Virus record (IMG/VR): IMGVR_UViG_3300036770_002709
Span: 1 to 35,500 of that record
Source: a virus
DNA: 35,500 bases
Reading direction: 5' to 3' (one strand)
Part shown: one piece after another, positions 1 to 35,500 of the stretch
Layout: every line of letters starts with the position of its first letter
Numbering within the stretch: the stretch's first letter is position 1
Position numbers and translations under genes: made by a program
Notes under the pieces: generated by a model
What the model was told of the DNA's origin: nothing
The model's database searches: none
The model's input: only the letters and a program-made list of their open reading frames with translations

Positions 1-123
1 TTCTGTGCTAATAATCCATTGGTCGAAGTCATCCTGAATAGGATTGAAATAGCTGTCGTCATCGTAAAGCTGACCAATTAGGCTATCTTTTTGTTCAATT
101 GTTAAAAGTCCTACGTATGTCAT
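1..123 (-). CDS. N-terminal part of small virion-domain protein (cut by window edge)
   Basis: This is the first 41 codons of the 72-residue gene that appears whole at 34957-35175. The copy is cut only because the window opens here, so it is not a broken gene. Its start codon overlaps the end of the tail-fibre-like gene just upstream by four bases. See the intact copy for the description. Confidence 0.85.
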   Translation of the reverse strand, partial: MTYVGLLTIEQKDSLIGQLYDDDSYFNPIQDDFDQWIISTE

Positions 124-448
124 ACTTGTCTACCTAAAGTTGTTTGATATGCCTGCACGGCTGTGTAAAAATTACCTGCTTCTGTATCTGTTAAGCCATC
201 ACCAATAGATGCAAAAGCATATTGTTTATTTGAGTAAAGACCACCATCAATTGAGCCATTAAAATTTAATCCTGCAAGAACTAAATTAGCATTTGGTCTT
301 GTTCCTGATGCGTTTGTTGAACTTACAACAATACTTGAATTTTTAAAAGCCTTTTGACTTGTTCCAATTCTATTAGCAATATATAAGCCTAAAGAATTAG
401 GGTCTGAATTATAAATAGAAAAATTTGTAGTATTAACACCAAAATAAC
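1..448. repeat. Terminal redundancy, left copy
   Basis: This segment reappears at 35053-35500. The two copies are identical for 377 bases and then differ at four positions: 378, 380, 414 and 417 here. The overlap shows that the contig closes on itself, giving a unit of about 35,052 bp. It could be a true terminal repeat of the virion DNA or an assembly overlap of a circularly permuted genome; the sequence alone cannot decide. Confidence 0.93.
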
Positions 449-914
449 TATTATTACTTATATCAGACCTTCTTATACTTAAAATTAGGTATGTTGCTAC
501 TTGTACACCAAAATCTGAATCAACAGCACTTTGGTTTGACCTTGAATAAACTGAAATATGCCCATTATCATTTACTGAATATCCTGTGTTTGGATTAAAT
601 TTAGTATCAGCATAACCATTTATTCCATTACCTTGCACTCCATTAGCATCGTGTGTCCAACCTCCAAAAAACACCAACCTAAACGCTGCATTTGTGTCCT
701 GCGGGTCTTTCAAGTTCCACTTATGCGTTGTAGCAGTGCCTCCAACAAAAGGATATACAGCTTTCATCTTTGTCCAAATACCGTAGCCTTTCATATCCAA
801 AACAAGGGTATTTATCGCAGTCTTTTGCGTGTTATCTGTTATGCCTGCTGCCGTAATGAATGCTTGTGCATCAGGGTCGAAAGCAGCACCAAAAACGTAA
901 GGATTTATTATCAT
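120..914 (-). CDS. Tail-fibre-like / distal virion protein
   Basis: A 264-residue protein at the end of the structural module. Its N-terminal third (residues 10-100, with TQKTAINTLV, GYGIWTKMKA and GGWTHDANG) matches a segment I recognise from Bacteroidota phage structural proteins. The rest is rich in Asn, Ser, Gly and aromatic residues, as in beta-rich receptor-binding or fibre domains. The start codon overlaps the end of the 312-residue gene upstream by four bases, which implies translational coupling. The second copy at the window end differs at codons 166, 167 and 179; only codon 179 changes the residue (Ile to Val). A role in host contact is inferred from position, composition and this variation; no catalytic motif is visible. 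Confidence 0.75.
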   Translation of the reverse strand: MIINPYVFGAAFDPDAQAFITAAGITDNTQKTAINTLVLDMKGYGIWTKMKAVYPFVGGTATTHKWNLKDPQDTNAAFRLVFFGGWTHDANGVQGNGINGYADTKFNPNTGYSVNDNGHISVYSRSNQSAVDSDFGVQVATYLILSIRRSDISNNSYFGVNTTNFSIYNSDPNSLGLYIANRIGTSQKAFKNSSIVVSSTNASGTRPNANLVLAGLNFNGSIDGGLYSNKQYAFASIGDGLTDTEAGNFYTAVQAYQTTLGRQV

Positions 915-1849
915 CTTGTTCCGATTAGAGTTATTTTTAAACCTTTTGCAGTTCCGTCACCGATTTGGTCGATATCAATTGTTATTTCGGCATCATCAGT
1001 TAGTGCGGATGTTGTAATAGTTGCAGGTGTTGTTGCCGTTACAGATGTTTTTGCTGTATTGTCAATAGTTAGCTTTGTGCCGAGAATCGATGATCCTCCC
1101 TCGTTTATGTCAACTGTGAAGATAGAACCTGAAGCCTGAGCTGTAGTAAGCGAAGCACGAACCGAAGTTAGTGTCATAGCATGAGGCATTCTAAAGGTCA
1201 TCTTTGCAGTTCCAGTTGTTAATGCTGTTGTTTCATCGGAGGCAGCTAATTGAATCTCAACTGGCAATCCTGTAAAAACACCTGCATCAGTAATTGTTAA
1301 CCGTGCTAAATTATTTGTTTTTAATATAATATCGCCAGTTCCCTTACCCTCAATTACTATATCAGTATTATTTTGAGAATGTATTAAATCGCAATTATGA
1401 ATTTCTCCGCCAGTCATGTTTAGAGTTTGACCATTGCAATCAATAGAACCAACTGGATTAAGAAATAAATCACCAGTAGATGTAATTTCATTGACATTTA
1501 GAATGTCATTTCCATTCATATCAATATCATTAGCACCTGCCGAATTACCAGCAGTTAAAACCGTCGCTAAATTGTCACCGCTGCCAATTACATCAAAAAA
1601 AAAAGAAGTCGAAAGTAAAGCGACTAAATCAAAAGCATTACCAGAGAAGGCAACTGCAGCGGCTGGCTCAACCTGAGTATTGCTAATCTGACTCGCGAAT
1701 AAAGAATGCCATTGATTAAAACCAAATTTTACAATAACTTCGTCTGTTCCTTTTACATCCAAAGCATTAACATTGACAAAAACCTTTTGAATATTGCCAG
1801 CGGCATCCGTTAAAACGACATTTCCAGTCGATTGTTTAATTATGTTCAT
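911..1849 (-). CDS. Tail-fibre-like beta-rich structural protein
   Basis: A 312-residue protein between the connector and the distal tail-fibre-like gene. The middle (residues 110-190) has short repeats of the type NDIDMNGNDI, GSIDCNGQTL and TDIVIEGKGT, a pattern typical of phage fibre proteins that build beta-helices. The C-terminal 110 residues (from AMTLTSVRAS) resemble a jelly-roll domain common in phage virion proteins. It overlaps the connector gene by four bases. A run of ten T on the coding strand (1595-1604) encodes three Phe in a row and is a likely site of length changes. A fibre or tail-spike role is inferred; no depolymerase catalytic site is apparent. Confidence 0.7.
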   Translation of the reverse strand: MNIIKQSTGNVVLTDAAGNIQKVFVNVNALDVKGTDEVIVKFGFNQWHSLFASQISNTQVEPAAAVAFSGNAFDLVALLSTSFFFDVIGSGDNLATVLTAGNSAGANDIDMNGNDILNVNEITSTGDLFLNPVGSIDCNGQTLNMTGGEIHNCDLIHSQNNTDIVIEGKGTGDIILKTNNLARLTITDAGVFTGLPVEIQLAASDETTALTTGTAKMTFRMPHAMTLTSVRASLTTAQASGSIFTVDINEGGSSILGTKLTIDNTAKTSVTATTPATITTSALTDDAEITIDIDQIGDGTAKGLKITLIGTR

Positions 1850-2484
1850 TGGTAAAATATTATATTAGTTGAAGTATTTTTTTTCGTCTCGCAGGTATGG
1901 CAGTGCTTGCCAGTCATATTGAAATAGCCGCATCCGCAGTCTGTATGGCAGTGCCCGCAATCGTCCTCACAAGGGCAATTTTTAGCGTCAAATAATGGCA
2001 AAAGTGTTTTATTAGCACAAAGGAAATTTTCGATTAAAGGCTTTAAATTGTCAATCCTTTGCATCATATTGTCCTGCAGAAAGCGCACACCATTAACGCC
2101 AGCATTTTGAGCGAACTCACTATCGTTTTGATAAATGCCTTTACTGCTCACCTGAATAGTCAAATAAGGCAAAACTTCGTAATAGACAGCATAGGCAGTA
2201 TATCGAAGCAAAAAGCTCGTCCAGAGCGTTTCATATATCGCAGGAGCAGGAGCAATAAACTTCGGCACAATTGCCCCGACTGCAGGGTTGTAATTGCTTT
2301 CTAAGGGGTTTTGCTGAGCTATCATGTCATTGTATAAGGCAACCCCTAAAAGTGGCTGCAAAAAGCGTTCCTCGCTATCTTTTACGTGAGGGCTTATTTG
2401 ATTAACGTCAAAACGAGCCGTAACTGGAGCAGGTCTGTAAATGCCAGTATTTACTACCTCAGCTGGCTTGATTAGTGTCTGCAT
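1846..2484 (-). CDS. Head-tail connector (adaptor) with C-terminal Cys/His cluster
   Basis: A 212-residue protein directly after the portal, overlapping it by 26 bases. The helical N-terminal part (RFLQPLLGVALYNDMI, then an aromatic segment around residues 84-108) resembles the gp6-like connector proteins of Bacteroidota phages, which dock under the portal. Residues 170-198 form a dense metal-site-like cluster with Cys at 170, 172, 176, 179, 183, 185, 195 and 198 and His at 178, 180, 194 and 196. Such a tail is not expected in a connector and could bind zinc or form disulfides. Connector assignment comes from position plus pattern; the cluster's role is unknown. Confidence 0.65.
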   Translation of the reverse strand: MQTLIKPAEVVNTGIYRPAPVTARFDVNQISPHVKDSEERFLQPLLGVALYNDMIAQQNPLESNYNPAVGAIVPKFIAPAPAIYETLWTSFLLRYTAYAVYYEVLPYLTIQVSSKGIYQNDSEFAQNAGVNGVRFLQDNMMQRIDNLKPLIENFLCANKTLLPLFDAKNCPCEDDCGHCHTDCGCGYFNMTGKHCHTCETKKNTSTNIIFYQ

Positions 2485-3859
2485 TTTCTATATTTAATTG
2501 CTCTTGTTGAATTTGTTGAAAACCTAACTCCGCACGCATTTCGTCAACCGTCAAAATATCTTTGATCGGAATATCTCCAGCAAAACTTACTGGCATTGGC
2601 TTCGCTATATCGACCGCAATATTAGACCAATCAAAGCCTAACCATTTGCCAGCGTCTTGTATAACTGGATTAAGGAACTTTGTTAAATAAAGCCTTTGCA
2701 TTGGACGAATAACCGTATTATAAACAATATCAAATTCAGATCTTATCTGTTGATTAGTTCCTAAACTTCCAGCCGTTCTTAAGCCAGTGAGCGAAACGGA
2801 CCAGCGATGTGCCGCAATGATATTCGTCTGAGCCATGTTTTGTAAGTTCAAAAATTCGCCCTCGTTACTGCTATTTAAAACCTGAACGTCTGATTTATAG
2901 GTCGGGTCCCTCAAAGCCTGAATAAACATTTTAGAATTATTCCCAGTGCCAGTAAAACATTCTTTCATTGCCCGCACTACTTGCTGAGCTTCCTCTTGAT
3001 TGGCTGAGCCAAAGAGCGAAATAATAGCCGAAGGAGTGAAACCATTTTCGAACTTGCTTTGATTAAATTTCGGAATCCTATATTCGAGTTCCGCCCAGAT
3101 TTTGGCGCTCACCCAGTCAGGAATACCCCAATAAACAAGCGTAGGCTCATAATTTTTCAAGTGAACTATTGACTTTTCAACGCCTCCGATTTTCTCAAAG
3201 ACTGGAAAAATAGGTAAATCAGTCACATTTTGAGGAGTTATCTCCCATGCTTCCTCAAATTCATCTGAAACCCCTATATGAGTGGGATAAATACTATCCT
3301 TTGCAGCTTTTCGAGGTCTGCACCAGTTAATAGGCAGGCAGCGCAAATAATATTTTTTTGTCTGACCTACTTTTATTCTTTGAACTTCGACAAAGGCATT
3401 CCCAAAACTTGCAAAATCTTTACTAATTTTAGCAGTCAACTCCTCAACATTTTCGCCCTCAGGAGTCAAAGCCGTGAGCCATTCATTTAAAGACTGGATC
3501 TGATCCTCTGTTATTTCTGCCGCCTCAGCTTTTGCAGTTTTTAAACTCGCCAGCATTGACATAGTCGAAGCAGGAACAGTATAAAAGCCGTCACCGCCAA
3601 AGTAATTAACTTTTTGCTGAATTATTCCGCTTGTCGTTGGCGAATTATTACAAATAGCCTGCAATCGGTCAAGCCTGCAGAGGTCATAAGTGCTGAAAGG
3701 AACATAATCCCAGACCGTTTTTTGCAAAATGTCCCGAGTCGGCTCTCTGAAAATGTCATCAACTTTAAACGGATTTACACCGAGATTAAGCGAACCCCAT
3801 GCGTAAACGTCTGTTTTTGGCTTATTTTCGCCCGATATAACGACTTTTCTTCTACTCAT
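2459..3859 (-). CDS. Portal protein
   Basis: A 466-residue protein with the layout of a phage portal. Portals form the dodecameric ring at the capsid vertex through which DNA enters and leaves. Supporting segments are LDRLQAICNNSPTTSGIIQQK (helix preceding the stem), AFVEVQR, the HLKNYEP segment that fits the family's receptor-proximal loop, and a C-terminal half with IRPMQRLYLTKFL. Length fits a siphovirus portal. It is preceded by a small gene overlapping it by eight bases and followed by the connector. Unusually it lies downstream of the capsid gene and about 17 kb from the terminase. Confidence 0.8.
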   Translation of the reverse strand: MSRRKVVISGENKPKTDVYAWGSLNLGVNPFKVDDIFREPTRDILQKTVWDYVPFSTYDLCRLDRLQAICNNSPTTSGIIQQKVNYFGGDGFYTVPASTMSMLASLKTAKAEAAEITEDQIQSLNEWLTALTPEGENVEELTAKISKDFASFGNAFVEVQRIKVGQTKKYYLRCLPINWCRPRKAAKDSIYPTHIGVSDEFEEAWEITPQNVTDLPIFPVFEKIGGVEKSIVHLKNYEPTLVYWGIPDWVSAKIWAELEYRIPKFNQSKFENGFTPSAIISLFGSANQEEAQQVVRAMKECFTGTGNNSKMFIQALRDPTYKSDVQVLNSSNEGEFLNLQNMAQTNIIAAHRWSVSLTGLRTAGSLGTNQQIRSEFDIVYNTVIRPMQRLYLTKFLNPVIQDAGKWLGFDWSNIAVDIAKPMPVSFAGDIPIKDILTVDEMRAELGFQQIQQEQLNIENADTNQAS

Positions 3860-4052
3860 TATTATTATCTGTACTTTCTGCTTTAAAGTTGTCTACATCC
3901 TTGTTTTTTGGCTTTTTGCCTACCAACTCAACACCTTTAAAACCTATGTGATATAAATGTTCGAGCTGTTCCTGCGTTGCTTTTGACAAATGTACGGTAA
4001 ATTCTGTATTATAGACCGTGCAATCGATAAATTTTTCTTTTACTTTAAACAT
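3852..4052 (-). CDS. Small conserved-type protein upstream of portal
   Basis: A 66-residue charged protein. The C-terminal 20 residues are Lys, Asp, Asn and Glu rich and likely flexible. The gene lies between a strong terminator-like hairpin and the portal gene, whose start it overlaps by eight bases, so it is probably co-translated with the portal. No fold or motif is recognisable. A minor head-assembly role is only a guess from position. Confidence 0.55.
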   Translation of the reverse strand: MFKVKEKFIDCTVYNTEFTVHLSKATQEQLEHLYHIGFKGVELVGKKPKNKDVDNFKAESTDNNNE

Positions 4053-4070
4053 AAAAACAGATTTTAATTT

Positions 4071-4099
4071 AAAAAAGGGGAAGGATTAACACCCTCCCC
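4071..4099 (-). terminator. Intrinsic terminator after the capsid / tail-tube genes
   Basis: On the minus strand a GC-rich arm GGGGAGG pairs with CCTTCCCC across a short loop (one base bulged) and is followed by six T. It sits just after the 177-residue structural gene and before the 66-residue gene. It would separate abundant capsid and tail-tube transcripts from the lower-level portal message. Confidence 0.75.
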
Positions 4100-4129
4100 C
4101 TCCGTATGAATTCCCCCAAAATCCAAAAA

Positions 4130-4663
4130 TTAGACTGGAATAGTTACACTTGAAGCGACTGGAATAGCCTGAACCGTGCCTCTTGACGTCAAAGTAATTG
4201 TCGATTGGTTCTGGTCGTTAATTGCTGTTCCCGTAATAGTTTCAAAATTTGTTAGCTGAGCAGGGTAAGCAATTCCCAAAGTTGTCAAAGCATCTGGAGC
4301 ACCCCACAACCAACGTGTTCCGTTGTTTTCTTCGTGAATTACGATAAAACCGCAGCAACAGTCTTGCAATTCCTTAATAGCCTCTCTCGTTGCCAAAGCG
4401 TGACAAGGAAAGACAGCTACCAAAGTTTGAGTAATAACAGTATTACAGTTGGCTCTTTCGCCAGTCTCTGTAAAGTTGGCAGTCTCCTGATATGGCTCAA
4501 ACTCATAGAATTTAGTTAAGCCAACCATTGTGATCGTGTCAATTTCGCCAGCCGTGATGTTCAAAGCAGATACATCCTCTTTAGATGCTACCCAAAACTT
4601 AGCTAAACCACCAGCGCAGGCATTAGCGCAATCTATTGTTAAACCTGATGTTAAACAGCTCAT
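4130..4663 (-). CDS. Putative major tail tube protein
   Basis: A 177-residue protein right after the major capsid gene. The order of short motifs (FYEFEPYQETANFTET near residue 52, a THR/ALATREAIKEL-type helix, IVIHEENNGTRWLWG, then TGTAINDQNQSTITLTS) matches the pattern I associate with tail-tube proteins of Bacteroidota phages. The strong terminator directly downstream fits a highly expressed virion protein. It is oddly rich in Cys (positions 3, 12, 16 and a CCC triplet around residue 103). An alternative is a capsid-associated protein, given its place between the capsid and portal genes. Confidence 0.55.
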   Translation of the reverse strand: MSCLTSGLTIDCANACAGGLAKFWVASKEDVSALNITAGEIDTITMVGLTKFYEFEPYQETANFTETGERANCNTVITQTLVAVFPCHALATREAIKELQDCCCGFIVIHEENNGTRWLWGAPDALTTLGIAYPAQLTNFETITGTAINDQNQSTITLTSRGTVQAIPVASSVTIPV

Positions 4664-4689
4664 ATTTATATTTTTATTAGGTTAAAAAA

Positions 4690-5679
4690 TTAGTATGCAA
4701 CCGTGATCAGGTCGGAGTGCTTATAGTTAAAACCAAGATAAAACTTAGATTTTACTTTTAATTTCTCATCCTCTTCGTCATGCCAAGCGATTGACTGATT
4801 GATTGGATTTGCAATATCAGTACCCAGAACAAAGTTTGTGCGCTCAGTATAAAGGACAAAGTTAGCATCAGTTACATTAAGGTATTGAGCTGCGTATTGC
4901 TGCCAGTCGTACATTGGACGAACCTCAATGCCGTTGAATGTCAATCTTTGCGCTCCATTTGTAAGGAGTGTCAAGTGAGCCGCTGAGCTTACACCATTAT
5001 TTTGTAGATCCTGCAGGTATTGTCTGTAAACATTGGCAGAAACCAAGAATACTTTTTGAGCTTCAGGAACAGCAGCCAAAACATTTGAGCTATTTTCCCA
5101 AACTGCAGTAAGAAGGTCGATACCGTCACCAGCGCCAAGCGGAGTGCCTGAGTTTGAATTGATATAAGGAACTAAGTTGCCAGCAACCAATTGAGGAATA
5201 TAAACCGACCACATACCGTCTGTGATATTTACAGCATCGTCAACATTCGCCTTGTTACCAAAGAAAGCTACTTTAAGCATCTGTTTTTTAAGAGCCTGAA
5301 CCATGCGAGTCATAAGAATTTGCATGAAGATAGTTCCTTCCAAATTGCTGCTATTGGTGCCAGCTTTGAGCTTTTGCTTGTATACTGTACCTACAAATTC
5401 GTCATAACAAAGCTCCAGATTTACTTTCACTTCGTCAACTTCGATACATCTTTCAAACAAACCTAAGTTACCTTTTGGAGTCCAACCGCAACCGTTAGCC
5501 AGTTGCATAATATCTTCCATTGCGCCAACATATCCGATTTGTTGCTTATTGTTTACGAGTACCATTGTCTCGAAAATCTCTTCTATTTCAGCGTCAAAAA
5601 ATACTGGTTTGAAAAGCATTTCCTGAGCCTGAGTTCCGACTAAGCCAATACGAAATTGACCTGCTTCAAAAGTTGCCAT
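4690..5679 (-). CDS. Major capsid protein
   Basis: A 329-residue protein placed after the protease and decoration genes. It has the expected traits of a capsid subunit: no signal peptide, an acidic to neutral mix, a helix around residues 120-140 (FMQILMTRMVQALKKQMLKV), a core strand AQKVFLVSANVYRQYLQDLQ, the segment FNGIEVRPMYDW, and a C-terminal strand KSKFYLGFNYKHSDLITVAY. Length matches compact HK97-fold capsid proteins. The protease-capsid neighbourhood supports the call; I did not recognise a named family. Confidence 0.8.
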   Translation of the reverse strand: MATFEAGQFRIGLVGTQAQEMLFKPVFFDAEIEEIFETMVLVNNKQQIGYVGAMEDIMQLANGCGWTPKGNLGLFERCIEVDEVKVNLELCYDEFVGTVYKQKLKAGTNSSNLEGTIFMQILMTRMVQALKKQMLKVAFFGNKANVDDAVNITDGMWSVYIPQLVAGNLVPYINSNSGTPLGAGDGIDLLTAVWENSSNVLAAVPEAQKVFLVSANVYRQYLQDLQNNGVSSAAHLTLLTNGAQRLTFNGIEVRPMYDWQQYAAQYLNVTDANFVLYTERTNFVLGTDIANPINQSIAWHDEEDEKLKVKSKFYLGFNYKHSDLITVAY

Positions 5680-5710
5680 ATTTATAATTATTTAGATTTT
5701 AGTTAATGAA

Positions 5711-6481
5711 TTAAACAAGAGTCCAAGTTACTACTAAAGTAATATTTCCTCCGTCACTTACAAAGTTAATATCGCCCGTTTGAGCACCTGCTCCGAGTGT
5801 ACCGTCAGCAACTGCACTAAGTGTATATTTTTGACCTGGATAGATAACGCCTGCAAATTGAGGAAGTGTCGCAGTCAATACGTCAGCAACTGGAGTCGCA
5901 CTTGCAACGGTCAAAACCGTAAAGCCTGTATTATGCAATTCAACTTGAAAAGGAATGTTTGTTCCGTCAGGAAATGAACCTAAATCGATGGAAGTTACAG
6001 CAACTGAACCGCCAACTTCATAAACTGCCAAAACTGGAGCATTTGAAGCAACCGTATCAAGAGTCAAAACACCACCCTCATAACTGAAATTATAAACCAC
6101 TTTGCAATTACAGCTCAATAAGTCTCCTTCGCCAGTTTCCATTACAATCGTAGCAGTCCAATCTGAACCGAGTAAACTTGTAACGTCAACGTCCATAGTC
6201 GGATTGATGCCATTATTAACAACAGTAACAAAATTACCTTTGCCGTCTGTGATTTGCAATTTTACATATTTAAAATCGTAAGCGTCTGTCGGAGCTCCAA
6301 AAGTTAGTTCAGCAATACCCTCAACAACTTCCAAAGAGCCAACAAGTTCAAGTGTACAAGCTCCGCACTCCTCAATTTTTAGTATTTCAGCGTTTGCAGG
6401 GTTTGCAAGTGGATTGGTACGACCGAAGAAATACTCCTCGCTGTTACCCTCCTGATAAAAATTTTCTTTATTGAATGACAT
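5711..6481 (-). CDS. Capsid decoration-like protein with C-terminal Ig-type domain
   Basis: A 256-residue protein between the head protease and the major capsid protein, the usual place of decoration or head-stabilising proteins. The N-terminal half is beta-rich with several Cys (CGACTL, SCNCK). The C-terminal 95 residues look like a bacterial Ig/ASH-type beta-sandwich: IDLGSFPDGT, a VELHNTGFTVLTV strand pair, VIYPGQKYTL and a closing GDINFVSDGG strand. Ig-like domains on virions often display on the capsid surface and bind host polysaccharide weakly. Role inferred from position and fold impression. Confidence 0.6.
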   Translation of the reverse strand: MSFNKENFYQEGNSEEYFFGRTNPLANPANAEILKIEECGACTLELVGSLEVVEGIAELTFGAPTDAYDFKYVKLQITDGKGNFVTVVNNGINPTMDVDVTSLLGSDWTATIVMETGEGDLLSCNCKVVYNFSYEGGVLTLDTVASNAPVLAVYEVGGSVAVTSIDLGSFPDGTNIPFQVELHNTGFTVLTVASATPVADVLTATLPQFAGVIYPGQKYTLSAVADGTLGAGAQTGDINFVSDGGNITLVVTWTLV

Positions 6482-6487
6482 TTTATA

Positions 6488-7462
6488 TTAGTTTTTGATA
6501 AGTGAGTTAATAAATTTTGATGCCTGCAAAATCTGGTCCTGAGTGAAACCGATTTCAGCAGTTTTTTCTGCTTTTACATCACTTTTATAGCTAATTTTCG
6601 CCTGAATTTCAGCTTCAAGTGCTTCGAGTTTGAGTTGTTTTTCTTCGAGCTGTTTGTCCAGAGCCTCGATTTTAGCCAACATTTCGGCTGTATCGTCGGT
6701 CTTTACTTCCTCTTTTACTTCAATGGCTGGCTCTTCGGCTTTTTCCTCAACAATGGCAGCCGTTTCGACTTCCTGCTCAGTTATTTCAGCTTTAAAACCA
6801 AACATCGCAGCGAGTTGCTGAAGAAAAGTCTTTTTTTCAACTTGCATACTGTTTTTGATTTGATTTGGAATGTTTTTAAATTTTGCCTCCGCTCTAATCA
6901 TTGCGTAGGTTTCTTCATATATAGAGTTTTCGTTTGTTTTCTCTTCGACAATCATGTCGATAAAACCCATTTCGAGCGCTTCCTCTGCCGTGAGCCAAGT
7001 TTCAGCCGACATCATTTTTTTAACTTCCTCTAAAGTCTTTTCTTTGCTGCCTCCGATTAACTTTCCTTTGCTTTCGAGCTGAGCCGTATAAATTGCAGCC
7101 ATCTGCTCGTCAAACATTCTCAAAAGCTCGATAGTCTTTTCAAGTTCAAATACGTTCCCTTCAACTCCGCCCCAAGAATTATGCATCATAAAAAAGGAGT
7201 TTTTAGTCATTTCCTTTTTCTTTCCTGCCATTAGTATGATAGTCGCAGCGCTGGCAACAATCCCGATGCCTCTCGTTGTGGTTTTACCTGGATACAAAGC
7301 AATCATTTCAGATATTGCCATGCCTTCGATAATAGAACCTCCAGAACTTGATATATTGATAAGCACGTCCTGACCGCCTGCATCGTTTAACGCCTTTTTG
7401 ACCGAGTCTTTCGTCTCAGTATCTTTGCTGCCAATTGTGCCGAAAATGTTTAATTCAAACAT
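6488..7462 (-). CDS. ClpP-like head maturation protease with scaffold-like C-terminus
   Basis: A 324-residue protein opening the head operon. The N-terminal 190 residues form a ClpP/S14 serine protease domain: ISSSGGSIIEGMAI, the nucleophile Ser71 in GIVASAATIILMAG and His94 in FMMHNSWGG. In phages this domain trims capsid precursors. The C-terminal part (about 215-290) is a Glu/Lys-rich coiled coil, as in protease-scaffold fusions; no separate scaffold gene is present, so this tail may supply that function. It is followed at once by the decoration and capsid genes. A promoter lies just upstream at 7481-7513, giving a very short leader. Confidence 0.85.
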   Translation of the reverse strand: MFELNIFGTIGSKDTETKDSVKKALNDAGGQDVLINISSSGGSIIEGMAISEMIALYPGKTTTRGIGIVASAATIILMAGKKKEMTKNSFFMMHNSWGGVEGNVFELEKTIELLRMFDEQMAAIYTAQLESKGKLIGGSKEKTLEEVKKMMSAETWLTAEEALEMGFIDMIVEEKTNENSIYEETYAMIRAEAKFKNIPNQIKNSMQVEKKTFLQQLAAMFGFKAEITEQEVETAAIVEEKAEEPAIEVKEEVKTDDTAEMLAKIEALDKQLEEKQLKLEALEAEIQAKISYKSDVKAEKTAEIGFTQDQILQASKFINSLIKN

Positions 7463-7480
7463 CGTTTAATAGATTTTCAA

Positions 7481-7513
7481 CAAAAATAAATAGTCATTAA
7501 CTCACAAAAAAAC
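7481..7513 (-). promoter_or_regulatory. Promoter of head operon
   Basis: On the minus strand GTTTTTTT is followed, 25 nt from its G, by TATTTTTG, matching the TAnnTTTG box of Bacteroidota promoters and the spacing of the other phage promoters here. Transcription would start roughly 10-15 bases before the protease start codon. It lies immediately after the glucosaminidase terminator. Confidence 0.6.
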
Positions 7514-7520
7514 GATAAAT

Positions 7521-7552
7521 AAAAAAAACTGCTACCCAGTTAAGGATAGCAG
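7521..7552 (-). terminator. Terminator between upstream operon and head operon
   Basis: Minus-strand CTGCTA pairs with TAGCAG, with an inner CC/GG pair, and is followed by eight or more T. It lies downstream of the glucosaminidase gene and just before the head-operon promoter, so it insulates two transcription units. The 140-base gap 7463-7602 holds only this hairpin and the promoter. Confidence 0.75.
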
Positions 7553-7602
7553 CCAACTTAAAACTACATGGAATTACTACACACAAACACAAATATAAAT
7601 CT

Positions 7603-8121
7603 TTATTTCAAATCATAGCGCCAAAGCTCATATTTTTCAATTACTGAGATTAAAATTTCGGCATATTTTGGAGCTGTTGCATATCCACATTTTTTCAAAC
7701 CTCGTGCCCAACTTTTATAATCAGTCCTTTTAAGCTTTGTCAGGTGTCTGTAATGCCGTGACGTCAATAATCTGGAGTGGTCCCGATATGACCACCACGC
7801 AGAGCGATAAACAACGAACCTATCTTTCGGAGTGTCATCTCGATAAACTGCAAACTTTTCTTTTCTGCCTTTATGCCATTTTACCCCAAAGTGGTTATTG
7901 TGTTTTCTGGCTAAACTTGATCGTCCGCAGTTGCTTTCAATTATACCCTGAGCCAGCGTTATACTGACTGGAATATTAAAGAGCTCCGCTTCCTTCTTTG
8001 CCGTCCTTAAATACTTATCAATGTATTGCTCAATGTGATTTTTTGGCGGCTGCCTTTTTAGCGCTGGAAATGTTGCAGAGCTAAACAAAAAAGTCGTTAA
8101 AATTAAAATTGCTATTTTCAT
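7603..8121 (-). CDS. Secreted glucosaminidase (peptidoglycan hydrolase)
   Basis: A 172-residue protein with an N-terminal signal peptide (hydrophobic residues 3-17). The rest matches the glucosaminidase family (PF01832, FlgJ/LytG type), which cuts the glycan backbone: SITLAQGIIESNCGRSSLA carries the catalytic Glu62, followed by NHFGVKWHKG, FVVYRSAWWSYRDHSRLL and KKCGYATAPKYAEIL. It lies at the end of the small-gene operon, before the head genes. It may act in lysis or as a virion-associated wall enzyme. The signal peptide implies export by the host Sec system. Confidence 0.85.
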   Translation of the reverse strand: MKIAILILTTFLFSSATFPALKRQPPKNHIEQYIDKYLRTAKKEAELFNIPVSITLAQGIIESNCGRSSLARKHNNHFGVKWHKGRKEKFAVYRDDTPKDRFVVYRSAWWSYRDHSRLLTSRHYRHLTKLKRTDYKSWARGLKKCGYATAPKYAEILISVIEKYELWRYDLK

Positions 8122-8136
8122 AAATAAGGTTTTAAA

Positions 8137-8382
8137 TTATAAAAAAATGTTGACTAAAGCAGCTCCTAAGGCATAGCCAGAGCCATAACACAAAGCTAAT
8201 TTTGCACGCTGCCAATTGTCTTTTGCTTCGATTTGATAGGCAAGGAAGGGCAATCCTAAAAACGGACCAACAAACGCCCAAAAAACCATTGGAAAAAGTA
8301 CCCTATCCGAAACAGCACTAATATAAAATGTGCTTGCTATTTCGATAATTACTGCCGCAATGAATAGGATAAAATATTTCAT
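8137..8382 (-). CDS. Small membrane protein, holin candidate
   Basis: An 81-residue protein with about three hydrophobic segments (residues 2-24, 29-48 and 62-80) separated by a short charged loop (EAKDNWQRAK). It sits directly upstream of the glucosaminidase with 15 bases between them. Size, membrane content and pairing with a wall hydrolase fit a class I or II holin, but no family is recognised. The spacer to the next gene contains a leader of the AAAACCTTATT type. Confidence 0.55.
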   Translation of the reverse strand: MKYFILFIAAVIIEIASTFYISAVSDRVLFPMVFWAFVGPFLGLPFLAYQIEAKDNWQRAKLALCYGSGYALGAALVNIFL

Positions 8383-8400
8383 TGTGTTTGTTTTAAAGTT

Positions 8401-8443
8401 AAAAAAATGCTGTCTTTCCAGCTGTCATCGGTTTTCCGAAAAC
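8401..8443 (-). terminator. Possible hairpin terminator / attenuator
   Basis: On the minus strand two hairpins precede a run of seven T: GTTTTC/GAAAAC with a one-base loop, and GCTG/CAGC around a six-base loop. They lie between the 70-residue gene and the membrane protein gene. The stems are short, so partial read-through is expected. Confidence 0.4.
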
Positions 8444-8469
8444 TTGTGCCTCAATATGGAGTTAATGCA

Positions 8470-8487
8470 TAAGACTGCGCAATCTTA
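8470..8487. promoter_or_regulatory. 18-base near-perfect palindrome
   Basis: TAAGACTGCGCAATCTTA is palindromic except for one pair. It lies in the 125-base gap 8383-8507, downstream of the 70-residue gene. It could be a hairpin or a dimeric protein site. No second copy was noticed in the window. Confidence 0.4.
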
Positions 8488-8507
8488 CACAAAGCCGTTA
8501 GCCAAGT

Positions 8508-8720
8508 TTATTTTTTGTAGGTTTTTTCATAATAAGATTCTGAATCATCAAAATAATCATATCCTGGTATAGCATTGCCATCTCTATAGCCTGCATCATA
8601 AGAATCTTTTATCTGCTGCTTTTCCATTTCGATGGCTTGTTGAAAAGTTTTAGAAATATAAGAATCTGAATTAGGTACTTTAAACTGCTCAATTAACCAT
8701 TCTACTGCTGTCTGTTTCAT
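8508..8720 (-). CDS. Small conserved-type phage protein
   Basis: A 70-residue protein opening with MKQTAVEWLIEQ and continuing with AIEMEKQQIKDSYDAGY. This N-terminus plus the EMEKQQI segment is a pattern I know from many short genes in Flavobacteria and their phages; its function has not been defined. Mostly helical, acidic tail. Its start codon overlaps the stop of the 55-residue gene upstream by four bases (ATGA). Confidence 0.7.
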   Translation of the reverse strand: MKQTAVEWLIEQFKVPNSDSYISKTFQQAIEMEKQQIKDSYDAGYRDGNAIPGYDYFDDSESYYEKTYKK

Positions 8721-8884
8721 TTTAAAGGTTTTATTTCCGTGATGGAGTCATTAACAAAAAAGATTTTCAAAGTGTCAGCACCATTGAAATTTTGCTCAGG
8801 TGCTTTGTATTCCTGCTTAAACTCGCAGCGTAATAATTGCCAAACCAAGATAGCCAAAACTATTACAGTAATTATATCTCTCAT
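8717..8884 (-). CDS. 55-residue single-span membrane protein
   Basis: A short gene read from the sequence. The start codon at 8884 overlaps the stop of the SPOR-like gene (ATGA), and its own stop overlaps the start of the 70-residue gene in the same way. This double coupling is good evidence that it is real. The N-terminus (MRDIITVIVLAILVWQLLR) is one membrane span followed by a charged soluble part. Such proteins can be lysis accessories, but no family is recognised. Confidence 0.7.
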   Translation of the reverse strand: MRDIITVIVLAILVWQLLRCEFKQEYKAPEQNFNGADTLKIFFVNDSITEIKPLK

Positions 8885-9195
8885 TCTTTAGTTATAAAAG
8901 GGTAAAACTTTGCGACCTGCTCTTTAGTACGTCTGCAGATAAAAGCGTCTTTATGCGCCCTCTGCCAAGTTGCAATCATGTAGTCCGCTTCCATTTCAGT
9001 CTCATAAACAAACATAATTCTGTAATAATCTCCGACCTGCTCAACCATAGCTTTGTCGAGCGTACACATAGCGAGTTGCTCGGCTCTAATATACTGCGGA
9101 GTCTTTGTACTCATAATCTGGATGCAATACAAAGTGTCTTGCTGTTGAGCCATTGCGCTAACTGAGAGCGCCAAAATAAAAAATAAAGTTTTCAT
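8881..9195 (-). CDS. Exported SPOR-like protein
   Basis: A 104-residue protein with a clear signal peptide cut near AMAQQQ (residues 15-18). The mature part resembles a SPOR fold: YCIQIMST as the first strand, a helix with repeated Ala/Glu, VEQVGDYYRIMFVYETEMEAD, and AHKDAFICRR as the closing strand. SPOR domains bind peptidoglycan lacking stem peptides. The neighbourhood (membrane protein, glucosaminidase) suggests a cell-envelope role in lysis. The SPOR assignment is from pattern only. A leader with AAAACCTTT precedes the start. Confidence 0.6.
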   Translation of the reverse strand: MKTLFFILALSVSAMAQQQDTLYCIQIMSTKTPQYIRAEQLAMCTLDKAMVEQVGDYYRIMFVYETEMEADYMIATWQRAHKDAFICRRTKEQVAKFYPFITKE

Positions 9196-9228
9196 AATAA
9201 TAAAGGTTTTATAAGTGATAAAAAGTGT

Positions 9229-9729
9229 TTAAAATGGAAGTTCATCGACATACTCGACCAACTTCGCTAATATTTTTCTTTCGAGTTCTTCTCTATCTGC
9301 ATTCATATAATCCGCAGCCTCTGCAGGATCATTCATTTTGTGACCGTTGACCTTCAGCTCAGTTATCAAATGCTTGGTCGTCATATTGACAAACAATTCG
9401 TCTGGATGCTTAAAAAAGTCCGCTCGAACTTCAATGCAATATTCCCAGCCAGATGCATAATGATAAAACAAAACTTCGCTATGTACAATATTTGGAGCGA
9501 TCAGTCTATCTCTGGGTATAAAGTGCCGCAGGTTTTCGCCTTTGTAAGTGTACTCAATAATTGCACGTTTGTTCATGCTATTTTCATGTGTCAGCTCTAC
9601 AACCTTAACGAAAAGTATTTTTGTATCGTAGCCAGTTTCGAGCGAGTGGTGTGTAATTTCTGCGAAGGCAAACATAATCTTGAAGTTTTTTGTGTGTTGT
9701 CTGTCCAATAAAACTATGTAGTTTTGCAT
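9229..9729 (-). CDS. Unknown protein with SSB-like acidic tip
   Basis: A 166-residue soluble protein of mixed strands and helices with no family I recognise. The last residues, YVDELPF, resemble the acidic-hydrophobic tip (D/E-rich then PF) with which SSB recruits repair and replication enzymes; the phage SSB here ends in EEKLPF. The start codon overlaps the upstream stop (TGATG), so the two are coupled. It may interact with host SSB partners, but this is inference. Confidence 0.55.
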   Translation of the reverse strand: MQNYIVLLDRQHTKNFKIMFAFAEITHHSLETGYDTKILFVKVVELTHENSMNKRAIIEYTYKGENLRHFIPRDRLIAPNIVHSEVLFYHYASGWEYCIEVRADFFKHPDELFVNMTTKHLITELKVNGHKMNDPAEAADYMNADREELERKILAKLVEYVDELPF

Positions 9730-9920
9730 CAGAAATTTGTTTTTAATTTAAAATTAAGGCTATCAAAAAGTTCATTTATCCTATCGATTTCTTTTTGGTA
9801 GAAATCTTTTAGCTCTTGGTGTTCAGCTTTGACTATCTCACAAATATAATTATTCTTTAGAGTCAAGCTGTTTGTAGTTAGGAGAATGAATTGTTCCTCA
9901 GTCAATTTGAAATTTTTCAT
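9729..9920 (-). CDS. Small helical protein, first gene of operon
   Basis: A 63-residue, mainly helical protein (KAEHQELKDFYQKEIDRINELF looks like a short coiled coil). It is the first gene after the promoter at 10002-10034 and is coupled by a one-base overlap to the next gene. No family recognised. Confidence 0.55.
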   Translation of the reverse strand: MKNFKLTEEQFILLTTNSLTLKNNYICEIVKAEHQELKDFYQKEIDRINELFDSLNFKLKTNF

Positions 9921-9988
9921 AGTCTTTAAAGTTTTATAATTTCAACAAATTTAATATCAATCAACTTCAAAGGAATAATTCCCTTTCG

Positions 9989-10034
9989 TTCTATTGTGAT
10001 ACAAAGATAGATTATAATTCTATAATAAAAAAGC
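9989..10034 (-). promoter_or_regulatory. Promoter with overlapping palindromic operator (site 1)
   Basis: On the minus strand GCTTTTTTATT is followed, 25 nt from its G, by TATCTTTG (10002-10009), the TAnnTTTG box. The plus-strand palindrome TTCTATTGTGATACAA (9989-10004, one mismatch) overlaps the box and the expected start. The same arrangement occurs at 27881-27901 and 34307-34352. A short inverted repeat follows in the leader at 9969-9986. It would drive the 9.9-7.6 kb operon. The gap 9921-10081 holds nothing else visible. Confidence 0.65.
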
Positions 10035-10081
10035 TTTTTCAAAAATATTTTTCATCCAAAGCTAAATTTTAACACTTTTTT

Positions 10082-10408
10082 TCAAAAATCGAACTTATTT
10101 GGTAGAAAATAGGCTGCATGATTGCCTAAAATGTTATAAATAGCAGTTTCTTCAACTGGCAAAACCTTTGTTAATTCCGTAACAGCAACAGACTTTTTTT
10201 CAAAGCGCTCCAAATATTCGGGGTAAATCTTTATAACTACATAGCGATTTATTACCGATTGTCTTACAATATTGTATTTTAGTAAATAAAAGATAATAGC
10301 TTGCAGGTTTGGTATCTCCCCCAGCTTTTCCTGCAATTCAGCAGCCAAAATATGACAAAATAAGCGCCTCGAGTTTTTTTGCCTATCCCTTGTTAGGTTT
10401 ACAATCAT
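10082..10408 (-). CDS. Unknown protein downstream of tape measure
   Basis: A 108-residue basic protein of helices and short strands, possibly with a winged-helix-like layout (HILAAELQEKLGE ... YLLKYNIVRQSVINRYVVIKIYPEYL). The last gene before the promoter at 10 kb, overlapping its upstream neighbour by four bases. No family recognised. A DNA-binding role is possible but weakly supported. Confidence 0.5.
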   Translation of the reverse strand: MIVNLTRDRQKNSRRLFCHILAAELQEKLGEIPNLQAIIFYLLKYNIVRQSVINRYVVIKIYPEYLERFEKKSVAVTELTKVLPVEETAIYNILGNHAAYFLPNKFDF

Positions 10409-10641
10409 AGTTCTAAATTTCTAAAATACATTATTACTTTACCTTTGCAGGCTGGACAACTTAAATCCTTTTTCATTCGCTTCTCAGCATTCTCGCCTCG
10501 CTGCAATACCTTTACAAATCGATAGTAAAAGTAAAACATTCTTTCAAGGTCTGAATGCGGAATTAACATTGCTGACTTATTGCGCTCCATAATTTCCCGA
10601 ACCTCTGGCATATACTCCGCTGGAATTTCTCTAATATACAT
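10405..10641 (-). CDS. Small protein with one CxxC motif
   Basis: A 78-residue protein. The C-terminal part has SCPACKGKVIMYF, a single CPAC pair that could hold half a zinc site or act in a dimer. The N-terminal region is helical and rich in Arg and Tyr. It lies 11 bases after the tape measure gene and is coupled to the next gene by ATGA. No function assigned. Confidence 0.5.
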   Translation of the reverse strand: MYIREIPAEYMPEVREIMERNKSAMLIPHSDLERMFYFYYRFVKVLQRGENAEKRMKKDLSCPACKGKVIMYFRNLEL

Positions 10642-10652
10642 AAGGATAATTT

Positions 10653-13600
10653 TTAAAATGATGCTGTCGCTCTAATTTCTTTGCGCTCATTTCGCCCCTT
10701 TTCGACGTCATCGTCCGTACTGGCAGTATATACAACCTGCAGCCTATCAATTCGCCCCTGAGTTTCCAAAACAAGGTCCTGCATAACTTTAAACCTGCTT
10801 TGTTCCTCGCTTACTTTGTTTAGGCTATCTTGCAGGAATGCAGAGGGAGCACCGACCACGCCACCCATAGCAAAGTTTGGTATCCGTGCCGCCTTTAGTG
10901 TTGAATAGCCAATCCGTCTTTGCTGTTCCTGATTAAGTACAACCTCGCCAGTTTTAAGTGTTGCCAGTACATTGTCACCATTACTCAAAGGCTTTATATT
11001 GCCCCTGCTCGTAACTTTGCCACCGTCTGCAAATTGGACTATTTCGTCACCCTTGCCAACAACTCCGCCCTTTGCGAGTGGCTGAGCCGCAATGATAGCA
11101 GTCTGAGCAGCGCCAGCAATACCGACCGCAATCGCTCCAGCTATTCCAGACGTTGCAAATGCTCTTGTAACTGCTAAAGCCGTGTTAATTATAGACTGTA
11201 TTATAGCAATGGCTTTTTCTTTTTTGGCTGCTCTTTTTGCGGATTCCTCCCTTGCTTTTTCAATGGCTGCCTGATTAGCTATTTCAGCATCGAGCTGCTC
11301 CTGATAAAAACGACGTCTTAAGCCAGTACTATTTTCAAGTTCCTCTTGTAGCTTTTCTTGCCTTAACTGGCTTCTTTCAATATCAGCATCAAAAGCGGCT
11401 TGCTGCCTTTCGTTTGCAACTTTAAAAGCGTCACCTATTAAACCGATACCCTCGTTAAAATATTCGAGCACCTGATTAAATTGGTCTTGCTTAATTTTTG
11501 CCTGCTCATCTGCATTTTTCTTTACGTCCTCAGTCTGCTTTTTTTCCTCCTCCGATAAATCAGTAAATAACTTTTGGCGTGCCAGTAATATTTCGTCATA
11601 TTCCGCCTGAGTAATTCCAACCTTTAATTTTCCGTTTTCGTCTAATAGTTGAGCCTCCGCATCGTTTAAGGCTTGTATCTGGTTTCTAATATTGGCAATA
11701 TTATCGATAATCTCTTGCTCGGCTGCCAGTTTTATTAGCTGCTCTTTCTTTTTTGCGTCCTTTTCCTGAGATAATAACTTGTTGAGCGTCTCTTGGTTTT
11801 TTAGCTGCCTTAATTCGCCTTGTTGCTCGATATAGTCAATTTCGGAACTGAGCGCCATATCTCGTAACTCTTTGAGCTTTTCGACCTGCTCCTTCGCCTT
11901 TTGCACCTCAGACAATCTTTGTTCCTCATTTACCTTTTTGAGCGCGTCTGTTTTTTGTTGCTCATACTGAATTAAGATAGTTGCCTGAGCCTGAGCAACG
12001 GCTTGCAATTGGATAGCATTTTCCTTTTGTACCTTCAACACCTCAGCGGAATTTGCCCCGAATGTTTTAATAAGTTCCGCTTCCCTTTCTTTCGCTGCGA
12101 TAACTAAATCGTCGTACTGCTTTTTTAAATCAGCCTTTTGTTTTTCGAAATTATTGTTTATCTCCGCAACTTCCCGCTCGTAACCGTCTTGAATATTTTT
12201 AATGCGTTCCTCAATTGCCTTTGCGCTAAGGTCAGCTAACAGAGCAGCACGTTGTCTGGCTTGCTTGACTTCGTCCTCCTGAAACTTTGCACGGTCTTCG
12301 GCTAACTTTTTAGCGGCATCCTGAGCCGATTTTATAGCTGCATTATTTGCGTCTTGATCAACTTTTACAATCTTTTTGGCTGCTTTTTTTGCGTCCTCTT
12401 CCCTCTTTGCATCCGACTTCTTTTTGCTTTCCTCGTAGGCTTTATTGAATGCGTCTTGTAGTGAACCCTGATCTTTATTTGCCTCAGCTCTTCGCCTGCG
12501 CAGGTCGTCAATTGCGCTTTGTACATTTGCCCCGAAAACACCCTTAACTTGTTCCGCAAATATTTGAGCATCTAAAAATAAGGATTGGAAAAAGTTTACA
12601 AAGTTAGTACCGAGTTGTTTTAAAGCCGCCACCACTCCAGAAAAAACCGCTGGCAAATTTCTAAATCCATCATTGACCGAAGATATTGCATTACTTATCT
12701 GCTCAAATACAGATTGTAAAAAAGGACTTTGCCCAATAAAATCAGTAATACCCTTAATTAAATAAGCGATTCCATCCGCAGCAATTTGCAAAAACGAGGC
12801 AAGTACTTCGAGCGGAAAAGATAAAGCGCTGAGTATTTTACTAAATATAGATGTTTGCTCACCGCCTTTATTAAATATTGCAAATAAACCTGCTAATGAT
12901 TGCCCTAACCTACTGAAAGCCTCGCCAACTGGTCTGAATATATCAATCAATTTAGCAAGGATTAAAAACAATCCAGTTTCAACAGCCTTGCCAGCGCTTT
13001 TAAATGTATCATTGACGCCCTGCAATTTTTTAGCGACTTCGACCTGACTGGCTGCAAGTTCCTTATTTGTATTTAGCAAACTTTTGTTTCGCTCCGAAAA
13101 TTCAGTAACACTACCGCTGGCTGCCTGAAACGCTGCAGGAAATTCCGCAATATTATTTAAGTAATCGTCTGCATTACCCTGCCCCTCAACTAATGCCCCT
13201 TCCAATTTTAAAAGCGCATCCTCAAAACCTATACCGAGCTGCTTACTTAATGCCTCAGCCGCCTTACTAATTGTTTTCGCGTCCGTGTCAAAAGTGTCAG
13301 CCAATGCCGTAGTGCTTGCTGTGAGCTTGTCTAAATCCTCACCATAAGCGCCAGAAAACTCCGCAACCGTTTCTCTCGTTTCGTTTATTTTGCTTATAAA
13401 CTCGTCAAGCCTTTTCATTGCCTGACCTATTAGTCTGGCAGCCTGAAACGCTACAAAACCACCGATTAAAGCCTTACCGAAGCCAGTTAAACGCCCCTCA
13501 CCGTCTCTCAATGTTGAATTAAAAGCCTCAAAGCCTGGCACGGTCTGCAAAAGTGAACGAGTTACTCTGCTTAATGTCTTTGGATAATTACCGACATTCC

Positions 13601-14009
13601 TTTGAAATTGTCCGACCTGACCGTCAACATTTTTAAGAGTTTTGTCGAGTTGTTGGATCTCTTTTTGCATTGCATCCAGCTCAGCAGTCGTTTTCGAGCC
13701 ATCAAGAGCCGCATTTTTAAACTCTTTGCGGAGTTTATTAAGTTTTGCGCTTAGTGCATCATAAGCTCCGACCGCTTTTTCTGGCAAAAACGACTTATTT
13801 ACATCGTCCTGAGCCTTTTTTAGCGCCTTTTGCTGAGCCGTCATTTTGCCCAAAGTCTGACTAAGCTCCTGAAACGCTTTATTGCCCTCTTCCGTGCTAA
13901 GGTCAAGCGCATTCATTGCCGCCTGAGTCTGCTTAATTTCGGCATTTAGTTGGTTTATTGACTGAATACCGTCAATATTTATAGTAAAACCGACTATTGT
14001 GTTTGACAT
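10653..14009 (-). CDS. Tail tape measure protein
   Basis: The longest gene, 1118 residues. It has the usual layout of a tape measure protein, which fills the tail tube and sets its length: a helical N-terminus, a GLFLILAKLIDIF hydrophobic region near residue 345, further hydrophobic stretches around 395-425, a very long Lys/Glu/Ala/Gln-rich coiled coil (about 500-860), a hydrophobic segment near 970-1010 (AGAIAVGIAGAAQ) and a C-terminal part with YSTLKAARIPNFAMGG. By the family rule of about 1.5 angstrom per residue the tail would be roughly 165 nm. It follows two large tail proteins with one base between it and the preceding gene. Confidence 0.9.
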   Translation of the reverse strand: MSNTIVGFTINIDGIQSINQLNAEIKQTQAAMNALDLSTEEGNKAFQELSQTLGKMTAQQKALKKAQDDVNKSFLPEKAVGAYDALSAKLNKLRKEFKNAALDGSKTTAELDAMQKEIQQLDKTLKNVDGQVGQFQRNVGNYPKTLSRVTRSLLQTVPGFEAFNSTLRDGEGRLTGFGKALIGGFVAFQAARLIGQAMKRLDEFISKINETRETVAEFSGAYGEDLDKLTASTTALADTFDTDAKTISKAAEALSKQLGIGFEDALLKLEGALVEGQGNADDYLNNIAEFPAAFQAASGSVTEFSERNKSLLNTNKELAASQVEVAKKLQGVNDTFKSAGKAVETGLFLILAKLIDIFRPVGEAFSRLGQSLAGLFAIFNKGGEQTSIFSKILSALSFPLEVLASFLQIAADGIAYLIKGITDFIGQSPFLQSVFEQISNAISSVNDGFRNLPAVFSGVVAALKQLGTNFVNFFQSLFLDAQIFAEQVKGVFGANVQSAIDDLRRRRAEANKDQGSLQDAFNKAYEESKKKSDAKREEDAKKAAKKIVKVDQDANNAAIKSAQDAAKKLAEDRAKFQEDEVKQARQRAALLADLSAKAIEERIKNIQDGYEREVAEINNNFEKQKADLKKQYDDLVIAAKEREAELIKTFGANSAEVLKVQKENAIQLQAVAQAQATILIQYEQQKTDALKKVNEEQRLSEVQKAKEQVEKLKELRDMALSSEIDYIEQQGELRQLKNQETLNKLLSQEKDAKKKEQLIKLAAEQEIIDNIANIRNQIQALNDAEAQLLDENGKLKVGITQAEYDEILLARQKLFTDLSEEEKKQTEDVKKNADEQAKIKQDQFNQVLEYFNEGIGLIGDAFKVANERQQAAFDADIERSQLRQEKLQEELENSTGLRRRFYQEQLDAEIANQAAIEKAREESAKRAAKKEKAIAIIQSIINTALAVTRAFATSGIAGAIAVGIAGAAQTAIIAAQPLAKGGVVGKGDEIVQFADGGKVTSRGNIKPLSNGDNVLATLKTGEVVLNQEQQRRIGYSTLKAARIPNFAMGGVVGAPSAFLQDSLNKVSEEQSRFKVMQDLVLETQGRIDRLQVVYTASTDDDVEKGRNERKEIRATASF

Positions 14010-14010
14010 T

Positions 14011-16149
14011 TTATACCGTATTTATTTTTGCTGTTAAAATTGTGCTTTGAATATTTGCATCCGCCCCGACTTCCTTATTATCTAAAACAAAATAGGTCTT
14101 TGTGCTTTGATTTTTCGCCACGTCAAAGGTATTTATTTCCTGCAGGATATAAGTATTGTTATTTATGAAAATCTTGTCTCTAAAGGTCAAATTTTGAATT
14201 TTAACCACGTCCCAAAGGATAAACAATTCCAGATATTTTCCACCGCTTCGCCTGACCATTTCAGAAAGATAAAATCTTTTTAAAAGTCCTGCTACATTTA
14301 AGCCGTTAACGGTCACATCTCCAAAACTGAGCGAGGTCTGGAAGCCGATTGTGTCGTTATAATCGACCATGTAATTAAGCGGAGTTTTGTAGTCAACAAC
14401 ATTTGTACCGTCAAAAACATTTATAGTTCCATTTTCGTCGCCAGTTGTAACTGGATCAGATACCAATAAGCGAGGTAGCATTTGAGTAACAATTTCAGTA
14501 CTTGTACTTGTTTCAAGATAATTAACTGCCCAGATTATCGGAATAATTGGCGTTTTTAAACTATCTACAAATTTTATTTCATTGTCAGCTACTACTAATG
14601 TCGGAGCAAAAAAAGGATTTTCGACTACATCCTCGCCAACTTTAAACCTATTAACTGGAAACTGATATCGAGCTTCTAATATGCCTAAATTAGCATTTAA
14701 ATTCAGCGCCTCAACCGTCGGATCGTTGCTGTCGTCCTTCCATTTTAGCCTGAGCTGGCTTAATTGCTTTGTGTCGCTTACTAACTCACCGCCCTTGCTT
14801 AAATCTACAAATGGAGTATAATCTAAACCTTTTTGAGCCGTGTAAAAACCGTCCTCTAATTGTATTGATGCTGGTCTGCTTTCAAGTAAAAAATCGTCTG
14901 CAGGTTCAATATAAACCGTGCGGCTTCCTTCGTTTGTTTCAAATACTAAATTAAAAGCGTGAGCGAGCCCCCTAATCAAATTAATAACTTTGAGCGATGG
15001 GTCTATAACATATTTTAAGTCAAGATTAAAGCCTTCTACTATTTCAGCCTCCCCAGTTACTTTTAATGTTGCTGCAAAATCATAAGTACCAGGCGAAACA
15101 ACAAAAGATAATCCATAAACTTCAGCGGTATCTCCTGCATTTAAATTTAAAACTTGTTCAGCTCTAAATATAGTATCTGTCAAGATATTACTAAGCCCCC
15201 AAATTGGAGAAACTGGAGGAACTCCATTTATACTAAACCCAAAAAGGCAATCCGCTGAAGTTGTAATATTTGAAACTCTAACTTCAACTTCAAAAAGATA
15301 AAAACCTGGCATTGTAGCAGTATAAATACCCGTTATATTATTATAAGGATTTGGACCAATTGATGGAGAAAATGTTTGATTTGGGAAAATTAAAGTAGGA
15401 CCGAAACCACCGTAATTTATTTGACTTTCGTCTGCAGCAATATTTAAATATTCATCGCCAAATTGATTATCAATTATATATTTATTCAATATTGGCACTG
15501 GCATAATAAGACGTTCCGCAAAAGCTGAGCTAAAAAAATTAGAAATCATTGTATATCCAATCGAAGCAAATGCCTTATTCAAAACATCGACCACAAATAT
15601 TGCAGGATGAGAATCTTCCAAAGCATCGAGCTGTCCAAAAGTTGTATAATCTTTTAGCTTTAAAGGCAAATATTTAAAATCGTTTGTCGGATAGCTATTA
15701 TACCAATGAGTAAGGTTATCAAGATAACTATAAGTGTGAGCCGTAAATGGTAAATCTTTAATAAGAAGGTCACCTATTCGAGTGCTCCAATCCGCATTAT
15801 TTCCATAAAAAGCAACTTTATAAGCTCGCCCCTGCCAGAAATATTGGTCTTGTCTGAGTGTTACCGACTGCAATTGACAGCGACCTATAAAAAATGGCAA
15901 TCCGTCAACTTCAATACTCGCAGATAAAAAAGCCTGCTCTAAAATTGTATAAGTTGCAGGATCATAAAATTGATTAAAGATATTATCATTGTGCTTTGTC
16001 GCAGGCAGCTCAAAGGCATATTCCGAACGGCTGCCAGTATTTATTGCGAGTCCGTCTCGGCTTCTTAAACTATATGTCAAAGGCAGTTTTAAACCGTTTG
16101 GAGGCAACTCAGCGACCTGACCGTCAATTATAATTTTAATATCCGCCAT
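14011..16149 (-). CDS. Large tail protein (baseplate / tail tip candidate)
   Basis: A 712-residue, largely beta-rich protein directly before the tape measure. The opening (IKIIIDGQVAELP, then LPLTYSLRSRD and SRSEYAFELPAT) resembles a Bacteroidota-phage tail protein type. A middle region (about 250-360) looks like an inserted beta-sandwich, perhaps a carbohydrate-binding or receptor domain (GIYTATMPGFYLFEVEVRVS is a jelly-roll-like signature also seen in C1q-type folds). It starts one base after the stop of the 428-residue gene. The exact place in the tail is unknown. Confidence 0.65.
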   Translation of the reverse strand: MADIKIIIDGQVAELPPNGLKLPLTYSLRSRDGLAINTGSRSEYAFELPATKHNDNIFNQFYDPATYTILEQAFLSASIEVDGLPFFIGRCQLQSVTLRQDQYFWQGRAYKVAFYGNNADWSTRIGDLLIKDLPFTAHTYSYLDNLTHWYNSYPTNDFKYLPLKLKDYTTFGQLDALEDSHPAIFVVDVLNKAFASIGYTMISNFFSSAFAERLIMPVPILNKYIIDNQFGDEYLNIAADESQINYGGFGPTLIFPNQTFSPSIGPNPYNNITGIYTATMPGFYLFEVEVRVSNITTSADCLFGFSINGVPPVSPIWGLSNILTDTIFRAEQVLNLNAGDTAEVYGLSFVVSPGTYDFAATLKVTGEAEIVEGFNLDLKYVIDPSLKVINLIRGLAHAFNLVFETNEGSRTVYIEPADDFLLESRPASIQLEDGFYTAQKGLDYTPFVDLSKGGELVSDTKQLSQLRLKWKDDSNDPTVEALNLNANLGILEARYQFPVNRFKVGEDVVENPFFAPTLVVADNEIKFVDSLKTPIIPIIWAVNYLETSTSTEIVTQMLPRLLVSDPVTTGDENGTINVFDGTNVVDYKTPLNYMVDYNDTIGFQTSLSFGDVTVNGLNVAGLLKRFYLSEMVRRSGGKYLELFILWDVVKIQNLTFRDKIFINNNTYILQEINTFDVAKNQSTKTYFVLDNKEVGADANIQSTILTAKINTV

Positions 16150-17436
16150 TTAGTTAGATTGTACGCTTATATAATTAGCCTCAACAAATTGGATCACCAC
16201 GTTTAAAAGTTGGTCGTTTTCGCTTATTGTTATGCTGCTATCCTGAATTACTACTGCAATTAGTCCGTCGCTGGTTTCCATGTAAACCTCTGGCGAACTT
16301 AAAAGCTCAGCTATCCAAGCGCCTTCCACCTCGCTATAAAAAGAGCTTTCTACTTCGTATTCTTTTGTCGTTTCCTGAAATATTTTAAAAATACCTTTGT
16401 CGTAGCTTGTCGCAGGTGGTACGCTTGTTGCCCAGCTCAGCGGCTTTTGTGCTGTTTCGCTCTTTGTCTTTTCCTTAATTGTTTTTTTGCTCGTGAAGGT
16501 GTAAGCGTCTGAGCCGCCTAACCTATTAAGCCAATGTAAGCGAATTGTCCGCTCGTTGCAGCATTCAACAACTTTAAACATATATTTAACCCCTTGCAAA
16601 ACAAAAGTCGAAGGAAGCGTCAAATTTCCTGCCTGAATTGAATAATAATAGCCAGTTTGAATTGATGCCATTGGATTGCTCGGTGTCATTGTAGTTGCCT
16701 GCAGTTGCTGGATGCCTGCTCCGATTGTTCTCGGTGTGAGTGTTGAGCCTGGAGTTATTTGAATAAACCCAGCCGTTCCGACTACCGTTTGCGTTGCATC
16801 GTAAACAATAACTCGAAGCGCATTTGTTGTTGAGCTCGGCACGTATGACATTGTCAAATTTTCACCGCTGCAAATAGGAATTGGATTATTTGTTTTTGTG
16901 GTTGCAGTTGGATAAACACTTCTTTGATTAGTCAAAAAATACCTATCATAAACGCCTCCGATAACTGGATAATCAATAATATAATCATTCATGCCCATAT
17001 TATTCCAGTTCCTTGTTTGCCTTGTTCCAGCGATTGCAGGATAGTCAGTTGCAACCGTGTCCGTCGTTACAAATTGCGTGAGTAATCCCGTTGTCGGATC
17101 ATTGTAATAATATGAAACTATAAGACCAACCCTCGTATGAATATCAGCGCTGGCAACTTCGTAAGCAGCATTTAAAGTATTCAAAAAAACCGTTGTTTTT
17201 GTCTGTCCTTTTGGCGCTGAGTATGTCTGCAAAACTTTTGCCACGTCAAACACAAAATAATAAGTCGTTCCGATATTATAGGCTGGCGCTTTCTGCATTG
17301 ATGTTACCCCGACACCGTCAACAACTATCGAAGCCTGAGCCAATACCAAAGGATCTGCCGAAGTCATTGACATAACAAAAACATTCGGTCTATATTGCGA
17401 GTTAAGCGTAAAGAGCGGAGCTGTTACTAATGGCAT
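16150..17436 (-). CDS. Tail protein of unknown place
   Basis: A 428-residue, Thr/Tyr/Val-rich protein of beta character. It opens with APLFTLNSQYRPNVFVM, and its first 120 residues look like a single globular beta domain. Near the middle it has ERTIRLHWLNRLGGSDAYTF, a WxNxxGG-type motif seen in tail proteins of Bacteroidota phages. It lies between small head-tail genes and the larger tail protein, all closely spaced, so it is certainly part of the tail operon. Function in assembly unknown. Confidence 0.65.
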   Translation of the reverse strand: MPLVTAPLFTLNSQYRPNVFVMSMTSADPLVLAQASIVVDGVGVTSMQKAPAYNIGTTYYFVFDVAKVLQTYSAPKGQTKTTVFLNTLNAAYEVASADIHTRVGLIVSYYYNDPTTGLLTQFVTTDTVATDYPAIAGTRQTRNWNNMGMNDYIIDYPVIGGVYDRYFLTNQRSVYPTATTKTNNPIPICSGENLTMSYVPSSTTNALRVIVYDATQTVVGTAGFIQITPGSTLTPRTIGAGIQQLQATTMTPSNPMASIQTGYYYSIQAGNLTLPSTFVLQGVKYMFKVVECCNERTIRLHWLNRLGGSDAYTFTSKKTIKEKTKSETAQKPLSWATSVPPATSYDKGIFKIFQETTKEYEVESSFYSEVEGAWIAELLSSPEVYMETSDGLIAVVIQDSSITISENDQLLNVVIQFVEANYISVQSN

Positions 17437-17441
17437 ATTAT

Positions 17442-17750
17442 TTATTTTAAAACGTTGTTTGCCTCTGGATCGTTAGCCACATTAGCGTTAAAATTATTTA
17501 TAAACCCCTCGTCTGTTTGAGCGCCTGCGCTTTGAGTTTTAATTGAAACTCTGACTACTGCAAATTGTCCGCTCGTATTTGCTGCCTCATATTTAGTTTT
17601 ATAAACAAGCGGGTAAAGAATAACATTGTATAATTTTTCCGCTGCCGCGCTCCAAAAAGTATAAACCGAATATGTTAAATTTGTATTGCCAGCCAGTGAA
17701 AGCTGTTCATTTAAATCGTCTTTTAATTGTGTTGCTTGTTCGAGTGTCAT
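17442..17750 (-). CDS. Small tail-operon protein
   Basis: A 102-residue protein of mixed structure with a helical N-terminus (LEQATQLKDDLNEQL) and a strand-rich middle. It overlaps its upstream neighbour by four bases and stops five bases before the 428-residue tail gene. Its size and place fit a tail terminator or minor tail component. No family recognised. Confidence 0.55.
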   Translation of the reverse strand: MTLEQATQLKDDLNEQLSLAGNTNLTYSVYTFWSAAAEKLYNVILYPLVYKTKYEAANTSGQFAVVRVSIKTQSAGAQTDEGFINNFNANVANDPEANNVLK

Positions 17751-18292
17751 ATATCTATATATTTAATTTTTAGTGAGTCTGAATTTTTCTTTTTTACCTC
17801 CGCAAAGCTACTCAAAAACATTACATTTATAACCTTTGTTAATGCCTCCGATATTAGTGCCTCAACTTCGTCCGAACTTTCCTTCAATCCCTGCTCAACT
17901 GCTCCAGTTTTTTTGTCCAATGGCATTCCGAATTTTTTATGCTTATGAGCAATGGCAAAAGCGATCCGCTCAGCTTCTTTGTCATTAGCATTAAATCGGA
18001 GCTTTGCATACAATTTAAGTCCGTCAATATATTTCGAACTTTTCGCACCGCTGCCAGGACTAAATGGAATACGATTGGCAGGCACTCCATAGTTCAATAT
18101 CATGCCGTAATCGAGCAAAGTAAACTCAATAAAGGCGCTTGTAACCGTCGCATTTACGTTATAATCAATTGAATTAACCAGCGCTCCAGTTAGTGTCCGC
18201 CCCTGCATAATAAACGCCTGCTTGACCGCTTTTTTTACGACCTCACCGACCTGCTCGCCAAGCCTTTGGTATATGTCTTGAGTATCTGTCAT
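17747..18292 (-). CDS. HK97 gp10-like tail-completion candidate
   Basis: A 181-residue protein. The segments GRTLTGALVNSIDYNV, LDYGMILNYGVPANRIPF and the Lys-rich helices after it follow the pattern of gp10/neck-type proteins (virion morphogenesis), where an N-terminal helix is followed by RTGxLxxSI and a glycine-rich loop. These sit at the head-tail joint. It is coupled to the next gene by a four-base overlap. Assignment is by pattern and position. Confidence 0.55.
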   Translation of the reverse strand: MTDTQDIYQRLGEQVGEVVKKAVKQAFIMQGRTLTGALVNSIDYNVNATVTSAFIEFTLLDYGMILNYGVPANRIPFSPGSGAKSSKYIDGLKLYAKLRFNANDKEAERIAFAIAHKHKKFGMPLDKKTGAVEQGLKESSDEVEALISEALTKVINVMFLSSFAEVKKKNSDSLKIKYIDI

Positions 18293-18295
18293 TTT

Positions 18296-18907
18296 TTAAG
18301 GTGTTGGAGGTGGTGGGAAAATTGGCGGCTGCTCCTTTTCCAAATCAGTTGCCAAAGGTGGTAAATCGTCATAAGGATCTGGAAGGGCAGCAATATCGAC
18401 CACATCTGTCGGGCAGTCCCAAACATACCAAAGGTTAAAAGCCACGTCTACCAATACTAAATTCTCATTGTGAGCGTCACTCAAATAGTCAATCGTTATC
18501 GGATTTTGTACCCCTGCGCTCATTCCGTTAGCTGGTATCCTCGCAACCCTATTAAATTCAGATATAATGTTAATTACAAGCGCTTCAAGCTCAGTTTGTG
18601 CCTCAATTATTGACTGATTTATATAACTGCCGTTGTTCTCGTAATATTGCGGACGACTTACAACCATTCTACAGCGCAAATTTCCTTTTACAGACTTTTC
18701 TTTAACCTCAATGGTCGCAGTTGGGTACATGAATTGAACTGCAGGATATAACCGCCCCAGCGAATTATCGCCAGTCCAATTGTTCGAAATATTCGCATTT
18801 ATATCGGAATACCAACCATAATGATAAAACCCTATTCTATTAGGTGTCTGCTGATTTATTCCGATGCAAACTTGATTGAAAAGGTTTGATATTTGAACTA
18901 AATTCAT
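18296..18907 (-). CDS. Head-tail joining / tail protein with proline-rich end
   Basis: A 203-residue protein. The N-terminal 170 residues are globular with FYHYGWYSDINANI, QFMYPTATIEVKEK and VDVAFNLWYVWD. The last 30 residues are a low-complexity Pro/Asp/Leu tail ending PPIFPPPPTP. The start codon overlaps the stop of the small membrane gene upstream. The place in the operon fits a head-completion or tail-terminator role; no named family is recognised. Confidence 0.55.
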   Translation of the reverse strand: MNLVQISNLFNQVCIGINQQTPNRIGFYHYGWYSDINANISNNWTGDNSLGRLYPAVQFMYPTATIEVKEKSVKGNLRCRMVVSRPQYYENNGSYINQSIIEAQTELEALVINIISEFNRVARIPANGMSAGVQNPITIDYLSDAHNENLVLVDVAFNLWYVWDCPTDVVDIAALPDPYDDLPPLATDLEKEQPPIFPPPPTP

Positions 18908-19077
18908 AGGTTATTGTGAAATTTTGCGCCAGTCCAACCCAGCATAAAGAGTAATATTGCGCTGATCGCCTTCACTATATCCCCACCTGCCAAAATCGCA
19001 ATAATTAGCGCCAGCGTTCCAAAGATACAACTAATTAAAATAATACTATTCAATAGAACTTTTGGATTAACTCTCAT
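18904..19077 (-). CDS. 57-residue two-span membrane protein
   Basis: A short gene read from the sequence. It starts at 19077 and its stop overlaps the next start (ATGA), which supports expression. Residues 8-31 (LLNSIILISCIFGTLALIIA) and 34-52 are two hydrophobic spans with a GGD turn between them. Two short spans and a small size fit a class II holin, but its place inside the tail operon is unusual for one, and it is not next to a lysin. No family recognised. Confidence 0.7.
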   Translation of the reverse strand: MRVNPKVLLNSIILISCIFGTLALIIAILAGGDIVKAISAILLFMLGWTGAKFHNNL

Positions 19078-19079
19078 TT

Positions 19080-19370
19080 TTACGATTTTTTACTATGTAC
19101 TTCCGATAATCTTTTTTGATAATCCGCCTCCGCTTTGCAGGCTGCTAAATAAGTGAAAGCCTCGTATAAATTCGCCTGCTCAGCTGATTGAAGGGGAGTG
19201 AGTGTTGGCTGGTTAAATATTCCGCTTTCTGCAATTGCTTTGAGTGTAAGGTACCAACCAAAACTCGCATTTAATTTTTCAATCCCTGCTTTGCGTTCAT
19301 CAAATCCTGAGCTGCCGTATAAATTAGAAAATTTTGTTGAGATATTTCGCTTCGTTTCAGCAAAAAAAAA
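19080..19370 (-). CDS. Frameshift extension of tail assembly chaperone (GT-like)
   Basis: This reading frame lies one base back (-1) from the upstream gene and overlaps its 3' end. Slipping on the T9 run (19362-19370) gives AFF followed by FAETKRN, adding 94 residues that end SEVHSKKS, for a 318-residue fusion. The frame also has an ATG at 19385, but that ATG lies inside the overlap and has no sign of a ribosome site. The extension is rich in Ala, Leu and Glu and helical (LQSAEQANLYEAFTYLAACK), as in GT-type chaperone tails that bind the tape measure. An independent small gene or an inactivating mutation are the alternatives. Confidence 0.6.
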   Translation of the reverse strand, partial: FFFAETKRNISTKFSNLYGSSGFDERKAGIEKLNASFGWYLTLKAIAESGIFNQPTLTPLQSAEQANLYEAFTYLAACKAEADYQKRLSEVHSKKS

Positions 19371-20035
19371 GCAACCTTCAGACAATTTTTAAGATTCCAA
19401 TTTAAAAACATTTCTTCCCTTTTGAGCAGTTTGTCGCTGTACATTTCCCCTTCTTTGCGAACCAATACGCACATAATTTTAGCCAAAGCGCCAAAGTTCC
19501 CCTTGTCTAAATCTTTGAGGTTTGCTTCAAATTGTGACGCTTCCGCGTATTCGATTAGCGTGCTTTTTTCCATGTATCTCATTGGCAAATACCAAAGCTC
19601 ACCATCTACCAAAATAACATTTGTGTACTCTGGCTCTTCGTAATTGTTCATTATTCGAATGATTGTCGAGTAAAGATATTCCAATTGTCCGACGTTCATA
19701 CCTTCGCCATGCTTCCCACCGCCTAAGATAACCTCTTCCGATATACCGACCGCAAAGTGAGCAACTACCCTCGCAAAGTATGGATAAACTTTTCTGTACA
19801 TGACCACATCGTCGCAGGCTTGTACTGCCTCGTCAAATTCTTTCCACGCCTTTTCTTTTTCCTGCTCAGTCTCAGCGCTATTCCTCGCAATGGAAGCCGC
19901 CTCAATACGTTTAAACTCCGCTGGCATTGTAGGCTCGACAAAGGTAACAAAGTCGATATAATGCTTTAAAGTTATGTCCGCCAGTTCTGAAGGGAAGGTA
20001 AATGAGCCGCCAGTTGAAATGCTTATATTATACAT
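19271..20035 (-). CDS. Tail assembly chaperone-like protein (G-like, shifted to GT)
   Basis: A 254-residue helical protein early in the tail operon. Near residue 222 its coding strand runs GCTTTTTTTTTGCTG, an ideal slippery site with nine T. Without a shift the protein ends 30 residues later; with a -1 shift it continues into the overlapping frame. This short/long pair is the hallmark of siphovirus tail chaperones (lambda G/GT). Other features are FTFPSELADITLKHYIDFV and a Tyr-rich region VMYRKVYPYFARVV. It lies about 5 kb before the tape measure, farther than usual. It overlaps the upstream gene by eight bases. Confidence 0.6.
   Translation of the reverse strand: MYNISISTGGSFTFPSELADITLKHYIDFVTFVEPTMPAEFKRIEAASIARNSAETEQEKEKAWKEFDEAVQACDDVVMYRKVYPYFARVVAHFAVGISEEVILGGGKHGEGMNVGQLEYLYSTIIRIMNNYEEPEYTNVILVDGELWYLPMRYMEKSTLIEYAEASQFEANLKDLDKGNFGALAKIMCVLVRKEGEMYSDKLLKREEMFLNWNLKNCLKVAFFLLKRSEISQQNFLIYTAAQDLMNAKQGLKN
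19361..19371 (-). promoter_or_regulatory. Slippery T9 run, predicted -1 frameshift site
   Basis: Nine consecutive T on the coding strand follow GC at codon 222 of the 254-residue gene. Frame 0 and the -1 frame are both open on either side, and the overlap covers about 100 bases. Ribosomal -1 slippage or polymerase slippage could both make the fusion. Confidence 0.6.
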
Positions 20036-20354
20036 TCTTTTTGCGTCCTTTTTTTGGTATTAAATCGCTGTCCGTCTCATCAATTGCCAGCAAGTTTGTA
20101 GGCTCTTCGAGTTCGTCTCGTTTCTTTGCTGCCTCCATTAGTCCAATAGGCTTCGGCTTCGGTTTTACCTGCTCATTTAGCACGGTTGTAGCCTTAACCT
20201 CTTTTTTAAATTTGCTGTCCCTCACCTTTTGACCGTGATTTTGTTTAAGATAGTTAGCCGTTTGATTAAATAGCGCCTTTGTTGTGAAGTCGTGGCTGTA
20301 AGCGTTTAAGATCGCCATCCATTGCGCTCCGATCTGGAGTTCTTCATTTGTCAT
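20028..20354 (-). CDS. Unknown protein between SSB and tail chaperone
   Basis: A 108-residue protein. The N-terminal 45 residues are helical (ELQIGAQWMAILNAYSHDF), and the rest is Lys/Pro/Glu rich and probably disordered (QVKPKPKPIGLMEAAKK ... IPKKGRKKNV). It overlaps the chaperone gene by eight bases. No family recognised. The basic tail could bind nucleic acid or the SSB encoded upstream. Confidence 0.5.
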   Translation of the reverse strand: MTNEELQIGAQWMAILNAYSHDFTTKALFNQTANYLKQNHGQKVRDSKFKKEVKATTVLNEQVKPKPKPIGLMEAAKKRDELEEPTNLLAIDETDSDLIPKKGRKKNV

Positions 20355-20374
20355 AATATTTAATTTTGGAGTTA

Positions 20375-20707
20375 TTAAAATGGCAGTTTTTCCTCTGCCT
20401 CGTTATTGCTTTGAGTATTTGCTTTTGCCCCAGTTAAGACCTTAACCATGTAGGCTTTTATCATTGTTTTTTTATCCTCAGTATAATTTATTTCGCCCTC
20501 GATATAAACCGTATCGCCCTTTTTAGCTTCCACCTTCCACCACGCCAAAACAGCGTGCCAGTATGTTTGCTCTACCCACTTTTTATTATTGTCATAATAA
20601 CCCGAAGTGGTTGCCAAATTTAATTTGGTAAAAGTCTTGCCGTTTTTGGCTTCCTTTGTTTCGGTGTCTGAGCCTAAGCGTCCGACTAAAGTTACTTTGT
20701 TGATCAT
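20375..20707 (-). CDS. ssb: Single-stranded DNA-binding protein
   Basis: A 110-residue OB-fold protein of the bacterial SSB family, shorter than the usual 150-180. It opens with MINKVTLVGRLGSDTETK, followed by LNLATTSGYYDNNKKWVEQT, YWHAVLAWWKVEA and KGDTVYIEGEINY, all standard positions. The linker is short and the tip EEKLPF is a good match to the acidic SSB C-terminus used to recruit partners. SSB coats single strands in replication and recombination. It lies seven bases after the terminase in the late gene block, far from the replication genes, which is odd. Confidence 0.9.
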   Translation of the reverse strand: MINKVTLVGRLGSDTETKEAKNGKTFTKLNLATTSGYYDNNKKWVEQTYWHAVLAWWKVEAKKGDTVYIEGEINYTEDKKTMIKAYMVKVLTGAKANTQSNNEAEEKLPF

Positions 20708-20714
20708 AATTTAT

Positions 20715-22145
20715 TTATCCGTATGCTAAAATATTTCCTGTTTGGTTTTCGACTAAGTATCTCACAGCATATCTCAAAGCGTCCAAAGCGTGGTCGTGTA
20801 TTTGGAAAGGCTCGTTTGTTGGATTGCCGTCTTTGTCCTCCTTAAACCTATACTGCCCAATCTCAAAGATAACATTTTTTGCTGAATTTACAATATAAAT
20901 CTCATATTCGAGTACTTTTAATATGCCATAATAGACGGAATTTGAGCCCTTTGCGGTCGGTTTTACATTAAAATACTGCCTTAGATCTTGTATTATTTCA
21001 GGTCGAGCGCTGTCTGCAATTATAACCGAACCCCTCGATATTTTAAGCCATTGCATTTCCTGAGCTAATTGTCCCGAAGTTAGTCCAGTTTTATAAATTG
21101 CTTCATTTACATAGAGCTTTTTATTTACTTTGTCTATCTTGACGTGTACCATTGCAGTCGGTTCGTTATATCCAAAGTCCAGACCATAGGCATCGAGCCC
21201 CTTAATAGCATCAAATTCAGTTTGAGTAATAGTTTTAAAGCGTGGATAAACTAAGCCGCCCTCAAAAGGTTTCGGATCTTGCTGATAAAGAGCGTGGAAA
21301 GCTCTGGGGTTCGCTGACTTAATCTCGTTTAATCTGTTTATTGAGTGCTTTTCATCCCATAGAGCCTCTCCTATCACTCTCGGGTCGTGCTCGCTTAGTT
21401 GCCCCTCTGCAATTGCAGGTAGTGACAATACTGCCCATTCGTTATTGTTATTCAAATTCTTTAAAATTCGCCCACTCAGATCGTCCAAGTTCCACCTTGT
21501 TTGTGTTATTATTATTTGGCTGTCATTATGCAAGCGAGTTAAAAAAACCTGAGTAAACCAATCCCAAACTCTCGCTCGATATGTTTGGCTTTCTGCTTCC
21601 AAAGCGTCTTTTATTGGATCGTCAATTATGCCAATATCTGCAGGAGTTCCTGTAAGTGAGCCTCCGACACCGACAGACTTATAAAAACCTTTGTGCCCGA
21701 CAATTTCAAATATGTCTGAGTTCCTTAAATAGCTTCCAAGTGCTGCAGTTCTAATATTGCTCCCGTTCAATTGTGTATCTGGAAAAATGTCTTTGTATTC
21801 CTCCGAGTCAATTATCCTTTGAACATCTCGATTAAAGCTCGTTGCAAGTGAAGCCGAATAGGAGCAGCCGATAACTTTTAATTTTGGATTTGTACCTAAT
21901 AAAAAGGCAGGCAACCGCCTCGATGTCAATTCACTTTTTCCGTGCTGAGGTGGCATAAAAACCATTAGCTTTTTGATTTTCCCTTCTGCAAACTTTTGTA
22001 TATATTCAATCAATAAATCGTGATGCCAGTTAAACTGATAATCGCTTTTTGTGTATTGTACAAACTCCCTAAAGTCATATTTTGCGATATGCTTACTTAT
22101 CTCCTTCGAGTTTAAGGGCAATCTCTTTAAGTTGTTTAAGTTCAT
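20715..22145 (-). CDS. terL: Terminase large subunit
   Basis: A 476-residue packaging motor and nuclease. The ATPase domain has VFMPPQHGKSE (Walker A type, residues 62-72), GIIDDPIKD (Walker B, 172-180) and the coupling motif TQTRW (214-218). The nuclease domain has GLDFGYNEPTAMVHV (321-335; catalytic Asp323), IIADSARPEIIQDLR and HDHALDALRYA near the end. All expected acidic residues are present. It overlaps the small-subunit gene by 53 bases. Because the two genes share so much sequence, the start is slightly uncertain; no later in-frame Met precedes Walker A except inside it. Confidence 0.95.
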   Translation of the reverse strand: MNLNNLKRLPLNSKEISKHIAKYDFREFVQYTKSDYQFNWHHDLLIEYIQKFAEGKIKKLMVFMPPQHGKSELTSRRLPAFLLGTNPKLKVIGCSYSASLATSFNRDVQRIIDSEEYKDIFPDTQLNGSNIRTAALGSYLRNSDIFEIVGHKGFYKSVGVGGSLTGTPADIGIIDDPIKDALEAESQTYRARVWDWFTQVFLTRLHNDSQIIITQTRWNLDDLSGRILKNLNNNNEWAVLSLPAIAEGQLSEHDPRVIGEALWDEKHSINRLNEIKSANPRAFHALYQQDPKPFEGGLVYPRFKTITQTEFDAIKGLDAYGLDFGYNEPTAMVHVKIDKVNKKLYVNEAIYKTGLTSGQLAQEMQWLKISRGSVIIADSARPEIIQDLRQYFNVKPTAKGSNSVYYGILKVLEYEIYIVNSAKNVIFEIGQYRFKEDKDGNPTNEPFQIHDHALDALRYAVRYLVENQTGNILAYG

Positions 22146-22449
22146 CCAAGTTTAATTTTGATAGGTCGTTACTTACTACCTCAATTGGTGCACCCTCTGC
22201 CCCCGTTATTTCAGTCCGTTGTGTTGCTTTGCCAAAGCTATAACTTAAAAGCATATCGACCGCCTTTAAATCGCCTTTGAGAGCCTTGTTGACCACTACT
22301 GACATAAGACCGTCAATTAACTGCGTTCCGTTCTTTTCCTGACTGAGCAGGTCTTGCAAAACGACTTTAATGTCTCGAAGTGGCGGTCTGCCTTTCGGGT
22401 TGCCTGACTGACCTTTTTTAAATGGTTTTAAATTATCTTCTTTTGCCAT
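22093..22449 (-). CDS. Terminase small subunit-like (DUF5681 type)
   Basis: A 118-residue protein. The N-terminal KKGQSGNPKGRPP is the signature of the DUF5681 family, found in front of large terminases. It is followed by helices (VVLQDLLSQEKNG, VVVNKALKGDLKAVDMLL) resembling a helix-turn-helix DNA-recognition core and ending in a Leu/Lys-rich helix. It would recognise the packaging site. Overlap with the large subunit supports co-translation. Confidence 0.75.
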   Translation of the reverse strand: MAKEDNLKPFKKGQSGNPKGRPPLRDIKVVLQDLLSQEKNGTQLIDGLMSVVVNKALKGDLKAVDMLLSYSFGKATQRTEITGAEGAPIEVVSNDLSKLNLDELKQLKEIALKLEGDK

Positions 22450-22470
22450 TAAATCACTGTTTTTTCACTG

Positions 22471-22656
22471 TTAATTTTGGCTTTCTAATTTTTTAAGCAA
22501 TGTGACAAGTTGCTCCATCCGCCCCTGAATTTTGTCGAGCTTATCCTCAATCAGATCGTCCGAAGGGTTGCTCAAAACAAACCAGCTGAGCATCTCGCTA
22601 CAGCCTCGTAAATATTCGTACTCCCTGCGTAATCGTGTCCTATCGTTCCTTGTCAT
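22471..22656 (-). CDS. Small helical protein upstream of terminase
   Basis: A 61-residue protein, strongly charged and helical (DKLDKIQGRMEQLVTLLKKLES suits a coiled coil). The start overlaps the stop of the upstream gene by four bases (ATGA). No family recognised; a packaging accessory is a guess from position. Confidence 0.5.
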   Translation of the reverse strand: MTRNDRTRLRREYEYLRGCSEMLSWFVLSNPSDDLIEDKLDKIQGRMEQLVTLLKKLESQN

Positions 22657-23117
22657 CCTTCTATCTCTTTTACTTTTCTTATTGCCCAGTCAACGCCTTC
22701 AGTTCCTCCCCATGCGTCCCACATGATCGTGCCGCACCCTTGCTCATAACCTTTGCCTGCAAACCTGCGAAACCTTTGAAAGTTTGCCATTCTTTTGATT
22801 GTGTCGAAGCTTATCGGTTCTCTATTCGCTAACTGGTTAGCTCGTGCCCATCCGACTGGCGTTCCGCATCCTCTCGGGTTGCCTGTTTCGTCCCTCCATT
22901 TTAGCGCCCTCTTTGCGTTTGTTGTCGCTGCTTGCGGATAGTCAGTGAAAGTTTCCTGAGCTAAAATATTCTTTTGCGTTTGCTTTTCGTATGTGACGAG
23001 GCAAACTGCATAACGTTGCTTTTGGTCTGGATAGTCTGTATTCATATTTTCGTCAGACATACAGCGGTCTATAAAAGTGTCAGCATCTTCGGTTGGTGTT
23101 GGTTTAGGTATTGGCAT
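22653..23117 (-). CDS. Phage protein with prohead-type C-terminal domain
   Basis: A 154-residue protein. The first 50 residues (DTFIDRCMSDENMNTDYPDQKQRYAVC) match a short domain seen at the N-terminus of phage proteins beside head genes. The second part (ATTNAKRALKWRDETGNPRGCG, GWARANQLANREPISFDTIKRM, GCGTIMWDAWGG, DWAIRKVKEIE) matches a domain often fused to prohead proteases. It occurs here as a free-standing protein next to the terminase genes. The function of either domain is not established. Conserved Cys at several positions may be structural. Confidence 0.65.
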   Translation of the reverse strand: MPIPKPTPTEDADTFIDRCMSDENMNTDYPDQKQRYAVCLVTYEKQTQKNILAQETFTDYPQAATTNAKRALKWRDETGNPRGCGTPVGWARANQLANREPISFDTIKRMANFQRFRRFAGKGYEQGCGTIMWDAWGGTEGVDWAIRKVKEIEG

Positions 23118-23119
23118 AG

Positions 23120-24136
23120 TTATAATTTTTTAAACCATTGATTATAAATTTTGATTGCTATTTGCGCAGTCATAACTGGAGGAACCGACATTCCGATTAA
23201 ATATTGTGGCTCTATTTTTTTAAAATTATAGTCAAGTGGATATGTTCCTATTAATTGCAATTCTTTATTTGTTAAATATTCATTTTTTATAGGATGAAAT
23301 AAATTTGAACCACTTGCTATTGTATTACAACAAGAATTAAAATCAAGTCTTATTGATGTGAAAAAATTACCTTTTGGATGATTATATGCTAATGATTTTC
23401 CTTGTGGTGTTTTTTCTAAATATTTTAATATTTCACCATTTGCTTTTTTTCTTATATTATTATCTTCTATTAATTTATAAGGTATTGCTTCCTCATTAAA
23501 ATTTAAATCTAATTTAGGTAAGTTTAAATCTTTTCTTTGACAGATAAAAAATACTCTTTCTCGCTTTTGAGGAACTCCCATACTTGCAGCATTAAGCAAA
23601 AATAATTGAACTTTATATCCTGCAGCTTCAAATTCTTTCTTTATCCTGTGCACATAGGATTTTGCATTGCCCTGTATTAAACCTTTAACATTTTCAGCAA
23701 TTACAACTTTCGGCTGTAATTTCTTTGCAAGTGCTATATAATCAAAAAATAAATCGTCCAATCTTTGCTCTGCCTGTCCCTCTCTAAATACCTTAGTTTT
23801 GCCCCAATCCTTTTCTCTATTGCCTGCCATACTAAATGAAGAGCAAGGAGGTGAGCCGTCTAAAATGTCAAGATTATACAATTCATCTGGAAACTCAGTT
23901 CTTTTTGCAAATTCTCGAATATCCTCAACAAATAAATATTTTGGGTCGTGATTTGTCTTATAAACATCCGCAACCTCTGGGTCTATTTCAACGCCTCCGA
24001 TATGCTCAAAACCTGCTAATTTATAGCCCATAGTTGAGCCGCCGCCACAAATAAAAGTACCGAAAACTTTTAATCCGTTTTTTTCTGGATAGCCGTCTTT
24101 TAAATACCACTTATATGGAAATCTATGTTTACTCAT
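23120..24136 (-). CDS. DNA cytosine-C5 methyltransferase
   Basis: A 338-residue enzyme that moves a methyl group from SAM to cytosine C5. Motif I is GTFICGGGSTMGYKLAG, motif IV is LDGSPPCSSFSMAG with nucleophile Cys98, motif VI is VIAENVKG (ENV at 148-150) and motif VIII is GVPQKRERVFFI. The target-recognition region is short, and motifs IX-X are near IGMSVPPVMTAQIA. No restriction enzyme is nearby, so it is a solitary methylase that could protect the phage from host restriction. The coding sequence looks AT-richer than the flanking structural genes, suggesting later acquisition. It overlaps the ParB-like gene by eight bases. Confidence 0.93.
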   Translation of the reverse strand: MSKHRFPYKWYLKDGYPEKNGLKVFGTFICGGGSTMGYKLAGFEHIGGVEIDPEVADVYKTNHDPKYLFVEDIREFAKRTEFPDELYNLDILDGSPPCSSFSMAGNREKDWGKTKVFREGQAEQRLDDLFFDYIALAKKLQPKVVIAENVKGLIQGNAKSYVHRIKKEFEAAGYKVQLFLLNAASMGVPQKRERVFFICQRKDLNLPKLDLNFNEEAIPYKLIEDNNIRKKANGEILKYLEKTPQGKSLAYNHPKGNFFTSIRLDFNSCCNTIASGSNLFHPIKNEYLTNKELQLIGTYPLDYNFKKIEPQYLIGMSVPPVMTAQIAIKIYNQWFKKL

Positions 24137-24722
24137 TGCCTAATAATTTCCAGACCGCTTGTTCAGGTGTTGCTGCTATTTTACTTAACTGCTCCCTTAC
24201 TAAATGATATTCGTCCTCTGTATATTTTAGCTTTATTATCATATCTGAGTCCAAAGCATCAATATCAATCTCCTCGTTTTTATCTGAATAGTCAATGTCT
24301 GAATTATATTGAACAGGCAATTCAAGACCCCAGTCTTCCAGCTCTACGCTATCCCATTCATTTGCGAGCAGATCCCAATCATGCTCACCAAAACCGACAT
24401 TGTCTTTTATTGTAATAGCTCTGAGCTGCTCCGCTGTCGTATCTTTGTCAAGTACCTTGCAGGGAACTTCCGTAAAACCTAAATCCTTGCAGGCTTGAAA
24501 GCGCATATTGCCGCCAATGATAACAAACTTTGAGCCGTGAGGGTAAACTAAGACTTCTCGCATCCCAAGCATTTCTGGATTATCCTCAATGCTTTTTTTT
24601 AGCTTTTCGTACTTTGCGTCTTTTATTATTCGAGGATTTTTTGGCAGACCTTCAATTTGCCCCTTGTTTGTTTCAAGCTTTGCAAGCGCTATATTTTGTG
24701 ATTTTATCAGTTCTATTTTCAT
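24129..24722 (-). CDS. ParB-like (ParB/Srx superfamily) domain protein
   Basis: A 197-residue protein with an N-terminal ParB-type domain (PF02195): GLPKNPRIIKDAKYEKLKKSI, HGSKFVIIGGNMRFQACKDLG (GGNxR at 70-74) and VPCKVLDKDTTAEQLRAITI. The acidic second half (EHDWDLLANEWDSVELEDWGLELPV) is the usual continuation in phage homologues that stand next to methyltransferases. It lacks the helix-turn-helix of chromosomal ParB. In phages these may be CTP/ATP-using or nuclease-like partners of DNA modification. It lies between the methylase and the endolysin-like gene, overlapping both. Confidence 0.85.
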   Translation of the reverse strand: MKIELIKSQNIALAKLETNKGQIEGLPKNPRIIKDAKYEKLKKSIEDNPEMLGMREVLVYPHGSKFVIIGGNMRFQACKDLGFTEVPCKVLDKDTTAEQLRAITIKDNVGFGEHDWDLLANEWDSVELEDWGLELPVQYNSDIDYSDKNEEIDIDALDSDMIIKLKYTEDEYHLVREQLSKIAATPEQAVWKLLGNE

Positions 24723-25345
24723 AATTCTATAAGAGTAAAATTATACAAAGCATTATTTTGAAAAATCTTTATTGCCTCGAACCAGCGCAGGTCTGGAACT
24801 ACCAAGCAACCTGCCGACCAGTTATCGACAAAATGACCGATGCCGCCCCGATGAAAGTTGATGCCGTACCAGCCTTTGGTCTTGATTGTCTTATCGAGCT
24901 TTCTGTCTTTGTTTGCATCCCGATAAATCTCAATTGCGCCCGCTTGGAAAAAATAAGGAGCGTTTAACCAAAGGCTTTTCCAATTTCCCGACGTGACAAA
25001 CTTATGACTTCCGATTACTTGCTGCTCGCAGGCAACAGCCGAGCCAGTAATACCACCAACAGTCAAAGGATTAAAAATGATATAATCGCCAGGAGTGGTT
25101 GAGCAGGGCAATATCATGTCTGCTATTCGATTATTAAAACGGATGCAATAATCCGCAAATTTATTGTCGAAGCTCTGGTCTGTTCGTACCCAGACTAAGT
25201 CATTAACTGGCTTTACCCAGCCTCTTTTGTTCATCTCAGCGTCAATAAATTGTTTAGCGCCTGCTAAACTAAGCGGTCCGATTATTCCGTCAATCGCTCC
25301 AGAATAAAAACCCCTATCTTTTAAAATCTGTTGAAATTTTTGCAC
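24719..25345 (-). CDS. Endolysin-like protein: peptidoglycan-binding domain plus HxxG...SAGC domain
   Basis: A 208-residue protein. Residues 3-37 (QQILKDRGFYSGAIDGIIGPLSLAGAK) form a PG_binding_1 repeat. The C-terminal domain has WYGINFHRGGIGHFVDNW (His165) then SAGCLVVP (Cys180), the arrangement of L,D-transpeptidase (YkuD)-type active sites: His, then Ser-x-Gly-Cys. No signal peptide is seen, so export would need a holin. In phages such proteins are candidate lysins. It is the first gene of the leftward unit, with a promoter about 20 bases upstream. An exact reaction cannot be told from sequence. Confidence 0.7.
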   Translation of the reverse strand: MQKFQQILKDRGFYSGAIDGIIGPLSLAGAKQFIDAEMNKRGWVKPVNDLVWVRTDQSFDNKFADYCIRFNNRIADMILPCSTTPGDYIIFNPLTVGGITGSAVACEQQVIGSHKFVTSGNWKSLWLNAPYFFQAGAIEIYRDANKDRKLDKTIKTKGWYGINFHRGGIGHFVDNWSAGCLVVPDLRWFEAIKIFQNNALYNFTLIEL

Positions 25346-25364
25346 AATCTTTTGTAATTTTAGA

Positions 25365-25372
25365 CAAATATA
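25365..25372 (-). promoter_or_regulatory. TATATTTG promoter box for the endolysin-terminase unit
   Basis: The minus strand has TATATTTG about 20 bases before the endolysin-like start codon, matching the TAnnTTTG box. It lacks the clear GTTTTTTT element of the other sites. It lies almost back to back with the plus-strand box at 25385-25392. Confidence 0.45.
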
Positions 25373-25384
25373 TATTAAAAAATG

Positions 25385-25392
25385 TAACTTTG
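25385..25392 (+). promoter_or_regulatory. TAACTTTG promoter box for the only plus-strand gene
   Basis: TAACTTTG matches the TAnnTTTG box and lies about 27 bases before the start codon at 25419. A TTTTGT sequence lies 30 bases upstream, farther than the usual upstream-element spacing, so the upstream element is uncertain. Confidence 0.45.
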
Positions 25393-25418
25393 TATTATTA
25401 ACCTAAAAAATATTTACC

Positions 25419-25763
25419 ATGTCTGCATTAAAAACCTGCGTGATCATTTCGGCCGAACTAATAAGCGAGATCGGCAAAATCGTTGAAGATAAAAAAGTAC
25501 AATTTTCTGAGCTTGTCGGCTTAGTCCCTGAGCTTTTGAAATTGCCTAAATTCGTGACAAATATAACGGCTGCAGTTGATGAGCTTAAATCTGGAATTTC
25601 GCCTCAATACAGCGAGGAAATTAAACAAGCTATTGCTCAAAAATTAGAGCTTACCAATGACAAAGCGGAGATAATTGTCGAGCATTGCATTAACTGGCTT
25701 GTCGTGACTTCGTCTGTTGTCCTGCAGGTTGTCAAAGTTGTAAAAAATAAGTCAGTTCAATAG
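25419..25763 (+). CDS. Unknown helical protein, the only plus-strand gene
   Basis: A 114-residue mostly helical protein with its own promoter box and a strong terminator, so it forms a single-gene unit facing the rest of the genome. Residues 3-20 and 30-50 are helices, and residues 88-106 (INWLVVTSSVVLQVVKVV) are hydrophobic, perhaps one membrane span or a buried helix. No family recognised. Isolated opposing genes in phages are often early regulators, accessory genes or holin-like proteins, but nothing in the sequence picks among these. Confidence 0.7.
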   Translation: MSALKTCVIISAELISEIGKIVEDKKVQFSELVGLVPELLKLPKFVTNITAAVDELKSGISPQYSEEIKQAIAQKLELTNDKAEIIVEHCINWLVVTSSVVLQVVKVVKNKSVQ

Positions 25764-25798
25764 TTTGTAAGTTAGTTTTTTAGTGATTAGAAAGTGAA

Positions 25799-25829
25799 AA
25801 GCTCCGCAGTGATTGCAGAGCTTTTTTTT
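25799..25829 (+). terminator. Strong intrinsic terminator after the plus-strand gene
   Basis: AAGCTC, one mismatch, GCA, a five-base loop, TGC, one mismatch, GAGCTT and then eight T in all. It ends the plus-strand unit. The right arm plus its T run (TTGCAGAGCTTTTTTT) recurs beyond the methyltransferase gene at 26669-26684, where the left arm is missing. Confidence 0.85.
25813..25828. repeat. 16-bp direct repeat, left of methyltransferase
   Basis: TTGCAGAGCTTTTTTT is identical to 26669-26684. Here it is the right arm and T run of the terminator of the plus-strand gene. Together the copies bracket the N-methyltransferase gene. Confidence 0.75.
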
Positions 25830-25837
25830 GTTAATAA

Positions 25838-26641
25838 TTAAGTAAATAAATTTATAATATTTTTATCCAATTCTGTTTTACTGTAACCGTATTTTTCAAT
25901 ATCAATTTTTCTTTGTTTAGCAGTTTCAATCCAATTATTAGCACTTTTGTAAAAATCTTTTTTTATTTCAAATCCGTATGCTTTTCTGTTTAATTCTAAA
26001 GCAGCTATAATTGTTGATCCACTACCTGCGCAAGGGTCAATTACTACATCTCCTTCATCAGTAAATATTTCAATTAACTTTTTTAATAATTTAACTGGCT
26101 TTTGAGTAGGATGCAATTTAGGAATATTAACATCGTCACGTTCCCAATCAATACAATTAAAAATCATTTTACCATTGTTTCTAAATTTTGGCAATTTTTC
26201 TCTATAAAAAACTAATCCATATTCGCAATTGCCTACTATTTTCATATTAGCTTTTAAAACTTGAGCCGAAAAGTTTTTTCTAAAAACAAGGTTAATATAA
26301 TTATTTAAACCATATCGCTTTGCTAATTCGATTAAGTACATTTGTTGGTCAAAAGCACAAAAAACAATCATGCAAGGAGCATCATTTTTTTCTTTAGGTT
26401 CATTTTTAAGTAATTGACTGCAAAAGTGCATAAATTCAGCAGGTTTAAAATTTTCATCAGTATCAAAAAATGATTTACCAGCTAATTCTGATTCACCATT
26501 TTGATTATCTCCATCTTTATACCAAGCTGGATTTGATGCGTAGGCATTATTGCCTAAATTATAAGGTATATCAGCAATAATCAATTGCGCTTTTGTCGAA
26601 ATATACCTTTTAAAATTTTGAAAATGGTCGTTAAAAATCAT
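25838..26641 (-). CDS. DNA N6-adenine / N4-cytosine methyltransferase
   Basis: A 267-residue enzyme of the N-4/N-6 methylase family (PF01555, beta-class order). The catalytic motif is DIPY (24-27), in place of the usual D/N-P-P-Y/W; the HPTQKP block is at 177-182 and the SAM-binding VIDPCAGSGST at 200-210. Motif order (IV before I) marks the beta group. It would protect phage DNA from restriction. It is AT-rich, stands in its own interval and is flanked by 16-bp direct repeats, so it looks like an inserted cassette. The Pro to Ile change in DPPY leaves the essential Asp and Tyr but merits checking. Confidence 0.9.
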   Translation of the reverse strand: MIFNDHFQNFKRYISTKAQLIIADIPYNLGNNAYASNPAWYKDGDNQNGESELAGKSFFDTDENFKPAEFMHFCSQLLKNEPKEKNDAPCMIVFCAFDQQMYLIELAKRYGLNNYINLVFRKNFSAQVLKANMKIVGNCEYGLVFYREKLPKFRNNGKMIFNCIDWERDDVNIPKLHPTQKPVKLLKKLIEIFTDEGDVVIDPCAGSGSTIIAALELNRKAYGFEIKKDFYKSANNWIETAKQRKIDIEKYGYSKTELDKNIINLFT

Positions 26642-26668
26642 TTTAATTTTATTTTAGTTTTATAAAAT

Positions 26669-26684
26669 TTGCAGAGCTTTTTTT
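26669..26684. repeat. 16-bp direct repeat, right of methyltransferase
   Basis: Second copy of TTGCAGAGCTTTTTTT, in the 138-base gap 26642-26779. The hairpin partner arm is missing here, so it cannot terminate. The gap holds no other gene or clear signal beyond this repeat. Confidence 0.7.
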
Positions 26685-26779
26685 ATTCCTTTGGCATCGG
26701 ATCGAACGACGCTTAAAACTTTGAACATTAGCATTGGTTAAGTTTTGTTTTTCGCCTCATAAACTACAAAGGATTTTTT

Positions 26780-27259
26780 TTATCGAATGCTGAGCGAGTA
26801 ATTTTCTACAATTAAAGCTCCCTGCACTTCCTGACCGCTTTCGAGTGCTTCCTTAATTGCTGTCTTGTTTGGCTCTGTTTTAATGCGTAAAAATTCAGCT
26901 CCTAACAAATTTTCATCTGTGATTGATACTGACTTACTTTTGCGGCTCGATATTGTCACCAATGCCGTTTTAATTTGACCATGAGCGACAATTGACTCGA
27001 GTAATCTATCGGATAATTTTTCTGCTGATGTTTCGTAGCGCTTAGCTACCTCCTGCAGGCGCTTAATTTCGCTTTTAATCATCTCAGCCTGCGATTTTAA
27101 TTGCTTAATGACATAAACATACCCTTCGCCCTTAGTTAATCGCTCAGCTTCCGTAATTTCGAGCGCTGCTTCGAGTTCTGGAGTCATCTCGCCTCCGTTG
27201 TTTTCAATTTCGTTGTAAACTTTGAAAAGTTCTGCATCAATATTAAATAGGTTTTTCAT
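26780..27259 (-). CDS. Gp157-family protein
   Basis: A 159-residue protein matching the Siphovirus Gp157 family (PF05565). It is mainly a long helix pair with GYVYVIKQLKSQAEMIKSEIKRLQE and RYETSAEKLSDRLLESI, followed by a strand segment LVTISSRKSKSVSITDE, IKTEPNKTAIKEALESGQEV and a final ALIVENYSLSI. The family was linked to phage resistance in Streptococcus thermophilus, but its activity is not known. In phages it usually sits near SSB/ERF recombination genes, as it roughly does here. The start follows a leader of the AAAACCTTATT type. Confidence 0.85.
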   Translation of the reverse strand: MKNLFNIDAELFKVYNEIENNGGEMTPELEAALEITEAERLTKGEGYVYVIKQLKSQAEMIKSEIKRLQEVAKRYETSAEKLSDRLLESIVAHGQIKTALVTISSRKSKSVSITDENLLGAEFLRIKTEPNKTAIKEALESGQEVQGALIVENYSLSIR

Positions 27260-27288
27260 AAAAATAAGGTTTTAAAAAGTTAAAAAAA
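27260..27288 (-). promoter_or_regulatory. Shared start-codon leader block (copy 1)
   Basis: Directly before the Gp157 start codon the minus strand reads ATTTTTTTAACTTTTTAAAA, then CCTTATTTTT. Almost the same block precedes the genes starting at 27585, 33427 and 34076. No Shine-Dalgarno sequence is present, so it probably marks the ribosome entry site. Confidence 0.6.
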
Positions 27289-27313
27289 TACGGTTTTAGG
27301 CTGACCGAAAACC
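27282..27313 (-). terminator. Hairpin terminator between 87-residue gene and Gp157 gene
   Basis: Minus-strand GGTTTT pairs with AAAACC across a ten-base loop and leads into TATTTTTTT. The T run is the first part of the leader block of the next gene, so termination and translation-start signals are fused. Confidence 0.55.
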
Positions 27314-27321
27314 TAAAAAAG

Positions 27322-27585
27322 TTAATCAGTAATATTTTTTGCACTTATTGACGGTGCCATAGAATAAGAACCCAAAGAAATATATTCTATTCCATTATAA
27401 GACTGGATCATACGCGTAATTTTTTCAGAATTAGGCTGCTGAAACTTTTGAAAAGTTACCATTTTTGCAGTTCTTTTCAGACAAATATATTTTGTCTTTG
27501 ACTGGCTATCTACGATAGAAGAATGAGCATAAACTGAATGCACTTCGAATGCTTTGTTTGCTGGTTGTTTTGTTTCGTATGTCAT
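27322..27585 (-). CDS. Unknown small protein
   Basis: An 87-residue basic protein of strands and turns (YICLKRTAKMVTFQKFQQ, IEYISLGSYSMAPSI). It is bracketed by two hairpin-terminator / leader blocks, so its expression may be set independently of its neighbours. No family recognised. Confidence 0.55.
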   Translation of the reverse strand: MTYETKQPANKAFEVHSVYAHSSIVDSQSKTKYICLKRTAKMVTFQKFQQPNSEKITRMIQSYNGIEYISLGSYSMAPSISAKNITD

Positions 27586-27614
27586 AATAATAAGGTTTAA
27601 AAAGTTAAAAAAAT
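27586..27614 (-). promoter_or_regulatory. Shared start-codon leader block (copy 2)
   Basis: The minus strand reads TATTTTTTTAACTTTTTAAA, then CCTTATTATT, immediately before the start codon of the 87-residue gene. It differs from copy 1 by one A and two bases next to the start. Confidence 0.6.
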
Positions 27615-27637
27615 ATTGAGGTTTGTCGGATGCCTCT
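27608..27637 (-). terminator. Weak hairpin terminator
   Basis: GAGG pairs with CCTC around an 11-base loop and is followed by AATATTTTTTT on the minus strand. The stem is short, so it may attenuate rather than stop transcription after the 63-residue gene. Confidence 0.4.
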
Positions 27638-27649
27638 CCCCGTTATTTT

Positions 27650-27841
27650 TTATACAAATATTCCTGCATCCCAAAGTGAGCGCAATAAATTGTGATGCTC
27701 ATTGATTACTTTATTTAAAGCATTATTTCTTTTAATCCAAAAACCGTATGGAGCTTTTTCAGAGTTAACATCGATTTTTTCCAATTTTGAAATAGCTTTT
27801 TCCATTGCTTCAAGTTTTTTAACTGCTTCGATAGTTGTCAT
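27650..27841 (-). CDS. Small helical protein, first gene after operator site 2
   Basis: A 63-residue helical protein (AVKKLEAMEKAISKLEKI is amphipathic, NKVINEHHNLLRSLWDAG a second helix). It follows the promoter and operator at 27881-27901 and has a CCTTATTATT leader. No family recognised; its place resembles other early small genes. Confidence 0.55.
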   Translation of the reverse strand: MTTIEAVKKLEAMEKAISKLEKIDVNSEKAPYGFWIKRNNALNKVINEHHNLLRSLWDAGIFV

Positions 27842-27880
27842 AATAATAAGGTTTTTTGTGTGATTTATAATTCGTTCTAA

Positions 27881-27901
27881 TTGTATTGTGATACAAAGAT
27901 A
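27881..27901 (-). promoter_or_regulatory. Promoter box with perfect palindromic operator (site 2)
   Basis: TATCTTTG lies at 27894-27901 on the minus strand. The plus-strand palindrome TTGTATTGTGATACAA (27881-27896; six-base arms, four-base loop) overlaps it. The upstream T-rich element is less clear here than at sites 1 and 3. The 128-base gap 27842-27969 resembles the gap of site 3 over most of its length. Confidence 0.6.
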
Positions 27902-27969
27902 GATATTAATTTAAATAGGTAGTTAGTTTTTTGTTATTTTTTTTTCGAAAAATGTGTTTTTTTTCTGTT

Positions 27970-28488
27970 TTAGGTCTTTTTTCTGGCTTTTTCGGCACTT
28001 TTTGCCTTAAAAAACTCAAATTTTGCCCTCAATGCCAGTTTAAAAGCATCCCTTTTGTCCTGCTCAGATTTCAAACTTTTGTAATTTAACAGCTCAAGAC
28101 CGTGATTTCTGGCTTCATTCTTTGTGATCAGATCGCTCCACTTGATGCCCTTATCCGCTGGGCTCACTGAAAAAACACCTATTTTGAGCCTATATTTTGC
28201 ATAATCGACCGACATTTGACTGACTGCCTGATTTTTTCCCACGTCCCGACTGATTTTTTCCCTGCCGCTGGCTGATCTAACTTTAGGACTTATAAAAGTG
28301 TGATTGGTTTCGTTGCTGTTCTCAATGCAGATAAAAGCCTCCAGATTATTGTCCGCGATCTTATCGATAAATTCGACAAAGTCAATAAAGGTTTTCATTT
28401 TCTGAAAGTCTGCGATATTGTCATTGATAACACAAACATAAAAACCGTTTTCTCGGTATGCAGGATCAACCCCGATGTAGAGAATCAT
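27970..28488 (-). CDS. RuvC-like Holliday-junction resolvase
   Basis: A 172-residue RNase H-fold nuclease. MILYIGVDPAYRENG gives the first catalytic Asp (8), AFICIENSN the Glu (56), and QDKRDAFKLAL the C-terminal acidic pair (144, 147). RDVGKNQAVSQM lies where RuvC has its junction-binding helix. It would resolve branched DNA before packaging. I chose the start at 28488 because it overlaps the upstream stop as ATGA and begins right at the first strand; a longer frame exists from 28554 but would overlap the upstream gene by 70 bases. Confidence 0.8.
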   Translation of the reverse strand: MILYIGVDPAYRENGFYVCVINDNIADFQKMKTFIDFVEFIDKIADNNLEAFICIENSNETNHTFISPKVRSASGREKISRDVGKNQAVSQMSVDYAKYRLKIGVFSVSPADKGIKWSDLITKNEARNHGLELLNYKSLKSEQDKRDAFKLALRAKFEFFKAKSAEKARKKT

Positions 28489-28685
28489 TGCTCGCTGGCT
28501 TTGACTTCTTCCAGAAATTGCTCCCACTTTTTGCCCTTCATTTTTTTTACCCAATCTTTTCGGATGAAGGCATCTTTAACTGGATGGTAAATATATTGCA
28601 CACCTTCAAGATTTATGCCTCCGAAGTGCCTGCCGATTGCGATATAAGGCTGCTTCGAGCCTTCCAAAATAACGATTGCTTTCAT
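28485..28685 (-). CDS. Small unknown protein upstream of resolvase
   Basis: A 66-residue basic protein. The first half has strands (KAIVILEGSKQPYIAIG), and the second is a Lys-rich helix (RKDWVKKMKGKKWEQFLEEV). It overlaps genes on both sides by four bases, so translation is coupled to the lysozyme-like gene and the resolvase. No family recognised. Confidence 0.55.
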   Translation of the reverse strand: MKAIVILEGSKQPYIAIGRHFGGINLEGVQYIYHPVKDAFIRKDWVKKMKGKKWEQFLEEVKASEQ

Positions 28686-29143
28686 AGCGTTCTAAATTTA
28701 TTTAAATAGTTTAATGTAGCGTTTGATTTGTACCCCTCAGAGCCTCCGCACCACATTCGAGCCAGCTCCTCGTATGTCGGATAGCGTCCATGCTTTTGTG
28801 CAAAGGTATGGCAAAAAATACCCATTGTAGCCCAAAAAACGTGCTCCGCTTTTTCTTTATTGAACATATCATTATGTGAGTACCCGAGTAAATCCGTCAT
28901 TCCTGAGCCTTTGACGCAAATATTATAAATTTGGTAGCGCCCGAAGCCGTGACCGTTTGCTTCAATAACGCTATCCGTATTATTGGACTCAATTTGTCCA
29001 ATTTTGCGTATAAACTCGCTGTCGCAGGTATCACGGTATACAATCCGCTCAACTATTTTAATTTTTATCTCTGGCGCTTCTTTCGTCTGGATGCAGCCAA
29101 ATAGGCAAGCCGCTAATATTGTAAATCCGATTATTTGTTTCAT
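28682..29143 (-). CDS. Lysozyme / transglycosylase-like lipoprotein
   Basis: A 153-residue protein with a lipoprotein signal (lipobox LFGC, Cys17). The mature part resembles a goose-lysozyme or SLT-type fold: IGQIESNN with the likely catalytic Glu52, then HGFGRYQIYN, the RYQI strand characteristic of these folds, and a C-terminal helix region with ELARMWCGGSEGY. Lipid anchoring would keep it at a membrane facing peptidoglycan. It could serve in lysis or in superinfection exclusion. It lies amid early small genes, not with the other lysis candidates. Confidence 0.7.
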   Translation of the reverse strand: MKQIIGFTILAACLFGCIQTKEAPEIKIKIVERIVYRDTCDSEFIRKIGQIESNNTDSVIEANGHGFGRYQIYNICVKGSGMTDLLGYSHNDMFNKEKAEHVFWATMGIFCHTFAQKHGRYPTYEELARMWCGGSEGYKSNATLNYLNKFRTL

Positions 29144-29145
29144 AA

Positions 29146-29361
29146 TTAGTAAATTTGGATATTAAGCTCAATAGCTTTTTGTGTTAAAAATTTTATTGTT
29201 TCAGCTGCAGTTGGTTCGCCAGTTATTTCGAGTCTAAGCAGAAAAAAAAGATCATGCAGGTTTTGTACCGTGAGGTCTCGAACAAATTTTCCAGCGTGCA
29301 TATTGTGCTCGTAAAGCTCTGCATTTGTAAGACCAGTTAGGTTAAAAATATTTGCTATCAT
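29146..29361 (-). CDS. Small unknown helical protein
   Basis: A 71-residue protein (LTVQNLHDLFFLLRLEITG ... AETIKFLTQKAIELNI), probably all helices. It is coupled by an ATGA overlap to the gene upstream and lies two bases from the lysozyme-like gene. No family recognised. Confidence 0.5.
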   Translation of the reverse strand: MIANIFNLTGLTNAELYEHNMHAGKFVRDLTVQNLHDLFFLLRLEITGEPTAAETIKFLTQKAIELNIQIY

Positions 29362-29696
29362 AAATTTAAGCCGTTTTGTCGATTAACAGATTGAAAAATT
29401 AACTTTTTGACTTCCTGAGTGATCCACTCTTGCTGGTCTGGATGAACCTGAGAAAGCATTGCGACAAGCTCAGCAATTAAGCCGACACTATCAAAACTCT
29501 GATCGTTCAAAAATTCTTTGTCCTCTTTGCTGTTCGGCATCTGCCCCAGAAAGTTTTTTGCAACGTTCCGCAGGTTTAAAAATCTCATTTTTTGCGTTTG
29601 CTTCATCTTTGAAGGTTCGAGCTCAGCAATGGAAAATAAAGTCAAATTTAAGGCTGTCACTAATAAATAAGCATTCATCGCTTTGTAGTTGTTCAT
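29358..29696 (-). CDS. Small unknown helical protein downstream of helicase loader
   Basis: A 112-residue helical protein from the start MNNYKAMNAYL. I prefer this start because it leaves four bases after the loader gene's stop; an ATG at 29723 would overlap that gene by 23 bases. It has a Leu/Ala-rich N-terminal helix and a second helical half (VGLIAELVAMLSQV). No family recognised. Position after the loader suggests a replication accessory. Confidence 0.55.
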   Translation of the reverse strand: MNNYKAMNAYLLVTALNLTLFSIAELEPSKMKQTQKMRFLNLRNVAKNFLGQMPNSKEDKEFLNDQSFDSVGLIAELVAMLSQVHPDQQEWITQEVKKLIFQSVNRQNGLNL

Positions 29697-29700
29697 AGTT

Positions 29701-30573
29701 TTATTGTCTTTTTGAATCTCCATTTAATTCGATAATATTTAACATCTCCCTGAGCCTATCAACTACCCTGCGATCATATCTTTGCGCAAATGTACCAAAG
29801 CCAAAATCTTGAGAAAAACCGAGATTTGTTGTAATATGAAAAACTTTTCCGTTTTTTAAAAATCTTTCGTAAAGAATATTAACAAGCTCAGTAAAAATAC
29901 AAATTTTGTTACCGTAGTGGTTCGCTTTGTCTTCGAATCCGACATCATCGTAACAGCATGAGCCTCGAGTATATTCAGAAAGTACCTCGACACCGTGTTG
30001 CTGTACTGCCCTTGCAATTTCTTTCATGTCGTGAACTTTAAACTTGTTTGTGTTATCCTGAGTAAAGTCGCTAAAAACTTGCATTGTAAGACTTTTTCCA
30101 GTTCCAACGTCCCCAAATAAGCAAACACCTTTTTTTAAGTTGTACGGACTTTTTTCGTCCTTAATAAAGTATGTTATTAAATTTCGATATATGTCTTTGT
30201 CCTTATCACTCAAGATTAGCTCCTTATCAATTCTTTCGAGCTTTGTCCTTAGTATTATAGATACTTCTTTTCTTGCATCATCAAAGGTCTTTTTTATAAA
30301 TACTGGCTGAGTTGGTTTTGGCTTATCAGTTGTCTTGACATAATGCATATAATGTGCTTTCCTTCTTTCCTGCTCCTCGCTTAATTTATAGCTATTTTTT
30401 TTGTCCTTAAATTCCTGAAGAGTCTGGATTGTTTTTGTTCTTCCGCTCATAGCCTCAGCAAGTTGCTTTTGTAATTCCTCGAAGTGGTTTTCTCTATCAG
30501 TCCAAAGTCCTTTTGCTCTTTGCTCTTGTACGAATTTCTCGTAAATTTTTTTATTATAATCTTGATCGTTCAT
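29701..30573 (-). CDS. DnaC-like helicase loader (AAA+ ATPase)
   Basis: A 290-residue AAA+ protein of the DnaC/IstB group. GVCLFGDVGTGKSLTMQVF holds Walker A (154-161), and SCCYDDVGFEDK holds Walker B (near 209-210). TTNLGFSQDFGFGTFAQRYDRRVVDRLREM covers sensor I and an Arg-finger region. The N-terminal 90 residues are helical and charged, a usual site for helicase contact. It would load the host DnaB helicase, since no phage helicase is visible. It follows the initiator by two bases, the same pairing as lambda O and P. Confidence 0.85.
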   Translation of the reverse strand: MNDQDYNKKIYEKFVQEQRAKGLWTDRENHFEELQKQLAEAMSGRTKTIQTLQEFKDKKNSYKLSEEQERRKAHYMHYVKTTDKPKPTQPVFIKKTFDDARKEVSIILRTKLERIDKELILSDKDKDIYRNLITYFIKDEKSPYNLKKGVCLFGDVGTGKSLTMQVFSDFTQDNTNKFKVHDMKEIARAVQQHGVEVLSEYTRGSCCYDDVGFEDKANHYGNKICIFTELVNILYERFLKNGKVFHITTNLGFSQDFGFGTFAQRYDRRVVDRLREMLNIIELNGDSKRQ

Positions 30574-30575
30574 AA

Positions 30576-31412
30576 TTAGAAAATTTTATAATTTAAAGGT
30601 TTAGGTATGTAGCTATTTTCAGAGTTTGCATTAACATTATAAGTTTTTTTCTTAATTTGAGATTGTGTTAAATAATTTTCAAATTTTGACTTTCTGAATA
30701 ATGTTGAGGGTACTAAGTATTTGCACATTTTTTCGTCCGAAATCCATTCATTATATTTTACATCTATTACCGACATTAAAGCATCTGGAGTATTTCCGTC
30801 TTTTAAAATTTCTAAAATTAAAATGTAGTTCTTATATTTTTTTAAGGTTTTGACATCTTTCGGTATGTTGTATTTTACGTCTGTCTTTTCAGATAGGTAG
30901 TTAAGCACTTGACAAAACTCATGATAATATTCTAAATCTTCAACACTAATTTTTTTATGAGAGGGAGAGAGTTTTTTTTCTTTTTTCTCTTTATTTATAA
31001 TTGTATTATTAGTTGTATTACTAATTGTATTTATATGTTCATTTTTTTGTGAACCCTGAGTTAATGTTTTTGTGAAGTCTGAGTTCATATTTTTATGAAC
31101 CCTGCTTTCATATTTTTGTGAAGTCTGACTTAATATTTTTGTTAAGTCTGGATTCAAACTTACATATCTTTTTCTACCATCAAAACCCTTTTTAATGATA
31201 TATCCTTTATTTATTAGCTTAACAATCATATTGGCCATTGAACCCTCTGAAACCTGTACAAACTTTGCTAAATATTCATTTGAGGCAAAACAACCCTGAC
31301 CGTTTTGGTCTAAGCTGTCAATTTCGATAAGCAATATTTTTTCTGCCCAGCTTAATGTTTCATTTAAAAATATTTCTTTAGGTATCCATACCCCTTTAAA
31401 ATCTCTTTCCAT
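30576..31412 (-). CDS. DnaD-like replication initiator with internal iterons
   Basis: A 278-residue protein. Residues 1-90 form a winged helix-turn-helix (helix_36 type: LSWAEKILLIEIDSL, NEYLAKFVQVSEGSMANMI, KGYIIKKGFDGRKRYV). Residues 86-125 are encoded by five tandem 23-nt repeats, followed by an Asn/Thr/Lys-rich linker. Residues 162-252 match the phage conserved C-terminal domain (Phg_2220_C): VLNYLSEKTDV, DALMSVIDVKYNEW and YLVPSTLFRKSKFENYL. The protein probably binds the repeats inside its own gene. It is AT-rich and preceded by a pseudoknot leader. Confidence 0.8.
   Translation of the reverse strand: MERDFKGVWIPKEIFLNETLSWAEKILLIEIDSLDQNGQGCFASNEYLAKFVQVSEGSMANMIVKLINKGYIIKKGFDGRKRYVSLNPDLTKILSQTSQKYESRVHKNMNSDFTKTLTQGSQKNEHINTISNTTNNTIINKEKKEKKLSPSHKKISVEDLEYYHEFCQVLNYLSEKTDVKYNIPKDVKTLKKYKNYILILEILKDGNTPDALMSVIDVKYNEWISDEKMCKYLVPSTLFRKSKFENYLTQSQIKKKTYNVNANSENSYIPKPLNYKIF
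31000..31035. repeat. Three AT-rich 12-mers, candidate unwinding element
   Basis: Three consecutive 12-base units, ATTGTATTATTA, GTTGTATTACTA and ATTGTATTTATA, lie four bases from the iteron array. Their arrangement beside iterons is that of a DNA unwinding element such as the 13-mers of bacterial origins. Confidence 0.55.
31040..31154. repeat. Five tandem 23-bp iterons, candidate replication origin
   Basis: Units start at 31040, 31063, 31086, 31109 and 31132. On the minus strand the core is CAGRSTTCACAAAAATAT with few changes. Because 23 is not a multiple of three, each unit is read in a different frame, so the repeat is conserved as DNA, not as protein. It lies inside the initiator gene, as in lambda O. 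Confidence 0.75.
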
Positions 31413-31428
31413 ATTGATATAAATAAAA

Positions 31429-31525
31429 AACCCGAAACAATTCTTTAGAGGTAGTGGCTCTATTGAACTGAAACGGGTTGTATGAAATATTTCTTATCGT
31501 TGTACATTTATGATTTGACCACTAC
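31429..31525 (-). promoter_or_regulatory. Structured leader RNA, predicted pseudoknot (copy B)
   Basis: The minus-strand RNA, 5' to 3', has GUAGUGG (31525-31519), AACCCG (31479-31474), CCACUAC (31457-31451) and CGGGUU (31434-31429). The arms pair first with third and second with fourth, which is an H-type pseudoknot. A UUUU/AUUU tract follows, and the initiator start codon lies 16 bases on. Copy A at 31822-31915 has the same order and similar loop lengths. This fills the 195-base gap 31413-31607 together with its promoter. Confidence 0.65.
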
Positions 31526-31560
31526 TTCAAAACACAAACGTTGTTTTTTCCTTTCGAATA

Positions 31561-31592
31561 CAAAAATATAAAAAACATCTAAATAAAAAAAC
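31561..31592 (-). promoter_or_regulatory. Promoter of initiator-loader operon
   Basis: The minus strand has GTTTTTTT and, 24 nt from its G, TATTTTTG (31561-31568). The upstream part AAAAGTTTTTTTATTTAGAT is nearly the same as at the next promoter, 31936-31967. The transcript would begin shortly before the pseudoknot. Confidence 0.6.
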
Positions 31593-31607
31593 TTTTAATG
31601 ATGTTTT

Positions 31608-31805
31608 TTAAAACAAAGTTAATTGAACGCTTTTTGTAATTATCTCTTTTTCTGGAACTAAAAAAGCCTTATATCCAAAATTAACACTATACCAAGTTAT
31701 AGTCTTTGTCCTGTTCTCAAAACCTATATAATCTATAATACCCTCAATTATTTTACCGTCATAATCTTGATATAAAACCTTTTCGCCAATGTTATATTTT
31801 GCCAT
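31608..31805 (-). CDS. Small SH3-like protein with pseudoknot leader
   Basis: A 65-residue protein with a strand-rich layout (YNIGEKVLYQDYDGKIIEGIID, then WYSVNFGYKAFLVPEKEI), like small SH3 or Tudor-type barrels. No family can be named. Its 5' leader is the pseudoknot copy A with its own promoter, so it is regulated in parallel with the initiator. It lies between the primase-like gene and the initiator. Confidence 0.6.
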   Translation of the reverse strand: MAKYNIGEKVLYQDYDGKIIEGIIDYIGFENRTKTITWYSVNFGYKAFLVPEKEIITKSVQLTLF

Positions 31806-31821
31806 AGTTATATAAATTAAA

Positions 31822-31915
31822 AACCCGAAATAATCTCCAGCGGTGGACGTCGCCTTTGATTAAATCGGGTTATACCTTATTTTATGAATACTATCGAATT
31901 TAGGTTCGCGTCCAC
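31822..31915 (-). promoter_or_regulatory. Structured leader RNA, predicted pseudoknot (copy A)
   Basis: The minus-strand RNA has GUGGACG (31915-31909), AACCCGA (31871-31865), CGUCCAC (31849-31843) and UCGGGUU (31828-31822), interleaved as an H-type pseudoknot. Relative to copy B, three of the seven pairs of the first helix change on both strands and still pair. The second helix is conserved. A U run follows and the start codon lies 16 bases on. This and its promoter fill the gap 31806-31976. Confidence 0.65.
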
Positions 31916-31935
31916 TCAAACGTAAATTCTATGCA

Positions 31936-31967
31936 CAAATATAGAAAAATTATCTTAATAAAAAAAC
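31936..31967 (-). promoter_or_regulatory. Promoter of the pseudoknot A unit
   Basis: The minus strand has GTTTTTTTATT and, 24 nt from its G, TATATTTG (31936-31943). Transcription would begin about 15 bases before the first pseudoknot arm, so the RNA element would sit at the very 5' end of the message. Confidence 0.6.
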
Positions 31968-31976
31968 TTTTTGCGC

Positions 31977-32399
31977 TTAATCCTCTGAAAAATATTTATA
32001 AAAATTAACTCCCGCTTGAAATCCATCCATAAAAGAATTTTTATCAAAAAAGCAATTATAATCTTTGGATAATCCTTTGTAATAATTGCAAGCCTTAGAG
32101 CATTCCTCAGCTATTTCCTGAAAGGTAGGTATGCCCTCTTTTAAATCATACTTATTTTGTAGCCATAAAAGAGCATCTGAATATTGAAAATTATATGCTT
32201 TCATTAAAAGGGTAACAACATCGCCACCGTCCCCAGTTTTGTAGTTTCTAAAAACTTGCTTTTCATTATCGATTTCTATATTTTCAATGTCGAAATCTTT
32301 TAATATTGGTCTATCTCTAAATAAAATATCATTTAGCACCTCAGTAATGTGAGCAACTTTATGTATTCTATTAACCATTTGATCAGATACTTTTTTCAT
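31977..32399 (-). CDS. Primase zinc-finger-like protein lacking zinc ligands
   Basis: A 140-residue protein. Residues 12-84 (HKVAHITEVLNDILFR, then VFRNYKTGDGGDVVTLLMKA and FQYSDALLWLQNKYDL) line up with the CHC2 zinc-binding domain of DnaG primases, notably the GxGGD turn and the following helix with its DAxxWL ending. The Cys and His ligands expected before GGD are missing. The C-terminal 50 residues are new and Tyr/Phe rich. It may recruit or mimic primase. The relation is from pattern only. Confidence 0.5.
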   Translation of the reverse strand: MKKVSDQMVNRIHKVAHITEVLNDILFRDRPILKDFDIENIEIDNEKQVFRNYKTGDGGDVVTLLMKAYNFQYSDALLWLQNKYDLKEGIPTFQEIAEECSKACNYYKGLSKDYNCFFDKNSFMDGFQAGVNFYKYFSED

Positions 32400-32411
32400 T
32401 TTGTTAATTGT

Positions 32412-32867
32412 TTAAAGTGTTTTTGCAAAAAAATCTTTTAAATCTTGAGTTGTTGTTAGCCTATGAATAATAGCAGAAAACATCATTTGCTTTGTTATTT
32501 TAAAAGCTCCTACATTACTACCGACAGACCTCCGCATTTCATGTACATACTCAATGCAGATTTTTTTCAGTTCCTTAATTTCATTAGCCTGCCAGTTATT
32601 ATCTGCTTTGTTCCACGCCTTCCAATAAGAAGTAATAAGTAAAGCGCAAAGATCGCCTTTGTTGTATGTCTGCTCGGTGCTGGCCTTTGGAACTGGTCCG
32701 CTTTTGCTTGTATAAATACTAAGCGCTTCAGCTGATTTGTCAGTAAGTGGGCAATTTATAGCTTTGTGAAGGCTCGCAACGTGCTCCCTTTCGGGAGCTG
32801 TTGGATTAGTTAGCCTTTCAACAAAAAAATGTACTGAGTCGTTTACTCTAAATAATGTCCATTTCAT
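32412..32867 (-). CDS. Unknown protein next to ERF recombinase
   Basis: A 151-residue soluble protein overlapping the ERF gene by four bases, so it is co-translated with it. N-terminal strands (KWTLFRVNDSVHFFVERL) are followed by helices (ALLITSYWKAWNKADNNW, KKICIEYVHEMRRSVG). It may act in recombination or repair because of the coupling, but no family is recognised. Confidence 0.55.
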   Translation of the reverse strand: MKWTLFRVNDSVHFFVERLTNPTAPEREHVASLHKAINCPLTDKSAEALSIYTSKSGPVPKASTEQTYNKGDLCALLITSYWKAWNKADNNWQANEIKELKKICIEYVHEMRRSVGSNVGAFKITKQMMFSAIIHRLTTTQDLKDFFAKTL

Positions 32868-33427
32868 AAATTATTCTCAATAAATTGTTTTTGTTCCTTT
32901 GTAAGCTCAAATATATCTAAGTAAGTATCTTGCTTTTCTGGGTTATCTATAAGCCAACCAAGCAACTTTTGCAGTTCCTCAATAGTATTTACCTTCTTTT
33001 TAGGTTTAAGTTGCTCAGATTTGATTTTAGAGCCTTGCCCATCGTCATCAGCATCAACAGATATTCCCAGCATTGCAGAAATAGCGTAGCGCTTAGCGTA
33101 TGTAATGCCGCCACCAAGTTCCTGCAGGGCGTTTGTTCCCTTGTTTCCGCTCATTGGATGAAATGGCATTTCAGATTGGATAAATTGCCCTGAGACGTGA
33201 TAAATCGTTGTAACGAGATAATCGCCAGCCAGCGCCTGAACAATTACTAAACCGTGCTTTGTAAGGATCGGACGAACCGTATTGAGGATATTGTCGAGCG
33301 TCAAATATTTGTTTCTTAAATGCTCGTTTTTGCCGTCCTTAATCAGCTTAGTATTTTGAAATTCGAGATTGAAATTAACCAAAGCGAGGATTAGCTCGCT
33401 AAGGTTTTCAGTTTGTTTGTAGTTCAT
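32864..33427 (-). CDS. ERF-family single-strand annealing protein
   Basis: A 187-residue recombination protein of the ERF family (PF04404). The core is clear: YLTLDNILNTVRPILTKHGL (41-60), the strand region LVTTIYHVSGQFIQSEMPF and GGGITYAKRYAISAMLGISV (105-124), then the acidic DADDDGQG. The last 50 residues are a linker and helix (EELQKLLGWLIDNPEKQ). ERF proteins anneal complementary single strands in phage recombination and genome circularisation; the partners here would be SSB and the RuvC-like resolvase. A standard early leader block precedes the start. Confidence 0.93.
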   Translation of the reverse strand: MNYKQTENLSELILALVNFNLEFQNTKLIKDGKNEHLRNKYLTLDNILNTVRPILTKHGLVIVQALAGDYLVTTIYHVSGQFIQSEMPFHPMSGNKGTNALQELGGGITYAKRYAISAMLGISVDADDDGQGSKIKSEQLKPKKKVNTIEELQKLLGWLIDNPEKQDTYLDIFELTKEQKQFIENNL

Positions 33428-33450
33428 AAAATAAGGTTTTAAAAGTTAAA
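33428..33450 (-). promoter_or_regulatory. Shared start-codon leader block (copy 3)
   Basis: The minus strand reads ATTTTTAACTTTTAAAA, then CCTTATTTT, directly before the ERF start codon. It begins right after the stop of the preceding gene, with no hairpin between. Confidence 0.55.
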
Positions 33451-33453
33451 AAT

Positions 33454-33645
33454 TTAGTGAACGTGACACCTGCCAGAGCAATTTGTCGTTATATTTTTGC
33501 AACGGCTGCCTGATTTTGTCTTTGCATAACATTGAGTTGATTTGCATTTTCCTGAGTTGCTTACACTGCCCTCAATTGGAAATCCAACAACGCAACTTGA
33601 TAATAGAAAAAGACTGCAGATAAAAATTAAAAATCTTGTTTTCAT
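33454..33645 (-). CDS. Cys-rich lipoprotein-like small protein
   Basis: A 63-residue protein with a hydrophobic signal and lipobox LSSC (Cys17). The mature part has six regularly spaced Cys, in the pattern QCYAKTKSGSRCKN and GRCHVH, matching a small Cys/His domain that I know from Bacteroidota phage proteins (DUF5763-like) and that may bind zinc or form disulfides. Being exported with a lipid anchor it could act at the host surface, perhaps in superinfection exclusion. That role is inference. Confidence 0.6.
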   Translation of the reverse strand: MKTRFLIFICSLFLLSSCVVGFPIEGSVSNSGKCKSTQCYAKTKSGSRCKNITTNCSGRCHVH

Positions 33646-33668
33646 AAAATAAGGTTTAAAGTGATGAA

Positions 33669-34076
33669 TTAAAATTGCGGATCGTAATCAATTTGCTTTT
33701 GGTGCTCGTACCACATTTGAGCTTTTTGGTCGTCTGTATACTCTATTTCCTGAGCTGGCTCAGTTTGTTCGACGTCTGCGAGTATTTGCTCCCATACCGA
33801 AGGAATTAAACCAGCTTTTATCAATTCCGCTTCGTATGCTGTAAATCTTTGTCTGCAATCGTCAATAATTGAAACGCCTGCAGGTCTGGTCTTTTGAACT
33901 ATGGAAAAACTATAAGAATCAACACCTCCGACAATAGTTAGTAAAGAAGTTGCCATGTTGTAAAAATCCGCCCAGCGTTTGTCATCATTCAGCAGGTCGT
34001 AAAGTCTTAAATTTTGCTCAACTGATTTGAGTAATTGCTTTGCTGTTTCGTACTGTGTTTTAATAATAGTGCTCAT
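33669..34076 (-). CDS. Unknown early protein
   Basis: A 135-residue acidic helical protein (QYETAKQLLKSVEQNLRLYDLL, CRQRFTAYEAELIKAGLIPSVW) with a charged C-terminal tail. It has a full leader block and lies in the operon behind operator site 3. No family recognised. Confidence 0.55.
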   Translation of the reverse strand: MSTIIKTQYETAKQLLKSVEQNLRLYDLLNDDKRWADFYNMATSLLTIVGGVDSYSFSIVQKTRPAGVSIIDDCRQRFTAYEAELIKAGLIPSVWEQILADVEQTEPAQEIEYTDDQKAQMWYEHQKQIDYDPQF

Positions 34077-34105
34077 AATAAATAAGGTTTTAAAGATTAA
34101 AAATT
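34077..34105 (-). promoter_or_regulatory. Shared start-codon leader block (copy 4)
   Basis: The minus strand reads AATTTTTAATCTTTAAAA, then CCTTATTTATT, directly before the start codon of the 135-residue gene. Its first part overlaps the stop of the 57-residue gene. Confidence 0.5.
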
Positions 34106-34270
34106 ATTTTTTTTAATATATGTCATTTTAATTTTATGAATTGCTGTAATCATATCTTCGTTTTTAAGTTGAGCAGCGGCTCCTTGCATAGCTTGACAAG
34201 CTTCAACAAATGATATATTCAGTTCTTTTGCAAGTTTTTCAATTTCAATTTTTAATTCTTTAGCATTCAT
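34097..34270 (-). CDS. 57-residue helical protein, first gene after operator site 3
   Basis: A short gene read from the sequence: start at 34270, stop at 34097. The product is one amphipathic helical domain (MNAKELKIEIEKLAKELNI, then FVEACQAMQGAAAQLKNED). It is the first gene behind the promoter at 34320-34352 and is followed at once by the leader block of the next gene. Small helical proteins in such places are often regulators or host-takeover factors, but there is no direct sign of function. Confidence 0.6.
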   Translation of the reverse strand: MNAKELKIEIEKLAKELNISFVEACQAMQGAAAQLKNEDMITAIHKIKMTYIKKNNF

Positions 34271-34306
34271 AATCTTAAGTTTTGATGTGTTAATAATTCC
34301 GTTTTA

Positions 34307-34352
34307 TTGTATTGTAATACAAAGATAGATTTTAATTTGATATAAAAAAAAC
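34307..34352 (-). promoter_or_regulatory. Promoter with perfect palindromic operator (site 3)
   Basis: On the minus strand GTTTTTTTT is followed, 25 nt from its G, by TATCTTTG (34320-34327). The plus-strand palindrome TTGTATTGTAATACAA (34307-34322; seven-base arms) overlaps the box and the start region. It would drive the recombination operon. The gap 34271-34418 holds only this element and AT-rich sequence. Confidence 0.65.
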
Positions 34353-34418
34353 TTTGAGCAATATTTTTTTTCAAAAAGTGAAAATATTTTCATTTTAGGG
34401 TAAAATGCCGAAAAAAAC

Positions 34419-34949
34419 CTACTTAATTTTACTTTGTAGGTCTTTGATCATCTGATCCTTTGCCTCGAGTTGTTGCTTCATTAGCTCGTTATGCTTATTG
34501 TGCACCTCCTGAAATTCTGTGAGCGTTTCTTTGTGCTCCTTCCTCAATAGTTCAGTTTCTCCGCTAAAATGAGTCATCTGTTCCTTTATCTGTCCTTTCA
34601 TATTCTGGAGCCAGTACCATAGCACCGCCACGACGCCAAATTTTGATATTATTTCGAATATTGTGCCCTCGATGCTCACCTCCGCGCCAGTGAAAAGGAA
34701 AAGACCGCTGAGAGCTAAAATGTCTGGAATTACTGATTTGTCCATTTGTTTGGGTTTGTAATCGATTAAAGGCAGGTAAACGACCCACCAGTACTCGGGA
34801 TTTTTTAAATTGTTAATTTGCTTTATAGGTAGTACAAAATTTCCGTCGGCATCCTCTAAAGGTGTGAAATACTTTTTTGGAGCGTATTGCTTCCCCTCCA
34901 GAGCTTCCTTCTCATCCTCAGCCAATAAACCGACCTTTTGTTTACACAT
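34419..34949 (-). CDS. Holin-like membrane protein fused to a virion-type domain
   Basis: A 176-residue protein of three parts. Residues 4-69 are a paralogue of the 72-residue protein encoded just upstream, sharing 23 of 64 positions without gaps (YFxP, NP, WV, LPLIxY). Residues 72-116 contain one or two hydrophobic segments (ALSGLFLFTGAEV, then SKFGVVAVLWYWLQNM). The last 60 residues are a charged coiled coil. One span followed by a charged coiled coil is the layout of BhlA/UviB-type holin-like proteins. A lysis or membrane role is therefore plausible; the fused domain is unusual. Confidence 0.6.
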   Translation of the reverse strand: MCKQKVGLLAEDEKEALEGKQYAPKKYFTPLEDADGNFVLPIKQINNLKNPEYWWVVYLPLIDYKPKQMDKSVIPDILALSGLFLFTGAEVSIEGTIFEIISKFGVVAVLWYWLQNMKGQIKEQMTHFSGETELLRKEHKETLTEFQEVHNKHNELMKQQLEAKDQMIKDLQSKIK

Positions 34950-34956
34950 TATTCTT

Positions 34957-35175
34957 TTAGTGAGGTACTGGTGGAGCAGGTTTAGGAATATATTCTATAA
35001 GTGGTAAATCTTTTACCCAAATAAATACAGGATTAACGCAAAATTCCATTTCTTCTGTGCTAATAATCCATTGGTCGAAGTCATCCTGAATAGGATTGAA
35101 ATAGCTGTCGTCATCGTAAAGCTGACCAATTAGGCTATCTTTTTGTTCAATTGTTAAAAGTCCTACGTATGTCAT
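34957..35175 (-). CDS. Small protein with tail-gene-associated domain
   Basis: A 72-residue acidic protein. It starts inside the terminal repeat and overlaps the tail-fibre-like gene by four bases, so it is the last gene of the structural operon. It has YFNPIQDDFDQW and IWVKDLPLIEYIPKP and ends in a proline-rich tip. The whole body is homologous to the N-terminus of the next gene, so the domain was duplicated. It is probably virion-associated or a fibre chaperone, inferred from position. Confidence 0.65.
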   Translation of the reverse strand: MTYVGLLTIEQKDSLIGQLYDDDSYFNPIQDDFDQWIISTEEMEFCVNPVFIWVKDLPLIEYIPKPAPPVPH

Positions 35176-35500
35176 ACTTGTCTACCTAAAGTTGTTTGAT
35201 ATGCCTGCACGGCTGTGTAAAAATTACCTGCTTCTGTATCTGTTAAGCCATCACCAATAGATGCAAAAGCATATTGTTTATTTGAGTAAAGACCACCATC
35301 AATTGAGCCATTAAAATTTAATCCTGCAAGAACTAAATTAGCATTTGGTCTTGTTCCTGATGCGTTTGTTGAACTTACAACAATACTTGAATTTTTAAAA
35401 GCCTTTTGACTTGTTCCAATTCTATTAGCTACATATAAGCCTAAAGAATTAGGGTCTGAATTATATATTGAAAAATTTGTAGTATTAACACCAAAATAAC
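35053..35500. repeat. Terminal redundancy, right copy
   Basis: Second copy of bases 1-448. The four differences (35430, 35432, 35466, 35469) all lie in the last 71 bases, inside the tail-fibre-like gene. Confidence 0.93.
35172..35500 (-). CDS. C-terminal part of tail-fibre-like protein (second copy, cut by window edge)
   Basis: The last 109 codons of the 264-residue gene at 120-914, repeated because the window passes its own start. Compared with the first copy, codon 179 reads GTA (Val) for ATT (Ile), and codons 166 and 167 have silent changes. It is not an additional gene. Confidence 0.85.
   Translation of the reverse strand, partial: YFGVNTTNFSIYNSDPNSLGLYVANRIGTSQKAFKNSSIVVSSTNASGTRPNANLVLAGLNFNGSIDGGLYSNKQYAFASIGDGLTDTEAGNFYTAVQAYQTTLGRQV

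Follow-up and report, generated by a model that had tools for sequence, protein, structure and literature searches.

Kissing-hairpin leaders, candidate transcription attenuators, ahead of replication-initiation genes in Bacteroidota phages

Known leader RNAs and the phage locus

In the Staphylococcus plasmid pT181, a kissing interaction in the leader of repC is linked to an intrinsic terminator that precedes the gene (PMC3753616); the leader kisses an antisense RNA made separately. In the initiator leaders of IncI-alpha repZ and IncL/M repA, the loop of a 5' hairpin pairs over a long range with a downstream segment; the pseudoknot so formed opens translation of the initiator and an antisense RNA blocks it. 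In phage HK022, two copies of put (putL and putR), a two-hairpin RNA of about 70 nt, lie just downstream of the early promoters PL and PR and bind the zinc-binding domain of the polymerase (PMC9378689). Kissing-loop aptamers such as the purine riboswitch also place two hairpins with loop-loop pairing upstream of an expression platform. The parts, namely attenuators, kissing loops and initiator leaders, are already known from pT181, IncI/IncL-M and HK022 put.

The window, i.e., the whole stretch analyzed here, is an entire IMG/VR virus record of 35.5 kb. Its terminase and Erf-type proteins point to an uncultured tailed phage of Bacteroidota. Two neighboring genes on the minus strand, for a 278-aa initiator and a 65-aa protein, are each preceded by a separate leader (copies 1 and 2). 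Their features, all on the minus strand, are as follows.

30576..31412: gene of the 278-aa replication initiator with HTH_36 and Phg_2220_C (Pfam and PHROGs); start codon at 31412
31541-31413: leader 1
31561..31568: promoter -7 element of leader 1, TATTTTTG, an upstream match to TAnnTTTG
31504..31541: hairpin 1 of leader 1, ACGTTTGTG/CATAAATGT and TTTGA/TCAAA with an 8-nt loop AGTAGTGG (predicted fold; stem pairs covary among relatives)
31519..31525: kissing arm a of leader 1, GTAGTGG (31525-31519), in the loop of hairpin 1, complementary to 31457-31451
31429..31479: hairpin 2 of leader 1, AACCCG/CGGGTT (arms b, 31479-31474, and b', 31434-31429), CAGTTC/GAATTG and TAGAG/CTCTA with loop CCACTAC (arm a', 31457-31451) (predicted fold and covariation)
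31425..31430: U tract of leader 1, terminator-like, immediately 3' of hairpin 2 (from the sequence)
31608..31805: gene of the 65-aa protein of unknown function, with no Pfam or PHROGs match; start codon at 31805
31929-31806: leader 2
31936..31943: promoter -7 element of leader 2, TATATTTG (TAnnTTTG); hairpin 1 starts 14 nt past the start of the element
31896..31929: hairpin 1 of leader 2, GAATTTA/TAAATTC and GTTTG/CGAAC with loop AGTGGACG (predicted fold; near-identical stem in L217, L223 and L366-L369)
31909..31915: kissing arm a of leader 2, GTGGACG (31915-31909), complementary to 31849-31843
31822..31871: hairpin 2 of leader 2, AACCCGA/TCGGGTT (including arms b AACCCG, 31871-31866, and b' CGGGTT, 31827-31822), TAATC/GATTA and GGCG/CGCT with loop ACGTCCAC (arm a' CGTCCAC, 31849-31843) (predicted fold and covariation)
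31819..31823: U tract of leader 2 (from the sequence)

The initial annotation had described four arms in the order a-b-a'-b' in both leaders, and we located each arm, spacing and compensated change as claimed. Helix a differs between the copies at three of seven positions, all three changes being compensated. The gaps between successive arms (39, 16 and 16 nt in copy 1; 37, 16 and 15 nt in copy 2) agree within two bases, and b' ends 16 nt before the ATG in both copies. The matching promoters reported upstream of both leaders correspond to the Bacteroidota -7 element.

These arms had been taken for an H-type pseudoknot; the topology of a minimal knot of this kind, with unstructured loops, is not what we found. 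When each half was folded alone, arm a formed the 8-nt apical loop of a 5' hairpin and arm a' the apical loop of a second hairpin of three stem segments, with b/b' at its base. Because both arms are apical loops of covarying hairpins, helix a-a' is read as a kissing-loop helix, and the predicted structure is an intramolecular kissing-hairpin pair, larger than a plain H-type knot. A run of U5-U8 directly after the AACCCG/CGGGTT base makes the second hairpin terminator-like. Compared with shuffled sequences, hairpin 2 alone has a fold z of -5.7 in copy 1 and -4.3 in copy 2. After only 6 bp its base stem gives way to an internal loop, and it goes unreported in a standard scan for short-loop terminators. 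Unlike the purine riboswitch, the element has neither a third helix nor a junction with conserved ligand-binding nucleotides, and no Rfam match.

Homologues, covariation and chance

Homologues were collected from IMG/VR by pattern scans and then by a loop-complementarity screen. Group A (L018/L097, L047, L091, L217 and L223) has Bacteroidota promoters and is a firm Bacteroidota-phage group. Group B (L096, L202, L209, L216, L225 and L228) has TATAAT promoters and SDs, and its neighbor proteins resemble those of Alteromonas/Idiomarina phages. Group C (L014, L036, L040, L104 and L106) consists of phages with a P22-like portal, and L034 is a possible single-member group D. The architecture of the gammaproteobacterial-type groups is like that of group A; common descent with it is unproven and the likeness may be convergent. 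Since a model built on group A only ranks group B no better than decoys, we do not claim shared descent of these two groups.

Several homologues were found independently of the loops. A covariance model without the kissing pairs revealed a second element in the L216 record at 1621-1720 (minus strand), with a base stem AGCCCGC/GCGGGTT and loops CTGCTAGA/TCTAGCAG. Scans with the hairpin-1 stem, which left the loops free and demanded neither hairpin 2 nor a U tract, yielded L364, L366, L367, L368 and L369, and each of the five has a hairpin 2 with U6-U8 behind its stem, and loops that are complementary. The base stem of L364 differs (AACCG../..CGGTT, AACCGTTAAAT/ATTTAACGGTT) and the U tract is retained. 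The sole unrelated match of these scans, L365, shows none of these features. Finally, L081 was among the best new matches of the group-A-only model, which likewise omitted the kissing pairs (E = 0.009), beside the decoy L226. Its promoter is TATCTTTG, its hairpin loops TTGTGCGG and CGCACA are complementary over 6 nt, and genes for a Lin1244_N initiator and a DnaB helicase lie downstream. In the homologues obtained from the 5' stem alone or with the loop-blind model, the loops are still complementary and a U tract follows a GC-rich stem.

It should be mentioned that L081 also contains, downstream of the DnaB gene at 3249-3454 (minus strand), a match to group II intron D1-D4 (RF02001, 62.9 bits) in a Bacteroidota phage. 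The two terminator-like matches in L226 were rejected, the 8-nt loop pairing being absent. A leader in L226 at 13801-13913 (minus strand) has a terminator-like hairpin ahead of an SD, and a stretch inside this hairpin is complementary over 12 nt to the 5' part of the leader (GCCTTAAAGAAA/TTTCTTTAAGGC); this is possibly another kind of knotted leader.

The further covarying homologues expected from a covariance-model check were found in IMG/VR, and 18 sequences were aligned by hand with N padding; MAFFT alone misaligned hairpin 1. Over 36 pairs, 92.5% of the cells are paired, double changes occur in 31 of the 36 pairs (22.2 in shuffles), and the covariation score is 0.664 (0.177 in shuffles); sliding the structure by one column destroys the signal. 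The kissing helix is 100% paired in the 18 relatives, a perfect pairing that is partly circular, part of the set having been picked by loop complementarity and the AACCCG stem. Double changes affect seven of its eight pairs, and all variable kissing pairs change with compensation. A structure descriptor gave 17 distinct matches in 6.9 Mb of real sequence vs. one in 34.7 Mb of dinucleotide-shuffled sequence; the searches had favored loci with such stems among the fetched 6.9 Mb, and the shuffles are therefore the guide to chance. The expectation for the window is about 0.002 matches, and two adjacent ones were found.

Judged by sequence comparison, the loop complementarity exceeds chance, and incidental loop pairing is refuted. 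The phage contigs recovered by the pattern scans commonly have terminator-like stems ahead of SDs, as would be expected if the elements were ordinary terminators of the upstream unit whose loops happen to match. Such an explanation is extremely improbable, given that a promoter separates the upstream gene from the element, that the loop changes are compensated and that the descriptor favors real over shuffled sequence.

As the initial annotation had supposed, the RNA matches no named family: in Rfam 15, no family reached the gathering cut-off on the element in the window and eleven relatives, and at E<=10 only chance matches appeared. A search with the initiator gave no relatives, and blastn of both leaders and the group B and C RNAs against phage records gave chance matches only. 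The element is absent by descriptor from eight named phages with related proteins (XX1924, 1N2-2, PB15, CGphi29, Fpv5, 1/32, MW202475 and MW202483), and in five of them also by model R2. Nothing convincing was found in 395 Bacteroidota, 369 gammaproteobacterial-class and 296 flavobacterial-order genomes, searches in which few candidates per genome were scored and sensitivity was low; three weak matches from them (L374-L376) lack kissing loops. A first IMG/VR pattern, with TTTATAT, gave six matches, all unrelated terminators. Many-copy matches in Metabacillus (L118-L189) represent a dispersed genomic repeat with ends AACCCGAATTATTAGGTG...CGGGTTTTT, many copies per genome and no relation to the leader. 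We found no pairing of a terminator hairpin loop with a hairpin loop of the same leader in Rfam or in searches of the open-access literature, and the RNA element appears to be undescribed.

Gene context and possible modes of control

The group-A elements lie between a TAnnTTTG promoter and a replication-initiation operon. The initiators tested (six homologues and that of the window) all belong to replication-initiation families, and these families (HTH_36/Phg_2220_C, O-like and Lin1244_N) are mutually unrelated. In group B, the leaders are followed by a Rha regulator and by small or unnamed genes. L009 encodes a 75%-identical relative of the 65-aa protein inside an operon that lacks the leader; therefore, the RNA is not tied to this gene. 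The group-A phage records (34-38 kb) contain one element each and the window phage two. By gene order, copy 2 is the positional orthologue, since it follows the Erf-151-aa block like the elements of L217 and L223, and copy 1 is the extra one.

The proposal that the leaders are a cis-regulatory RNA is supported as regards a covarying, cis-acting leader. Its second part, co-regulation of both genes, perhaps by the initiator, is not supported: the group-A relatives are single-copy, and the RNA precedes unrelated initiator families and elsewhere non-initiator genes. For the same reason, a specific initiator-RNA contact and autogenous control by the initiator are unlikely.

The promoter element was found upstream in the sense direction in all nine group-A leaders checked and in the antisense direction in none (0/9), other consensus matches being not conserved. 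Classical antisense control is therefore unlikely, no promoter being seen for an antisense RNA across hairpin 1 such as that of pT181. Moreover, the loops of the two window copies differ and do not cross-pair, which argues against one shared trans-acting RNA. The L216 contig also carries two elements with different loops (1621-1720, minus strand, and 6434-6536, plus strand), which head divergently transcribed regions. There is no conserved leader peptide: the short ORFs in copy 1, L018, L091, L081 and L096 differ in sequence and position and are absent elsewhere. In this respect, and in showing no antisense promoter, the leaders differ from those of IncI/IncL-M.

We favor the view, with a probability of roughly 0.5, that the elements form the 5' leaders of early phage transcripts and attenuate their transcription, possibly with coupling to translation. 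The RNA would start at or near hairpin 1, and hairpin 2 would form as the polymerase proceeds. The base of hairpin 2 with its U5-U8 would serve as an intrinsic terminator just before the ribosome-binding region, and pairing of the apical loops over 6-8 bp would dock this terminator onto the 5' hairpin. Some transcripts would end there, giving an RNA of about 110 nt, and others would read through into the gene, so that the replication initiator or the first early protein is kept low or delayed. Termination itself and a role of docking in setting its efficiency are what we infer from this layout; a switch, if any, might be polymerase speed, host Nus factors or a phage factor.

We rate attenuation as likeliest because a GC stem with a U tract sits between promoter and start codon, and because the U tract persists in homologues found without requiring it. 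The anatomy of promoter, structured leader, terminator-like hairpin and downstream gene is conserved in groups A and B. As in pT181 repC, loop-loop pairing occurs in a replication-initiator leader, but the kissing partner is the loop of the terminator-like hairpin in the same RNA. The GC stem with U5-U8 is conserved between promoter and initiator start codon, where pT181 has its intrinsic terminator, and is uncalled by the short-loop scan. Against attenuation, the loop-loop contact is compatible with a closed stem, so that a route to altered termination is not evident. Inspection by eye revealed no competing antiterminator helix, and hence no sign of a classical two-state attenuator. The group B linker has only about 7 nt, which makes full stems and kissing at once sterically tight.

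Elsewhere in the window, at 7640-7440 (minus strand), a promoter-like TATATTTG stands about 45 nt ahead of a canonical terminator, GGCTGCTATC-cttaactg-GGTAGCAGTT plus U8 (7554-7527), which lies about 65 nt before the start (7462) of a ClpP-like gene at the head of the structural operon. The phage has here a third succession of promoter, terminator and gene, one that lacks kissing loops.

The short fixed distance to the start codon would also suit translational control, in which the kissing pair would govern how readily ribosomes reach the start region, 16 nt further on. Group A leaders precede replication initiators, and initiator translation activated by a pseudoknot is known from plasmids (work cited in PMC10724649); in some members, the A-rich linker is predicted to pair with the U tract. 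In IncI-alpha and IncL/M, as here, a 5' hairpin loop pairs with a downstream segment, but here the second partner is a terminator-like hairpin. The element leaves the start codon and, in group B, the SD uncovered; translational control would not require conservation of the U tract, and neither an antisense RNA nor a leader ORF is conserved. We regard this reading as unlikely, though second to attenuation.

The position of hairpin 1 bears on a further alternative, a 5'-terminal stability element whose docked hairpins shield the mRNA from 5'-end-dependent decay. Hairpin 1 starts 14-15 nt past the start of the -7 element, at about the transcription start, in six of the nine group-A leaders including copy 2, and directly behind TATAAT in group B. 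Its distance from the start site is, however, about 20-50 nt in copy 1 and L091, and shielding would leave the loop pairing and the U tract unexplained, which makes it improbable and places it third.

Two hairpins immediately downstream of promoters, in two copies in the window phage and two divergent ones in the L216 phage, recall HK022 put and a cis-acting antiterminator RNA that works on the polymerase. As far as the cited sections of PMC9378689 go, the likeness in sequence and structure stops at the two hairpins: put contains a triplex, its description mentions no loop-loop helix, and the covarying loop-loop helix and U tract have no counterpart there. An RNA of this kind is very improbable, as the element ends in a U tract and no nucleotides are strongly conserved outside the base stem.

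Loop diversity and biological meaning

Between near-identical leaders (copy 2 and L217 vs. L223 and L366), the loops differ at three of seven and three of eight positions, the hairpin-1 stem at none of 22, and the rest by 9-11%; for this contrast p is 0.004-0.01, computed on single, non-independent pairs. Where copy 2 has GTGGACG, L223 and L366 have GTAGCAG/CTGCTAC. The same pattern for hairpin 1 is observed in L096 and the second L216 element. Such block-wise differences hint at selection that favors loop divergence, or at an exchange of blocks.

A variable loop on a fixed stem and different loops in paralogues within one phage (the window; L216) hint that loops could be specificity tags under diversifying selection, the terminated leader RNA pairing in trans and sensing its own dose. 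We consider this doubtful. If true, related phages or a second copy would be told apart, and phages would have, in RNA form, an analogue of the copy control and incompatibility of plasmids.

In the P22-like contigs of group C, all from one metagenome, a near-identical kissing-hairpin unit of about 90 nt with loop GGTGCAAC is found between different flanks, as would be expected of a mobile or exchanged unit. In L014 and L104, a tRNA-like stretch, for which ARAGORN gives no call, precedes it.

The element recurs ahead of unrelated replication-initiation families in Bacteroidota phages, about whose post-transcriptional control little is known, and has look-alikes in other phages. A terminator hairpin that docks its own loop on an upstream hairpin would, if true, be an unusual attenuator layout. 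The natural, compensated diversity of the loops makes it directly testable and offers a potential set of orthogonal RNA regulators.
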